Part shown: positions 1 through 48,087 of the stretch, one piece after another
Numbering within the stretch: the first letter of the stretch is position 1
How the letters are laid out: the number at the start of each line of letters is the position of its first letter
Virus record (IMG/VR): IMGVR_UViG_3300036781_000289
Span: 1-48,087 of that record
Strand: one strand, 5' to 3'
Origin: a virus
Length of the DNA: 48,087 nucleotides
Notes under the pieces: model-generated
Told to the model about the DNA's origin: nothing
What the model saw: the letters and a program-made list of their open reading frames with translations, nothing else
Database searches by the model: none
Position numbers and translations under genes: made by a program

Positions 1-14
1 GGGAAATGATATGA
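1..14 (+). CDS. 3' end of the gene that starts at 47733 (across the junction)
   Basis: If base 48087 is joined to base 1, the frame open at the right end continues as Gly-Glu-Met-Ile and stops at TGA 12-14. That stop overlaps the ATG at 11 as ATGA, the same coupling used throughout the early operon. The in-frame stop and the coupling are seen; circularity is inferred. Confidence 0.6.
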
Positions 15-307
15 AAAGTTGGCGCGTTGTTTTAGATTTTTTTGTTTATCATGCCGTTTCGGTTGATGAAGTTAGGGCATTACTACCAATAATTTTGGCG
101 AGTCACGAATCGCATGTTGATATTTTGCCGAAAGCGAGAATTACAGAACTTGACGAACAACAAGTGACAGAACACGTCATCGATGACAGTGTGAAATTAA
201 GTTCGCATTTAATGTCGATCGATCGAACACTTGTGCAGGAAAATCAAACCGAATGGGAAATTCCACTGCCAAGCGGAAACAAATTCGTTTGGGTAAAAAA
301 AGGATGA
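11..307 (+). CDS. Hypothetical early protein, 98 aa
   Basis: No family recognised. It is a soluble mixed alpha/beta protein with an acidic middle, no membrane segment and no cysteines. It begins at an ATG overlapping the TGA of the junction-spanning gene and ends at a TGA overlapping the next ATG (304), so it sits inside a translationally coupled chain. The position within the recombination/early operon is the only clue to its role. Confidence 0.75.
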   Translation: MKSWRVVLDFFVYHAVSVDEVRALLPIILASHESHVDILPKARITELDEQQVTEHVIDDSVKLSSHLMSIDRTLVQENQTEWEIPLPSGNKFVWVKKG

Positions 308-696
308 ACATTTATAAAGATTTTGATCCTAAATTGGCAGTGAAAAACCCTGGCAAAATAACAAATTTTATTTTGAATTTTTTGCCAAAACATATTGTTC
401 GTGAAGATGATTTTGAGTTTACTTTCAAGAAATGGCGAGGCGTTCATTATTTAGTTAATGTAAAAGACAAAAGATCGTGGCAAAAAAGAATTGCCGAACA
501 CGGGTGGAGTTTCAACAATAGAGAATTTTTATATGAGTTAAGAAGTGGCAATAAGGTTATTTATCAAATAACGGTTGAAATGATTGAATTAGCAGTTTCA
601 AAATCAGCCGTTTTTTATGAAATTTATAAGCGGTTAGGTTATTCGAGTGACGGTGCAGCACGAAAAGTAAAAGAAATGTTGGAAGATAGAGTATGA
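304..696 (+). CDS. Hypothetical early protein, 130 aa
   Basis: The frame is open from 253, but the ATG at 304 makes an exact ATGA overlap with the preceding stop and is the better start. The product is basic and begins MNIYKDFDPK. The C-terminal part (SKSAVFYEIYKRLGYSSDGA, then a charged helix) could be a small helical DNA-binding region, but no clear HTH is recognised. It ends in an ATGA overlap with the gene at 693. Confidence 0.75.
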   Translation: MNIYKDFDPKLAVKNPGKITNFILNFLPKHIVREDDFEFTFKKWRGVHYLVNVKDKRSWQKRIAEHGWSFNNREFLYELRSGNKVIYQITVEMIELAVSKSAVFYEIYKRLGYSSDGAARKVKEMLEDRV

Positions 697-1118
697 AAAA
701 ATTGATTAAAGATTATTCGACAACAATTTCAGCAACACGCACGATTGGCGAAATTCAAGAACTTTTGGCCAAAAATGGCGCGCGTGGTATTGCGACAAAT
801 TACGATGAAGAAGGAAAAGTCACGGATGTTTTTTTCAAACTTATCGTCGATAAAAAAGAAGTTGCGTTCAAATTGCCGGCAAAAACCGACAAAATCAATG
901 CCGGAATAGAAAAAGCCGGTTTACGAATTCGATCGAATCCGGAAGATGTCGCATGGCGAATTTGCAAATCGTGGCTCGAAGCACAAATCACGCTTATAAA
1001 TCTTGACCAGGCGAAAATGGAAGAAGTGTTTTTGCCTTATTTGATTGTCGGTAAAAACAAAACGCTTTATGAAGCGATGAAGGAAAAGCAATTTTTATTG
1101 CCTGGCGAAAGTGAATAA
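693..1118 (+). CDS. Conserved phage hypothetical protein, 141 aa
   Basis: The N-terminal pattern (MKKLIKDYSTTISATRTIGE, then IQELLAKNGARGI and a V-x-D-V-F-F-K strand) recurs, as far as I recall, in hypothetical proteins of many environmental phages; no function is known to me. A short Trp/Arg-rich helix around residues 85-95 (EDVAWRICKSWLEAQ) is typical of that group. It overlaps the previous stop by ATGA and is followed immediately by the gene at 1119. Confidence 0.75.
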   Translation: MKKLIKDYSTTISATRTIGEIQELLAKNGARGIATNYDEEGKVTDVFFKLIVDKKEVAFKLPAKTDKINAGIEKAGLRIRSNPEDVAWRICKSWLEAQITLINLDQAKMEEVFLPYLIVGKNKTLYEAMKEKQFLLPGESE

Positions 1119-1385
1119 ATGAAAACTTTTTGCAACATTTGTAAACAAATGCACGATAACAGAGTGATGTGTCCAGAAAAGGCAACCGCTTTCAAAGAAG
1201 CGCAAGTCATGGATATTTGGATGACCGAAGATGTCGCGGAAGCATTAAAAGAATCTGACATGGAATTTATGCAATTAACTTCAAAAATGCAAAGAGTATT
1301 GCATAAAGTTTGGTTCAAATCTCATCAACGAGCATTGACAAATGCAGCGAGAGTGCAACGTGGGGAAAATATTTATGAACACTGA
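1119..1385 (+). CDS. Small protein with N-terminal Cys motif, 88 aa
   Basis: The N-terminus has C5-x2-C8 and a further Cys at 18 (CNICKQMHDNRVMC), suggesting a small zinc-binding knuckle, perhaps with the His between them. The rest is predicted alpha-helical and ends basic. It abuts the previous stop (TAA at 1116-1118) and overlaps the 48-residue gene at 1375 by 11 bases. One of an unusual number of small Cys-pair proteins here. Function unknown. Confidence 0.7.
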   Translation: MKTFCNICKQMHDNRVMCPEKATAFKEAQVMDIWMTEDVAEALKESDMEFMQLTSKMQRVLHKVWFKSHQRALTNAARVQRGENIYEH

Positions 1386-1521
1386 AAAAGATTTGATGTC
1401 ATTCGAAGAAGCGAAGCAATATTTGATTACTGCCGGCTACAGAATGGAAGAATTTTCAACGTGGGATGATACGTCAATTCGAGTTTTTGCGACCGATCAG
1501 AAAGCGAGAAAAACACAATGA
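1375..1521 (+). CDS. Small hypothetical protein, 48 aa
   Basis: ATG at 1375, TGA at 1519-1521. The product (MNTEKDLMSFEEAKQYLITA, continuing to FATDQKARKTQ) has a helix with the sequence logic of a helix-turn-helix opening (SFEEAKQYLITAGY), but it is too short to call a domain. It fills the gap between 1385 and 1518, and its stop makes an ATGA overlap with the next start, which supports its reality. Confidence 0.6.
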   Translation: MNTEKDLMSFEEAKQYLITAGYRMEEFSTWDDTSIRVFATDQKARKTQ

Positions 1522-1850
1522 CAATAAGGGAATTATCAGACAGAATAATGCTTAAAGGAAATGATAAACTCGGCGATCCGAAACCTTATGCGGCATGGAA
1601 GGCTTTACATAATCGAATCATGCCAGAAGAATTTGATCCGGAATTCAATAGTGTTTTTTGGAATAGTATAAGTCAAGAATTCAATTTGATTTCTGCAACT
1701 TTTTTTGCCAGGACATTGATTGCTCTTGGAGAAAAAAACGTCAGGATGAAAGCTAAAAAAAATCTTGAAATCGCTGAAAGAATAGAAAATGACGATAGGG
1801 TCGACGATCTTGTTTGGGAAGAAATAAAGCAAATTTTGTCTTTTGAATAA
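1518..1850 (+). CDS. Hypothetical early protein, 110 aa
   Basis: Predicted mostly helical, with no recognised domain. The C-terminal 40 residues are strongly charged (KAKKNLEIAERIENDDRVDD), likely a coiled or amphipathic helix. It starts in an ATGA overlap with the 48-aa gene and is followed after 2 bases by the gene at 1853. Confidence 0.7.
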   Translation: MTIRELSDRIMLKGNDKLGDPKPYAAWKALHNRIMPEEFDPEFNSVFWNSISQEFNLISATFFARTLIALGEKNVRMKAKKNLEIAERIENDDRVDDLVWEEIKQILSFE

Positions 1851-1852
1851 AT

Positions 1853-2032
1853 ATGAGTCAAAGTGAATTTGAAAAACATAGAGGTCATCAAACGTTGCCA
1901 CCGGAAATTCATCAAAAGATGATTAACCTTATAAAAACGTTGTGGTTTTGGTGTTTCAACGAAAAAATTGATTACGAATTCGCAGAAAAATTGTCTTTTT
2001 TTATCGCAACATTGCAAGAAAAAGCAAAATGA
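1853..2032 (+). CDS. Small hypothetical protein, 59 aa
   Basis: ATG at 1853, TGA at 2030-2032. The middle is aromatic-rich (IKTLWFWCFNEKIDYEF) and the whole protein looks helical; this may be an amphipathic helix rather than a true membrane segment. It ends in an ATGA overlap with the excisionase-like gene. Confidence 0.6.
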   Translation: MSQSEFEKHRGHQTLPPEIHQKMINLIKTLWFWCFNEKIDYEFAEKLSFFIATLQEKAK

Positions 2033-2223
2033 CTAACGAAGAAATAGAAAATTTACCGGAAATATTGATCTTATCCGAAGTGGCCGGAATAATCGGAAAA
2101 TCGCCATTGACGATCAAACGGTGGGGGAAACGTGGTAAATTGCATCCGATCCGGTTGCCATTTCGCGGCGATCGCCGGTATTTCAAAAAAGAAGTTTTGA
2201 GTTATTTTTTATTAAACGTATGA
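2029..2223 (+). CDS. MerR/excisionase-type HTH DNA-binding protein, 64 aa
   Basis: The whole protein is a winged-helix HTH of the MerR/excisionase (HTH_17) kind: LSEVAGIIGKSPLTIKRWGK is the HTH, followed by the GKLHPIRLPFRGDRRYFKKE wing, where the R-x-G-x-R-R-Y-F signature is typical. Members act as excisionases or small transcription regulators. With no integrase visible, a regulatory or DNA-architecture role is more likely. ATGA overlaps with both neighbours. Confidence 0.85.
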   Translation: MTNEEIENLPEILILSEVAGIIGKSPLTIKRWGKRGKLHPIRLPFRGDRRYFKKEVLSYFLLNV

Positions 2224-3161
2224 ACAAGAACGACGACACAATCACCGTGACCGGAATGGCTTTGCCACACGACACAAAAGACATGAAAGAATTGCTTGCG
2301 TTCAATTCTTTTTTGATGCAAAATCCGAAACTTTATCACATCGATCGCGATGAAGCGATGAAAATATTTCGTGACGAACGCGACAAAATCCAAAAAGCGG
2401 AAAGTGGTCACGTTATTTATAAAGACATCAAAGATTGGTACAACCCCGAAATTGATTACGGCGAACTTCTCGAAAAAATACGTTGGACGCAAAACACGAT
2501 GACAAGATACAGTCATCACGATCCGATCGAATTTCCACTTGACCATGTGATGCTTTTGGACCATGCCGATCGGTGGGATGTTCCAGGCGAAAAAATTGGC
2601 AAACAACAAATGTTTCAATTTTGGAATCGTCAATTCAATGATGAATTGGCCAAAGTTTTCAAAAAATGGAAACCGAAACTTATTCTTGACGTTTGTGCCG
2701 GTGACGGCCGATTGGCGCAACTCATGGCGCGACGCGGTTTGAACGTCAAAGCGGTCGACAATTATTCGTGGGAATTTGAAAAACGATATTTTGACGTTGA
2801 AAAAATGGATTATCGTGATGCGCTTGCGTTATATAAACCCGACGTTGTTGTCGGTTGTTGGATGAATTTGAACACGGATTATACACCGGATTTTCGCAAA
2901 ACCGATTCGGTCAAGCATTACATGATGATCGGGGAGGGTGACGGCGGTTGCACCGGTGGCAATTGGGAAGAACGACCAGGGTGGAATTTGGAATGGTGGA
3001 ATAAAGCATCGCATTTTTCGATCAGTCGAAGCGATATGTTGACGTTTAGTTATAAAGGCGCGCTCGATATGTTCGGCATGATGCACCATTCGTCCGTCTG
3101 CAGTTTTTCTCGAATCGATGACAAAAATACAGAAACAATCGGCGATTCAAGTCGCCGGTGA
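2220..3161 (+). CDS. SAM-dependent methyltransferase-fold protein, 313 aa
   Basis: Residues about 153-170 (LILDVCAGDGRLAQLMARRG) match the glycine-rich motif I of Rossmann-type SAM methyltransferases. Motif II is plausible at VKAVDN and a motif IV-like strand at DVVVGCWMNLN. The N-terminal 120 residues are helical and unrecognised. It lacks the DPPY/NPPY motif of DNA N6/N4 methyltransferases and a PC motif, so the substrate is unknown (DNA, RNA or protein). Its 3' end overlaps the next gene by 44 bases. Confidence 0.75.
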   Translation: MNKNDDTITVTGMALPHDTKDMKELLAFNSFLMQNPKLYHIDRDEAMKIFRDERDKIQKAESGHVIYKDIKDWYNPEIDYGELLEKIRWTQNTMTRYSHHDPIEFPLDHVMLLDHADRWDVPGEKIGKQQMFQFWNRQFNDELAKVFKKWKPKLILDVCAGDGRLAQLMARRGLNVKAVDNYSWEFEKRYFDVEKMDYRDALALYKPDVVVGCWMNLNTDYTPDFRKTDSVKHYMMIGEGDGGCTGGNWEERPGWNLEWWNKASHFSISRSDMLTFSYKGALDMFGMMHHSSVCSFSRIDDKNTETIGDSSRR

Positions 3162-3438
3162 ACAACCGAAAGAGGGTGGCCGGTATCAATTTCGTGACGG
3201 ATGCTATTTTGTTTGTCAAAGTGTAAACACAACTATGTGGTCAATGGGTGGTTTTGAAGTTGAGGCATCATTTGTTTTGATTCAAAATTATGCGACCGAT
3301 GAAGATTTGGGATACACAACAAAAGCGATGATGGATAAATTCGCCGGACACCGGAACATGGAGAAGATCGATGTGCATATCAGCAAATTTACCGGTTGTC
3401 GCATCGATGTCAAACTTGTTTTCGATCAACGAGGCTAA
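3118..3438 (+). CDS. Hypothetical protein, 106 aa
   Basis: Overlaps the methyltransferase gene by 44 bases in another frame. After a short N-terminus it reads as a beta-rich small domain (EGGRYQFRDGCYFVCQSVN, FEVEASFVLIQ). No family recognised. The codon style matches the neighbours. An ATG closer to the methyltransferase stop is not available, so the overlap seems real. Confidence 0.6.
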   Translation: MTKIQKQSAIQVAGEQPKEGGRYQFRDGCYFVCQSVNTTMWSMGGFEVEASFVLIQNYATDEDLGYTTKAMMDKFAGHRNMEKIDVHISKFTGCRIDVKLVFDQRG

Positions 3439-3652
3439 ACCGTGTCGCGATCATGTCGCACAATTTATCATTTACGACATGAAACCAGCCACGAAACCCG
3501 ACGCTAAAATCGTCAAACTTGAAAAGACTTTTCACGGAAATTGGTTTGACGACTTGTGGTTCAGTGATAGTGTGCGTAACTCACGCACGGAAATTTTGAA
3601 GTTTTCACGGCATTTGGTGACTTCATTAGCCCATAATATTATTTGTGCGTAA
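3407..3652 (+). CDS. Hypothetical protein, 81 aa (start uncertain)
   Basis: The frame opens at 3371, with candidate starts at 3371, 3407 and 3480. 3407 gives a 32-base overlap with the preceding gene. No domain recognised. The middle contains a 6-bp inverted repeat GTGCGT/ACGCAC (3572-3588), and GTGCGTAA recurs at 3645-3652. The C-terminal region also contains a possible promoter for the next gene, so this reading frame may be less solid than its neighbours. Confidence 0.45.
   Translation: MSNLFSINEAKPCRDHVAQFIIYDMKPATKPDAKIVKLEKTFHGNWFDDLWFSDSVRNSRTEILKFSRHLVTSLAHNIICA
3614..3642 (+). promoter_or_regulatory. Possible sigma70 promoter before the FtsL-like gene
   Basis: TTGGTG (3614-3619) and TATTAT (3637-3642) are separated by 17 bases, 27 bases upstream of the ATG at 3670. 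The -35 box is imperfect. It lies inside the end of the preceding reading frame. Confidence 0.35.
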
Positions 3653-3669
3653 AATGTTATTATGAAGAA

Positions 3670-3918
3670 ATGCGAATTGTCCTTATTTTGTTACTTGCAA
3701 CCGTGATGCTTTTGAAAGGATTGTATATTTATTTGATTAACGATTTGGCAACCGGCGGTGATTACGATCTCGTCCATTTACAAAGCGAAGTCAAGCAATA
3801 TAGAATTGAGAATATGACACTATTTGACGAATATTTACACGATGCAGCGCTTACGACCATAAATCAAAAGGCACGCGCTCAAGGGTACGTTGACGCAAAT
3901 GTCATTTATTTACAATGA
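3670..3918 (+). CDS. FtsL/DivIC-like single-pass septum protein homologue, 82 aa
   Basis: A short N-terminus leads directly into one membrane segment (RIVLILLLATVMLLKGLYIY, residues 2-21). This is followed by a heptad-like coiled coil (LQSEVKQYRIENMTLFDEYL) and a C-terminus INQKARAQGYVDANVIYLQ. This order (TM, coiled coil, 'A-x-x-x-G-[YF]-V...-V-I-Y-L' tail) is the architecture of FtsL/FtsB/DivIC divisome proteins. Start chosen at 3670 because it puts the TM at the N-terminus; 3643 is an alternative. It could interfere with or use host septation, or simply be a host-derived membrane protein. Overlaps the next gene by ATGA. Confidence 0.6.
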   Translation: MRIVLILLLATVMLLKGLYIYLINDLATGGDYDLVHLQSEVKQYRIENMTLFDEYLHDAALTTINQKARAQGYVDANVIYLQ

Positions 3919-4094
3919 AGAAATTACGTCACAAATTAGCGATTTTCTTTTTATGGCTCGCGCACAAAACCGAACCCGATTGGGTGTCAGAAGTCGCAGC
4001 CGTTTCCGGAACAACGATCACGTTGAAGTCAAATAATCCCTGGGTGCAAACCGGCGATGCCGTTATTATTAAACATGCCAAGAAAAAAAATTGA
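3915..4094 (+). CDS. Small protein, 59 aa, possible membrane-associated N-terminus
   Basis: ATG at 3915 (ATGA overlap), TGA at 4092-4094. It begins MKKLRHKLAIFFLWLAHKTE, a basic start plus a short hydrophobic stretch. This is followed by a beta-rich region (VSEVAAVSGTTITLKSNNPW) resembling a small barrel or SH3-like turn pattern. It lies next to the FtsL-like gene. Function unknown. Confidence 0.55.
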   Translation: MKKLRHKLAIFFLWLAHKTEPDWVSEVAAVSGTTITLKSNNPWVQTGDAVIIKHAKKKN

Positions 4095-4413
4095 AAAATT
4101 AACCAATCATCCACCAAAGCAAAATTTGACCTGGCAACAAGGGTTCTTATATTTGCATTATCAAATAAATATGATCGGTGGCAAAGTAAACGAAATCATT
4201 GATATTCTCAATGGTGAAGTTATTTCCGTGCCGGCAAGTGATGTCAGTGTTGTTCAAATGCCGCCAAACGCATCGATGCGCGACAAAGAAATTGTCAAAC
4301 ACGTTCTCACGGTCGCAACCGAAGAAATCCGGCAAGATGTGGTCAAATTAACCGAAGCGCTCGAAGCCGCCGGTGTTAAGGATTTTCAAGTCGAGAAAAT
4401 TCAAGTACAATAA
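4075..4413 (+). CDS. Hypothetical protein, 112 aa
   Basis: Start at 4075 (MPRKKIEKL) preferred over 4057 because it shortens the overlap with the preceding gene to 20 bases. No domain recognised. The sequence is helical with a Met/Asn patch in the middle and an acidic, coiled C-terminus (EEIRQDVVKLTEALEAAGVK). Confidence 0.65.
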   Translation: MPRKKIEKLTNHPPKQNLTWQQGFLYLHYQINMIGGKVNEIIDILNGEVISVPASDVSVVQMPPNASMRDKEIVKHVLTVATEEIRQDVVKLTEALEAAGVKDFQVEKIQVQ

Positions 4414-4417
4414 AACC

Positions 4418-4609
4418 ATGAAATCAAGCAATACTCCCCATGAACGATTGCGACATCAGTTCGGTTTGCATAAAGAGAACAAACACATTAAAAAAGTAGT
4501 TACTCATAGTCTCGCGCATCCGGAAGCACATCATACCAAACACTCGGCACGAATCACGCATCATTCATCGGCGAGTTCGCACAATGCAGCGCATCATAGT
4601 AAAAGATGA
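4418..4609 (+). CDS. Histidine-rich small protein, 63 aa
   Basis: ATG at 4418. About a fifth of the residues are His, clustered in the second half (SLAHPEAHHTKHSARITHHS and following AAHHSKR), with Lys/Arg and Ser. Such a composition suggests metal (Zn/Ni) or nucleic-acid binding, or an unstructured tail. No family recognised. Ends in an ATGA overlap with the next gene. An in-frame upstream ATG at 4373 would add 15 residues overlapping the previous gene. Confidence 0.6.
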   Translation: MKSSNTPHERLRHQFGLHKENKHIKKVVTHSLAHPEAHHTKHSARITHHSSASSHNAAHHSKR

Positions 4610-4872
4610 TATTTCCATCAACATTACCAATTGAAAACGTTTTTTGGATTGCTTTTTGCATCGGTTTCGCCGGTTTTATTTTGGGTATGATCGTTTTCGA
4701 TCGGACCTCACGCGATTACGAAACAGATTTCGGCGTGTTATGCACCAAAACCCGACATTTCTTCCCAACACCGGAACGGATCAAAGGTAAATTGTCCGAA
4801 GAAGTGTATTGTTTTTGTGGCAATGAGGTCATGGAACTTAACCCAAAAGGTTATTACATAATCAAAGAATGA
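4606..4872 (+). CDS. Membrane protein with N-terminal TM, 88 aa
   Basis: Residues about 11-31 (VFWIAFCIGFAGFILGMIVF) form one clear membrane span. The following soluble part has Cys at CTKTRHFF and VYCFCGNE, which could form a small metal site. ATGA overlaps with both neighbours. Function unknown. Confidence 0.65.
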   Translation: MIFPSTLPIENVFWIAFCIGFAGFILGMIVFDRTSRDYETDFGVLCTKTRHFFPTPERIKGKLSEEVYCFCGNEVMELNPKGYYIIKE

Positions 4873-5513
4873 TAATTGAAAAAACAAGTCCGTCTGACCT
4901 CGAAACGTATTCGTATTGTCCGTATTGTTGGTTTCTCAAACATGACGGTCATCGCCAGGCACCGACCGAAGCCATGAAGTTCGGCACTCGACTTCATTCT
5001 GCAGTAAAGAAATATCATCGTGACGGTGAATTTCTCTTTGCCGAAGATTTGCAAGAATATCTTGATTTGTATATGGAACAAAACACGCGCGATTTTGAAA
5101 CGTGCGAAGAAATGTGGGAAGTACCGCTTTTTGATACTGGCATTTTATTCCGGATGAAACTTGATCTTGTCAAAGACGATGCACTTACCGAACATAAAAC
5201 GTCAGCGCGTCCGTATTCGCAAGCATATGTCGACACACTTCGCCAATTGACTGCATATTCGTGGGCATGGGGTCAACTTTATTTGCAACGTGAAAAAGAA
5301 ATAAAAGTTAATGTTTTTTTAACAAATCCGCAACCGGAAGATGAATTGATCCAAACTTTTATAACGCATCGAACGGCTGCCGATTGGCAAATTTGGGAAC
5401 AATGGGTGCGTTTGCAATTGCGCGGGATCGAACAAGACGAATTTGAACCAAACCCGAAAGGCAGGTTTCACAATTTTCCAGAGTGTCCTTTTTACAAAGA
5501 AACTGAACTATGA
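4869..5513 (+). CDS. PD-(D/E)XK nuclease (RecB/Cas4-like), 214 aa
   Basis: Shows the ordered signature of the PDDEXK_1 family: an N-terminal S-x-x-D-L-E-T-Y-x-x-C-P strand/helix, F-G-T-R-L-H-S-A (motif with catalytic His), R-M-K-L-D-L-V (motif II Asp), T-E-H-K-T-S (motif III E-x-K) and the Q-x-x-x-Y helix (RQLTAYSWAW). Cys at CPYC (17, 20) and ECPFYK near the end could allow a Cas4-like Fe-S cluster, but the spacing is incomplete. Probably an exonuclease working with the Rad52-like annealing protein. Last gene of the compact early operon. Confidence 0.85.
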   Translation: MIIEKTSPSDLETYSYCPYCWFLKHDGHRQAPTEAMKFGTRLHSAVKKYHRDGEFLFAEDLQEYLDLYMEQNTRDFETCEEMWEVPLFDTGILFRMKLDLVKDDALTEHKTSARPYSQAYVDTLRQLTAYSWAWGQLYLQREKEIKVNVFLTNPQPEDELIQTFITHRTAADWQIWEQWVRLQLRGIEQDEFEPNPKGRFHNFPECPFYKETEL

Positions 5514-5526
5514 TAATCTAAACATG

Positions 5527-5538
5527 AAAGGAGGTGAT
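5527..5538 (+). promoter_or_regulatory. Consensus Shine-Dalgarno site
   Basis: AAAGGAGGTGAT is fully complementary to the bacterial 16S 3' tail and fixes the start of the next gene at 5543, not at the ATG at 5539, which stops after two codons. Such perfect sites are rare in this window, where most starts lack any. Confidence 0.85.
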
Positions 5539-5542
5539 ATGA

Positions 5543-5827
5543 ATGGATAACACACCAAACGAAGTAAAGGATTTTTTAGAGCTCGTTAAAGCTCTCGGTG
5601 AAGCCGTTGAAAACAGTTTGCCGGAAGAAAAGTATTATCTCGAAGAATATTTGCAACAGAAATACAATATTCCGCCAATGGCATCGACAACGACAAATGC
5701 CGCGCCGACCGATCCGAACGCAAGTGGAAGTGATGCAGTTGCAAATCCTGCAAGTGCCGACACAACAACACCAGCAAATCCAAATCCAGGCGAAACGCCA
5801 ACCGACCCGAATAATCCAACGGGTTAA
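5543..5827 (+). CDS. Acidic helix plus Pro/Thr/Asn-rich tail protein, 94 aa
   Basis: The N-terminal 45 residues form a charged helical segment (EVKDFLELVKALGEAVENSL). The remainder is low-complexity Pro-Thr-Asn-Ala (TTPANPNPGETPTDPNNPTG), likely unstructured. Strong RBS. No family recognised; it could be a scaffold- or decoration-like accessory protein, but it is not in the structural cluster. Confidence 0.7.
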   Translation: MDNTPNEVKDFLELVKALGEAVENSLPEEKYYLEEYLQQKYNIPPMASTTTNAAPTDPNASGSDAVANPASADTTTPANPNPGETPTDPNNPTG

Positions 5828-5889
5828 TGATTTGCCAGTTGTCCGATTTTTTCGTACAACTGAGAGATCGTTAAAACTCCTCAATATGC

Positions 5890-5914
5890 TACACTTTAGA
5901 AAGAAAGGGGGTGA
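5890..5914 (+). promoter_or_regulatory. -10 element (TACACT) and strong RBS before 5924
   Basis: TGC-TACACT (5887-5895) looks like an extended -10 box, with no good -35. AAAGGGGGTGA (5904-5914) is a strong RBS with 9 bases to the ATG at 5924. Confidence 0.5.
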
Positions 5915-5923
5915 AAGCCTACT

Positions 5924-6175
5924 ATGGAAAAAGGTCACAAAGTTGTACTCGCTGCCGTTGCCGTTGGATTTTTTGCACTTGGTGCAATTACTCTGAACGT
6001 TAGGCAGAAAACGCAAGTTGTGGAAATTCCCGCGCCTACTCCGGTAGTCACGGTGTCACCTACTTCTTCGCCTTCTGCAACACCGAAATTCAGGACATCA
6101 AAAACCGTTGTTACTGTCACGACAGTTCCGACAAAAATTGGTACTCCTGCCGCTGCAACGAAAGCGTTAAGATAA
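5924..6175 (+). CDS. Single-pass membrane or exported Thr/Pro-rich protein, 83 aa
   Basis: A basic start (MEKGHK) is followed by a hydrophobic segment VVLAAVAVGFFALGAITL (signal anchor, residues 7-24) and then a Thr/Pro/Val-rich extracytoplasmic region (APTPVVTVSPTSSPSATP). No cleavage motif is obvious, so it is probably anchored. Monocistronic, with its own RBS and terminator. Could be an envelope-modifying or superinfection-type protein; no family recognised. Confidence 0.75.
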   Translation: MEKGHKVVLAAVAVGFFALGAITLNVRQKTQVVEIPAPTPVVTVSPTSSPSATPKFRTSKTVVTVTTVPTKIGTPAAATKALR

Positions 6176-6181
6176 AAGTAA

Positions 6182-6223
6182 CCGCTGATTGATTTCCTAC
6201 AAGGGGTTGGTCAGCGGCCTTTT
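6182..6223 (+). terminator. Probable Rho-independent terminator
   Basis: Stem CCGCTGA (6182-6188) with TCAGCGG (6211-6217), followed by CCTTTTATT. The loop is long (22 bases) but lies just after the stop at 6175. Confidence 0.55.
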
Positions 6224-6312
6224 ATTGGAAAAAACGAAAAAATCGTATAACCTCTAGTAAAAACTCATTGCATCGACAATCAGTTTTGTCTTATGTGGAC
6301 AACTTGTGCATA

Positions 6313-6341
6313 TTGCAAACCCAACAAAAACTTTGTATAGT
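6313..6341 (+). promoter_or_regulatory. Sigma70 promoter for the ParB-like gene (leaderless)
   Basis: TTGCAA (6313-6318), 17-base spacer, TATAGT (6336-6341). The predicted start of transcription coincides with the ATG at 6349, 7 bases after the -10 box. Confidence 0.6.
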
Positions 6342-6348
6342 TATGGTT

Positions 6349-7077
6349 ATGTTGCCAAAACGACTCGACACAGAACGCGGACATTGGGTTGCTAAAATAA
6401 CCGATCTTCTCAAGTGGGACAAAAACCCGCGCAATCACGATGACGCTGGACTTCTTCGCCTTAAAAAACAAATCTGCAGACTTGGAATTTATAAACCAAA
6501 CTTCGTTGACAATCAAGGTCAACAAGTAGGAGGCAATAAACGACTTCTCGCTTATAACGATCTCAACACAAACGAATTCACTTACAACGATGACAATGGC
6601 AATTCGGTCACGATTGATAAACGTGGTCAATTTGACGAATTGTGGATCAGTGAAGTTGCGTTCACCGAAGAAGGTGTGACACAAGAACAAATCAACGCCG
6701 GACAAAAACCACGATATAAAGCAATTCTTGACGGTCAAGAACAAGAAACGTGGTTTGAATCGATCGAACAAGCAATGATCGAATACGGAATTTCCGACAA
6801 TGACGAAATCGGATCATGGGATAAAAAAGCATTGCACGCACTCATTCAGCCACATAAACTCATTCCCCTTCCGATGTATCAAATCCAGGTCCAACCGGCA
6901 ATTTCGCTGCAAACGTTTTCGCAAAATCCAAACAAAATAACTGACACGCCGTCAAATCAGGAAATTGACCCGAACAAAGTTAAAAAAGAATTAAATGTGA
7001 AATGTCCGAAATGTGGTTTTGACTTCAAAGGCGATGAGGACGACATCGAAGTAAACAATGAATCCGCAAGCGCATAA
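6349..7077 (+). CDS. ParB/Srx-like domain protein with C-terminal CPKC, 242 aa
   Basis: The N-terminal part contains LLKWDKNPRNHDD, L-K-K-Q-I-x-x-x-G and G-G-N-K-R-L-L-A-Y. This is the layout of the ParB/Srx (N-P-R, G-G-x-R-x-x-A) domain often found beside phage DNA methyltransferases. The C-terminus has a single C-x2-C pair (VKCPKCGFDF). The start at 6349 is chosen because the promoter -10 lies 7 bases upstream; the frame is open from 6268. The 3' end overlaps the C5 methyltransferase by 20 bases, so the two are probably co-expressed. It may guide methylation or be a CTP-binding nuclease-like factor. Confidence 0.75.
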   Translation: MLPKRLDTERGHWVAKITDLLKWDKNPRNHDDAGLLRLKKQICRLGIYKPNFVDNQGQQVGGNKRLLAYNDLNTNEFTYNDDNGNSVTIDKRGQFDELWISEVAFTEEGVTQEQINAGQKPRYKAILDGQEQETWFESIEQAMIEYGISDNDEIGSWDKKALHALIQPHKLIPLPMYQIQVQPAISLQTFSQNPNKITDTPSNQEIDPNKVKKELNVKCPKCGFDFKGDEDDIEVNNESASA

Positions 7078-8101
7078 ATTTCCCTATAAGTGGTACCTCA
7101 AAGACGGTTATCCGGCAAAAGGCATCGAGGCACACAACAAAACAGTTTTTTCAACTTTTTCATGCGGAGGAGGATCATCAATGGGGTATAAATTGGCCGG
7201 CTTCAAAGTGATCGGTGCAAATGATATTGACAATCAAATGCGTTTGGTATACATAACAAACCACAAACCACATTATTATGTATTCGGTGATATAAGAAAA
7301 CTTTTGACCAAAAATTATCCGGACGAATTTTATAATCTCGATGTGCTCGACGGATCGCCGCCATGTTCAACGTTTTCAATGGCCGGATCGCGCGAAGATG
7401 CTTGGGGAAAAGAAAAACAATTTCGTGAAGGCCAAACCATGCAAACGCTTGACGATTTGTTCTTCGATTTCATCGCACTTGCGAAAAAACTGCAGCCCAA
7501 AACTATCATTGCCGAAAACGTCAAAGGTCTTATATCTGGAAACGCGAAAGGGTATTTTGTCGAAATCGTTGAAAAATTCAATGCTGCCGGTTATTTCACG
7601 CAAGCATTTCTTTTGAACGGTTCGACGATGGGTTTGCCACAAAAACGTGAACGTGTGTTCATTTTGTGTCGGCGAAAAGATTTGGTGTTGCAGGATATAA
7701 AAATGATGTTCAACGAGCAAATGGTGCCATATCGAGAAATCGAAGAAGGGATTATTGAAAACTTCAAACGAGTGTTACCATGCGACGCACCGTATTATGA
7801 TTTGATCCGGCCAGGTGGATCGATCGCAGACGTTCATCCGAAAGGTCATCGGTTCAATAGTATAAAAATGAATCCGGACGCACCAGTCAACACGATCGCA
7901 GCAACACACGGCGCGTGTTTTTTTCACTATAAACAACCACGACGATTGACTGATCTTGAATTGTGTCGCGCCGGTTCGTTTCCGGAAGATTATGATTTTC
8001 TCACGATCGATCCACAATATTTGATCGGAATGAGCGTGCCACCGGTGATGATGGCGCACGTTTCACATCAAGTTTACCTTCAATGGCTTAAAAACCTTTA
8101 A
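7058..8101 (+). CDS. DNA (cytosine-5-)-methyltransferase, 347 aa
   Basis: All main C5-MTase motifs are present in order: motif I FSTFSCGGGSSMGYKLAGF (SAM site, residues 31-49); motif IV DGSPPCSTFS with nucleophile Cys103; motif VI AENVKG (152-157); motif VIII LPQKRERVFIL (193-203); then a target-recognition region, and motifs IX-X near RRLTDLELCRAGSFPED and YLIGMSVPPVMMAHV. Full length for the family. It transfers a methyl group to cytosine in DNA, most likely protecting the phage genome from host restriction. No cognate endonuclease is visible, so it is an orphan enzyme. Confidence 0.95.
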   Translation: MNPQAHKFPYKWYLKDGYPAKGIEAHNKTVFSTFSCGGGSSMGYKLAGFKVIGANDIDNQMRLVYITNHKPHYYVFGDIRKLLTKNYPDEFYNLDVLDGSPPCSTFSMAGSREDAWGKEKQFREGQTMQTLDDLFFDFIALAKKLQPKTIIAENVKGLISGNAKGYFVEIVEKFNAAGYFTQAFLLNGSTMGLPQKRERVFILCRRKDLVLQDIKMMFNEQMVPYREIEEGIIENFKRVLPCDAPYYDLIRPGGSIADVHPKGHRFNSIKMNPDAPVNTIAATHGACFFHYKQPRRLTDLELCRAGSFPEDYDFLTIDPQYLIGMSVPPVMMAHVSHQVYLQWLKNL

Positions 8102-8114
8102 TCCCACAACCATA

Positions 8115-8143
8115 TTGACATCGCTGAACCATTGTGATATAAT
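8115..8143 (+). promoter_or_regulatory. Consensus sigma70 promoter with CGCTGAACC operator element
   Basis: Perfect TTGACA (8115-8120), 17-base spacer and TATAAT (8138-8143). The spacer holds CGCTGAACC (8122-8130), shared with three other promoters here. TGTTATATCAATCA (8146-8159) at the start of transcription is shared with the promoter at 37145. Confidence 0.9.
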
Positions 8144-8181
8144 CCTGTTATATCAATCAGAACCGAAGGCGGTGAATCAAT

Positions 8182-8487
8182 ATGAAAGACACAAGATCAA
8201 CAGAAATTAAAAAAATATTAAAAAAAGAATATCCAGGCGCAAAATTCAGTGTGAGAATCGATAAATACTCTATGGGTGAATCGATTAACGTCAGAACAGA
8301 CGCATTTCACATTGACCAGGTAGCCGACCCAAGAGGATATGGATATATCAATCAAGCATCCGAAAAAGATGCAGCAATACGAACAAACATCAAAGAATTA
8401 TTAGCAAAATATGAGGACATTGATCGCGATCAATGGGGTGAAATATTATCAGGTGGAAACACATTCTTATTTGTAGAAGAATTCTAA
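8182..8487 (+). CDS. LPD29-like domain protein, 101 aa
   Basis: The pattern IKKILKKEYPGAKFSVRIDK, followed by S-I-N-V-R-T-D and a second alpha/beta unit with acidic helices, resembles the LPD29 domain, known as part of large polyvalent proteins of mobile elements and as stand-alone phage proteins. Function unknown. Has the strongest promoter in the window and an RBS (GAAGGCGGTGAA), so it is probably highly expressed. First gene of a three- or four-gene unit. Confidence 0.7.
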   Translation: MKDTRSTEIKKILKKEYPGAKFSVRIDKYSMGESINVRTDAFHIDQVADPRGYGYINQASEKDAAIRTNIKELLAKYEDIDRDQWGEILSGGNTFLFVEEF

Positions 8488-8504
8488 AAACTGCCCAAAA
8501 TACT

Positions 8505-8669
8505 ATGATTTACGCAATAACAATTAAAGACAAATTTGACGGCCGAGAATTTACCGGAAAATTTGACCAACCAACAAAAAAACGAGCGATCGCACAAGCG
8601 ATTGATTTTTATACATACGAACTCGATACTGATGAAACCGGCATCGAAATTGTCCGGATCGAAAGGTAA
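8505..8669 (+). CDS. Small hypothetical protein, 54 aa
   Basis: ATG at 8505, TAA at 8667-8669. Begins MIYAITIKDKFDGREFTGKF and reads as a small beta-alpha unit with an acidic end. No RBS is obvious. Same strand and close spacing as its neighbours. Not recognised. Confidence 0.55.
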   Translation: MIYAITIKDKFDGREFTGKFDQPTKKRAIAQAIDFYTYELDTDETGIEIVRIER

Positions 8670-8671
8670 TT

Positions 8672-8848
8672 ATGAAATTTATTACACGACTAATCGAATA
8701 CAATGACGATTCTTTTGCAATCGTTCGCGCAACACAAGAATTTATCGACGGTGTTTATGGTAAACACAAAAACGTCAAAGAAATTCGTGTGCCAACCGAA
8801 CAGGAATTGAAAACGTATAAAGATTGGATCAATACACAAGGAAGGTGA
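8672..8848 (+). CDS. Small hypothetical protein, 58 aa
   Basis: ATG at 8672, TGA at 8846-8848. MKFITRLIEYNDDSFAIVRA followed by a charged helix; composition like the preceding small gene. It runs up to the RBS of the secreted peptide gene. Confidence 0.55.
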   Translation: MKFITRLIEYNDDSFAIVRATQEFIDGVYGKHKNVKEIRVPTEQELKTYKDWINTQGR

Positions 8849-8853
8849 TTTTT

Positions 8854-9087
8854 ATGAAGTACAAAATTATTACTATAGCAATTTTAATGGTATTCGGTTT
8901 TCTGTATGCAACACGCAATGTGTCGGCAATAGTTCACGAAAATTCGACACCGCCAAGTGATTATTTGAAAGTCACCGGTGAAAATATATCCGATGGAAGC
9001 ATGGGAAATATTCGTTGCACGACTACATTTTATGGAAACGCGATCGGAAAGGATTTGCGACCAATGCAAAAAGTCGTTTGCAAATAA
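8854..9087 (+). CDS. Secreted small protein with signal peptide, 77 aa
   Basis: The start at 8854 follows GGAAGGTGA. Residues 1-25 form a classical signal peptide: MKYK, a hydrophobic core (IITIAILMVFGFLYA), then TRNVSA with an A-x-A-like cleavage site. The mature part (about 52 residues) has two Cys (IRCTTTFYG and the C-terminal VVCK), which may form a disulfide. Exported; possible superinfection exclusion or envelope role (inference). Confidence 0.75.
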   Translation: MKYKIITIAILMVFGFLYATRNVSAIVHENSTPPSDYLKVTGENISDGSMGNIRCTTTFYGNAIGKDLRPMQKVVCK

Positions 9088-9114
9088 GAAATCAAAATTT
9101 GCTTTTTTGATTTC
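9088..9114 (+). terminator. 10-bp perfect hairpin after the secreted protein gene
   Basis: GAAATCAAAA (9088-9097) pairs with TTTTGATTTC (9105-9114), directly after the stop. Likely a terminator or 3'-end stabiliser. A near-copy lies at 9190-9216. Confidence 0.55.
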
Positions 9115-9189
9115 CAGGCCAAAGGTGTAAAAGTAGTTTTTCTATTTCGTCAATTGACAAACTGTAAAACACTTTTGCAATATAGCCTC

Positions 9190-9216
9190 AGAATCAAAAG
9201 TCGCGTTTTTGATTCT
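9190..9216 (+). terminator. Second similar 10-bp hairpin
   Basis: AGAATCAAAA (9190-9199) pairs with TTTTGATTCT (9207-9216), 102 bases after the first hairpin and related to it in sequence. A TTGACA lies between the two (9154-9159), without a well-spaced -10. Confidence 0.5.
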
Positions 9217-9248
9217 TTGACATTTTCGTTGTTTTGTGCATGATTCGT

Positions 9249-9278
9249 TTGAACGAAACGTCACAGTTTTGTTATACT
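9249..9278 (+). promoter_or_regulatory. Sigma70 promoter, leaderless
   Basis: TTGAAC (9249-9254), 18-base spacer and TATACT (9273-9278) preceded by TG-T (extended -10). The ATG at 9285 is 6 bases downstream. Confidence 0.65.
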
Positions 9279-9284
9279 GAACTA

Positions 9285-9617
9285 ATGAAAGATGAAACTA
9301 ATCATATTTTTTTCAAACAACTTTGGGTGGATCGCGGTGGCAACGTTGGTGTTGAGTGTGATCGTTGCGGCAATACGATTTGGGGAGCTCATTCGATCCC
9401 GCGCGAAATACCGATCGATCCGCAACATTTGGAAAAAGGGTTGATGCCTTGTCCAAATTGCATCACACTTCAAAAAAGTAATTTCGTGCAAACCGAAACC
9501 GAACGACATCAACGCGAAATTGAAGCATACAATAGAAAATTATTTCTCGCCTCAAATGATTTTGACCGGCAATCGATCACGTTTGATTGCACGCACAAAC
9601 CTTCACAACGTTCGTAA
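9285..9617 (+). CDS. Zinc-ribbon protein, 110 aa
   Basis: Two C-x2-C pairs, C-D-R-C (VECDRCGNTIWG) and C-P-N-C (LMPCPNCITL), spaced about 30 residues, make a zinc ribbon. The C-terminal half is a charged helix. The start at 9285 is set by the promoter (the frame also opens at 9234). Just upstream of the terminase genes; could be a transcription or packaging accessory factor (inference). Confidence 0.7.
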   Translation: MKDETNHIFFKQLWVDRGGNVGVECDRCGNTIWGAHSIPREIPIDPQHLEKGLMPCPNCITLQKSNFVQTETERHQREIEAYNRKLFLASNDFDRQSITFDCTHKPSQRS

Positions 9618-9620
9618 ATC

Positions 9621-9629
9621 TGCTATTAT
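9621..9629 (+). promoter_or_regulatory. Extended -10 element before terS
   Basis: TGC-TATTAT (9621-9629) with the terS ATG (9636) 6 bases later; no good -35. Fits the leaderless pattern of this genome. Confidence 0.5.
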
Positions 9630-9635
9630 CGATCC

Positions 9636-10412
9636 ATGACTTTTCGCACCTCACGTTATAATGGTTTCGCGAGAAAAACTCCAGTTGTAAAGTCCGAAGT
9701 TTCAGTTGTAAGATCAGTTGTAAACAAACCGAGTGCAATTGTAAAGTCATTGTCAACCAAACGACAAACAATTGTAAACCAACCCGATTTCACACCACAA
9801 GAACAAGAGATCATCGATGCCGCCGAGAAAGAATATGCCGCATTAAAAGTGTCCCGAAACCTGGTCAAAAAGAATGGCCGGCCGGAAAAAATTAACGGTT
9901 TCATTGTTCTGAAACTTATTGGTGCTTTTCAGTCCGGAATGACTGTCGGAATTGCTTGTCAATACGCGGGAATCGGACGAACTGCATTTTATCGCCACAT
10001 GAACGAGGACGAGGACTTTCGGAACATCATCACGGATGCTCAGGACTGGCTAAAAGTGACAGCTGGTGACAGACTCAAGACGATCATTCAAACCGGTGAT
10101 GAACGAGCAGCTGCACCGCTTATCCGTTGGTACTTGGAACGCGCAATGCCCGACACGTATGGTAGTATAAAACCAGACCCCAACAACGGGCCAAACAATT
10201 ACTTCTTCATAAACAATGGACGCTTTGAATCAATTACAAAACAATCCGGAATTGAAAACGCTGATCCGTCACAACTTCTTGAGGCTATTGAGGCAGAACA
10301 AAACGTGGACAATGGAACAGAAGAAAACGGCGCTGCATCAATTCATTCTCAAGAAAATGGGAGTGAACATACCGAAGAAGTCGATTTGTCACAATCATCA
10401 AGCACCATTTGA
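9636..10412 (+). CDS. terS: Terminase small subunit, 258 aa
   Basis: Central HTH (SGMTVGIACQYAGIGRTAFY, about residues 100-120) with the downstream helical oligomerisation region (DRLKTIIQTGDERAAAPLIR) typical of phage small terminases of the Terminase_2/HTH type. It recognises the packaging site and recruits TerL. The N-terminal 60 residues are basic and encode repeated V-V-K/I-V-N motifs arising from five TTGTAA repeats in the DNA. The last 66 codons overlap the TerL reading frame. Confidence 0.85.
   Translation: MTFRTSRYNGFARKTPVVKSEVSVVRSVVNKPSAIVKSLSTKRQTIVNQPDFTPQEQEIIDAAEKEYAALKVSRNLVKKNGRPEKINGFIVLKLIGAFQSGMTVGIACQYAGIGRTAFYRHMNEDEDFRNIITDAQDWLKVTAGDRLKTIIQTGDERAAAPLIRWYLERAMPDTYGSIKPDPNNGPNNYFFINNGRFESITKQSGIENADPSQLLEAIEAEQNVDNGTEENGAASIHSQENGSEHTEEVDLSQSSSTI
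9682..9779 (+). repeat. Five short direct repeats (TTGTAA core) inside terS, candidate pac region
   Basis: [CA]A[GA]TTGTAA[AG] occurs at 9682, 9703, 9715, 9736 and 9769. Many pac-type phages carry the TerS binding site in or beside terS. The repeats are in frame, so coding constraint could contribute. Confidence 0.4.
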
Positions 10413-11925
10413 TTTTGTGGCAGCGGCATTTTTTGAATCTTATGATACTATTGTTGCTCTCGCTAATCGAAACGGCGGCAAAACCATTGATTTTGCTATT
10501 CTTGCTATTCTGTTTGCTTTGGCAAATCCGGATTGCGAGGGTGCAAACTTTGGTGCAATTGAAAACCAGGCTCTACGTTGTTATGGTTACATCAAAAAGT
10601 TCCTCGAAGGTGACAAAAGTTTATTTGAAGTGGTTGACGGTAAGATCACATTGGGCAAAACTGTTTTCAAGAATAAATCGTGGCTTCAAGTCCTCATCGC
10701 AACAATGGCTGGGGTAAATTCACCGCATCCACAAAAATTGATCGCCGATGAAGTTGAACTAATCCCCTGGTTTATATTACAAGAAGCGTTGTCGATGCCG
10801 AATTCAAAAAATGACATCAAAGCAACAACGATTCTCGGATCAACACGAAAGTTTGCTCATGGTCCGATGCAACGATTGATCGATGACAATATGGCGCATC
10901 TTTTCTCCTGGTGTGTTTGGGAAACTATGGAAGCCTGGCCAAAAGATGTCATGCTGCAACAACAAATTCTTCAAACGTTTACAAAGAAATTTGGCGATAC
11001 CGAACTCATACCAAAAGACAAATCGCAATTCAACGGATTCTTCAAATGGCCGGATTTGTTAACGCGTGTGCGTATGCTTGATATAGAAACGTTCTTATCA
11101 CAATGGATGTGTCAACGTCCGGAATCAACCGGTTTAATTTACGCACGATTTGACGAAATACTCAACGTTGATCGAAATTGGGTGCTTGATCCAAGTTTGC
11201 CAATACAAATTTGGGAAGATTTGGGTTATGCGAAAGATCATCCGGACGTTGTTTTGTTTGTGCAAGTTGATGTCGTCAAACAACGATTCGTTATTTTTGA
11301 TGAATTGTATTTGCGATATAAAGATTGCCGGATGATTCTTATAGACGTTATTCAAAAGCTCAAAGAACACGGTCTTGTTGCCACTGAGTTGGACACTGAC
11401 CCCACTGAATTAACGAAAGCGCGTGTTCTTACTCCTTACTTCGCAAAGATCGCCGGTTGGGTTTGTGATTATCACAACGTTTCAGAAATTGCAGAACGTC
11501 AGAATACCGGTGTTCCGATTTGGGATAAAGTACGAAAAGAAGAAAACGATGAAGTGAACGAAATCTATAAACAGGAAAATTACATTCCACTTGTTCGCGC
11601 GTTCGTTGACAATCGATCATTGCAAATCACACCAAACGTTATCAATCTTCGTGAAGAATTTATGACGTACTCGAATAAGAAACAACAAGACGGCCGGTAT
11701 TCCGACGTTGCCGAGAAATTCAATGATAATGGTCCGTCAGCTGTCGCGTTTGGTTGTGTTCGGAATTGGCCGTCACTTGCATACATGCCGTTTGATGCTG
11801 ATTCCGGAAAGATTGACGAAGAACCGACACGCACAATTCGACAAAACGATGAAGAAGTGGAAATTGTTTCACCGGCACAATACATTCGATCCGGTTTGAC
11901 TGATGAAATCCCCGAGCACTTTTGA
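10216..11925 (+). CDS. terL: Terminase large subunit (packaging ATPase/nuclease), 569 aa
   Basis: ATPase: Walker A-like ANRNGGKT (residues 83-90), Walker B IADEVE (about 176-181) and the GSTR coupling motif. Nuclease: EDLGYAKDHPD strand, then ELDTDPTE and later acidic positions. Length is normal for TerL. The start at 10216 gives a 197-base overlap with terS; M33 at 10312 is an alternative, but the upstream residues (MDALNQLQNNPELKTLIRHN) look like a normal TerL N-terminus. It pumps DNA into proheads and cuts concatemers. Confidence 0.92.
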   Translation: MDALNQLQNNPELKTLIRHNFLRLLRQNKTWTMEQKKTALHQFILKKMGVNIPKKSICHNHQAPFDFVAAAFFESYDTIVALANRNGGKTIDFAILAILFALANPDCEGANFGAIENQALRCYGYIKKFLEGDKSLFEVVDGKITLGKTVFKNKSWLQVLIATMAGVNSPHPQKLIADEVELIPWFILQEALSMPNSKNDIKATTILGSTRKFAHGPMQRLIDDNMAHLFSWCVWETMEAWPKDVMLQQQILQTFTKKFGDTELIPKDKSQFNGFFKWPDLLTRVRMLDIETFLSQWMCQRPESTGLIYARFDEILNVDRNWVLDPSLPIQIWEDLGYAKDHPDVVLFVQVDVVKQRFVIFDELYLRYKDCRMILIDVIQKLKEHGLVATELDTDPTELTKARVLTPYFAKIAGWVCDYHNVSEIAERQNTGVPIWDKVRKEENDEVNEIYKQENYIPLVRAFVDNRSLQITPNVINLREEFMTYSNKKQQDGRYSDVAEKFNDNGPSAVAFGCVRNWPSLAYMPFDADSGKIDEEPTRTIRQNDEEVEIVSPAQYIRSGLTDEIPEHF

Positions 11926-11929
11926 CCTA

Positions 11930-11958
11930 TTGCATCGCTGAACCATACATGATATAAT
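11930..11958 (+). promoter_or_regulatory. Sigma70 promoter with CGCTGAACC element
   Basis: TTGCAT (11930-11935), 17-base spacer containing CGCTGAACC (11936-11944) and a perfect TATAAT (11953-11958). ATG follows at 11968. Confidence 0.85.
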
Positions 11959-11967
11959 AACGTTGAT

Positions 11968-12177
11968 ATGACAGATATATTTGTATGTTCAGACGGACAC
12001 GTTTGCACTTCGGATTGTCGCCGAACTGGTTGTCTTTGTTGGGAAGATCACACACATCCAGAACGAGGCGATCAATGGATTTGCGATCGTGGATGCACAA
12101 CTGATAAGCAACAACGTTCAGAGAAATATCCGCATTTGTGCAAACGATGCGAAAAGGAAATCGATAATGAAAATTAA
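11968..12177 (+). CDS. Cys-rich zinc-binding protein, 69 aa
   Basis: Eight Cys and four His in 69 residues (CSDGHVCTSDCRRTGCLCWE, WICDRGC, HLCKRCEKE), enough for two zinc sites. Transcribed from its own promoter, 9 bases after TATAAT. A different frame over the same DNA is also long but lacks this pattern. Function unknown; small phage zinc proteins often modulate host enzymes. Confidence 0.65.
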   Translation: MTDIFVCSDGHVCTSDCRRTGCLCWEDHTHPERGDQWICDRGCTTDKQQRSEKYPHLCKRCEKEIDNEN

Positions 12178-12253
12178 CAATCCTGTTATTGTTTCAAGTA
12201 TTATTGTTTTTGTATGGATGTTTGTGTTCGCATTTGACATTTTAACTCACTGA
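12167..12253 (+). CDS. Tiny single-pass membrane protein, 28 aa
   Basis: ATG at 12167 preceded by GAAAAGGAAA; encodes MKINNPVIVSSIIVFVWMFV and ends FAFDILTH. Essentially one membrane helix, overlapping the end of the Cys-rich gene by 11 bases. Confidence 0.5.
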   Translation: MKINNPVIVSSIIVFVWMFVFAFDILTH

Positions 12254-12304
12254 TAATTTTTAACTACATCATAATGCACGCATTATAAGGTTACCTCAAA
12301 AAGT

Positions 12305-12344
12305 AAAAACCCCTGGCACAAAGATCGCGTGACAAGGGTTTTTA
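12305..12344 (+). terminator. Rho-independent terminator
   Basis: TAAAAACCC with GGGTTTTTA forms a strong stem, with an inner CAC/GTG pair, and ends in a T-run. It closes the packaging region before the head operon. Confidence 0.8.
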
Positions 12345-12423
12345 ATAAGTTCTTTGCAAACGTCTATTCCCTCAATGGAAAACAAAAGTAAGCATTGATA
12401 TCACTTTCTATTGTGCATGTCCC

Positions 12424-12452
12424 TTGTAAATTTTGTCAATACTTACTATTCT
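12424..12452 (+). promoter_or_regulatory. Promoter of the head operon (leaderless portal)
   Basis: TTGTAA (12424-12429), 17 bases, TATTCT (12447-12452), then 6 bases to the portal ATG. Confidence 0.6.
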
Positions 12453-12458
12453 TGAGAT

Positions 12459-14030
12459 ATGCAGGACAATAATAAGAATCCTCAAGACACGATTCCGACA
12501 GTTATGACAAGCGAAGATATTGCAGCGCAACATCGTGCAGCTGATCCGCTTCACGGTGGAATTCCGGCAACAAGTGCCGCTGATATTGTGGGTGCAGACG
12601 GAACAGAACCAGGTGGCAATGCTGATTCGATCATCGAATTGACAGACGAAATCGGTGGCACCGGTACTTACATTTTTGACGGATTTTTGACAAATGCCGA
12701 TCCAAACCCCGAATGGTCTGGTTATCAACGAACTAAAATTGCCGATGAAATGCGTTTGACCGATGCAACAATTCGACTTGGACTCGATGCGACAAAACAT
12801 CCAATCATCGGTGCAAATTGGTATGTCAAACCAGGTGAAGGCGAAGAAGATGACGGACCCATGACTTCACTTGTTCGCGAAGAATTGTTTGAGAATCCAA
12901 ATTTCTTTTTCAGACAATTCATTTATTCGTGTTTATTGATGTGTGATTACGGCAACATGGGTCACGAAAAGATTTTCCGAAAACGTGCTGACGGCAAAAT
13001 CGGTTGGTTACGATTCGCACCACGTTTGCCACATACTTATTTGCGATATATGATGCCAGACGGTTTCACGCCAGGTATAACGCAAATTCTTCCAACCGGT
13101 GCAGAGGGTCCGCGCATACCACAATGGAAAATGTTGTTGCACATTTTGGATATGGAAGGTTCAAATTATGAAGGTCGTTCGTTGTTGCGACCGGCGTTTC
13201 AACATTATTTTTATAAGAAACTTTTATATCGCGTTGATGCAATCGCATCGCAACGTCAAGGCATGGGGTTTCCGGTTATTCATACACCGCCGCAAGCAAG
13301 TCCGGCTGACAAAGCGAAAGCACGCGAGATCACGAAAAACATTCGTGTGAACGAAAAAGCATATGCTGATCTTCCGGAAGGTTTCACACTTGAATTTATT
13401 GATCCAAAAGGTCATTTAATCAAAGACGTTGAAAAAATGATCTTACATCACGATCGCGAAGAACTTGTTGCGTTCAAAGCGCAATTCCTCAATCTTGGTG
13501 CAACAACCGCCGGATCGGAAAATGCAAGTTCGGATCAACGTGATTTGTTTTATGCTGCCGAAAATTATACGGCACGCACATTTCAGGAACCAACACAAAT
13601 CGCGGTTCGGGAATTAGTTGATTTGAATTTCTCCAATGTTACACCGGCACAATATCCGTCGATACAATTTGGTGGTTTGGGTGCAGTCGATTTTATGAAA
13701 TGGTCCAAAGCCTTACTTGATTTAGCACAAGGCGGTTATATTCTGCCAACTGATGATGACGAACGACACATTCGCCAAGTGATGACGCTTCCGGAAGGAA
13801 CACGATTTAGTGACGAACAAGACGCTGATCCTGAAACACGAAGAATTCCAGTTCCGCAAGTTGATCCGAATAATCCAAACGAAGTGACACAGAAGAAACC
13901 AATTCGTTACGTCAACAATTATAGTCGTGCCGATCAATTCCAATTCAAAGAAGCAATGGAAGATGCGCGTGAATTACATTTGCGTGTTCAAGATGCACTT
14001 GAAAAAAAGAAGCCGGTTCAGTTAGGATAA
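12459..14030 (+). CDS. Portal protein, Mu gp29-like (DUF935 family), 523 aa
   Basis: Recognised by the family landmarks: an acidic N-terminal arm, the IFDGFLTNADPNPEW...MRLTDATIR segment, the FAPRLPHTYLRY and EGSNYEGRSLLRPAF core, and the long helix KLLYRVDAIASQRQGMGFPV. Length matches Mu gp29-like portals. It forms the dodecameric DNA channel at the capsid vertex and docks TerL. Followed by the MuF-like and I-like genes, the same order as in Mu-type head modules. Confidence 0.9.
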   Translation: MQDNNKNPQDTIPTVMTSEDIAAQHRAADPLHGGIPATSAADIVGADGTEPGGNADSIIELTDEIGGTGTYIFDGFLTNADPNPEWSGYQRTKIADEMRLTDATIRLGLDATKHPIIGANWYVKPGEGEEDDGPMTSLVREELFENPNFFFRQFIYSCLLMCDYGNMGHEKIFRKRADGKIGWLRFAPRLPHTYLRYMMPDGFTPGITQILPTGAEGPRIPQWKMLLHILDMEGSNYEGRSLLRPAFQHYFYKKLLYRVDAIASQRQGMGFPVIHTPPQASPADKAKAREITKNIRVNEKAYADLPEGFTLEFIDPKGHLIKDVEKMILHHDREELVAFKAQFLNLGATTAGSENASSDQRDLFYAAENYTARTFQEPTQIAVRELVDLNFSNVTPAQYPSIQFGGLGAVDFMKWSKALLDLAQGGYILPTDDDERHIRQVMTLPEGTRFSDEQDADPETRRIPVPQVDPNNPNEVTQKKPIRYVNNYSRADQFQFKEAMEDARELHLRVQDALEKKKPVQLG

Positions 14031-14034
14031 AAGT

Positions 14035-14286
14035 ATGTTTAATAAAAGAACACAATATGCGGTGACCAATGGAATAAATTTCGGTGTTGCCGTTTTGATC
14101 TTTTCGTTTATTTTTTGGTTCGTTTTGTTTGCGTTTGTTGGTGTGTTTCAAGCGAAAACGTGGATCGATGCGTATTTGTATGTCGCGAAGCTCATGGTGA
14201 TCGCCGTTGCAATTGTGGTCATTTGGACTGTCATGGATGTTATCACTGATTGGTTGGTCGAAAAAGCACATGCAAACCATCGATAA
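14035..14286 (+). CDS. Two-pass membrane protein, 83 aa
   Basis: Two membrane segments (FGVAVLIFSFIFWFVLFAFV at about 16-35, and LMVIAVAIVVIWTVMDVITD). It sits inside the head operon, 4 bases after the portal stop, and overlaps the next gene by 17 bases. A membrane protein between portal and MuF is unusual. Function unknown. Confidence 0.65.
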   Translation: MFNKRTQYAVTNGINFGVAVLIFSFIFWFVLFAFVGVFQAKTWIDAYLYVAKLMVIAVAIVVIWTVMDVITDWLVEKAHANHR

Positions 14287-15085
14287 TCTCAGTTATGAAC
14301 AATTACAAAAACTTGATGACGCGTTTGAAGAATATCTTTTCAAGCAACCTCTCGCGAGTAGCGAACCTTATGCAAAAGTTTTCCGCAAAGATCCGCGTCA
14401 TTTTCGGGCGTTCATCCGAGAAGTAGTTTCGTTCAAACGTGATTTGATGAAACTGTTTACCACGATGTATGCCAATCGTTGGACACTTATCAATTATCAC
14501 GCAATTCCACAAGGTCACGTTCTTATGGATGAACCGGATGACTATAGTCAATATTTTTACGATTATTCGTGGGATCAATACCAATTGCAACTCTCACAAG
14601 TAATTGAACAACATAAAAAGAAAGCATACGATCTTGGCATTTTAGGTTTAATGACAACGCTTGCCGTTGCAACAATGCTCACATCGGCAGATGTTGAAAC
14701 TAAACTCACTAAAGAAGCAACAACGTCATCGCAATTTATGATCGATGTCACGAAAAAGCGTATTGCTCAACAAATTCAAACATCACTCAAACTTGGCGAA
14801 AATCGCGATCAATTCCAAACTCGTATCAAAGATGTTTTTGTTAATCCGTATCGTGGCCGGATGACTGCCGAAAATGAAGCGGTGCAAAGTTATCTCGATG
14901 CACAATACACGGTGGCCAACGATTCCGGATATACGAAAAAAACATGGGTAGGTTATCAAAACAATGGAAATGAAATTTGCGGTCAAGTGATAAATAACAC
15001 CGTGCCAATCGACGGTGCGTTCGCAAATGGACTTGTTGGACCAACGGCACATTTCAATTGCAAATGCGCGCTTGAATATTCGTAA
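14270..15085 (+). CDS. MuF-like minor head protein, 271 aa
   Basis: The C-terminal half has the MuF/SPP1 gp7 pattern: helices around NPYRGRMTAENEAVQSYLDA, then W-V-G-Y..., E-I-C-G-Q-V, and the final G-P-T-A-H-F-N-C-K-C, which matches the conserved [PT]-x-H-x-x-C-x-C ending. Start at 14270 (MQTIDNLSY) chosen over 14207 to limit overlap with the membrane protein. It binds the portal and is probably injected or involved in head assembly. Confidence 0.85.
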   Translation: MQTIDNLSYEQLQKLDDAFEEYLFKQPLASSEPYAKVFRKDPRHFRAFIREVVSFKRDLMKLFTTMYANRWTLINYHAIPQGHVLMDEPDDYSQYFYDYSWDQYQLQLSQVIEQHKKKAYDLGILGLMTTLAVATMLTSADVETKLTKEATTSSQFMIDVTKKRIAQQIQTSLKLGENRDQFQTRIKDVFVNPYRGRMTAENEAVQSYLDAQYTVANDSGYTKKTWVGYQNNGNEICGQVINNTVPIDGAFANGLVGPTAHFNCKCALEYS

Positions 15086-15124
15086 ACCTATACATTTCTT
15101 CTTAAATCTATACAAACCTACCTA

Positions 15125-15154
15125 TTGCTTTTTTCTTTTCAACTGGTCTATTCT
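15125..15154 (+). promoter_or_regulatory. Promoter for protease/scaffold and capsid genes
   Basis: TTGCTT (15125-15130), 18 bases, TATTCT (15149-15154), 6 bases before the ATG. Allows capsid genes to be expressed apart from portal and MuF. Confidence 0.55.
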
Positions 15155-15160
15155 TAATGT

Positions 15161-16612
15161 ATGGATCTGTCCAGAGCTCACGATATTGTGCATACAAACG
15201 CAGGTGGTATGCACCAAAATTGTCCATTTTGCAACGGCGAAATGAACGAATCGGAAACAAAGAAAGCCGCAACCAAAATTGCGACTGAAAAGTATAAACC
15301 TCAAGTCGATCCAAGCACGCCGTATAATGAACGGTTGCAACAATACAATGAAAAATCTACTGACGATAATAAAGACGATCCTAACAAAAACAAACCTGGT
15401 GATGCTGGTGTTGACAAGCCAACCGTAAAGACAGAAAAACAAATGTCTGAACCATTTTTACGATCATCAATCAACATTATGGCGTTTTCTGAAAAGAACA
15501 ACGAACCACCAACGCACATCAAAGTTCTGCCTGTAAATACCACAATTCAAAATCCGTTATATGGTCCGGTCAAATTAACACCGGCGATTGCAGCTGATAT
15601 GATTAAAAATTTCAATGACAGTGTTCGCGCATCGTCAAATGATGCCGGTATTCCGATCGATTTTGAACACGGTGACACACAATTCAAAGACATGGCTGCC
15701 GGTTGGATCAAAAAGTTGTTTAATGAAAAAGACGGTTTATATGCTGATGTTGAATGGACAGAACCAGGAAAAGACGCATTGCAAAAGAAGTTATATAAAT
15801 TTTATTCACCTGGATTTTATTTGAAAGGATATGAAGATCCCGAAACCGGCAAACCATACGAAAATGTTATGACTGGTGGTGGTCTTGTGAATCATCCTGG
15901 TATGCCTCATTCGTTGCCGCCAATTGTAAATAGTGAAAAAGACCACTTGACAGATGAGAAAAAATCCCATATCGTATTTGTAGAGATCAAAAAAGACAAC
16001 ACAATGAAGCTGCCCGAAATAATTGCAAAACCAAAAGCTGATCGAACCGACGAAGAACAAAAATTCGTTGAAGCACACAAAGGTGAATTAACATTCGCTC
16101 AGGCAAAAACAGAAGGTTTTGCGACCGATACACCGGCAGCAACCACAACCGAAACCCCAAAAAAAGAAGAACCTTCAAACGGCGAAATAAAGATGTCAGA
16201 AGCCGAGTATAAAGATCTCATCACAATGAAAGAAGAAAGAAAACTCGAGAAAATGGTCGCTAAAGTCAAAGAAATTACGTTTAGCGATAAAGGCGTTCGA
16301 TTGCCAGTCGATCAACACGAAAAATGGGCAAAGAAAATAATCAAGATGTCTGAAGCAGAACAGACAGAAACACTTGATATGCTCAAAGCACTTCCGGTCA
16401 AAGAAGTATTTCACACATACGGTTCAGACGAAGCAATGAATTTCTCAGAAGAAAACCCTGGCATTGTTGCTGACACACTCACCAAAGCAAAAATGAAAGA
16501 AGCAGTCGACAAAGGTGCAAAACTTGATTACGGTGACGCACAAAATCTCGTTTTCAAAGAAAATCCAAAATTGAAACAACAGGTTTTCGGTAGTGCAGGA
16601 GGCAATCGCTAA
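15161..16612 (+). CDS. Mu I-like head maturation protease fused to scaffold, 483 aa
   Basis: Residues about 115-265 follow the Mu gpI protease pattern (KVLPVNTTIQNPLYGPVKLT, IPIDFEHG, DMAAGWIKKL, LYADVEWTEPGK, KKLYKFYSPGFY). FEHG probably carries the catalytic His, and a conserved Ser lies in the YKFYSPGF region. The C-terminal 200 residues are Lys/Glu-rich helical scaffold. The N-terminal 95 residues are unusual: a C-x2-C pair (MHQNCPFCNGEM) and a charged linker. It should cleave itself and head proteins during maturation. Starts 6 bases after a -10 box. Confidence 0.85.
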   Translation: MDLSRAHDIVHTNAGGMHQNCPFCNGEMNESETKKAATKIATEKYKPQVDPSTPYNERLQQYNEKSTDDNKDDPNKNKPGDAGVDKPTVKTEKQMSEPFLRSSINIMAFSEKNNEPPTHIKVLPVNTTIQNPLYGPVKLTPAIAADMIKNFNDSVRASSNDAGIPIDFEHGDTQFKDMAAGWIKKLFNEKDGLYADVEWTEPGKDALQKKLYKFYSPGFYLKGYEDPETGKPYENVMTGGGLVNHPGMPHSLPPIVNSEKDHLTDEKKSHIVFVEIKKDNTMKLPEIIAKPKADRTDEEQKFVEAHKGELTFAQAKTEGFATDTPAATTTETPKKEEPSNGEIKMSEAEYKDLITMKEERKLEKMVAKVKEITFSDKGVRLPVDQHEKWAKKIIKMSEAEQTETLDMLKALPVKEVFHTYGSDEAMNFSEENPGIVADTLTKAKMKEAVDKGAKLDYGDAQNLVFKENPKLKQQVFGSAGGNR

Positions 16613-16614
16613 CT

Positions 16615-17001
16615 ATGGCAAAATTATATAACGAATCACGTTACCAATCATTTCTCGCAACAGCAGACTTAACAGGAAAAGCAGGATATGCAGTCGCGCT
16701 TGACGGTTCAAATCCTGGACAAGTTGTTCTCGCAAACGCACAAACAAACAAAGCGATCGGTATTTTACTCGTCGAAGGTGTTGCAGCGCAAAGAGTAACC
16801 GTTCTTTTGTCTAACGGACAAGGAACAGCCGCAGCCGTTTATGGTGGAACCGTTGCAATCGGTGACGCATTGACACCAGACTCAACAGGAAAACTTATCA
16901 CAACCACGACATCAGGGGATCAAATTGTTGCGAGAGCTAAGGTTGCCGGCGTGACTGGAGAAGTTCACGAAGTCTTGCTGGAGAAAGGATTTGTTCACTA
17001 A
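16615..17001 (+). CDS. Capsid decoration protein, DUF2190-like, 128 aa
   Basis: A small beta-rich protein (GKAGYAVALDGSNPGQVVLA, TNKAIGILLVEGVAAQRVTV, GGTVAIGDALTPDSTGKL) with the repeating pattern of DUF2190/head-fibre stabilisers. Located between scaffold/protease and major capsid genes, as in many phages. It would bind the outside of the capsid. Confidence 0.8.
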   Translation: MAKLYNESRYQSFLATADLTGKAGYAVALDGSNPGQVVLANAQTNKAIGILLVEGVAAQRVTVLLSNGQGTAAAVYGGTVAIGDALTPDSTGKLITTTTSGDQIVARAKVAGVTGEVHEVLLEKGFVH

Positions 17002-17007
17002 TAACTT

Positions 17008-17997
17008 ATGAATCCACAAATTGCATCACAGTACGTTAATATTCCGTTGACAAACTACTCAATCGAGAAAGCGCCAGCCGGATTCATCGCAGACATACTT
17101 GCACCGGTTTTGCCTGTAAAGTTTGACACGGGTATTTACTACGAATACGGTCAGGAAGATTTTGATGTTTCCGACAGTGACGTTCGCGCACCAGGTACCG
17201 AAGCATCGATCGAGGGGTATTCACTCATTAAACACACATACGGACCTCTTGAAGATCATGCACGAAAAATCAAAGTTCCAATCGAGCAACAGAGAAACCA
17301 AATGGCACCACTTGATGCTTTACAGGATGCAACACGAAAACTTACTCGTCGAGCAAAAATGTATAAAGAGGTTGATTTGTTCAATCAAATCTCAAACACC
17401 AGTGTCATCACACAGAATTCAACACCAACGTTCAAATGGGATGATTTCGACAATTCCGATATTGCAAGTGATTTCTCAGCTGCATTTGACACAATCATGG
17501 CCGGAATTCAAAAAGATCGTTCCGAACTGTCAGTCGTTCTTTCTTATCCAACATGGACAAAGATGCGACATCATCCACAAATCATGGAGTTTTTCAAATA
17601 CGGAAACAACGGTGCGCCTATCATCACCGCCGATATGTTCCGAGAATTCCTTGGAGTCAAAGAAGTTTTGTTTGCTAACACTGTTAAAAACACAACGTAT
17701 GAAGGTGTTACACCTGTCACGAACAGTTATGTATTCGGCAAAAACGCTTGGGTTATTTATCGAGATTCTTCACCAAGTCTTTACACTGTTTCCGGTCTTT
17801 ACACATTGAATTTGCCAGGTATAAATCAAGGCGGTTCAGCAGCACCACTTGCAGGTGTTGAAGGTGGCGGACCTTGGACAATTTATCACTATTGGAGTCA
17901 GAAACAGAAATCCGACTACGTTGAAATTTCGTACTACTACCAACAGTTTGTCATGGCACCACAGGCGATTTACTACTTCCAAAACGCCGTTTCCTAA
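17008..17997 (+). CDS. Major capsid protein (HK97 fold), 329 aa
   Basis: Position right after protease and decoration genes, length, and a segment such as YSLIKHTYGPLEDHARKIKV then DALQDATRKLTRRAKMYKEV (spine helix) indicate an HK97-fold capsid protein of the E-like type. The C-terminal FGKNAWVIYRD and the final beta strands fit the A-domain. No delta domain separate from the scaffold. Starts without an RBS, 6 bases after the previous stop. Confidence 0.88.
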   Translation: MNPQIASQYVNIPLTNYSIEKAPAGFIADILAPVLPVKFDTGIYYEYGQEDFDVSDSDVRAPGTEASIEGYSLIKHTYGPLEDHARKIKVPIEQQRNQMAPLDALQDATRKLTRRAKMYKEVDLFNQISNTSVITQNSTPTFKWDDFDNSDIASDFSAAFDTIMAGIQKDRSELSVVLSYPTWTKMRHHPQIMEFFKYGNNGAPIITADMFREFLGVKEVLFANTVKNTTYEGVTPVTNSYVFGKNAWVIYRDSSPSLYTVSGLYTLNLPGINQGGSAAPLAGVEGGGPWTIYHYWSQKQKSDYVEISYYYQQFVMAPQAIYYFQNAVS

Positions 17998-17999
17998 CT

Positions 18000-18830
18000 A
18001 TGAATAGTACGCAAGTTCACAATCGCGATGTCAGTTATCTGGCAAGAGAATTCGTCCCAGCCGGTGCAAATACGGTTTATGCGAGGCGTAATTCATTCGC
18101 TGCACCTGCAACCGCCGCTGCAAACAAAATCATAGCTGGTCGAACTGAAACCGCTTTATTTCTTGCTCAAGTTTATAGTTTCACCGTTACTTCTGCTAAT
18201 GCAACCGCCGGTGCAATTTACACCGATGCAAATGGTAATCAATGGACAGTCGTTGCGACAATTGCCGGTGCGACAACATTGGTTTTGACTTCTGCATCCG
18301 GAACACCGCCAGCAAGCGGCACATTAACAAAATTAAGTGGAACCGGTGACGCAACGATCACGTTTTCAACTCCTGGATCAAATTTACTTACACAACCCGA
18401 CGTTGCAAGAGTTTTCAGTATTACCGGAACTGGAAGCGATCACGATGCGACCGGAAACGTTGTCTTGACAATCTTGGACGTTCGTGGCAATATTGTCACC
18501 GATACCATTGCGTTAAACAGCAACACGACAGTAAACGGCGTCAAAGCTGGTTTGAAAATTATTTCAATTGATTTGACTGGTGTTTCTGCATTGGACGCAA
18601 ACGCAGGAGTTGAAGTCGGTACAACACAAATTCTTGGACTTGATCGACTTTGTGATTCTGACGGTGTTGTGAAAGCAACCGTCAATGGTGCTGCCGATTC
18701 AGCACTTCCAACAGTTACATTTGATGCGGCCAACATTTCAGGTAATACCGTTTCACCGGCAACCGCGCCAAATGCGTCACGCAATTTTATTTTCACATTC
18801 TTCACGAATGAAGTGAGAACAGGTAAGTAA
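18000..18830 (+). CDS. Beta-rich head-associated structural protein, 276 aa
   Basis: Long stretches of Ala/Thr/Gly-rich beta sequence (TNEVRTGK end; GNVVLTILDVRGNIVTDTIA) suggest one or two beta-sandwich domains. Located directly after the capsid gene with a 2-base gap. Probably a capsid or connector-attached decoration protein. No named family. Confidence 0.75.
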   Translation: MNSTQVHNRDVSYLAREFVPAGANTVYARRNSFAAPATAAANKIIAGRTETALFLAQVYSFTVTSANATAGAIYTDANGNQWTVVATIAGATTLVLTSASGTPPASGTLTKLSGTGDATITFSTPGSNLLTQPDVARVFSITGTGSDHDATGNVVLTILDVRGNIVTDTIALNSNTTVNGVKAGLKIISIDLTGVSALDANAGVEVGTTQILGLDRLCDSDGVVKATVNGAADSALPTVTFDAANISGNTVSPATAPNASRNFIFTFFTNEVRTGK

Positions 18831-18832
18831 TT

Positions 18833-19135
18833 ATGAAAGTTCAAGCAATCACAAATCTTATTTATAAAGGCACACATTATTTCAAAAATGCGATTCTCGA
18901 AATCGAAGATCGTCATTTCGCGCATTTGCAAAATCAAAACATGGTGACACAAAACATTGAAACACCGGCGAAAGAAGAACCAAAGACCGACGTGTCAACT
19001 CCAAAAGATCAGGTGTCAAGTAAAGACGAAGAAAAGGACGAACCAAAAGATCAATTGGACGATGAGGAATCCGATGAGGACGATGAAAATGATCCAGGCG
19101 AACCATCACAACCGCAAGCGCCGATAAACGGATAA
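18833..19135 (+). CDS. Small head-region protein with acidic tail, 100 aa
   Basis: The N-terminal 40 residues (MKVQAITNLIYKGTHYFKNA) form a small beta unit seen in short phage head proteins. The remaining 60 are a disordered Lys/Asp/Glu/Pro tail (DDEESDEDDENDPGEPSQPQ). Probably a decoration or connector accessory protein. Confidence 0.7.
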   Translation: MKVQAITNLIYKGTHYFKNAILEIEDRHFAHLQNQNMVTQNIETPAKEEPKTDVSTPKDQVSSKDEEKDEPKDQLDDEESDEDDENDPGEPSQPQAPING

Positions 19136-19164
19136 TTGACAAACTTCTCTTTAACCTCTACGAT
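19136..19164 (+). promoter_or_regulatory. Promoter, leaderless
   Basis: Perfect TTGACA (19136-19141), 17 bases, TACGAT (19159-19164), 7 bases to the ATG at 19172. Confidence 0.6.
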
Positions 19165-19171
19165 TTAAGTT

Positions 19172-19543
19172 ATGGCACATCGAATCAGAAAAGTTCAACT
19201 CACAATTCTTTGCAACACAACGAATAACACCGTTCCGGCAGTTGCACCAACCGCAAAGTTTAATGGTATTTTTCGCGGTATCAAGATCAAAACACCGGCC
19301 GTGATTGATAATTCCGGAACACTTGCCGTTACGGTCAAAGATGCAGACGGTGACACGCTTTATACAAAATCCGCAATTGCACAAAATACCACAAACACCG
19401 AATTTCAAGATTCAAACCACATTCAACATTCCGAACCACTCACAGGCACATATACAATCAATCCATTATTTTCAGCAACTCAAGCCGAAGTGCAAACCGT
19501 TATTGTAACGATTTTCTATGAAGCGTTTATTGACACGCCGTAA
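19172..19543 (+). CDS. Beta-rich structural protein, 123 aa
   Basis: Predicted beta sandwich (GIFRGIKIKTPAVIDNSGTL, VTVKDADGDTLYTKSAIAQN), ending with a strand TVIVTIFYEAFID. Resembles small decoration or tail-adaptor proteins by context only. Confidence 0.7.
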   Translation: MAHRIRKVQLTILCNTTNNTVPAVAPTAKFNGIFRGIKIKTPAVIDNSGTLAVTVKDADGDTLYTKSAIAQNTTNTEFQDSNHIQHSEPLTGTYTINPLFSATQAEVQTVIVTIFYEAFIDTP

Positions 19544-19558
19544 TCACTACGGTAAGCT
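19530..19558 (+). promoter_or_regulatory. Promoter inside the end of the preceding gene, leaderless
   Basis: TTGACA (19530-19535) lies in the codons for the last residues of the preceding gene; 17 bases, then a weak TAAGCT (19553-19558) and 6 bases to ATG 19565. Confidence 0.45.
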
Positions 19559-19564
19559 AATTTT

Positions 19565-19873
19565 ATGGAACCAAAATTCAACGTTGACCAATTAGTAAAA
19601 TTCAAAGAAGATCACGACCGGATGACCGGAAAAGTTTTGTCGTATTCGTGGGATTCTGAAAACGGTTACACATACAAAGTTTCTTCCCGTTATTACGATG
19701 TAAACGAACATGGCATGATTGACGGAATCATCACTTGTCGTGAGGATGAACTTGTCGATATGACAGGTTATACCGGTTCAAGAACTCCAATAAAACCCGA
19801 TGTGAACGTTGATTTGAAAGAAAAAGCAGAACCGGCAACGCCTGAAGTACCGGCAGAACCAGCAAAAGCATGA
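19565..19873 (+). CDS. Hypothetical structural-region protein, 102 aa
   Basis: The first 75 residues look like a small SH3/KOW-like barrel (FNVDQLVKFKEDHDRMTGKV, YTYKVSSRYYDVNEHG, ITCREDELVDM). The end is a Pro/Ala/Glu-rich tail. Stop overlaps the next ATG as ATGA. Confidence 0.7.
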   Translation: MEPKFNVDQLVKFKEDHDRMTGKVLSYSWDSENGYTYKVSSRYYDVNEHGMIDGIITCREDELVDMTGYTGSRTPIKPDVNVDLKEKAEPATPEVPAEPAKA

Positions 19874-20571
19874 ATAAAGCAATTCACGAAAAAACAAAAG
19901 TCAAAGGTATCGTTTATCGACGAGCGTTCAATACGCCGTATCTCAAACACTTATTGGAACTTCACACTGGCGTGAATTTTGACGATGCGTACAAGATCAC
20001 CGCCAATAACAAAAAAACGATTGATTTTAATGCCCTCACACTTATGGCACTTGATGTCATCAAGTCACAAGAACTTGATAAATACCTTGATATGGCAGCT
20101 AAACCGCAATTTGCCGACAATTTCGTTTGGAAACTTATTTATAAACTCACGAAAAAAGATATTATTCTCCCTGGAATCACCGGTCATTGGACGACAAGAC
20201 CTGTTAAATCGAATTTGGTGACCAATGTTGGTCACGCTGGTTATGCCGGTCAAGTTGGCGGCGTTACATCAACCGCATTTACTGCAATCGCTTATGGAAC
20301 CGGTGCAACTGCCGCTGCCGTAACCGACACCGCATTGCAAACAGAAGTGTCAAGAGGTGCTGCAACCGTTTCACGCGTTACAACATCGGTGACAAATGAT
20401 ACATCACAATGGGTGAAAACATTTACAGCCGGTGGAACGCAAGCGATCACCGAAGAAGGAATACTCGACAACAATTCAACCGGTGGGAATTTGCTTGCTC
20501 ACAACGTTTTTTCAGCCGTAAACATGGTCAACGGTGACACGCTCCAATTTACGCATCAGATCCAAAGTTAG
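19870..20571 (+). CDS. Phage structural protein (conserved connector/tail-region type), 233 aa
   Basis: The C-terminal half (ALQTEVSRGAATVSRVTTSV, VKTFTAGGTQAITEEGI, NGDTLQFTHQI) matches a pattern I recognise from hypothetical structural proteins next to capsid genes in many phages, where a beta sandwich follows an Ala/Thr-rich linker. The N-terminal part is helical and basic. Role uncertain. Confidence 0.75.
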   Translation: MNKAIHEKTKVKGIVYRRAFNTPYLKHLLELHTGVNFDDAYKITANNKKTIDFNALTLMALDVIKSQELDKYLDMAAKPQFADNFVWKLIYKLTKKDIILPGITGHWTTRPVKSNLVTNVGHAGYAGQVGGVTSTAFTAIAYGTGATAAAVTDTALQTEVSRGAATVSRVTTSVTNDTSQWVKTFTAGGTQAITEEGILDNNSTGGNLLAHNVFSAVNMVNGDTLQFTHQIQS

Positions 20572-20576
20572 TTTGC

Positions 20577-20582
20577 TATGAT
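20577..20582 (+). promoter_or_regulatory. Extended -10 element before the repeat-protein gene
   Basis: TGC-TATGAT with the ATG 6 bases downstream; no clear -35. Confidence 0.4.
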
Positions 20583-20588
20583 TAAAAC

Positions 20589-22934
20589 ATGGCAGCGGTA
20601 ACAAGTCGAATCTCAACAGCTTCAACTACAAATGCGGCAACGTATGCTTCTGGTTCATTTACTCCTGCAGCTAGTGAATTACTTGTCGTTTTTGTTGTAT
20701 GTACCGGTGATAGTGCAGGTGTAGGCACATTATCTGATTCACAAGGTCTTAATTGGACAAGGGTAACAGTAGCAAATAAAAATTCTTCCGCAGACAAACT
20801 TTATTGTTTTGTTGCAAATAAGAAAGCTGCAAATTCTTCAATGACGGTAACATTTGCAACGAATAACGGAAGTGCATCCGGTGCGGTTATTCAAGCATTG
20901 GGCGTTTCATCAATGAATCGAGTTGGACTGGGCGCAGTTCGACAATCAAGTATTGCAAATAATGTAGCAGCTGGAACTCCTGCAGCGACTTTTGGAGCAG
21001 CTGCGCTTACCGGAAATCCTGTATTTAGCTTTGTTGCGAATCAAACAAGTCCGGCTTTAACAACAGGTCATCCACCAACCTCTTTTACACAAGGGACAGA
21101 CACCGGTTATTCGACCCCGACTACTGGTGCTATTGCTGCATGGATCGCGTCAGGCTTTACGGGAACCACTGTAACATGGGGAACATCGAGTGCGACTTCT
21201 TATGGCTCAATTGTTTTAGAACTTGATACAACCTCGCCGGCTGCCATGTCTACCCTCACCGATGCTTTTGGGGGAGTAGTTCTTGATACGACAAAATGGA
21301 TTGATGCTTCATTTGGAGGAAGTCAGGTTGAAGCATTGGGTTATTTATCTCTTGCGCCTGGAACATTAAATGCTGGTTCCGGCGGCGAAGTAGATGCTAA
21401 CGCATATTATTCTTTGATAGGAAGCTATGCTCTTGTTAAGATTACTCAAATACCTGTTCAAAACGCAGAATATAGTTTGATTCTTTCTTTGGGAACTGAT
21501 GGCAATAATTTGATTCGTATTACTGGTTATGCCGTTGATGGACATTTTGAAGCGGTAAAGGTCGTTAATGGAAGTTATACACAACTTGCAACAGGTACCT
21601 TTAATATTTCAACAACAAATTGGTGGAGAATTCGAGAAGCTAGCGGAACCGTATTTTGGGAATACAGCGCAGATGGCAGTAGTTGGTCAACATTATTTTC
21701 TGTAGCTGCCCCAATAGATGTATCAACACTTATTCCAACGCTGCAATGTTATGACGGTTCTTCCGATAGCGCGCCTGGGTCAGTTCGTTTTGTTAACTTC
21801 AATATTGTTGGTGGAACAAACTACACCAAGAGTTTGAATGATTCTGTTACTTTGACGGAAACATTGAAACGATCTACGAGCAAAACGCTTGTCGCGTCAA
21901 TTACTCTTACTGAAACATTGAAACGTGCAACTTCAAAAAAGATTAGTACGTCAATTTCTCTTGTTGAAACGCTCAAACGTGCGACTGCGAAAACGATTAA
22001 CACATCAATCAGTCTTACCGAAATACTCAAAAAACAAACCAACAAAACACTTGTTATGTCAATTACGTTGACACAAATTCTATTCAAACGCGCAACTGGT
22101 AAAACACTTGCGACATCGGTGACGCTTATTGAAACGCTTAGTCGTCACGATGTTTTTGCTCGAATAATTGTTGATTCAGTAACACTTGTTGAAACCTTGC
22201 AGAAAAAAACAAGTAAATTGTTGGCGACATCCGTGTCGTTAAGTGAAACATTGTCGCGTATTCAAGGAAAATTGTTCACAACTTCTGTCACGCTTACGGA
22301 AACCTTATTGCGCGCGTCAGCAAAAAGGTTGACAACTTCGGTGTCATTAACCGAAACGCTCAAACGTGCGACAACTCGTTTGCTGGTGACATCAGTGTCA
22401 CTCACAGATAGTTTGAAGCGTTCTGACAGTAAAACTTTGTCAATGTCAGTGACGTTGACAGACAAATTGATACGAAATACCGGCAAAACATTTGTTGCAT
22501 CGATCAATTTGGTAGACAAACTTATAAAGAATCCGGCCAAAATGTTCAAAGATTCGTTCACATTGATCGAATTCCTGTTAAAACGTAGTGCGTTTTATCG
22601 AACAATTGTCGAAACTATCAGTTTATCAGACAGACTTGCGCGATCGGTGACAAAACAGTTCATCACTTCTGTCACACTTTCGGAAGTTTTGCAAAAAAAC
22701 ATTCGAAAGTTATTGACCGATCATGTAACACTTGGCGAACTTCTCAATCAAGTGGCACAACTTGCACGCAAATATGCAAAATCAATGACTGGTTATTTGT
22801 TCGCAAAGTCCAACGATGAAACGTTTATCGAAGCACCGGAAACGACAACGCTTGAAACGAAACGAACTGCCACACCAATCACTTTCAAAAAAAGTAATAC
22901 ACCTTTACGAATGAAACGCGATCATGTAGAGTAA
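20589..22934 (+). CDS. Large virion protein: beta-sandwich, LamG-like domain and 17 tandem 18-aa repeats, 781 aa
   Basis: Three parts. Residues 1-217: an Ala/Thr-rich beta sandwich. Residues about 218-412: a concanavalin/LamG-like domain (VVLDTTKWIDASFGGSQVEA ... FWEYSADGSSW ... VRFVNFNIVGG). Residues about 414-725: 17 tandem repeats of 18 (sometimes 19-20) residues with consensus K-x-L-x-x-S-[VI]-[TS]-L-[TS]-E-x-L-x-[RK]-x-x-x. The tail is basic. Placed before the connector genes, so virion location is inferred. The repeat region would make a regular solenoid or fibre; the LamG-like domain suggests glycan binding. Confidence 0.75.
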   Translation: MAAVTSRISTASTTNAATYASGSFTPAASELLVVFVVCTGDSAGVGTLSDSQGLNWTRVTVANKNSSADKLYCFVANKKAANSSMTVTFATNNGSASGAVIQALGVSSMNRVGLGAVRQSSIANNVAAGTPAATFGAAALTGNPVFSFVANQTSPALTTGHPPTSFTQGTDTGYSTPTTGAIAAWIASGFTGTTVTWGTSSATSYGSIVLELDTTSPAAMSTLTDAFGGVVLDTTKWIDASFGGSQVEALGYLSLAPGTLNAGSGGEVDANAYYSLIGSYALVKITQIPVQNAEYSLILSLGTDGNNLIRITGYAVDGHFEAVKVVNGSYTQLATGTFNISTTNWWRIREASGTVFWEYSADGSSWSTLFSVAAPIDVSTLIPTLQCYDGSSDSAPGSVRFVNFNIVGGTNYTKSLNDSVTLTETLKRSTSKTLVASITLTETLKRATSKKISTSISLVETLKRATAKTINTSISLTEILKKQTNKTLVMSITLTQILFKRATGKTLATSVTLIETLSRHDVFARIIVDSVTLVETLQKKTSKLLATSVSLSETLSRIQGKLFTTSVTLTETLLRASAKRLTTSVSLTETLKRATTRLLVTSVSLTDSLKRSDSKTLSMSVTLTDKLIRNTGKTFVASINLVDKLIKNPAKMFKDSFTLIEFLLKRSAFYRTIVETISLSDRLARSVTKQFITSVTLSEVLQKNIRKLLTDHVTLGELLNQVAQLARKYAKSMTGYLFAKSNDETFIEAPETTTLETKRTATPITFKKSNTPLRMKRDHVE
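21828..22770 (+). repeat. Tandem 54-bp coding repeats (17 copies, diverged)
   Basis: Protein-level repeats are clear (ASITLTETLKRATSK, TSVSLTETLKRATT, TSVTLTETLLRASA). At DNA level, copies differ by many synonymous changes, so the array is old or selected against recombination. Confidence 0.85.
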
Positions 22935-22938
22935 AACT

Positions 22939-23889
22939 ATGGCCACAATAAAACAGACATTCAACGTTCCAGGGTTTTTGTCAAATAACATTGTCACTGA
23001 TTTGGATGTCGCCGCAAATGCCGCACTTGGCCAAAATCAAATCACATTTATAAGCGTTGAAGGTTTATCAAATAACGATTATCTTGTTATTTCTCGAAAC
23101 ATGGAAGTTGCCGAAATCCTTAAAGTGCAAAGCATTTCCGGTCAAACCGTTACGTTTACCACTAATTTAGTTCAAAATCACAATGAACACGAACACGCCG
23201 ATAAAATCAACGGCGATCAAATCCAGGTATGGCGCGCACCAAATGTTGACGGTACTATTCCGGATGATTCCACATTCGTCGTTTTGGGTTCGGCCGTTTC
23301 TATTCAACCCGATCAACCATATACGCAAGTGACCGATGCCGCCGGCGGCGATGCGTGGTGGTATAAATTCACCTATCACAATTCAACAAGTGGTGCCGAT
23401 ACCGATTTGTCAGAAGCCGAAGCCGTGCGCGGTGGCGGTTATGGCGATTTGTGTTCGATTCAAGACATTATCGATGAAGCCGGTTTGAAAGATGTCAAAA
23501 CCGATCCGTCACTTCTTGCCGGTTATCGCGCGGAATCGCAATACGAAGTCAATGGTGGTTTGGCAAGTGCCGGTTATTTGATTCCATTACAAACACAAAA
23601 TGGTGCATTGTTTATCCCGCCAAATGTCACCGGTATCACAAAACGACTTGCTGCAGGTTTTGCATTGACGAAGAATTACGGAACGGTCAAACCAGGATCG
23701 GCAAAAGACGGTGCAGCGAAACGCGATGAAGCACGACAAGCCGTTGCGATGATTCAATTGAACGATGTGCTTTTGCTTGATACCAATGGCACTCAACTTG
23801 CAAAAGCTGCACTTGTTGCCGGTTATCCCGATGACACAACGGCTTGCGAAGATGAAGATATAATGATGACAATGGGAAAACGTTTCTAA
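22939..23889 (+). CDS. Head-tail connector region protein with gp36-like C-terminus, 316 aa
   Basis: Residues 1-160 look beta-rich (carbohydrate- or tail-adaptor-like). From about 165 (GGGYGDLCSIQDIIDEAGLK) the sequence follows the pattern of Mu gp36/DUF1320-like connector proteins, including RAESQYEVNGGLASAGYLIP and the helical end ITKRLAAGFALTKNYG. It probably joins the portal to the tail. An N-terminal extension makes it longer than the usual family of about 140-150. Confidence 0.65.
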   Translation: MATIKQTFNVPGFLSNNIVTDLDVAANAALGQNQITFISVEGLSNNDYLVISRNMEVAEILKVQSISGQTVTFTTNLVQNHNEHEHADKINGDQIQVWRAPNVDGTIPDDSTFVVLGSAVSIQPDQPYTQVTDAAGGDAWWYKFTYHNSTSGADTDLSEAEAVRGGGYGDLCSIQDIIDEAGLKDVKTDPSLLAGYRAESQYEVNGGLASAGYLIPLQTQNGALFIPPNVTGITKRLAAGFALTKNYGTVKPGSAKDGAAKRDEARQAVAMIQLNDVLLLDTNGTQLAKAALVAGYPDDTTACEDEDIMMTMGKRF

Positions 23890-23890
23890 A

Positions 23891-24337
23891 ATGATAAACG
23901 TCAATATCTCCGTTACTGGTTTGGATGAATCCTTAACCATGATTAACAACCTCAAAGCTGCCGTTGCCGATGTTTCAATGGAAATGCAGGACATTGGCGA
24001 TTACTTGATGCAGTTTTATTCCGGTGACGTGTACGATTCCGAAGGTGGTGCATTTGGACATCAATGGCAACCACTCAGCGAAGCGTATGCGGTCGAAAAA
24101 GCGAAACGGTGGGGATCAAATACCATTCTTGTTGCAAGCGGTCAAATGCGAAATAGTTATTCGCTGCAAACATCCAGTCAAAGTATGACGATCAGTAATT
24201 CCGCACCATATTTTGAATATCACCAGGACGGAACAGGTCGGATGCCGCAACGTATTTTGTTCGATGTCGACCAAGACCGGCTTGATTATATTACCAATAC
24301 AATATTAAATGGAATTATAGGAAAGTTAGGGTTTTAG
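23891..24337 (+). CDS. Tail completion protein (Mu gpG-like virion morphogenesis), 148 aa
   Basis: Pattern G-x-x-W-x-P-L-S-x-x-Y (GHQWQPLSEAYAVEKAKRWG), I-L-V-A-S-G-Q-M-R-N-S-Y, then Y-F-E-Y-H-Q-D-G-x-G-R-M-P-Q-R, which are the family landmarks of phage virion morphogenesis / HK97 gp10-like proteins. It completes the neck before tail joining. Confidence 0.85.
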   Translation: MINVNISVTGLDESLTMINNLKAAVADVSMEMQDIGDYLMQFYSGDVYDSEGGAFGHQWQPLSEAYAVEKAKRWGSNTILVASGQMRNSYSLQTSSQSMTISNSAPYFEYHQDGTGRMPQRILFDVDQDRLDYITNTILNGIIGKLGF

Positions 24338-24356
24338 TCCTTAAACTTCTTAAACT

Positions 24357-24872
24357 ATGGCACAAGAACCCGAATACGCTGAAACAACAATCGACAAACT
24401 CATACGAATTCTCAAAGATTGGGATAATCCGCACTTCTTCAAAAAATGGATTTACGGCGACGATTCCGATTTACTTGCGGCATTGGACGAATTGCCGTGC
24501 ATTGTTATTTCGCTTAGCGGAACGGACGTTCAACAAGGACCAACCGGACGTGATGAACTTGTCGAAACGGTGCGAATCAATTTGATTTTGAATCGAACGC
24601 AATACATGGACACCTATGACGAAAACACCGTGGGTTGGCGCAAAAAACTTGAACTTATGGTGCAAGGGCAAAATCCGACCGGCAATCAATACGATCCCAC
24701 TACGATACTTGGAACGATCCGGACAAACTTCACGCTTAATAATTCGATCACAAATCAAATCATCAAAGTTCGTTATGGTGAGGTACCAAAAAAAGACACT
24801 GAAGAACGAACAGGTGAAGCATGGATCACGCTTACAATTACACGTTTCGTTGAGACTCCAAACAAAACATAA
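24357..24872 (+). CDS. Tail terminator-like protein, 171 aa
   Basis: Alpha/beta protein with VETVRINLILNRTQYM and a C-terminal strand EAWITLTITRFVE, in the normal position for the tail terminator/minor tail protein (after tail completion, before the tail tube). Assignment rests on context and fold style. Confidence 0.65.
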   Translation: MAQEPEYAETTIDKLIRILKDWDNPHFFKKWIYGDDSDLLAALDELPCIVISLSGTDVQQGPTGRDELVETVRINLILNRTQYMDTYDENTVGWRKKLELMVQGQNPTGNQYDPTTILGTIRTNFTLNNSITNQIIKVRYGEVPKKDTEERTGEAWITLTITRFVETPNKT

Positions 24873-24895
24873 ACATTATTTCCTTTTTGACCGTA

Positions 24896-24945
24896 TTGAC
24901 AGGGTTTCCGTTTTCCTTTATTGTTAAGAATTGAAAGGAGGTAAC
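24896..24945 (+). promoter_or_regulatory. Strong promoter and RBS for HU
   Basis: TTGACA (24896-24901), 17 bases, TATTGT (24919-24924), then GAAAGGAGGTAAC (24933-24945) with the ATG at 24950. One of few genes here with both a leader and a consensus RBS, so high expression is likely. Confidence 0.8.
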
Positions 24946-24949
24946 ATCC

Positions 24950-25222
24950 ATGACAAAAAAAGATTTGATTGATTTGGTCGCAAAAAGAACTCGTCTAACA
25001 CGCGTTGACGCATCCGATGCAGTCAAGGCGACCATAAAAATCATTACCGAAACATTAAAACATGAAGAAAAAGTTGTCATCACCGGATTTGGAACGTTTC
25101 GAGTAAATCATCGGGCGCAACGTCGCGGTCGCAATCCGAAAACTGGCGAAACGATAATGCTCGCAGCGCACAAATCGGTGCATTTCATCCAGGGAAAATC
25201 GCTCAAAAACGTCATTCGTTAA
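24950..25222 (+). CDS. HU/IHF-family nucleoid protein, 90 aa
   Basis: Full-length HU: helices MTKKDLIDLVAKRTRLTRVD and ASDAVKATIKIITETL, then VVITGFGTFRVNHRAQRRGR and NPKTGETIMLAAHKSVHFIQ with the conserved G-F-G-x-F, R-x-x-x-x-G-R-N-P-x-T-G and basic arm. It binds and bends DNA as a dimer. Located inside the tail cluster with its own promoter, it may compact phage DNA or displace host HU. Confidence 0.95.
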   Translation: MTKKDLIDLVAKRTRLTRVDASDAVKATIKIITETLKHEEKVVITGFGTFRVNHRAQRRGRNPKTGETIMLAAHKSVHFIQGKSLKNVIR

Positions 25223-25230
25223 TTTAGCAC

Positions 25231-25260
25231 TTGATTTTTTTCAACTTTTTACTCTACACT
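25231..25260 (+). promoter_or_regulatory. Promoter of the tail operon
   Basis: TTGATT (25231-25236), 18 bases, TACACT (25255-25260). Transcription is expected to start near 25267, the first bases of the structured leader. Confidence 0.6.
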
Positions 25261-25265
25261 AAGAA

Positions 25266-25373
25266 TTGGAGAGTTTACTGCCGAGACTGTTGCTTGCAAC
25301 GATGCTAGTTACCCTGGTAGGCGAGGGGGGAAATCGGTGAGGTATTCCGGAATCATTCGTCCTACCTCTCCAA
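25266..25373 (+). ncRNA. Structured 5' leader of the tail operon (candidate cis-acting RNA)
   Basis: TTGGAGAG (25266-25273) is perfectly complementary to CTCTCCAA (25366-25373) and closes about 108 nt. Inside are GTTG/CAAC (25289-25300), CTGCC/GGTAG (25278-25282 with 25316-25320, one G-U) competing with GGTAGG/CCTACC (25316-25321 with 25361-25366), and a GTGA/TCAT stem. The RNA ends 9 bases before the ATG at 25383. Pairings are seen; folding in vivo and function are inferred. No known riboswitch class recognised. Confidence 0.55.
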
Positions 25374-25382
25374 CCTGAAAAT

Positions 25383-25604
25383 ATGCCAACATATAAAAAT
25401 CTGTCCACGCAAAAACTTGTTATTCCTGGTGTTGGAGAAGTAGAACCAGGCGAAACAATTGAATCAAAGGACGAATTACGCAATTATAATCTCGAAGAAG
25501 TTTCAACAAATGCAGCACCACAACAGCCGGCAACACCTGCCCAGCCGACTCAACCAAAACCCGCAACACCACAACCGACACCAAAAATAGGAGGTAATCA
25601 ATAA
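25383..25604 (+). CDS. Small tail-region protein with Pro/Gln/Thr tail, 73 aa
   Basis: MPTYKNLSTQKLVIPGVGEV is a small beta unit like those of short phage head/tail proteins. Residues 40-73 are Pro/Gln/Ala/Thr-rich and unstructured. It is expressed behind the structured leader. Its stop overlaps the tail tube start (TAATG), and its last codons contain the tail tube RBS (AGGAGGTAAT, 25589-25598). Confidence 0.7.
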   Translation: MPTYKNLSTQKLVIPGVGEVEPGETIESKDELRNYNLEEVSTNAAPQQPATPAQPTQPKPATPQPTPKIGGNQ

Positions 25605-26782
25605 TGTCAGCTATCGAAAGACTCGGAAATCTCGGTTATTGTGCCGTTGGAAAAGAATCAACACCAGGAACGCCGGTTACACCTGGAAATTTTCTGCAAA
25701 TTTATAAATCCACACTCAACACCGATTTGAAACTTGATGAAGATAATCCGATCGCCGGTGTCCGATCAATGCCATACAATCAATTTATGGGTATGCGCGA
25801 ACATACCGGACAAATCACCGCGCTTGCAGAACCGAACACATTGGAATATTTACTCGATATGATAATGGCGGCCGGAAACATCACCGGTGGTGGCGATCCA
25901 TACACACATCCATTCACCGAAGGACTTTCAAATTCTTACACTATGGATATTTTGAAAGGTCAAATTGTCGAACGATATTGGGGAGTTGAAGCGGAAAGTC
26001 TTGAATCATCGTTTAATAAAAATAAGATGCAAGTAGCAATGGATATTTCCGCACGCGGATCGTTCACCGTTCGTAAAATTGCAACAATCTCAACGGTTAC
26101 ATTAACCCTTGATACGAGTTATGATCCTGCACCAAACAAAGGTCTCGTCGTAGGAGATTTGGTCAGGGTTATGAAAGCTGATGGCTCAACAACGCTTGAT
26201 ACAGTAATTGCAACCAGTGGTGTTAATGCTGACGGAATAACAATTGTTCTTGGTGCATCGGCTGCCGCTTATTCTGCCGGTGATTTCATTTTTCTTCGCG
26301 CACAAACGCCGTCATTTTCCATATTGCCACCGTTCTTGTGGGCTCGCACACAATTTCAATTTGGATCAAGTGCATCCGCTGCATTGTCTGCCACGCAATT
26401 GCAACTCGAAACCGGTTCAAAGTGGAAAATCTCTCATAAGTTTGAAAAGAAACAAGGTTCGGATCGTTCCGGTTCATTTGATCCATCATCACTGGTCAGA
26501 CTGCAAACCGAAGCAGAGTTGACACTTAAAGCATTTTACGATCAACCGACACGACTTGAACAATATCTCGAAGTTGCTTCAACAAATGCGCTTGTCATCC
26601 GTCATTTTTCCGGATCAAATCACGAACTTCGATTGACGTTTAATCAATTGCGTTACAAACTTGATAAACGCGACATTGAATCTGCAAAGATCATTTACGA
26701 AGAATTGACGGGACGACCAAATTATTCGACCAGTGACGGCCAGATGATGGACGTTAAGGTTATAAACGCATTGTCTGCATAA
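25604..26782 (+). CDS. Major tail tube protein, 392 aa
   Basis: The N-terminus LGYCAVGKESTPGTPVTPGN is a typical opening of long siphovirus tail tube proteins. The middle (about 150-240) appears to be an inserted beta domain (TISTVTLTLDTSYDPAPNKG). The C-terminal LRLTFNQLRYKLDKRDIESA strand-helix unit fits the tube fold. The size exceeds the simple form (about 150-200), consistent with the insertion. Strong RBS, matching the need for many copies. Confidence 0.85.
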   Translation: MSAIERLGNLGYCAVGKESTPGTPVTPGNFLQIYKSTLNTDLKLDEDNPIAGVRSMPYNQFMGMREHTGQITALAEPNTLEYLLDMIMAAGNITGGGDPYTHPFTEGLSNSYTMDILKGQIVERYWGVEAESLESSFNKNKMQVAMDISARGSFTVRKIATISTVTLTLDTSYDPAPNKGLVVGDLVRVMKADGSTTLDTVIATSGVNADGITIVLGASAAAYSAGDFIFLRAQTPSFSILPPFLWARTQFQFGSSASAALSATQLQLETGSKWKISHKFEKKQGSDRSGSFDPSSLVRLQTEAELTLKAFYDQPTRLEQYLEVASTNALVIRHFSGSNHELRLTFNQLRYKLDKRDIESAKIIYEELTGRPNYSTSDGQMMDVKVINALSA

Positions 26783-26789
26783 GCAAAAC

Positions 26790-26818
26790 TTGACTTCGCT
26801 GAACCATTATGGTATAAT
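26790..26818 (+). promoter_or_regulatory. Sigma70 promoter with CGCTGAACC element
   Basis: TTGACT (26790-26795), 17-base spacer with CGCTGAACC (26797-26805), TATAAT (26813-26818). Drives two small genes inserted in the tail cluster. Confidence 0.9.
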
Positions 26819-26835
26819 ATCTTTACGTTTTTCTT

Positions 26836-26973
26836 ATGAGAATATTTTGCTATTTTGGATTACATAGATTGATTTATTTTTATAAAGATTGGAAAACAAT
26901 GATTGTTAATTGTTCCAGAAAAAATTGCAAATTTGAAAAAGAAGAATGGTTTATTGGAAAGAAAATTTTATGA
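26836..26973 (+). CDS. Small protein, 45 aa
   Basis: ATG at 26836, TGA at 26971-26973. MRIFCYFGLHRLIYFYKDWK then a Cys pair (NCSRKNC) and a charged end. It follows the promoter by 17 bases and ends in an ATGA overlap with the next gene. Confidence 0.6.
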   Translation: MRIFCYFGLHRLIYFYKDWKTMIVNCSRKNCKFEKEEWFIGKKIL

Positions 26974-27287
26974 AAATTGAAACTATTGTTTTATTTATAT
27001 TAAAAAGACTAAAAGTGCTTATTATTGGTGGTGCGTTCGGAATTGGCATGATCGTTTTTGGTATCATGTTTCTCTTTATTCCTTTTATTGGTTGGGTAAT
27101 CGGCGGTTCTATGATAATCATGGGACTAATGATGCCTCTTGTTGCCGTCACTGTTGGTGATGCAACAACCGGTGTTTGTCCAAGATGTAGCAACCGGATT
27201 GTTTTCAAACCATTGGAAAAGGGAACAACGTGTTCATTGTGTCATTATCGAGTAATTCTTACCAAAACAGGGCTTGAACTCGCTTAA
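26970..27287 (+). CDS. Membrane protein with C-terminal zinc ribbon, 105 aa
   Basis: Start 26970 (ATGA overlap). Two hydrophobic spans (KVLIIGGAFGIGMIVFGIMF and LFIPFIGWVIGGSMIIMGLM, near-continuous) followed by a ribbon with C-P-R-C and C-S-L-C (VCPRCSNRIVF ... TCSLCHYRVI). Not a tail protein; a promoter-borne accessory insertion (moron-like) between tail tube and tail chaperone genes. Role unknown. Confidence 0.75.
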   Translation: MKIETIVLFILKRLKVLIIGGAFGIGMIVFGIMFLFIPFIGWVIGGSMIIMGLMMPLVAVTVGDATTGVCPRCSNRIVFKPLEKGTTCSLCHYRVILTKTGLELA

Positions 27288-27296
27288 AACTACTCT

Positions 27297-27325
27297 TTGA
27301 CAAATTCTCACAAACTCTACATAAT
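27297..27325 (+). promoter_or_regulatory. Promoter for tail chaperones, leaderless
   Basis: TTGACA (27297-27302), 17 bases, CATAAT (27320-27325), 6 bases before ATG 27332. Confidence 0.65.
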
Positions 27326-27331
27326 AAGGTT

Positions 27332-27646
27332 ATGTCAGTCGTCATCGGCAAAGAAGTAACCAAAAAAGTCGATTTAGCAACCGCCGGCGCGTGGGTGCTT
27401 CTTTTGACAAATCCACCAAAAGACGCATTTGTTGCAAATCCTCAAGACACCGGTGACACAAGTGATTCAAATCTTTTCTTAAAAATAATTAAAGATTGGA
27501 ATTTCGTTGAAGATGACGGTGTGACAAAAGCCGCGATCACAAAAGAAAATATCGATAAAGCGCTCAGTCGTTTTGACATTATGAGAATCAGCGAATCTTT
27601 GGGATTAACCGAAGTATTCCTGTCTGCCGGAAAAAAAAACAGTTAG
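27332..27646 (+). CDS. Tail assembly chaperone G, 104 aa
   Basis: A small acidic protein between tail tube and tape measure genes, in the place of lambda gpG. It ends with Gly-Lys-Lys-Asn-Ser-stop on a run of nine A. It would bind the tape measure protein and guide tube assembly. Most ribosomes are expected to stop at TAG 27644-27646. Confidence 0.85.
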   Translation: MSVVIGKEVTKKVDLATAGAWVLLLTNPPKDAFVANPQDTGDTSDSNLFLKIIKDWNFVEDDGVTKAAITKENIDKALSRFDIMRISESLGLTEVFLSAGKKNS

Positions 27647-27858
27647 CAAAACATCTTCTTACTAATGGGTCAATTCCCGCACCTTACGAATATCTCCGTT
27701 TGAAATACCGTGAAAAATTTGGTATTACTCCAAAACAATTTGACGAAGAAGTCGGAACGGTTGATTTTATCAACGATCACGTCATGTGGAAAATTGAGGC
27801 CGACATTGAAAAGGATAAACAAGAGCGTGGCAAAACAGAGCAAGATAATCTAAACTAA
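27332..27858 (+). CDS. Tail assembly chaperone GT, -1 frameshift product, about 175 aa
   Basis: At 27634-27640 the slippery heptamer A-AAA-AAC is in the right phase (codons AAA-AAC). A -1 slip moves reading to CAG at 27640 and continues 72 codons to TAA 27856-27858, giving QLAKHLLTNGSIPAPYEYLR ... EQDNLN. The T part has no start codon of its own, is typical of such extensions (helical, ending acidic) and ends just before the tape measure ATG. This is the conserved G/GT frameshift of long-tailed phages. Confidence 0.88.
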
Positions 27859-27862
27859 TTGT

Positions 27863-30055
27863 ATGGAACCGAATACAACAGTTAATGTCAATATTAACGT
27901 TACGTCTAACACTCAAGGCGCGGATCAGGCAACAAGTTCATTATCAAGTTTTTCAACTCAACTCAATCAAATGAGCGCAATTGTTGGCGGCATCGGACTT
28001 GCCGGTCTTTTTGATAATGTCGGCAACGCGATCGAAAACGGAATCAGTCAGGTTTCACAATTTCAAACTTCAACAACCGCCGTTGGAACGATTCTTGATA
28101 ATGTCGGGAACACCGCAACAACGATGTCGGATAACATGGCGGCTGGTGCGTCCAAAGTCGCAAACGCGCTTCAGGAAGAACAAAATGCCACCATTTCTTA
28201 TAACGAAAAGGTCGCTTCACTTCAAGAGAAAATTGCAACCGTCATGCAAGGCGATAACGTCATCGATGCTCAACAAAGCATGTACGATCAACTCAATACA
28301 CTTGCAGAAGATCACGCTGAAAAAGTCGAAGCGCTCGAACAGCAAATTCAAGATGTGCAAACAAACGAAGCAAATTCTTTGCAGGATATGAAAGACGGTC
28401 AGGATGTTAAAATGCAGGATTTGGCAGAAAAACACGCGCAAGAAATGGCAAATGCGACAAGTGATATTCAACGTTTAGCACTTGAGAAAAAATACAATGA
28501 CGAAGTGCAGTACGACACCGATGCGTTTAATCGGCAATATGCACTAAAGAAATCGCAAGACGATCGGAACACCGCACAAAAAATCGAAAGTATCAACGAT
28601 CAAATCGCAAAAGAAGATGACGCGTATGCCGAACAGTACGCAAAAGAACAAGCAGCTGATGAAAAACGAATCTCAGACCTTGAAGCCACAAACGCGAAAG
28701 AACTGGCCGACTACAAACAACAACTCGGCGATGAAGAACGTGCCTATGAAGAACACATGGCAAAATTACAAGATACCGCCAGTGGAAGTAGTGGAAGCGC
28801 TAGCAATCCGATGACGATGTTGCCAACTGATAGTCAATGGTTATCGCAAAAACAATCGTTGCAAAGTTGGATGGATCAAGTCAATAAAATGGCACAAGTT
28901 TCGCCATATAATTATTTTGACATCGTGAACTATGGCCGGTTAGTTGAAGCACAAGGATATAACTTTTTGAAACTTGAACCAATTATCGAAAACATCGGTG
29001 CTGCATCGGGTAAGTCGTTTGGTACTACAACACAAGCTCTTATGGACGGAATCAATGGTCGTATTCAAATGATGTCAATGGAACTTGGTTTGAGTAAAGA
29101 AAAACTTGAAGAATTCGGTGCTGAATATACCAAGGGAATCGCCGGTCATTTGACCGATCAAGAATCATTTTTTAATGCGATCCAAAAGATTTCAAATGGT
29201 CCGGATGCCGGTGCAGCAAACGCGCAATTGCATACACTCGCCGGTGCATACAGTAATGTCCAGGACGCAATTTTTAGAACTACCGCGTCGTTGCTTGGAT
29301 TCGATGCAACAAGTGGTAAAACTTCAGGTGCATTTCAAGGTTTATCGAAACTGATGCTCGACTTTTCAAATTATTTGATGAGTCATCAAACACAAATTAG
29401 TAATTTTTTCAAACAATTCGACAAAAATATTACAACCGTTTTAACAGACCTCGAAACTCTTGTAGGATATATTACAAGTCACAATGGTGTATTAACCGGA
29501 CTCGCTGCACTTGTGGGTGGTGTTTTGGCAGGTGCTTTTTATCTTTGGGCTGCAGGAATTTGGGCTGCAACCGTTGCTTTTCTCGCTTCACCTCTTGGGT
29601 GGCTTGTTATTGCAATAGGACTTGTAACCGCTGCCGTAATATTTGCTATCTTAAATTGGACTACATTCAAAGCAATAGTTATCACCGTTGCAGATCAAAT
29701 CAAAACGTCCGCAATCGATATGGCAAACGACGTTATAAATTTTGTCAACAAAGTGATCGATGCGATCAACACGCTTTTAGGAAATAAAATATTTAGAGCT
29801 GCCATATCGATTCTTTTACCAGGAACCAATATTCTTCCGGATCAAATCGGTCATGTGGGAACTATTGCCGGTGGCAGTACTCCCGCCACAATGCTTCAAA
29901 CCAATGGTGCAGCTGGACTTGCACTTTCAAATGCCATGGCCAATGCAAATGGTGGAGTAACGATCAATAACAATATTGCAAACGTAAATAATAACACCGA
30001 TTCAAATAACCTTGCAAAAATGATGGGGTTGCAAGTCAACCTTGCGTTACATTAA
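27863..30055 (+). CDS. Tape measure protein, 730 aa
   Basis: Long helical protein: coiled coil about residues 85-315 (NEKVASLQEKIATVMQ, Gln/Glu/Lys/Asp/Ala-rich), a middle helical domain, hydrophobic segments about 550-600 (GVLAGAFYLWAAGIWAATVA, LGWLVIAIGLVTAAVIFAIL) that could enter the host membrane, and an Asn-rich end. Position after G/GT confirms the role: it sets tail length and is ejected with the DNA. No peptidase or lysozyme domain seen. Confidence 0.92.
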   Translation: MEPNTTVNVNINVTSNTQGADQATSSLSSFSTQLNQMSAIVGGIGLAGLFDNVGNAIENGISQVSQFQTSTTAVGTILDNVGNTATTMSDNMAAGASKVANALQEEQNATISYNEKVASLQEKIATVMQGDNVIDAQQSMYDQLNTLAEDHAEKVEALEQQIQDVQTNEANSLQDMKDGQDVKMQDLAEKHAQEMANATSDIQRLALEKKYNDEVQYDTDAFNRQYALKKSQDDRNTAQKIESINDQIAKEDDAYAEQYAKEQAADEKRISDLEATNAKELADYKQQLGDEERAYEEHMAKLQDTASGSSGSASNPMTMLPTDSQWLSQKQSLQSWMDQVNKMAQVSPYNYFDIVNYGRLVEAQGYNFLKLEPIIENIGAASGKSFGTTTQALMDGINGRIQMMSMELGLSKEKLEEFGAEYTKGIAGHLTDQESFFNAIQKISNGPDAGAANAQLHTLAGAYSNVQDAIFRTTASLLGFDATSGKTSGAFQGLSKLMLDFSNYLMSHQTQISNFFKQFDKNITTVLTDLETLVGYITSHNGVLTGLAALVGGVLAGAFYLWAAGIWAATVAFLASPLGWLVIAIGLVTAAVIFAILNWTTFKAIVITVADQIKTSAIDMANDVINFVNKVIDAINTLLGNKIFRAAISILLPGTNILPDQIGHVGTIAGGSTPATMLQTNGAAGLALSNAMANANGGVTINNNIANVNNNTDSNNLAKMMGLQVNLALH

Positions 30056-30057
30056 CT

Positions 30058-30924
30058 ATGCGAAATTTATTTATTAACGGTTTACAAATACACTCAAATG
30101 TTCAGGATTTGGGTTTTGTTATGTATAACAATTACACCGGTTTTGACAATCCAATCGGTCGCACGCCGTCGTATGATAAACCTGGCGAACACGGCGAAGT
30201 TGTTTCAAATTGGCTTTGGGGTCCAAGACCGATGACGATTCCTGGTCGCGTCAGTGGTCAAACGATCGGCGAATATAACCTCAATAAACGATCGATCCAA
30301 AACGCAATGCGGATCATCAAAGACGCAAACGGCATTTCGCAACCAATTCTCATGGCATTTGAAACCGATGACGGTTTGCAGTTACAGGCAAATATTTTCG
30401 GTCAAGATCAACTGCAACCGGTGCAAATAATGGAAAAGTCACCGAATCATGCCGATTTTATCTTGTCCATCATGGCACCGGATTATCGTTTCTATTCGCA
30501 ATCAGTGATAAATGACACAATCAATTTGCCGGTTGGCGGCGGTGTGGTTTTGCCGATCATTATTCCGGTCACGTTTGGTGCTGCAACCGGCGGTCAAGAA
30601 ACAATCACGAATTCAGGTGATGAAAACTCACCATTTGTTTTGACATTTTATGGACCTCTCACGAATCCGTTTATTACGAATTTGACGACCGGCGAATCGT
30701 TTGCGACAAATATTGCACTTGGTGACGGTGACAAATTAGAAATTGATATGGCAGAAAAAACAATGGTATTGAATGATTCGTCAAACGCGTTGAGCTCTTT
30801 TGTATTGACAAATTTGTGGATGGAGTTGATACCTGGCGACAACATGATAAAACTTGGGTCGGGTTTATCAAGCGATGTTGGATATGCAAATATTAACTTC
30901 AGAAATGCGTATCTTGGAATATAA
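30058..30924 (+). CDS. Distal tail protein (Dit-like), 288 aa
   Basis: Follows the tape measure gene. The N-terminal half (GPRPMTIPGRVSGQTIGEYN ... MRIIKDANGISQPILMAFE) is the Dit barrel pattern. The C-terminal half is a galectin-like beta sandwich (SPFVLTFYGPLTNPFITNLT). Forms the hexameric ring at the tail tip. Last base of the TAA stop overlaps the next ATG. Confidence 0.82.
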   Translation: MRNLFINGLQIHSNVQDLGFVMYNNYTGFDNPIGRTPSYDKPGEHGEVVSNWLWGPRPMTIPGRVSGQTIGEYNLNKRSIQNAMRIIKDANGISQPILMAFETDDGLQLQANIFGQDQLQPVQIMEKSPNHADFILSIMAPDYRFYSQSVINDTINLPVGGGVVLPIIIPVTFGAATGGQETITNSGDENSPFVLTFYGPLTNPFITNLTTGESFATNIALGDGDKLEIDMAEKTMVLNDSSNALSSFVLTNLWMELIPGDNMIKLGSGLSSDVGYANINFRNAYLGI

Positions 30925-33617
30925 TGAACAACCACAAAGTAATCGCACTGGATAATTTTAATCGTGCAAACGCCGCAAATCTTGGCGCAAATTGGTCGGT
31001 TGGACTTTCCGGCAACATTCCCGAAATTCTTTCAAATCAAGTGGCAAACCGTGTTGCGAACGCGAACAACGATGCGTTTTGGAATACGCAATTATTTGAC
31101 AACAATCAATATGCACAAGCGCTTTTGGTGCAACGAAACACGGGAGTTGATGATTTCTCAGGCGTTGCCGTTCGCATGAATGGATCGGATTATGTTGCAT
31201 TTCGCTTGCGTCAATCTTCCGGACAAATTGAAATCGCCTGGTACAATGGCGGCGCATTTACGATTCTCACAACGGATAGCGGATCCACCGGTGATCCGGC
31301 CGGAAAGTTGATGACGCTTGAAGTTATCGGTACGACCTATTATGCCTACTTGAATGGTGTTTTAGTATTGCAAGTGACAGATTCCAGGCCACCGGCAAGT
31401 GGCAGTCCTGGCATGATTTTATGGGGAACAACTGCCGGTCAAAGTCTTTGGGATAATTTTGAAGCTGGTATTATTCCGTCACCAACAGGTTTGGGTGTTG
31501 TTCGTGGTATCAAATACTTTTCCATTGACGTGATGAAAGAAACGAAAGACACGGTAAATGACCAACCACCCGACTCTGACATTGAAAACCTCACCAACGC
31601 GATCTCACAGGGTTTACGACCCACTCACATTGCGGTGTCGATGCCACTTGATAAACAAAACGACATGCTTAATAATGGCAACTTTCCAACACCGCGAACA
31701 ATTGATGCTAATTTCAAAATGTGGTTTGACACAATTCACAATGCCGGATGCAAAGTAATGTATCGCGGAACGTTTTGTAATATGGAAAATATTTATAATT
31801 TTCCGTATCTTCCGAGTGCTGATCCTGGCTTTATTCCACAAGGCAGCGCAGCGAGCGCAGCAACAGATGGCGAAACAACGTGGCTTGGGAAAATGTACCA
31901 GGCAATCTTGCGGATCGGCAGCAATTTCAAACCAGGTGATATTTTTGCACCGTTTCCGGAACAAACAAGTTATGTGTTTGGTAGTCCGGCAAATTCTTTC
32001 TTATCAACCACGCCGTCAATACAAAGTAATTACACGACGTTTTTTCAAGATGTCAAAACCGTTGCGGACGCTGCATTTGCAAAACTTAATATTTCAGGCG
32101 TTGTGACCGGTTTTTCATCGAATAATTATTCTGAAATTCGATCCGGATATTTACAACAAGGGGTGTTCGATACTGGCCAAATCGTGTCATTGGATTATTA
32201 CGGCGATTATAACAGTGACGGTGTGCAACCATATCAGTATTACGTTGATATTCAAGCGGTGACACAATCGAAAGGTTATCCGGCATTTTGGCAAGAGTGG
32301 GGAGATTTACAAACAGACAATGAAGATTATCAAACACGACTCGATTATTTCGATGCCGTGTGTGCTCAAATCGCGCAAATGGTCAATGACGGATTCTTGA
32401 TCGGTTTCAATTATTGGGGTGGTTGGGCTGGACAAAATACGAGTATTCTGGATCAAAACGCTGACGGAACGTATGTCTTAAATGGTCAAGGTGTTATTTT
32501 GGCGAAATACTTTAATCCGTCACCGCAAGCGGTTAAAAACTTTGTCAGTGGTGTTGGTCATTCACAACGATCTCGTTGGGAAATACAAGCGTGGATCAAT
32601 GGTCAATTGTTCGCCGATTTGACCGGCATTGCACAAGACCGGCATTTTCTTTTGACACGCAACGATTCTGACCAAATTGATTTTTCAATGAATCTTGACG
32701 CGCTCGAAGCGTATGCCACAAAGTTGAAAATAAACTCACAAGATATTTTGCAAAAGGGAATTACTGAAATAAGATTTCTCAGAAATGGCGTTGTGATGTC
32801 GGCTGGTTACATTACGTATTGGGATGTCGAACTTGCAGCTGATCGAAAAATCACCGTGCAATGTCGCGGTTGGCTCGAACTTTTGAAGTATCGATTTTCA
32901 AATAATCAGTGGTCAAATATGACAGCGCTGCAGATTTTTCAAGCGGAAGTGAACGCATCGCAAGCGTTGACGTTTGGCAACCTGGGTTTTGTTTTTGGGT
33001 TGTTGCCGGCATCGGACGCAACGAATTTGTTTGGTGTCAAAACATATCAGGACAAACCGCTTTATGATTTGGTAACTGATTTTACAAAAGAAGATAACGG
33101 TTTCGATTTTGAAATAACGTGGGATAAGAAAATCAATATTTACTATCCGGTTATGGGAACAATTCGCCAGGACATTGTATTTTCTTATCCAGGCAATATC
33201 AAAGACCTCAAGATTTCAAACGATGTGACAAAGTGGGGGAATCAGTTTATTTCTCGCGGATCACAAGGACTCGATGATGTAATCGCAAACGATTCACCAA
33301 GTCAACAAAAATACGGTTTGATGCAAGCGATCGCGCATTTTTCTGATGTCGATAATCAACAACAATTAGATGACCTTACGCAAACCGAACTTGACGAATT
33401 CAAAGACGGTGTTATTTTGCATGACGTACAAATGGACGGTTCGATCAGTCCGCAAACCGGATCATACAGACTTGGCGACCAAGTGCGAAACAGTGTCACG
33501 AATTTATTGAAATTGTATGCCGGCGTGAATAATTTTTTCAGAATTGATAAGATTGATGTGAAAATTGGTAAGGATGATGATGAAACGGTCGAAGTGTCGA
33601 CCAATTCACCAACTTAA
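30924..33617 (+). CDS. Tail hub (Tal-like) fused to LamG-like and glycoside-hydrolase-like domains, 897 aa
   Basis: Residues 1-185: a LamG/concanavalin-like domain (IALDNFNRANAANLGANWSV ... GMILWGTTAGQSLWDNFEAG). About 190-530: a TIM-barrel-like hydrolase (IKYFSIDVMKETKDTV, THIAVSMPLD, GFSSNNYSE with candidate acid/base E404, IVSLDYYGDY, PAFWQEWGDL with candidate nucleophile E458, FNYWGGW). About 540-897: a siphovirus hub/Tal domain (WEIQAWINGQLFADLTGIAQ ... VTKWGNQFISRG ... SYRLGDQVRNSVTN). It probably binds and cuts host surface glycan during adsorption. Catalytic residues and family are inference. Confidence 0.8.
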   Translation: MNNHKVIALDNFNRANAANLGANWSVGLSGNIPEILSNQVANRVANANNDAFWNTQLFDNNQYAQALLVQRNTGVDDFSGVAVRMNGSDYVAFRLRQSSGQIEIAWYNGGAFTILTTDSGSTGDPAGKLMTLEVIGTTYYAYLNGVLVLQVTDSRPPASGSPGMILWGTTAGQSLWDNFEAGIIPSPTGLGVVRGIKYFSIDVMKETKDTVNDQPPDSDIENLTNAISQGLRPTHIAVSMPLDKQNDMLNNGNFPTPRTIDANFKMWFDTIHNAGCKVMYRGTFCNMENIYNFPYLPSADPGFIPQGSAASAATDGETTWLGKMYQAILRIGSNFKPGDIFAPFPEQTSYVFGSPANSFLSTTPSIQSNYTTFFQDVKTVADAAFAKLNISGVVTGFSSNNYSEIRSGYLQQGVFDTGQIVSLDYYGDYNSDGVQPYQYYVDIQAVTQSKGYPAFWQEWGDLQTDNEDYQTRLDYFDAVCAQIAQMVNDGFLIGFNYWGGWAGQNTSILDQNADGTYVLNGQGVILAKYFNPSPQAVKNFVSGVGHSQRSRWEIQAWINGQLFADLTGIAQDRHFLLTRNDSDQIDFSMNLDALEAYATKLKINSQDILQKGITEIRFLRNGVVMSAGYITYWDVELAADRKITVQCRGWLELLKYRFSNNQWSNMTALQIFQAEVNASQALTFGNLGFVFGLLPASDATNLFGVKTYQDKPLYDLVTDFTKEDNGFDFEITWDKKINIYYPVMGTIRQDIVFSYPGNIKDLKISNDVTKWGNQFISRGSQGLDDVIANDSPSQQKYGLMQAIAHFSDVDNQQQLDDLTQTELDEFKDGVILHDVQMDGSISPQTGSYRLGDQVRNSVTNLLKLYAGVNNFFRIDKIDVKIGKDDDETVEVSTNSPT

Positions 33618-33618
33618 T

Positions 33619-33858
33619 ATGGCACGAAATCCAACAAGTGAAAAAATGGGGAATCGATTAGTCAATCAACTTAATTTGTTGAGTCGACAAATGCGTGAAT
33701 TACAAGCCAAATTTGCATTACCATATTTGATTTTTCCTTATCGAACAAGCGATCCACCGGTGACGAAACTTGGTCAAGCCGGTTTGTATTACAATTCAAA
33801 TACGGCGAAATGGCGAAAGTCTGTAAATGGTGGCGCATGGGCAGATACAACAATATAG
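33619..33858 (+). CDS. Small tail-tip protein, 79 aa
   Basis: Start 33619 directly after the hub. An N-terminal helix (RLVNQLNLLSRQMRELQAKF) probably forms a trimeric coiled coil, followed by a short beta part ending AGLYYNSNTAKWRKSVNGGA, a motif common at ends of phage fibre/tip proteins. Likely a small tail fibre or adaptor. Confidence 0.7.
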   Translation: MARNPTSEKMGNRLVNQLNLLSRQMRELQAKFALPYLIFPYRTSDPPVTKLGQAGLYYNSNTAKWRKSVNGGAWADTTI

Positions 33859-33888
33859 TTGCAAGGTGGAGTTTCAATGCTCTACACT
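33859..33888 (+). promoter_or_regulatory. Promoter for baseplate/fibre genes
   Basis: TTGCAA (33859-33864), 18 bases, TACACT (33883-33888), 10 bases before ATG 33899. Confidence 0.55.
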
Positions 33889-33898
33889 AAAATAAGAT

Positions 33899-34762
33899 AT
33901 GAGTGATTTTTTAGCAGTCCGTGACGGTGGTAAATCAAGCGAAGAAGCGTTTATGCGTTTTTGGCGCAAGGTTTCGTCAAACGGTCAAGGGCCACTTTTG
34001 TCAACCGATTATGCAGTCGGCGTGCATACACCGAACAATAATTCTGTTGATGTTGCGGTCGGTGATATTGCGATCGAATATCAAAATTATGTGTATCACG
34101 CATGGTCGGATGCAATTCACACTATCACGATCAATGCAAATTCCGCTGGTAATCCGCGCATCGATTCGATTGTTGCTTATATCGATTTGACCGTTGTTTC
34201 TTCTTCTTCAAATAATAACCCTGGTGCCATTAAGTTTATCGCGGTGCAAGGAATTCCGGCCGGTTCCCCAACCGCGCCAAACGGCACAACCGTTCAAGCA
34301 GCAGTCGGTGCGGGCAATCCGTATTATGTATTAGGGAACGTCAACGTTCCCAATGGCTTTACGTCAGGTTCGCAAATCACCAATTCCGGAACAACGATCA
34401 TTGTCGATCAACGATCGCAATTTTTAGTTGGTACGCCTTCCGCATTTGGTTTTGTCGTTGGTGGAATATTTTTAATCGCAAATGATGTCGGGTGGAATCC
34501 ACCAGTACCGACAACAAGAACGTTCACGAAAATGTCAGCACACGTCAAAGGTGCGCCAACCGGATCGATCGCAACATTTCAAATTTATAACATCACGCAA
34601 TCGCAAGCCGTTGGATCCATCACCGTTGCAGCATCGGCAACGGATGCGGACACAACAAGTCTTACAAACCCTTCCGTTAATGCAGGTGACAGACTCAGAA
34701 TTGACACGACCGCCATTGGGTCGACATATCCTGGCAATGATGCTTCTGTTGACTTGTTCTAA
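33899..34762 (+). CDS. Baseplate/tail fibre protein, 287 aa
   Basis: Residues 1-165 resemble the N-terminal module of upper baseplate/fibre proteins (YAVGVHTPNNNSVDVAVGDI, RIDSIVAYIDLTVVS, YYVLGNVNVPNGFTSGSQIT). The rest is a beta sandwich (TFTKMSAHVKGAPTGSIATF) likely to be the receptor-binding head. Role from pattern and position. Confidence 0.75.
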   Translation: MSDFLAVRDGGKSSEEAFMRFWRKVSSNGQGPLLSTDYAVGVHTPNNNSVDVAVGDIAIEYQNYVYHAWSDAIHTITINANSAGNPRIDSIVAYIDLTVVSSSSNNNPGAIKFIAVQGIPAGSPTAPNGTTVQAAVGAGNPYYVLGNVNVPNGFTSGSQITNSGTTIIVDQRSQFLVGTPSAFGFVVGGIFLIANDVGWNPPVPTTRTFTKMSAHVKGAPTGSIATFQIYNITQSQAVGSITVAASATDADTTSLTNPSVNAGDRLRIDTTAIGSTYPGNDASVDLF

Positions 34763-34765
34763 TGT

Positions 34766-35461
34766 ATGTTGACTCAAATTCTTACACCAAACATTCTCGC
34801 ATCGGGATCACTCGGCGGTAGCAATTCCAGCGCGACAACCGCTTCGTTTACTGTTCAACCAGGACAACTCATCGATCTCACAATTTTCAATAAAGGACCA
34901 AATACCACATCGGCAAATCTTCCAACACTTTCGGGTATTTCTGTTACATGGGTGCAGAAAACAACATTTCAATCATCGTTTTCATCCGGTGAATGGCGCA
35001 TCACGAAATGGGTTGGCGTTGTGACTTCGGTGCAATCCGGAACACTTGGAATTGCTTTCGCTGGTCAAAATCAACAAGCGATCGCCTGGGTAGTCGCGCA
35101 ATTCCCAAACAATGTTCAAGTTGATTTTGTTAATCCGCAAAATGCAATTATTCAAACACCGACATCACAAAACAATGGAACGGCGACATCGCAATCGCTT
35201 TCTTATAGCGCGTTTGCAAATATCAACAATGCGACATATAACGTGTATGCCAATGACGGTCAGGCTGGATTTAGCAGCGTTCAAGGAAGCGATACCGTAT
35301 TGGTCAACATCAATCAGGGATATTGTAATTTTCTTGTCACGTTTAATCCGGCAAATGAAACCGGTCCAAGTGGTGTGATGACAGGGAACAACTCAACTGG
35401 TAAAGTAGCAATGGGTGCCGAAGTTGCGTTCAAAGCGAATTTCGGCGGTTACGTTTTATGA
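34766..35461 (+). CDS. Beta-sandwich tail-tip protein, 231 aa
   Basis: One beta-sandwich domain (ATTASFTVQPGQLIDLTIFN, ISVTWVQKTTF, ITKWVGVVTSVQSGTLGIAF, AIAWVVAQF). The strand order and motifs resemble the N-terminal domain of the repeat protein at 20589, so the two may be distant relatives. Probably surface-exposed on the tail. Overlaps the next gene by ATGA. Confidence 0.7.
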   Translation: MLTQILTPNILASGSLGGSNSSATTASFTVQPGQLIDLTIFNKGPNTTSANLPTLSGISVTWVQKTTFQSSFSSGEWRITKWVGVVTSVQSGTLGIAFAGQNQQAIAWVVAQFPNNVQVDFVNPQNAIIQTPTSQNNGTATSQSLSYSAFANINNATYNVYANDGQAGFSSVQGSDTVLVNINQGYCNFLVTFNPANETGPSGVMTGNNSTGKVAMGAEVAFKANFGGYVL

Positions 35462-35691
35462 TTAGCGCACTTTTATCATTATTGTCACACTCAAATCAAG
35501 ACGCGCTTGCGATCATTGCGGTGCTTTGCATTGGCGGTTTTGTCGCCGTTGGCCAAATGCTTTTGAAAGAAAAGGACAAAGAGATCGAAATTGAGCGTGA
35601 TTTGGTCGACAAAGTAACACTTGGTTTGAAGTACAATAACGATACACAACAAGCAATTCTTATTTATTTGAAACGCGATGACCAAAAATGA
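35458..35691 (+). CDS. Single-pass membrane protein, holin-like candidate, 77 aa
   Basis: One span (ALAIIAVLCIGGFVAVGQML, residues 16-35) then a charged helix (LKEKDKEIEIERDLVDKVTL). Adjacent to the peptidase gene, so a holin, pinholin or spanin-like role is possible. Not a named family. Confidence 0.6.
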   Translation: MISALLSLLSHSNQDALAIIAVLCIGGFVAVGQMLLKEKDKEIEIERDLVDKVTLGLKYNNDTQQAILIYLKRDDQK

Positions 35692-35785
35692 TGCTAAAAA
35701 AATCGAGAAATTACTTCAAAAAGCTAAAAAAACCAGTCGAGAAATCCGTCAAGTGATTGACAAGAAGAAACGAAAAGAGAAATAA
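35678..35785 (+). CDS. Small basic helical protein, 35 aa
   Basis: ATG at 35678, TAA at 35783-35785: MTKNDAKKIEKLLQKAKKTS, then REIRQVIDKKKRKEK. Very basic amphipathic helix, overlapping the membrane protein gene by 14 bases. Could bind membrane or nucleic acid. Confidence 0.5.
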   Translation: MTKNDAKKIEKLLQKAKKTSREIRQVIDKKKRKEK

Positions 35786-35786
35786 T
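35757..35786 (+). promoter_or_regulatory. Possible promoter for the peptidase gene
   Basis: TTGACA (35757-35762), 18 bases, AATAAT (35781-35786), 10 bases before ATG 35797. The -10 is weak. Confidence 0.4.
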
Positions 35787-35796
35787 GTAGTAGAGT

Positions 35797-36792
35797 ATGG
35801 CAGACGTTCAAGTCCTCAATCAACAAGATCCAAAATGGGCAGACATCCCCGTCGGTAACGATTCAACACTTCTTATGTGGGCGATCGGTTGTTTTGTGAC
35901 CATGATTGCACAAGCGATCGGCACAACTCCGGACATTGTCAATTCACTTCTCAAAGGCGTTGACGGTTTTGCCGATAATGGGTCCGGCATGAAAACGCTT
36001 GTCATTTGGTCAAAACTTGCACAAGCATTTCCTGGTATCACGGCCGTTTTCAAAACTCCATACAATAATGATGATGTGCTTGCACAAATTGCCTTGGGAA
36101 ATAAAGTATTGTGCGAGGTATCAGCTGCACCGATCGGCGGCACCGGAATTCATTGCGTTATGTATATTGGCAATCATCAATTATATGACCCATGGACGGG
36201 TACTATTCGGCCGACAAGTGATTTCGGCACGCCTACCGCATACGTTGTTATTTCAGGCACATGGAATCAACCGGCAAGCACCGTTCCGGACAATGCCGGC
36301 GCGGATATGTATACTTTGCCGTCGGGTAAACAAGTCGACTTGGCTAATCGCGATAGCAATATTGTTTGTGCGAAAGTGTTTGATGAAGTCATCAACCAAA
36401 ATCTTTACACCAAAACTGAATTTTTCGATCAATTCGTCAACGGTGTTTGTGACCAATTAGGCATAACACCAACCACAAATCTTTCAACGGTGCAACAAGC
36501 ATATAAGGACAGACTCAATGCTGCAAAAGCATCGGTCATCACAAATGGTTCAGCACCGACAAGTATTCCGTCAACGTCAGTTTCAACAACTCCCCCACCG
36601 GAAATCGCGATAGGGGAGATCAAAACACCAACGGCAGGACAAAAGACCGTTGTTACTATAAAACCCGATCCGAATAAGCCGGCCAACGTGTTAGTGAGCG
36701 CAAAAACCGTTCCACACAAAGTTGCTATAGACTATATTGAAGAATGGTTTGCTGCATTGATAAAGAATTTCGGGGGAGGTGGTAAAAAATGA
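35797..36792 (+). CDS. C39-like cysteine peptidase, candidate endolysin, 331 aa
   Basis: The N-terminal domain follows the C39_2 pattern: VLNQQDPKWADIPVG, catalytic Cys32 in AIGCFVTMIAQA, His119 in TGIHCVMYIG and Asp131 in LYDPWTG. The following 110 residues are linker/helix, and the C-terminus is Pro/Thr-rich then AIDYIEEWFAALIKNFGGGG. Placed next to membrane proteins, it is the best candidate for peptidoglycan peptide cleavage at lysis. No LysM or SH3b domain is visible. C39-like folds also cleave other peptides, so the substrate is inferred. Confidence 0.75.
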   Translation: MADVQVLNQQDPKWADIPVGNDSTLLMWAIGCFVTMIAQAIGTTPDIVNSLLKGVDGFADNGSGMKTLVIWSKLAQAFPGITAVFKTPYNNDDVLAQIALGNKVLCEVSAAPIGGTGIHCVMYIGNHQLYDPWTGTIRPTSDFGTPTAYVVISGTWNQPASTVPDNAGADMYTLPSGKQVDLANRDSNIVCAKVFDEVINQNLYTKTEFFDQFVNGVCDQLGITPTTNLSTVQQAYKDRLNAAKASVITNGSAPTSIPSTSVSTTPPPEIAIGEIKTPTAGQKTVVTIKPDPNKPANVLVSAKTVPHKVAIDYIEEWFAALIKNFGGGGKK

Positions 36793-37052
36793 GTCCTGTA
36801 GATTTTAATGCCGTTTTTAATCCATTGACTTATGTTGGCGCGGGTGGCGCACCACTGATCGAACGAACAATTCAAGTGATACGCGAACAATTCAAACTTT
36901 CGTCATGGACGGCACCATATATTTCGTTGTTATTAACAACGATCGAACAGTTTGCAGTGAGTTGGTTGTTGCATTACACACCGGAACAATTTGTCATCGG
37001 GGTTGCTACAACGCTTCTTGTGGTCTGGAACGTACACGAAATTTCAAAGTAA
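36789..37052 (+). CDS. Holin-like membrane protein, 87 aa
   Basis: Strong RBS (GGGGGAGGTGG, 36772-36782) inside the end of the peptidase gene and an ATGA overlap. Two possible membrane helices (APYISLLLTTIEQFAVSWLL and TPEQFVIGVATTLLVVWNVH). Size and position after the lysin fit a class II holin. Confidence 0.7.
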   Translation: MSPVDFNAVFNPLTYVGAGGAPLIERTIQVIREQFKLSSWTAPYISLLLTTIEQFAVSWLLHYTPEQFVIGVATTLLVVWNVHEISK

Positions 37053-37144
37053 ATTTCCCCTGTTCAGTTTTCGTGTTCTATTTTTGGCGGTTTTTGACAA
37101 AACGTCATTTTTTCGTACACCATTTGTGTTCTGCTTTTTGCCCG

Positions 37145-37174
37145 TTGACAATCACACAACCATAAGTTTATAAT
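37145..37174 (+). promoter_or_regulatory. Consensus promoter with TGTTATATCAATCA downstream
   Basis: TTGACA (37145-37150), 18 bases, TATAAT (37169-37174). TGTTATATCAATCA (37181-37194) follows, as at the promoter at 8115. Confidence 0.85.
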
Positions 37175-37197
37175 TGTCATTGTTATATCAATCAAAT

Positions 37198-37266
37198 ATG
37201 GACGGATACAATATTTATCATTTAGACGAAATTCCACCGGATGACGAGGACGAAACCGATGAATAA
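37198..37266 (+). CDS. Very small acidic peptide, 22 aa
   Basis: ATG at 37198, 24 bases after the -10 box; ends DDEDETDE. It may act mainly as a leader peptide coupled to the next start at 37259. Confidence 0.4.
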   Translation: MDGYNIYHLDEIPPDDEDETDE

Positions 37267-37372
37267 AAAGAAAGTGTGCATTTGTCGATGTCATAAACCG
37301 GATCAACCGGAATTTGACAAAGCAATTCATTGTTCGTTTTGTTTGAGCAAAAGATTTATAAAAGAAGTATGA
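37259..37372 (+). CDS. Tiny zinc-finger protein, 37 aa
   Basis: MNKKKVCICRCHKPDQPEFD then AIHCSFCLSKRFIKEV: C-x-C-x-C-H plus C-x2-C, enough for one zinc site. Overlaps the acidic peptide, and its TGA overlaps the ATG at 37369. Confidence 0.6.
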   Translation: MNKKKVCICRCHKPDQPEFDKAIHCSFCLSKRFIKEV

Positions 37373-37728
37373 ACGAAAAAACACAAAAACTGATTAACAA
37401 CACCGTTGTCGAGATTGGCAAAAAGCTCGGCGGCCTTAATGGTTTCTTGACCATTAGCGAAGGCGTGCGTTACTATAGCAATGTGGAAGGAGATTATTTC
37501 GACATCGAATTTGAACCGTGTGGCATGACAATTCATTATGACGTGCGCGGTGGTGTTGAAGTCAAAATGGATTTAGCAAGTTTTTTTGATCCGGAAACAA
37601 TTTTGCGAATGGTCAAAAGTGTTTCGCTTAGCATCACGGAAGAACATCAAAACAGAAGCAAAGGAAAACGACAAGCCGAAATTAACAAACTCGAAAAAGA
37701 ACTGGAAGCATTGAAAGGGCAAAAATGA
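37369..37728 (+). CDS. Hypothetical protein, 119 aa
   Basis: ATGA-coupled start at 37369. A mixed alpha/beta N-terminal domain (GLNGFLTISEGVRYYSNVEG ... MTIHYDVRGGVEVKMDLASF) and a basic C-terminal coiled coil. No family recognised. Confidence 0.7.
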   Translation: MNEKTQKLINNTVVEIGKKLGGLNGFLTISEGVRYYSNVEGDYFDIEFEPCGMTIHYDVRGGVEVKMDLASFFDPETILRMVKSVSLSITEEHQNRSKGKRQAEINKLEKELEALKGQK

Positions 37729-38150
37729 ACGATCCGATAGTTAACGAAAGAAGAATTGAACACAAGGCCGATGATTTATTGTCAATGGAAGATTTGATAA
37801 AAAATCACGTCAAAAAAATTGAAGAACTCAAACTTGAGTTGAAACAGAATCGCGAAATGTATGATGATTCGTTCAACAATAACCCCACTTATCGCGAACA
37901 TCAAGAGCGTGTCAAAGAAGTAACGAAAGGTAAAAATTCCGTCCGTGCCGAAATTGCCAAACAACCGGCAGTTGCACAACTCGAACAAAAAACAAAAGAC
38001 TTGCGATTCGATATAAATGAGTCGCAAAAAACGTTGTCGGATTTGTTGACGGATTATAAAGAACAGACCGGCGCGACACAACTTGAATTGTTCGACGGCC
38101 GAACAATGGAACTTGTCACGACAGTCAAACTTGTACGGGTGGGAAAATAA
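37725..38150 (+). CDS. Coiled-coil protein, 141 aa
   Basis: Highly charged helices almost throughout (IKNHVKKIEELKLELKQNRE; QLEQKTKDLRFDINESQKTL), with a short globular end FDGRTMELVTTVKLVRV. Could be a small anti-restriction, anti-repressor or nuclease-associated helical protein; not recognised. ATGA overlap with the preceding gene. Confidence 0.7.
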   Translation: MNDPIVNERRIEHKADDLLSMEDLIKNHVKKIEELKLELKQNREMYDDSFNNNPTYREHQERVKEVTKGKNSVRAEIAKQPAVAQLEQKTKDLRFDINESQKTLSDLLTDYKEQTGATQLELFDGRTMELVTTVKLVRVGK

Positions 38151-38167
38151 AGTAATCGTTTTTGAAA

Positions 38168-38467
38168 ATGAGTAAAAATGCACTTCAACGACTTCTCAAG
38201 GCTGGATATACCGTGAAAACCCTCCAGGAAACATTTGATGCACTTCCGAAAGGTCTTTTTGTTCCAGATGATGAAAAAAATGCAATACACTTAAAGCGTA
38301 TCAGGACTGTCTTTATGTTGCGGATTGACGAGAAAGGTTATACATTAACTTGGCTTGTGAAAGATGAACAAAAAGACCCTTCAATTATTCATCAAACAAC
38401 AAATAAGGACATTTTTGAAACATTGACAAATATGTTGTTATTTACGAAGTCATGTAATGCGTTTTGA
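38168..38467 (+). CDS. Hypothetical protein, 99 aa
   Basis: ATG at 38168 chosen. Sequence MSKNALQRLLKAGYTVKTLQ has an HTH-like opening, then a beta hairpin (IRTVFMLRIDEKGYTLTWLV). No family assigned. Overlaps the following disrupted gene by 11 bases. Confidence 0.65.
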   Translation: MSKNALQRLLKAGYTVKTLQETFDALPKGLFVPDDEKNAIHLKRIRTVFMLRIDEKGYTLTWLVKDEQKDPSIIHQTTNKDIFETLTNMLLFTKSCNAF

Positions 38468-38682
38468 GAAGTTAAAAATTCTTCGATAGGCAAATCATCA
38501 TCTTCCTACTTTTTCCTACCCCGTTTATTATCTGGCGACTTTCTGAAATATTTGAAAATCCTGCCGCTTATCCGAGTCGCACGGTCCCATTCAAGATGCC
38601 TCTTGAATATGCACTTTACAATATCGGCGGCATTGCTCTAATTTTATCAAAAATCACAAAGCGCGCCTATCGCCCAGCGTAG
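38457..38682 (+). pseudogene. Membrane-protein gene disrupted by +1 shift in an A5 run
   Basis: The ATG frame (MRFEKLKILR) stops at TAG 38487. Moving one base forward in the AAAAA at 38474-38478 opens 67 further codons: FFDRQIIIFLLFPTPFIIWR, then LSEIFENPAAYPSRTVPFKM and LEYALYNIGGIALILSKITK, ending at TAG 38680. The shifted product would have two membrane helices and good sense throughout, and the shifted frame has no usable start of its own. An indel (real or assembly error) or a programmed shift is possible. More CGC/CCG codons than the neighbours. Confidence 0.5.
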
Positions 38683-38693
38683 TACGCGCCGTG

Positions 38694-38764
38694 TGAGAGT
38701 GACGGGAATCGAACCCGCGAGAGCGATTTTGAAGATCGCCGGCTTACCATTAACCTACACTCCC
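38694..38764 (-). tRNA. tRNA with anticodon UCA (reads UGA)
   Basis: On the minus strand: acceptor GGGAGTG (38764-38758) with CACTCTC (38701-38695), one G-U; D stem GGTT/AGCC with loop AATGGTA; anticodon stem GCGAT/ATCGC closing loop CTTCAAA, whose anticodon TCA is at 38732-38730; variable loop TCTC; T stem GCGGG/CCCGT with loop TTCGATT; discriminator A at 38694. CCA is not encoded. Identity unresolved (Gly-like short D-loop and 4-nt variable loop, or Trp). Too small and regular for selenocysteine tRNA. TATAAA sits 6 bases upstream of the tRNA 5' end. Confidence 0.88.
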
Positions 38765-38769
38765 ATGAT

Positions 38770-38775
38770 TTTATA
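38770..38775 (-). promoter_or_regulatory. -10 box (TATAAA) of the tRNA gene
   Basis: Minus-strand TATAAA directly follows a strong hairpin and precedes the tRNA by about 5 bases. The -35 is poor. Confidence 0.45.
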
Positions 38776-38808
38776 CCAAAAACGGACGCTTAAGCACGTC
38801 CGTTTTGG
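38776..38808. terminator. Strong hairpin between tRNA and RBS-like element
   Basis: CCAAAAACGGACG (38776-38788) pairs with CGTCCGTTTTGG (38797-38808), with one bulged A. May act as terminator or processing signal. Confidence 0.55.
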
Positions 38809-38813
38809 CCAGC

Positions 38814-38831
38814 GAAAGGAGGTGACCTTTC
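38814..38831. other. RBS-like sequence inside a small hairpin, no gene behind it
   Basis: GAAAGG (38814-38819) pairs with CCTTTC (38826-38831), and the whole contains AAAGGAGGTGA. No start codon follows at usable spacing. The complementary strand reads TCACCTCCTTTC, like the 16S rRNA 3' tail. Confidence 0.45.
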
Positions 38832-38935
38832 TAAAACTTATTCATTGGTACTCACCGATAAGTCGACGTTATCAGTTCCGGAAAATGAATAATGGTAGGT
38901 AAGAAAACAAAAAAACCCTACATTGACCAGTATAG

Positions 38936-38941
38936 TATAAT
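38936..38941 (+). promoter_or_regulatory. -10 element before the gene at 38951
   Basis: TATAAT 9 bases before the ATG; no good -35 at normal spacing. Confidence 0.45.
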
Positions 38942-38950
38942 AATTTCATT

Positions 38951-39538
38951 ATGAAAAGCGATGTTTACCCCGATGTTAAGGGCAATATTGGACCCGACGT
39001 AAGTTCAATCGATGTGCAACAAAAGGTTATTATGGTCAACGGTATGCAAAAAGTTGTTGAAGAACAACATCCGGCGTTGCCATTTCACACGTTGAAATGT
39101 ATCAATGGTTGCTGCACATTGGTTTCTAAAAATGATTTGAAACCGATCATGCCAAAAAAAGAAAAACACGTTTGCGAAAAATGTGATTTCACACCAAAAG
39201 CGTTCAAGTGTGCCGCAAAAGGATATATTGTCGGTTGCAATGGTCACAAAAAACGCGCGCATATTCTCAGTCGACAAGCACAACAAATAAAAGCGGAACC
39301 AATGAATATTTTGGATTTGTGCGAATCGCATGAACGATGGTTCAACAAACAACCATTAAAAATTTGGTATCGTTTTGTGAGAGAACACTATCCGCAGAAT
39401 TTCAATTATGTGAAAGTGAAAGTTCGATTTCTTTTTGAACAAACCGGCGAATATTTGGAAGTTGCGGAAGAACAAGAAGCGTCAAAAGAAAAAGCGCGTA
39501 TCGAGTCATCAAATAGTCAAGATTACGCGCTTTTCTGA
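38951..39538 (+). CDS. Cys-rich (zinc-binding) protein, 195 aa
   Basis: Middle region has C-I-N-G-C-C, C-E-K-C, then C-x-x-x-x-x-x-x-x-C (KHVCEKCDFTPKAFKCAAKG, IVGCNGHKKRAH), pointing to one or two zinc sites, followed by a helical basic C-terminus. The N-terminal 50 residues are a beta/loop region. Monocistronic with its own -10 and a terminator. Could be a transcription or host-takeover factor; no family recognised. Confidence 0.75.
   Translation: MKSDVYPDVKGNIGPDVSSIDVQQKVIMVNGMQKVVEEQHPALPFHTLKCINGCCTLVSKNDLKPIMPKKEKHVCEKCDFTPKAFKCAAKGYIVGCNGHKKRAHILSRQAQQIKAEPMNILDLCESHERWFNKQPLKIWYRFVREHYPQNFNYVKVKVRFLFEQTGEYLEVAEEQEASKEKARIESSNSQDYALF
39491..39533 (+). terminator. Rho-independent terminator overlapping the gene end
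   Basis: AAAGCGCGTA (39491-39500) pairs with TACGCGCTTT (39524-39533), followed by TCTGATTTTT. The stem is part of the last codons of the preceding gene. Confidence 0.75.
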
Positions 39539-39627
39539 TTTTTATAAATCATAAGATTAAAAAAATTTAGTAGCGATGCCTCGTTTGATTTTATTCGCAC
39601 CAAGCAAAGTTGTTATAGTATACCACA

Positions 39628-39930
39628 TTATGGCTGAAGTCCTGTAGAACTTTCGGAGTTTTTTTCTTCCATTTCTTTAAGCATCCAACATAAACCAAGC
39701 AAATATCGATCCGACACCGGTTCGTTTTTATCCAACCGATCAAGTGTTCCATTACAAATTTCTGCAAGTCGGTTTCCGGATAGGGCAGAACTGGCAATTG
39801 CTTCGCGCGTGAGAATATAATTTGCCGGTCCTGTTTTGACCAACCACAATTTATACCATTCCATGGCGCTATCAGCTGCCGGATGATGTTCACCAAGATT
39901 GAGTGTTGCTTCGTCTGCCATAATTAGCAT
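39628..39930 (-). CDS. Hypothetical minus-strand protein, 100 aa
   Basis: Helical, acidic protein (ADEATLNLGEHHPAADSAME ... NRLAEICNGTLDRLDKNEPV). The ATG at 39930 overlaps the upstream gene's TAA (ATGCTAA); ATG 39921 (MADEATLNLG) is an alternative. Second gene of the minus-strand membrane operon. No family recognised. Confidence 0.65.
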   Translation of the reverse strand: MLIMADEATLNLGEHHPAADSAMEWYKLWLVKTGPANYILTREAIASSALSGNRLAEICNGTLDRLDKNEPVSDRYLLGLCWMLKEMEEKNSESSTGLQP

Positions 39931-40094
39931 TTCTTACTTAACCACTTATGCAATTCTTCTGCAATAGAATCCAAGTCGGCTACAACCAAAACGAAACCGA
40001 CAATAACAACCCAATCCATACCGAAAAATTGACGGATCAAGCCCAATACAATCAAGTTCAATAAACGTAATAATAATTTTAATCGTGCGTTCAT
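39924..40094 (-). CDS. Small membrane protein, 56 aa
   Basis: Start at 40094 behind GGGGGA; an upstream in-frame ATG (40133) would add 13 residues and would fit leaderless initiation. Basic N-terminus (MNARLKLLLRLLNLIVLGLI), then FFGMDWVVIVGFVLVVADLD, then a soluble helix. Two short hydrophobic segments. Function unknown. Confidence 0.65.
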   Translation of the reverse strand: MNARLKLLLRLLNLIVLGLIRQFFGMDWVVIVGFVLVVADLDSIAEELHKWLSKKC

Positions 40095-40142
40095 AGGTTT
40101 TCCCCCTGTTATAGTGCAGTAAAGATTTTCCATATTTATCAA

Positions 40143-40171
40143 TTTATATCACACATCCATTGTTATATCAA
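40143..40171 (-). promoter_or_regulatory. Minus-strand promoter of the membrane operon
   Basis: TTGATA (40171-40166), 17 bases, TATAAA (40148-40143). The -35 lies within the shared 12-mer TGTTATATCAAT (40161-40172 on the plus strand). Confidence 0.7.
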
Positions 40172-40179
40172 TGTTTTTT

Positions 40180-40405
40180 TGGCAGCACAAACCCTACCCC
40201 CTTAAACCCCCAGGGGAACGATTATTTTAGGTCCCTTCGCTTTTTCTTCCCGTACGCCACTTTCGTGGCTACGATTTTGAAAACAAAAAGATTTTTTGTT
40301 TACAAGTCCACTCACGGGGTGGGTCTCTCATGTTCTCCGTCATACTTCGGACGGTAACCTTTTAGTAAACTGCTTGGGTTGAAGTCTAGGTTGAAATCCC
40401 ATTAC
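40180..40405 (-). ncRNA. Candidate structured RNA with GNRA-capped hairpin
   Basis: About 240 bases (40143-40385) without a convincing gene. On the minus strand: CGTAGCCAC-GAAA-GTGGCGTACG (40273-40251, GAAA tetraloop, one bulge); a three-way-junction-like unit closed by GTTTAC/GTAAAC (40370-40365 with 40303-40298) holding CCGTC/GACGG (40354-40350 with 40341-40337) and CCAC/GTGG (40322-40319 with 40311-40308); and a C/G-rich stem near 40207-40216. The plus-strand reading of the tetraloop would be UUUC, so minus is favoured. No known RNA family recognised. Confidence 0.5.
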
Positions 40406-40574
40406 TTCTCTCATATATTGGTTTTTTCAAAATTGATAAACAGGAAGAACAAAACACCTGTTTTTTTTCTTTCTCAGATAAAACATTTCGGCACCTTCGG
40501 CACAACGGAGTTTTGCATTTGGAACAAGTTGTTTTGTTGGTTTTTTGAAAATGATTTTTGTGTGAACAAATCAT
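40386..40574 (-). CDS. Zinc-finger protein, 62 aa
   Basis: MICSHKNHFQKTNKTTCSKC, then C-R-R-C and C-S-S-C in LCRRCRNVLS and QVFCSSCLS: seven Cys and two His arranged as a double zinc finger (B-box/RING-like spacing). The start overlaps the stop of the upstream gene (ATGA). Nothing else recognised. Confidence 0.7.
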   Translation of the reverse strand: MICSHKNHFQKTNKTTCSKCKTPLCRRCRNVLSEKEKKQVFCSSCLSILKKPIYERSNGIST

Positions 40575-40759
40575 AATAATTTTATTTGCCCTTTCTTAGT
40601 AATCTTGAGATGTTTCCGGTCGAAGAAGTAATCGTTTGAATTCGCGATTTTATCTTTTGGATCCATTGGTTTTTCTTTTTTTTCCGGATAAAGAATCGCC
40701 TTCACTTTCAAGGCGACTTGTTTTTTTTGTAATTCTGACATTGTGCAATTGTGTGTCAT
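40571..40759 (-). CDS. Small basic protein, 62 aa (start uncertain)
   Basis: Starts possible at 40801, 40759 (MTHNCTMSELQKK) and 40741 (MSELQKKQVALKVKAILYPE). Lys-rich with a helix and a C-terminal beta part (FFDRKHLKITKKGQIKLL). ATGA overlap with the zinc-finger gene supports the frame. No clear promoter seen upstream. Confidence 0.55.
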   Translation of the reverse strand: MTHNCTMSELQKKQVALKVKAILYPEKKEKPMDPKDKIANSNDYFFDRKHLKITKKGQIKLL

Positions 40760-40880
40760 ATTTGACTTTGAACTCAGATTTGTTAAAATACGCTCGAACA
40801 CGAAACGGCGCGACTCATTCAGTCATTTTGCGTGCGAAATTGTAAATCTTTTGTGTTTAGAAAAACAGTTTTTCGATCTG

Positions 40881-40916
40881 AAAAAATAACCCCATTGATA
40901 CTGGGGTTATTTTTTT
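40881..40916 (-). terminator. Strong terminator, overlapping the end of the gene at 40907
   Basis: AAAAAATAACCCC (40881-40893) with GGGGTTATTTTTTT (40903-40916): a G/C core with flanking A and T runs, so it can work in both directions. It ends the minus-strand gene transcribed from 41239-41267. Confidence 0.85.
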
Positions 40917-41131
40917 GATAAATAATCAATTATTTCTTGGAAATATTGTTTTGAGTGAGTTCGTCTTTCAGATTTTTTTTGACGTTTTCCTCCTAAAGAC
41001 TCTTTTTTTCTACCATCATATCGGGGGAGTAAAAGTTTTTTATTACAATAATCAATGACGGTTTGTTTGTCTACAATGCCCATCTTTTTCAGATTGCTTA
41101 ATGTAAGTTTTTGTCGAGGTGTTAATTCCAT
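40907..41131 (-). CDS. Basic protein behind an attenuator, 74 aa
   Basis: MELTPRQKLTLSNLKKMGIV then DKQTVIDYCNKKLLLPRYDG and a very Lys/Arg-rich middle (KKESLGGKRQKKSERRTHSK). The first 35 residues look like a small HTH/helical domain; likely a nucleic-acid-binding regulator. The ATG at 41131 follows a 7-T run that ends a long hairpin, so expression should depend on read-through. A longer upstream frame (to 41194) lies inside the hairpin. Confidence 0.6.
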   Translation of the reverse strand: MELTPRQKLTLSNLKKMGIVDKQTVIDYCNKKLLLPRYDGRKKESLGGKRQKKSERRTHSKQYFQEIIDYLSKK

Positions 41132-41223
41132 AAAAAAAGTTCTGTTCTTTGAATCCTTACGAAGTCTCAATAATAGGACTTTGCGAAGTTCCAAAGCTTC
41201 GCAAGGAATCAGAAAACAGAACT
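41132..41223 (-). promoter_or_regulatory. Transcription attenuator in the leader of the gene at 41131
   Basis: The arms 41223-41197 and 41164-41138 are imperfect complements over 27 bases (about 23 pairs plus wobbles) and are followed by seven T (41138-41132) right before the ATG: a terminator-like hairpin. The inner bases TTGCGAAG (minus strand, 41204-41197) can instead pair with CTTCGCAA (41188-41181) in a compact 8-bp hairpin, which would break the long stem. Pairings seen; switching is inferred. Confidence 0.6.
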
Positions 41224-41238
41224 ATAATTTACAACAAA

Positions 41239-41267
41239 ATTATAGCCCATTATTGAGAGAAATTCAA
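41239..41267 (-). promoter_or_regulatory. Minus-strand promoter
   Basis: TTGAAT (41267-41262), 17 bases, perfect TATAAT (41244-41239). The -10 is part of an inverted repeat CTATAATTT/AAATTATAG (41222-41244), a possible operator. Confidence 0.7.
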
Positions 41268-41387
41268 GACCCCACAACTTCGCGAATTGGGGAAAGCTAT
41301 TGCTTTCTTGCGTAGTCTATACCTCTTTTCGAGGACGCCGATTTCTATATCGGATTATCAATTTACACCAGTACTATAGACGGGGTC
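41268..41387. ncRNA. Candidate structured RNA, strand unclear
   Basis: Nested pairing: GACCCC (41268-41273) with GGGGTC (41382-41387); GAAAGC/GCTTTC hairpin (41292-41307); GTCTATA (41315-41321) with TATAGAC (41375-41381), stacked directly on the outer stem; inside it CCTC/GAGG (41322-41334) and CCGAT/ATCGG (41338-41353). No reading frame fits the region. No known RNA family recognised. Confidence 0.5.
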
Positions 41388-41425
41388 AACTGCCACTTTT
41401 TGTATCAAAAAGCATCATTGACAAT

Positions 41426-41454
41426 TTGACATCATGCGTGATATGGTGTATTAT
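41426..41454 (+). promoter_or_regulatory. Consensus promoter of the small-gene operon
   Basis: TTGACA (41426-41431), 17 bases, TATTAT (41449-41454). A second TTGACA lies 8 bases upstream. TATTATGGTTGTG is shared with the promoter at 42798. Confidence 0.8.
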
Positions 41455-41475
41455 GGTTGTGTCATCTAGCTCGAA

Positions 41476-41619
41476 ATGAGAAGCTATGCGTATAATCCGA
41501 ATCGATCAAAAAAGAACGAGCCGACAAAATCATTTTGGTGGGGCGTTTTTATCGGTTTCACACTTTTCATTTGGTTATTGGTTTGGTTGATTCAGGTGAT
41601 ATGGAATTCTCAAAGTTAA
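41476..41619 (+). CDS. Small membrane protein, 47 aa
   Basis: MRSYAYNPNRSKKNEPTKSF then one strong membrane segment WWGVFIGFTLFIWLLVWLIQ. First gene after the promoter. Type II orientation likely (basic N-terminus inside). Confidence 0.6.
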   Translation: MRSYAYNPNRSKKNEPTKSFWWGVFIGFTLFIWLLVWLIQVIWNSQS

Positions 41620-41690
41620 AATTATCAGGAATTGCGCGACGAAGATTTTTCTTATTTTTTTGGTTGCCGTCAATTATCAAATTCGTATGA
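41601..41690 (+). CDS. Tiny hydrophobic protein, 29 aa
   Basis: ATG 41601, TGA 41688-41690: MEFSKLKLSGIARRRFFLFF, then WLPSIIKFV. Overlaps both neighbours, the latter by ATGA. It may serve coupling only. Confidence 0.4.
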   Translation: MEFSKLKLSGIARRRFFLFFWLPSIIKFV

Positions 41691-41788
41691 ATAAAAAACC
41701 GGATTTCTTTTTCAGAAAAAAACGTTGTTTGGGATGTGGCATAATTGTCATTGAGGTCAAGCGACATTTGACGTGTGTTAAAAAATAA
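41687..41788 (+). CDS. Tiny Cys/His protein, 33 aa
   Basis: MNKKPDFFFRKKRCLGCGII then VIEVKRHLTCVKK: C-x2-C, H and C could form one zinc site. ATGA-coupled. Confidence 0.5.
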   Translation: MNKKPDFFFRKKRCLGCGIIVIEVKRHLTCVKK

Positions 41789-41790
41789 CT

Positions 41791-42036
41791 ATGGATAAAC
41801 AAAAACCGAGTGTCGGTCGAATCGTACATTATCTCAGTTACGGAACTCCGAAAGGGGAATATCAATCTGTTTGTCGTGCTGCAATTATTACAAAAATTAT
41901 CCAACCGGAAGACCCAAATATTCCCGTGGTGGCTCTTTGTGTATTGAATCCGGAAGGAATGTTTTTCAATAAATGGTGCGAATATTCAGATGAAAAATTA
42001 AACGGTGGCACCTGGCATTGGCCGGAACGCGTATGA
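41791..42036 (+). CDS. Conserved phage hypothetical protein (GGTWHWPE type), 81 aa
   Basis: Pattern VGRIVHYLSYGTPKGEYQSV, C-R-A-A-I-I-T, VVALCVLNPEGMFF and the final G-G-T-W-H-W-P-E matches a small protein I recognise from very many phages, sometimes several per phage. Function unknown. ATGA overlap with the next gene. Confidence 0.8.
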   Translation: MDKQKPSVGRIVHYLSYGTPKGEYQSVCRAAIITKIIQPEDPNIPVVALCVLNPEGMFFNKWCEYSDEKLNGGTWHWPERV

Positions 42037-42215
42037 GTAAAAATAAAATCAATCATGTAATTTATATTGGTGAAGGTTCAGCCGGAAAACGGATTTTTTC
42101 TTTTAATTTTTTTGGCGAAAATCCACCGCAAGAAATTAGCGATCAAATGTCGACCGAATTGGAAGAATTTGTGAAAAAATGGGAAGGAAAAATCAATGAA
42201 AAAAAAGAAAGTTAA
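42033..42215 (+). CDS. Small hypothetical protein, 60 aa
   Basis: Start 42033 from the ATGA overlap. A beta unit (INHVIYIGEGSAGKRIFSFN) then a charged helix. Overlaps the next gene by 20 bases. Confidence 0.6.
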   Translation: MSKNKINHVIYIGEGSAGKRIFSFNFFGENPPQEISDQMSTELEEFVKKWEGKINEKKES

Positions 42216-42366
42216 TCCAAAAAGAATAACTGATTCACAAGTTCGCGACGGTGTTCGCAGCAAGGTTTCAAAAATGGAAAACGAACTTCGACGAAATCCG
42301 AACAATACAAAAACGTCTGCACGACTTGCGGAAATGAAAAGAATTCACGCGAGCAAATTATTATGA
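42196..42366 (+). CDS. Small basic helical protein, 56 aa
   Basis: ATG 42196 to TGA 42364-42366: MKKKKVNPKRITDSQVRDGV ... VSKMENELRRNPNNTKTSAR. Lys/Arg-rich helices, probably nucleic-acid binding. ATGA overlap with the next gene. Confidence 0.6.
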   Translation: MKKKKVNPKRITDSQVRDGVRSKVSKMENELRRNPNNTKTSARLAEMKRIHASKLL

Positions 42367-42587
42367 AATGGATTCGATCATTAAAAACAAGTAAAAGAGA
42401 ACAGGGCATCAAAACGCCGACACGAAAAGAAGTTGCAACGCGCAAATATAATTTCATGTCATTAAACGAATTGTTGTCGCGTTCGATTCAAACAATGTCA
42501 CAAAAATCACGACAATTTTATATTTATGCAATGTTATCCGGAAAAGAGAAACAAGATTTTTCGGACAAAGTACACTTATGGCAATAA
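42363..42587 (+). CDS. Hypothetical protein, 74 aa
   Basis: Basic N-terminus (MKWIRSLKTSKREQGIKTPT) and a helical C-terminus (LSRSIQTMSQKSRQFYIYAM). Not recognised. Overlaps the next gene by 10 bases. Confidence 0.6.
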   Translation: MKWIRSLKTSKREQGIKTPTRKEVATRKYNFMSLNELLSRSIQTMSQKSRQFYIYAMLSGKEKQDFSDKVHLWQ

Positions 42588-42787
42588 AAACAACAGGAAT
42601 TAAAAAACGCGGTTTCGGATCAATGTCACCACAACGAAAAAAAGAAATATCAAGTCTTGCCGGTCAACGATCGCAAGCATCCGGTCGCGGTCACAAATTC
42701 AATTCTGAAACCGGTAAGAAGGCCGGCGAAAAAGGAAACCAAGTTCGTTGGAATCAAGACGAAGAAACTGCCCCTCAAAACTCCTAG
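42578..42787 (+). CDS. KGG-repeat-like small basic protein, 69 aa
   Basis: GFGSMSPQRKKEISSLAGQR, then ASGRGHKFNSETGKKAGEKG: resembles the KGG (stress-induced, GsiB-like) motif pattern [RK]-x-[IA]-[SA]-x-x-[GA]-G. Probably disordered and nucleic-acid or water binding. Ends before the recombination operon promoter. Confidence 0.6.
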   Translation: MAIKTTGIKKRGFGSMSPQRKKEISSLAGQRSQASGRGHKFNSETGKKAGEKGNQVRWNQDEETAPQNS

Positions 42788-42797
42788 TTTTGCCCTA

Positions 42798-42826
42798 TTG
42801 ACAACGGTTCAGCGAAGATGTATTAT
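42798..42826 (+). promoter_or_regulatory. Promoter of the early/recombination operon, inverted CGCTGAACC element
   Basis: TTGACA (42798-42803), 17 bases, TATTAT (42821-42826), ATG at 42838. The spacer contains GGTTCAGCG (42806-42814), the exact reverse complement of the element in three other promoters. Confidence 0.88.
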
Positions 42827-42837
42827 GGTTGTGCGAT

Positions 42838-43683
42838 ATGGCAAAAGCTAACAACAAAAACACAAGTATTGCAAAGTCTAAGAATCCATTGACTCTTTAC
42901 GAGAAAATGGGTTTGAGTCAAAATGCGTCCGCGCTGACAACTGAACAGATTTTGCATATCATGCAAAAAACTCCGAAGAATCACATTTATTCACGTCCGG
43001 CAAAGGGTGGGGGGACTTGGGATTATGTCACCGGTGCTTATGTCGAAAAAGTTTTGAATTATCTTTTCGCGTGGGATTGGGATTTTGAAATCAAATCGAA
43101 AGAAGAAAAATACGGTCAAGTAATTGTTACCGGACGATTAACGATCAGAACTTCAAACGGTAAAACCATTATAAAAGAACAAATCGGTCGTGCTGATATT
43201 CAAATGAAAAAAAATACAACAATACCACTTGATTACGGAAACACCGAAAAAGCGGCTGCAACGGATAGTTTCAAAAAATGTGCGTCAAAACTTGGTATCG
43301 CATCCGATGTGTATGCAAAAGACGAATTTCGAGAAATCGAAATGGTAAAACAAGACAACGGCATTAAAGATTTCAAGGATGAGAAAAAAGCTGGCACAGA
43401 CACAAATGTCCAAACCAAACCGGCAGAAGAAAAATCTGCTACCGAAATCAATGTCGGTATCAAATCCGAAGTTCAAGAAGCCGAAGTCGTTGACGAAAAA
43501 CCGCAATCAACACCGGCGAAAGAAGCGAAAAAAGAACCTGAAAAGAAAGTGAAACCTATTTCCGGTGGACAAAAAATCATTCTGAAAAATTGGATTGCAG
43601 CAAAGAAAATCAAGATGACTGAAAAAGAAATGGAAACATTGAGTTACGACGATGCACATGCGATAATCTCAAAAACACGATAA
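42838..43683 (+). CDS. Rad52-like single-strand annealing protein, 281 aa
   Basis: Residues about 59-165 follow the Rad52/22 double-strand-break repair family: GGGTWDYVTGAYVEKVLNYL, FAWDWDFEI, G-R-L-T-I-R-T, a K-E-Q-I-G motif and KAAATDSFKKCASKLGIASD. The rest is a charged linker (Lys/Glu/Thr/Pro) and a C-terminal helical domain (GGQKIILKNWIAAKKIKMTE). It anneals ssDNA; with the nucleases at 44371 and 4869 it can make a recombination pair. Confidence 0.88.
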   Translation: MAKANNKNTSIAKSKNPLTLYEKMGLSQNASALTTEQILHIMQKTPKNHIYSRPAKGGGTWDYVTGAYVEKVLNYLFAWDWDFEIKSKEEKYGQVIVTGRLTIRTSNGKTIIKEQIGRADIQMKKNTTIPLDYGNTEKAAATDSFKKCASKLGIASDVYAKDEFREIEMVKQDNGIKDFKDEKKAGTDTNVQTKPAEEKSATEINVGIKSEVQEAEVVDEKPQSTPAKEAKKEPEKKVKPISGGQKIILKNWIAAKKIKMTEKEMETLSYDDAHAIISKTR

Positions 43684-43684
43684 T

Positions 43685-44119
43685 ATGACCGATCAAATTT
43701 TATCAATACAAATAAACACAAAAGACATTGAAGTTGCACGCATCGAGGGCGGGAAATTTCTCATCAACAAAAACGCCGAAAACGGTTTGTTGAAATTGTT
43801 GGAATTACAAGAACAAGTCGCCGATACAATCGAAGCGGTTAAGATTTTATTGGCCGGTGAAATGGAAAAAAACAATACGGTCAAAATTGAAGGCGAACAA
43901 ATTACCGTCGGAAAACAATTTTTCGGTGAACGATACGAGCTTTATGACAAAGACATCGCGCTTGAAAACGAAATGGCGAAACAAGTGACTTCCACGAAAG
44001 TTGACATCACGGCCGTTGACGATTATTTGAAAACGAATAATGCAATGCCCGAAGGCGTGAAATTGCGCGATCGAACCGCCAGTGTCACGATTCGACAAAA
44101 AAAGAAAAATGTTAAGTAG
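43685..44119 (+). CDS. Hypothetical protein, 144 aa
   Basis: Helical N-terminal part (LLKLLELQEQVADTIEAVKI, then LLAGEMEKNN) and beta C-terminal part (TVKIEGEQITVGKQFFGERY). Between Rad52-like and nuclease genes, so a recombination accessory is plausible. Name not assigned. 1-base gap from the previous gene. Confidence 0.7.
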   Translation: MTDQILSIQINTKDIEVARIEGGKFLINKNAENGLLKLLELQEQVADTIEAVKILLAGEMEKNNTVKIEGEQITVGKQFFGERYELYDKDIALENEMAKQVTSTKVDITAVDDYLKTNNAMPEGVKLRDRTASVTIRQKKKNVK

Positions 44120-44381
44120 AGAGTTAATCATCAATATCACGGTTGAAGCCGTGAGTGAATTTTGGACAAAGAAAGTCATGGAAGCGAGTGAAATACACGT
44201 TCAGACTTTCTTTTCCGTATTGGACGCGATGCCTTTAACAATGGCCGAAAAAGATTATTACAAAACTCAATACACGAATACGTTTAAGAAAAAATTGACC
44301 GAATCATTGTCACCGGAAAAGCAAAAACATTTCAAAGAAGAAATTAAAAAGAAAGTTGATAAAAAAATCGATGAAGAATAA
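44109..44381 (+). CDS. Hypothetical helical protein, 90 aa
   Basis: Start 44109 overlaps the previous stop by 11 bases. MLSRELIINITVEAVSEFWT and a strongly charged C-terminal helix (EEIKKKVDKKIDEE). Not recognised. Ends overlapping the nuclease start. Confidence 0.6.
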   Translation: MLSRELIINITVEAVSEFWTKKVMEASEIHVQTFFSVLDAMPLTMAEKDYYKTQYTNTFKKKLTESLSPEKQKHFKEEIKKKVDKKIDEE

Positions 44382-44925
44382 ATTGCGTTTATCATTTACA
44401 CTTTTGAATTATTGGGATTCAAACGATCTCGAAAATATGCTTGCGTATTATTTCAAAACCGGCGAAACAACGGTGCGCCCTGGCATGGAATTCGGAAAAC
44501 AAATGGACGATAAAAATGTCAAAAACATTTTGGATCAAAACAAATTTATAGTTGAATTTGGTGGCGACAAATTAAACCAACCGGTGCCACACTTGAAATT
44601 GGAAGCCGATTACGATGACAAAATTGAAGTAGTTGGCGAACTCGATGCGTATGACCAACCGACAATTTACGAATTCAAAACCGGTGTCAGTATGGATTCC
44701 GGCGATTATACAAATTCCGCACAACTCCCATTTTATTTTTGGCTTTTGAAAAAGCAAGGTTTGCCAGCCGAACGCGCGATCATTATTCATTACAATCCAC
44801 AAACACGCATCACCGATCGCACAATTTTGTGGAATTCAAACGAAATGTTCCATAAGTTTTCGCAAATCGTAGAGTTAAAAGGTCGCATGATTTACGATTA
44901 TTTTGAGAAAGAAGGTTTGTTGTGA
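44371..44925 (+). CDS. PD-(D/E)XK nuclease (RecB-like), 184 aa
   Basis: Start 44371 (MKNKLRLSFTLLNYWDSNDL). Motifs: SFTLLNYW, VVGELDAYDQ (motif II Asp), IYEFKTG (motif III E-x-K) and AQLPFYFWLLKKQG (Q-x-x-x-Y/F). A compact RecB-type fold, in the same operon as the Rad52-like annealing protein. Likely 5'-3' exonuclease generating ssDNA for annealing. No Cys cluster. Confidence 0.85.
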   Translation: MKNKLRLSFTLLNYWDSNDLENMLAYYFKTGETTVRPGMEFGKQMDDKNVKNILDQNKFIVEFGGDKLNQPVPHLKLEADYDDKIEVVGELDAYDQPTIYEFKTGVSMDSGDYTNSAQLPFYFWLLKKQGLPAERAIIIHYNPQTRITDRTILWNSNEMFHKFSQIVELKGRMIYDYFEKEGLL

Positions 44926-45143
44926 GTTTTTTAGAAGAAAAAACAGATAAAGAACTTCACGCTATTGGAGAAGAATTGCGAAAGAAATATTCAAGATATT
45001 TTGTAGCCATAGTCAGATCAATAGGTGAAGCAAATGGTTTGCATCCAGATAACAAGGAGGATCAAGAAGCAATTAAAATGTTAGCGGAAGCCGTTTTTCT
45101 TGGTTTTACGATTGGTCACGAAATTGCAATGAACGAAAATTGA
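44922..45143 (+). CDS. Hypothetical protein, 73 aa, GTG start
   Basis: GTG at 44922 in a GTGA overlap with the previous stop. Helical (TDKELHAIGEELRKKYSRYF ... EDQEAIKMLAEAVFLGFTIG). Not recognised. Confidence 0.6.
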   Translation: MSFLEEKTDKELHAIGEELRKKYSRYFVAIVRSIGEANGLHPDNKEDQEAIKMLAEAVFLGFTIGHEIAMNEN

Positions 45144-45144
45144 T

Positions 45145-46365
45145 ATGACACAAGAAAAAGCACTCAACATATTAAAATCTGATCGAAACGTTTTCCTTAC
45201 CGGAATTGCCGGTGCTGGTAAAACGTTTGTTTTGTCGCAATACATCAAGGATTTGCAGGAAATCGGAAAAGCATTTGCTGTTACGGCTTCAACCGGTATC
45301 GTTGCAGCTGCAATAAACGGCGTGACGATTCATTCTTTTTCGGGTCTTGGAATTCGTGACAGTTTGAATAAAAACGACATAGAACGTTTGAAGCGAAATA
45401 AACGTGTCGCGCCGGCCGTCAAAGCGATCGATGTGTTGATCCTGGATGAAATTTCAATGTTTTCCGCGTTGCAATTGGATTTGGTCGATGCCATTTTTCG
45501 CAACATCCGGAACGATCAACGACCATTCGGCGGTGTGAAAGTTGTTTTTTGTGGTGACTTTTTGCAATTGCCACCGGTTCGCGGTGAATTCGCGTTTAAT
45601 GCGAAAAGTTGGAACGATGCAAATTTGGCGATTTGTTATCTCGACAAAGCATACAGACAAAAAGATTCCGATTTGTTGTTGCTTCTCAATGCGATCCGGA
45701 ACAATGCCGTTAATGAAGAATTCAAAAATCTTCTCAACGCAAGCATTGGTCGACAAATCAAAGACTTTATCATTCTTTATACGCACAATGTTGATGTCGA
45801 TATTTACAATATGGCCGAACTTGCAAAAATCAAAAGTGATCCGTATTTTTATTTTATGTGGACGAGTGGCGATCGGATGCTTGCGGAAAATATAAAAAGA
45901 AATTGTTTGTCACCGGAAAAACTCGAACTCAAAGTCGGCGCGAAAGTTATGGTCACGAAAAACAATTTCGATGAAGGTTTGGTCAATGGCACAATGGGAA
46001 CGGTTATCAAATTGAACGACAATTCGGTAAAAATAAAAACCTTGGACGGTCGCGAGATTACGATCGGCGTTGCAAAATGGTCAACGCTTAGCAGTTTCGG
46101 AAAACCAGTCGCATCGATTCATCAAATTCCGTTGCGTTTGGCTTATGCGATCACGGTTCACAAAAGTCAGGGAATGACACTTGATTCGGCCATGATGAAT
46201 TTATCGAAAGTGTTTTCGCCAGGTCAAGGGTATGTCGCACTTTCACGTTTGCGATCCCTGGATAATTTATCGTTGCAAGAGTCGGTCAATGACACAACTT
46301 TTGAAATTAGTCCGGAATGTTTTGAATACGAAAAACAATTGTTGTTGATGTCGGAAGATTTATGA
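45145..46365 (+). CDS. PIF1-like/Dda-type SF1B helicase, 406 aa
   Basis: Walker A GIAGAGKT (20-27), motif Ia TASTGIVAAAI (47-57), Walker B LILDEISM (98-105), motif III VFCGDFLQLPPV, motif IV-like Y-R-Q-K, and the C-terminal part YAITVHKSQGMTLDSA and GQGYVALSRL (motifs V-VI). A 5'-3' DNA helicase of the PIF1 class. It is the only replication-type enzyme in the window and may remove structures or start recombination-dependent replication. Confidence 0.93.
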   Translation: MTQEKALNILKSDRNVFLTGIAGAGKTFVLSQYIKDLQEIGKAFAVTASTGIVAAAINGVTIHSFSGLGIRDSLNKNDIERLKRNKRVAPAVKAIDVLILDEISMFSALQLDLVDAIFRNIRNDQRPFGGVKVVFCGDFLQLPPVRGEFAFNAKSWNDANLAICYLDKAYRQKDSDLLLLLNAIRNNAVNEEFKNLLNASIGRQIKDFIILYTHNVDVDIYNMAELAKIKSDPYFYFMWTSGDRMLAENIKRNCLSPEKLELKVGAKVMVTKNNFDEGLVNGTMGTVIKLNDNSVKIKTLDGREITIGVAKWSTLSSFGKPVASIHQIPLRLAYAITVHKSQGMTLDSAMMNLSKVFSPGQGYVALSRLRSLDNLSLQESVNDTTFEISPECFEYEKQLLLMSEDL

Positions 46366-46516
46366 AGCGTAAACTAAAAAAAAAGAATATTGGCAGTTAC
46401 ATCCTGAAATTTGGAATGTTCCGTGTCCTTATCCAAAATGCAAAGCGATGTCGGCCGGACAACATGGACTTAATATTCACATAAGTTGGAAGCACAAAAA
46501 ACGTAAAAAATTATGA
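46362..46516 (+). CDS. Small C2H2-like zinc-finger protein expressed by -1 frameshift, 51 aa
   Basis: The ATG at 46362 overlaps the helicase stop as ATGA, but its frame loses sense after the run of nine A (46376-46384). In the -1 frame the sequence continues EYWQLHPEIWNVPCPYPKCK then AMSAGQHGLNIHISWKHKKR, a C-x4-C-x12-H-x4-H finger, and ends at TGA 46514-46516, itself overlapping the next ATG. The junction A-AAA-AAG (46379-46385) is in the correct phase for the classical -1 slippery site. The zinc frame has no start of its own. Programmed shift or homopolymer error. Confidence 0.55.
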
Positions 46517-46764
46517 GTTTCAAGTATCACAATCAGGGATTTCAAAGCGACCGGAACGAAAAGATGATTCAAGTTCTCGCGCAAAAGAATTCAAAAGGCG
46601 AATGGTCGGCAAAAGGTGCTTTTTTGTTTGCTTTTTACGATGACGGATCGCCAGCATTTGTCGTTCCACCTGGATTAAGCGATCGCGATGCCGAAGAATT
46701 TTGTCAACGGTTTATGGTATTGATGACGGAATATGCGAAAAAAGCGAATTATAAAATGAAATGA
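46513..46764 (+). CDS. Hypothetical protein, 83 aa
   Basis: MSFKYHNQGFQSDRNEKMIQ, a beta region and a helix (SDRDAEEFCQRFMVLMTEYA). Not recognised. ATGA overlaps with both neighbours. Confidence 0.65.
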   Translation: MSFKYHNQGFQSDRNEKMIQVLAQKNSKGEWSAKGAFLFAFYDDGSPAFVVPPGLSDRDAEEFCQRFMVLMTEYAKKANYKMK

Positions 46765-47048
46765 ATACAAAATTACAAGAACTTGCAGATCAAATCAAAA
46801 AACTTACACCGGAAGGGCAAGATTTGATGAAATATATTCTTAACAAAGCAACCGATCAACCGGACGTAAAAACGTATGAAATTGTGGCATCGCCGGACGG
46901 TGAACGCGCTGGTATAAAATGTTTGGATTGCAAATTGACATCGTGGAACGCGAACGATGTAAAAGAAAAATATTGCGGAAATTGTCACGAATTTCACGAA
47001 CAAAAAGCGCGGATGATAATGTACCCGCACATATTCAAACAACCATGA
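46761..47048 (+). CDS. Zinc-ribbon-ended helical protein, 95 aa
   Basis: Helices in the first 40 residues, then C-L-D-C and C-G-N-C (GIKCLDCKLTSWNANDVKEK, YCGNCHEFHEQ) forming a zinc ribbon. ATGA overlap with the next gene. Confidence 0.65.
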   Translation: MNTKLQELADQIKKLTPEGQDLMKYILNKATDQPDVKTYEIVASPDGERAGIKCLDCKLTSWNANDVKEKYCGNCHEFHEQKARMIMYPHIFKQP

Positions 47049-47251
47049 ACACAACGTATAACATAAAAGCAAAAGATCCAGTTGTCGTCATTGAATTATT
47101 GGACGAAACAAAATTCACGTTCAAAACATTGACGGAAATTTTGAGTGATTTGGCCAAGGAATTCGGTCACAGAAAAATTATGTTTATCGACACCATTACA
47201 ACTATTGAAGAAAATAAAAGTGACAAAATTATTGTAGTTTTTGAATTTTAA
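47045..47251 (+). CDS. Hypothetical protein, 68 aa
   Basis: Start 47045 by ATGA overlap. Alternating beta strands and a helix (PVVVIELLDETKFTFKTLTE ... DKIIVVFEF). Not recognised. Confidence 0.6.
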   Translation: MNTTYNIKAKDPVVVIELLDETKFTFKTLTEILSDLAKEFGHRKIMFIDTITTIEENKSDKIIVVFEF

Positions 47252-47252
47252 T

Positions 47253-47504
47253 ATGCAAAAAGCAAAGATAGTAACAGTCGATATTGACGGCACTAAATGG
47301 GAAAAAGAAGGCGATTTCGTTTTGGCCGCTTGTGGTATTAAACAAACCGGTGGCGCACCAAATATCGAAGTGGATTATTCATTGATGCGAGAGGATGAAC
47401 TCACTTATTGTTTAGCAACATTTTTGGTAATTGCCGGACAACAAGCTAATAAGAAAATTGTGAAAAATGCGATAAAACTTGCTCAAATTCAATTAAAAAT
47501 ATGA
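47253..47504 (+). CDS. Hypothetical protein, 83 aa
   Basis: Start 47253 just after the previous stop. Small alpha/beta protein (KIVTVDIDGTKWEKEGDFVL ... YCLATFLVIAGQQANKKIVK). Not recognised. Ends in an ATGA overlap. Confidence 0.6.
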   Translation: MQKAKIVTVDIDGTKWEKEGDFVLAACGIKQTGGAPNIEVDYSLMREDELTYCLATFLVIAGQQANKKIVKNAIKLAQIQLKI

Positions 47505-47740
47505 TTGCAATTGTCAATTTAACAAAAAAAGACATCGGAAAATGGGTTCATTACAGAAGTAGTGGCGGCGACAAAATTGAACGTGGCAGAATAAAATCTT
47601 GGAACGATCGATTTATTTTTGTTGTTTATAATGCAAACGGAAATTGGGATGTTGACCATTGGAAAGATTACACGGCTGCCGCAACAAATCCGGAAGATTT
47701 ATTTTATAAATTGGAGGACCTTGAAAGTAACCATGATTAA
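47501..47740 (+). CDS. Conserved phage hypothetical protein, 79 aa
   Basis: GKWVHYRSSGGDKIERGRIK then W-N-D-R-F-I-F-V-V-Y and DYTAAATNPEDLFYKLED: a small SH3-like barrel, a pattern I recognise from many phage hypotheticals (V-x-Y-x, G-R-I-K-S, F-V-V-Y, Y-T-A). Function unknown. Confidence 0.75.
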   Translation: MIAIVNLTKKDIGKWVHYRSSGGDKIERGRIKSWNDRFIFVVYNANGNWDVDHWKDYTAAATNPEDLFYKLEDLESNHD

Positions 47741-48087
47741 GAACATGAAAAATGCCATTATCGATATGCCAAAAGGTGTTGAATTGGAATTTTCCAAACA
47801 AAAACCTGCAATTGAAGTGATTATCAAAAAAGGCAAAAAAGTTATTTATCACAACAAAACGTATGCAGTCGTGATGAACATGGTTCAATCAATGACGACA
47901 ATTGCGGAAGTTGACGGCGATGTCGAACTCGAAGGCGATTCTCAAGTTTTTGGTGCCGGCAATTACATCATTCAAATGTTTGCTATGAACGAATTGGAAA
48001 GAAAATTAGGGAAAATGGTTTTGCCAAGAGCGATGGGGGAGTTGCAACACATGATTAAAGACCCCAAAATTTTCAAAAGAAATGCGG
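47733..48087 (+). CDS. Hypothetical protein, 118 aa here, continues at base 1
   Basis: ATG at 47733 (8-base overlap with the preceding gene). Beta-rich (MIKNMKNAIIDMPKGVELEF ... YAVVMNMVQSMTTIAEVDGD) with a C-terminal helix. Open at 48087. Joined to base 1 it gains Gly-Glu-Met-Ile and stops at 12-14, giving about 122 aa. Confidence 0.65.
   Translation, partial: MIKNMKNAIIDMPKGVELEFSKQKPAIEVIIKKGKKVIYHNKTYAVVMNMVQSMTTIAEVDGDVELEGDSQVFGAGNYIIQMFAMNELERKLGKMVLPRAMGELQHMIKDPKIFKRNA

Follow-up and report, generated by a model that had tools for sequence, protein, structure and literature searches.

The DNA analysed was a stretch of 48,087 bases from a virus, a small uncultured phage, and is referred to here as the window. 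A single tRNA was reported in it by ARAGORN (38693–38764, minus strand, anticodon TCA); almost all genes of the window lie on the other strand. The tRNA gene and its surroundings contain the following features.

38694–38764, minus strand: tRNA gene of 71 nt with anticodon UCA and A73, CCA not encoded (ARAGORN, Rfam and folding).
38730–38732, minus strand: anticodon UCA (tga on the plus strand) in the loop CUUCAAA, read from the sequence.
38770–38778, minus strand: TGG-TATAAA, read by eye as an extended −10 promoter-like element, with about 6 nt between its end and the 5' end of the tRNA; a candidate promoter of the tRNA's own.
38776–38809, either strand: strong hairpin GCCAAAACGGACG/CGUCCGUUUUUGGU, which separates the tRNA from the gene that comes next on the plus strand; a possible bidirectional terminator.
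38659–38690, minus strand: hairpin and T-run downstream of the tRNA; a candidate terminator of the tRNA transcript.

The Rfam covariance model RF00005 matched 38694–38764 (minus strand) over all 71 model positions at 61.2 bits (E = 6.3e-11), above the gathering score of 29 bits used as the threshold for the class. Folding by minimum free energy gave the complete cloverleaf (−24.3 kcal/mol, z = −2.8), with all four stems intact and the T-loop and D-loop conserved. A first-pass annotation had described a tRNA folding in four arms with an anticodon reading UGA and had proposed covariance scoring as a check; both the fold and the anticodon were confirmed. ARAGORN, Rfam and folding together place a UCA anticodon on an intact tRNA, as in an opal suppressor. 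Its A36-A37-A38 is the usual context for i6A37 modification. The ARAGORN label 'SeC' was given because of the anticodon only. Selenocysteine tRNAs have about 90 nt, a long variable arm and an 8-bp acceptor stem, and this identity was rejected for a molecule of 71 nt with a 7-bp acceptor stem and a short variable loop. A remnant of an integration site was also rejected, the tRNA being complete and no integrase being found in Pfam; the same search (67 window proteins, 15 families) gave no release factor and no aminoacyl-tRNA synthetase.

The upstream hairpin (38776–38809) lies in a segment, 38765–38830 on the minus strand, that folded at −23.3 kcal/mol (z = −3.7). The TGG-TATAAA element directly follows this hairpin on the minus strand and was not reported by the consensus promoter scan. 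In the downstream hairpin a terminator-like site was located at 38675–38659 (0.7 expected by chance), with a fold of −19.1 kcal/mol (z = −1.66). Judged by these elements the tRNA looks like a small transcription unit of its own, antisense to the end of the late operon, and it is intact and probably expressed. The first-pass annotation had considered a suppressor tRNA made late; this is not supported, given the antisense orientation of the tRNA to the late operon, the adjoining terminator-like hairpins and the promoter-like element of its own. No HDV-like (theta) ribozyme was found next to the tRNA at a permissive Rfam threshold.

On the plus strand a 69-codon open frame (38476–38685; KFFDRQIIIFLLFPTPFIIWRLSEIFENPAAYPSRTVPFKMPLEYALYNIGGIALILSKITKRAYRPA, then a stop) ends just before the tRNA. 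It has a protein-like, membrane-bound look and no ATG, GTG or TTG start ahead of a mid-frame ATG; it may be a truncated gene. A programmed −1 frameshift joining the gene at 38162–38467 to this frame was rejected, since a TAA at 38473–38475 intervenes in frame.

The isotype of the tRNA was judged from alignment score and published determinants. By global alignment among about 300 distinct tRNAs of the fetched loci, the nearest were a gut-phage tRNA labelled Val(UAC) with a glycine-like body, the UCA tRNA of Agrobacterium phage Atu_ph07, the Gly(UCC) of Lactobacillus phage phig1e and an unannotated Gly(UCC) of a second gut phage. BLAST agreed on the nearest full-length relatives, and overall similarity to tRNA-Gly was found with both methods. 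Bacterial tRNA-Gly(UCC), for example that of phig1e (L042:1505–1575), resembles the window tRNA in overall sequence, short D loop, T arm and acceptor stem core. Among the determinants of bacterial GlyRS (U73, G1-C72, C2-G71, G3-C70, C35 and C36; PMC9976931), G1-C72, G3-C70 and C35 are kept in the window tRNA, while U73 has become A73, C2-G71 has become G2-U71 and C36 has become A36. Because of these three losses the tRNA may be poorly charged. Dimeric GlyRS is often paired with tRNAs bearing A73 (PMC3990555), so glycine charging would still be possible in some hosts. In place of the bacterial Trp determinants G73 and A1-U72 the tRNA has A73 and G1-C72, and there is a partial match to the eukaryal/archaeal Trp set at A73, G1-C72, G5-C68, C35 and A36 (PMC9976931). 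The amino acid had been called ambiguous in the first-pass annotation, with Gly- and Trp-like features and discriminator A, and the glycine body, A73 and incomplete determinant sets bear this out. The Trp-like combination A1-U72/G73 occurs in most Mycoplasma-type UCA tRNAs and in 10 of 33 phage UCA tRNAs; G1-C72 with A73 is a minority type among the latter (4/33). By its sequence the window tRNA most likely descends from a glycine tRNA(UCC) whose anticodon has since changed to UCA.

Several other tRNAs were recorded in the course of these comparisons. A gut-phage tRNA in MT837139 (L045:1497–1570) has a glycine-tRNA body with anticodon UAC (Val according to ARAGORN) and is another anticodon-shifted glycine-like phage tRNA. 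The phig1e tRNA-Gly(UCC) is complete and unannotated, with xis and int immediately downstream of it. A contig binned as Rhodobacteraceae, with 12 tRNAs and possibly phage, carries two almost identical UCA tRNAs separated by about 940 nt (L063:5275–5347 and 6217–6289). Glycine-type UCA tRNAs were seen on the short contigs L053, L074 and L080, binned as Elusimicrobia, Parachlamydiales and Alphaproteobacteria; these are perhaps misbinned contigs of bacteria that read UGA as glycine, or of their phages. The phage contigs L030 and L032 have Trp-like UCA tRNAs and frames that become much longer if UGA is read (the longest of L030 from 263 to 855 codons), and are probably recoded phages.

No close relative of the window phage was found in INPHARED. 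Relatives among viral contigs were found through the terminase only; scans with the portal, the capsid, the tRNA-side protein and the helicase gave no relative. The contig L123, with a terminase 74–75% identical to that of the window, contained no tRNA, and the distant terminase relative L124 carries a tRNA Met/Gln. Two of the genes whose stop codons were compared with those of their L123 orthologues are as follows.

10216–11925, plus strand: terminase large subunit with a TGA stop; the L123 orthologue ends at the same residue with TAA.
4869–5513, plus strand: PD-(D/E)XK nuclease ending TGA-TAA; the L123 orthologue has the same length and also ends in TGA.

The window's portal gene stops at TAA and that of L123 at TGA; the terminase small-subunit-like gene stops at TGA in both, and the head protein at TAA in the window versus TAG in L123. 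Since TGA and TAA interchange at the same orthologue ends, UGA is not a sense codon. Internal TGA is absent from the large conserved genes of the window, and the TGA-containing or TGA-rich ORFs obtained with code 4 are shadow frames or run-ons. A recoded phage (code 4 or 25) was therefore rejected, and the window phage keeps the standard code with UGA as a true stop, in agreement with the earlier view that it is not simply UGA-recoded. The frame of the terminase large subunit shares about 200 nt with the gene before it, both in the window (9636–10412 and 10216–11925) and in L123 (3888–4523 and 4315–6036); either the overlap is conserved or the true start lies downstream.

Stop codons were then tallied by gene class, as the first-pass annotation had suggested.

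12459–34762, plus strand: late structural module from portal to tail genes, with 20 TAA, 4 TAG and 1 TGA stops (PHROGs/Pfam and tally).

By PHROGs the module contains portal, protease, capsid and tail genes. The 52 called genes outside it end in TGA (28), TAA (22) or TAG (2), and the split is real (Fisher p = 1.1e-5); among genes of at least 100 aa, TGA stops number 1/21 in the late module versus 12/24 elsewhere (p = 9e-4). The remark that late structural genes end mostly in TAA or TAG, with few TGA, thus holds. The same split was absent in lambda (11/19 versus 20/36), phig1e (7/21 versus 4/27) and Flavobacterium phage 11b (6/33 versus 4/27), and is therefore no general phage rule, although three controls are few. 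A 4-nt ATGA overlap with the next start, the standard form of translational coupling, was present at 13 of 29 TGA stops and was concentrated outside the late module. The first-pass statement that most overlapping early genes stop at TGA (ATGA) stands as far as UGA is a true stop and these 13 overlaps are concerned; the split as such has a rival explanation in the sequence context of the starts.

Shine-Dalgarno sites were scarce, preceding 3/25 late and 5/50 other starts. A TAA within 12 nt upstream of the start was found at 18 of 25 late genes (72%), 22 of 50 others (44%) and 13% of random positions, and half of the late upstream TAAs are not stop codons. Late stops may thus be TAA because they sit inside a TAA-containing start context. 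Contexts such as TAACTATG were frequent at the starts of the late module (12459–34762), and TATTCT/TATACT-like elements lay immediately upstream of some starts in the window and also in L123. Leaderless or non-SD initiation in the window phage is suggested. Backup TAA or TAG codons within 5 codons followed 10 of 26 TGA stops versus 5 of 44 other window stops (p = 0.014). This contrast is weak: the rate at TGA stops (38%) is not clearly above that of other phages (23%, 16/70), and the stops it is compared with in the window have exceptionally few backups. The distance from a UGA stop to the next TAA or TAG had a median of 7 codons and a maximum of 154.

The closest published case is Agrobacterium phage Atu_ph07 (Attai et al. 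2018), which has a UCA suppressor tRNA and 267 UGA stops among 714 ORFs; its authors likewise read that tRNA as a UGA suppressor (PMC6102473). The Atu_ph07 tRNA (L019:5562–5636) shares with the window tRNA the UCA anticodon, the acceptor start GGGAGUG, G1-C72, A73 and a near-identical T arm, and UGA is a normal stop in both phages. In contrast to the window phage, Atu_ph07 is a 490-kb jumbo phage with 33 tRNAs, and its UCA tRNA encodes CCA and differs in the D arm and anticodon stem. Nor is TGA avoided in its structural regions sampled: 15 of 43 genes, chosen by annotation, size and position, end in TGA, like the genome average. A search of viral contigs for the GGGA..GT acceptor pattern with UCA gave no UCA tRNA besides that of Atu_ph07. 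Suppressor tRNAs without visible stop reassignment are also known from Zeta crAss-like phages, for which counter-defence or host weakening have been offered as reasons and backup stops were noted by the authors (PMC12386605, 2025); these are gut phages of 150–190 kb with many tRNAs, and the clear case, ctE7s22, has a CUA (amber) anticodon, unlike the window tRNA. The Absconditicoccaceae phage RSA-ATP1 is small (39 kb) and has a glycine-type tRNA-Gly-sup(TCA), but it is recoded to match its host, with UGA inside 60% of ORFs (PMC13059738), whereas UGA is a stop in the window. Code-4 phages with tRNA-Trp(UCA), as far as they are cited in PMC10746230, also carry a UCA suppressor, infect standard-code hosts and have been proposed to control late genes with it; their tRNA is Trp-type and UGA lies inside their genes, whereas the window has a glycine-like body and no in-frame UGA.

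The reading to which we give about an even chance is that the intact tRNA suppresses UGA (opal) stops weakly to moderately in a standard-code phage. It would compete with host release factor 2 at UGA, so that a fraction of ribosomes would insert glycine or tryptophan and go on to the next stop. Tails of short to medium length would be added to UGA-ending phage proteins, mostly early or non-structural and often ATGA-coupled, and likewise to UGA-ending host proteins, and ATGA coupling would be disturbed. The late structural genes, with their UAA or UAG stops, would for the most part escape.

An idle or decaying tRNA, captured as a glycine tRNA, drifted at the anticodon and acceptor end and barely charged, so that UCA has no function, is unlikely, if less so than the other alternatives. 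The loss of three GlyRS determinants and the absence of bacterial A1-U72/G73 are in its favour, and in Zeta crAss-like phages suppressor tRNAs that have no corresponding recoding are described as apparently inactive (PMC12386605). A useless tRNA would nevertheless be expected to decay in a 48-kb genome, whereas this one keeps four intact stems, conserved T- and D-loops, 61.2 bits and promoter- and terminator-like elements nearby, and shares its GGGAGUG start, G1-C72 and A73 with the UCA tRNA of Atu_ph07. The first-pass annotation had instead proposed a timed switch, in which late build-up of the suppressor turns off or modifies early genes that end in UGA and are ATGA-coupled, and UAA/UAG late genes stay accurate. 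The strong split by module, missing from the three control phages, and the position of ATGA coupling mostly outside the late module would fit, but the tRNA is antisense to the late operon, Atu_ph07 has no such split, the L123 portal gene stops at TGA, and TAA belongs to the start context, especially in late genes. The ATGA overlaps, the TAA start context and the stops of Atu_ph07 and L123 all weaken a suppressor-based reading of the split, and we consider the timed switch quite improbable. Equally improbable in our view is its broader form, that a 48-kb standard-code phage splits its stops by time class, with ATGA-coupled UGA for early genes and UAA/UAG for late ones, and that its one opal suppressor, of glycine descent and rewired at the acceptor end, acts as a switch at the level of translation, damping or extending early and host proteins with no gene recoded.

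Slightly less probable again is a host that itself reads UGA as sense, for example as glycine as in Absconditabacteria/Gracilibacteria, with a 'code-11 compatible' phage whose tRNA joins the host UGA-decoding pool and whose UGA ends run to backup stops. The glycine-tRNA body would suit such a host, one phage of which carries a tRNA-Gly(TCA) (PMC13059738); the code-11-compatible phages predicted for these hosts lack in-frame TGA by avoidance and carry backup stops (PMC10746230), and such stops are somewhat closer after TGA in the window. Against this, TGA is the stop of 28 of the 52 genes outside the late module, several of which would be extended by 50–154 codons, the sole published patescibacterial phage with such a tRNA has UGA within 60% of its ORFs (PMC13059738), and the G2-U71/A73 acceptor end is unlike the GC starts of the Gly(UCA) tRNAs in L053, L074 and L080. 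No host link was found, the scan of 99 Bacteroidota genomes for host identification also giving nothing. Least credence is given to a spare Trp decoder, in which U34 wobbles to G, so that the tRNA decodes UGG in addition to UGA and supplies Trp if host tRNA-Trp is limiting or cut by an anticodon-nuclease defence. C35-A36 is kept, A73, G1-C72 and G5-C68 agree with the Trp identity set of eukaryotes and archaea (PMC9976931), and bacterial Trp features are present in the 10 phage UCA tRNAs mentioned above; yet the window tRNA lacks the G73 and A1-U72 preferred by bacterial TrpRS, its closest body is a glycine tRNA, and TGG, at 13 per thousand codons of the genome, is not used to an unusual extent.

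Similar cases have been published (Atu_ph07 and the Zeta crAss-like phages), and the window is a further example, not a new phenomenon. What is new is that these features occur together: the phage is small, its only tRNA has a glycine body changed at identity positions, and UGA stops are almost absent from its late module. Suppressor tRNAs in non-recoded phages are a recognised puzzle (PMC6102473, PMC12386605), which is easily testable in a small phage that has a UCA tRNA as its only tRNA and a late module nearly devoid of UGA, since clear predictions can be made for named stops. Were the split in stop codons causal, it would represent control through stop-codon choice without recoding; if it is not, the case would show how easily phages retain anticodon-shifted tRNAs.
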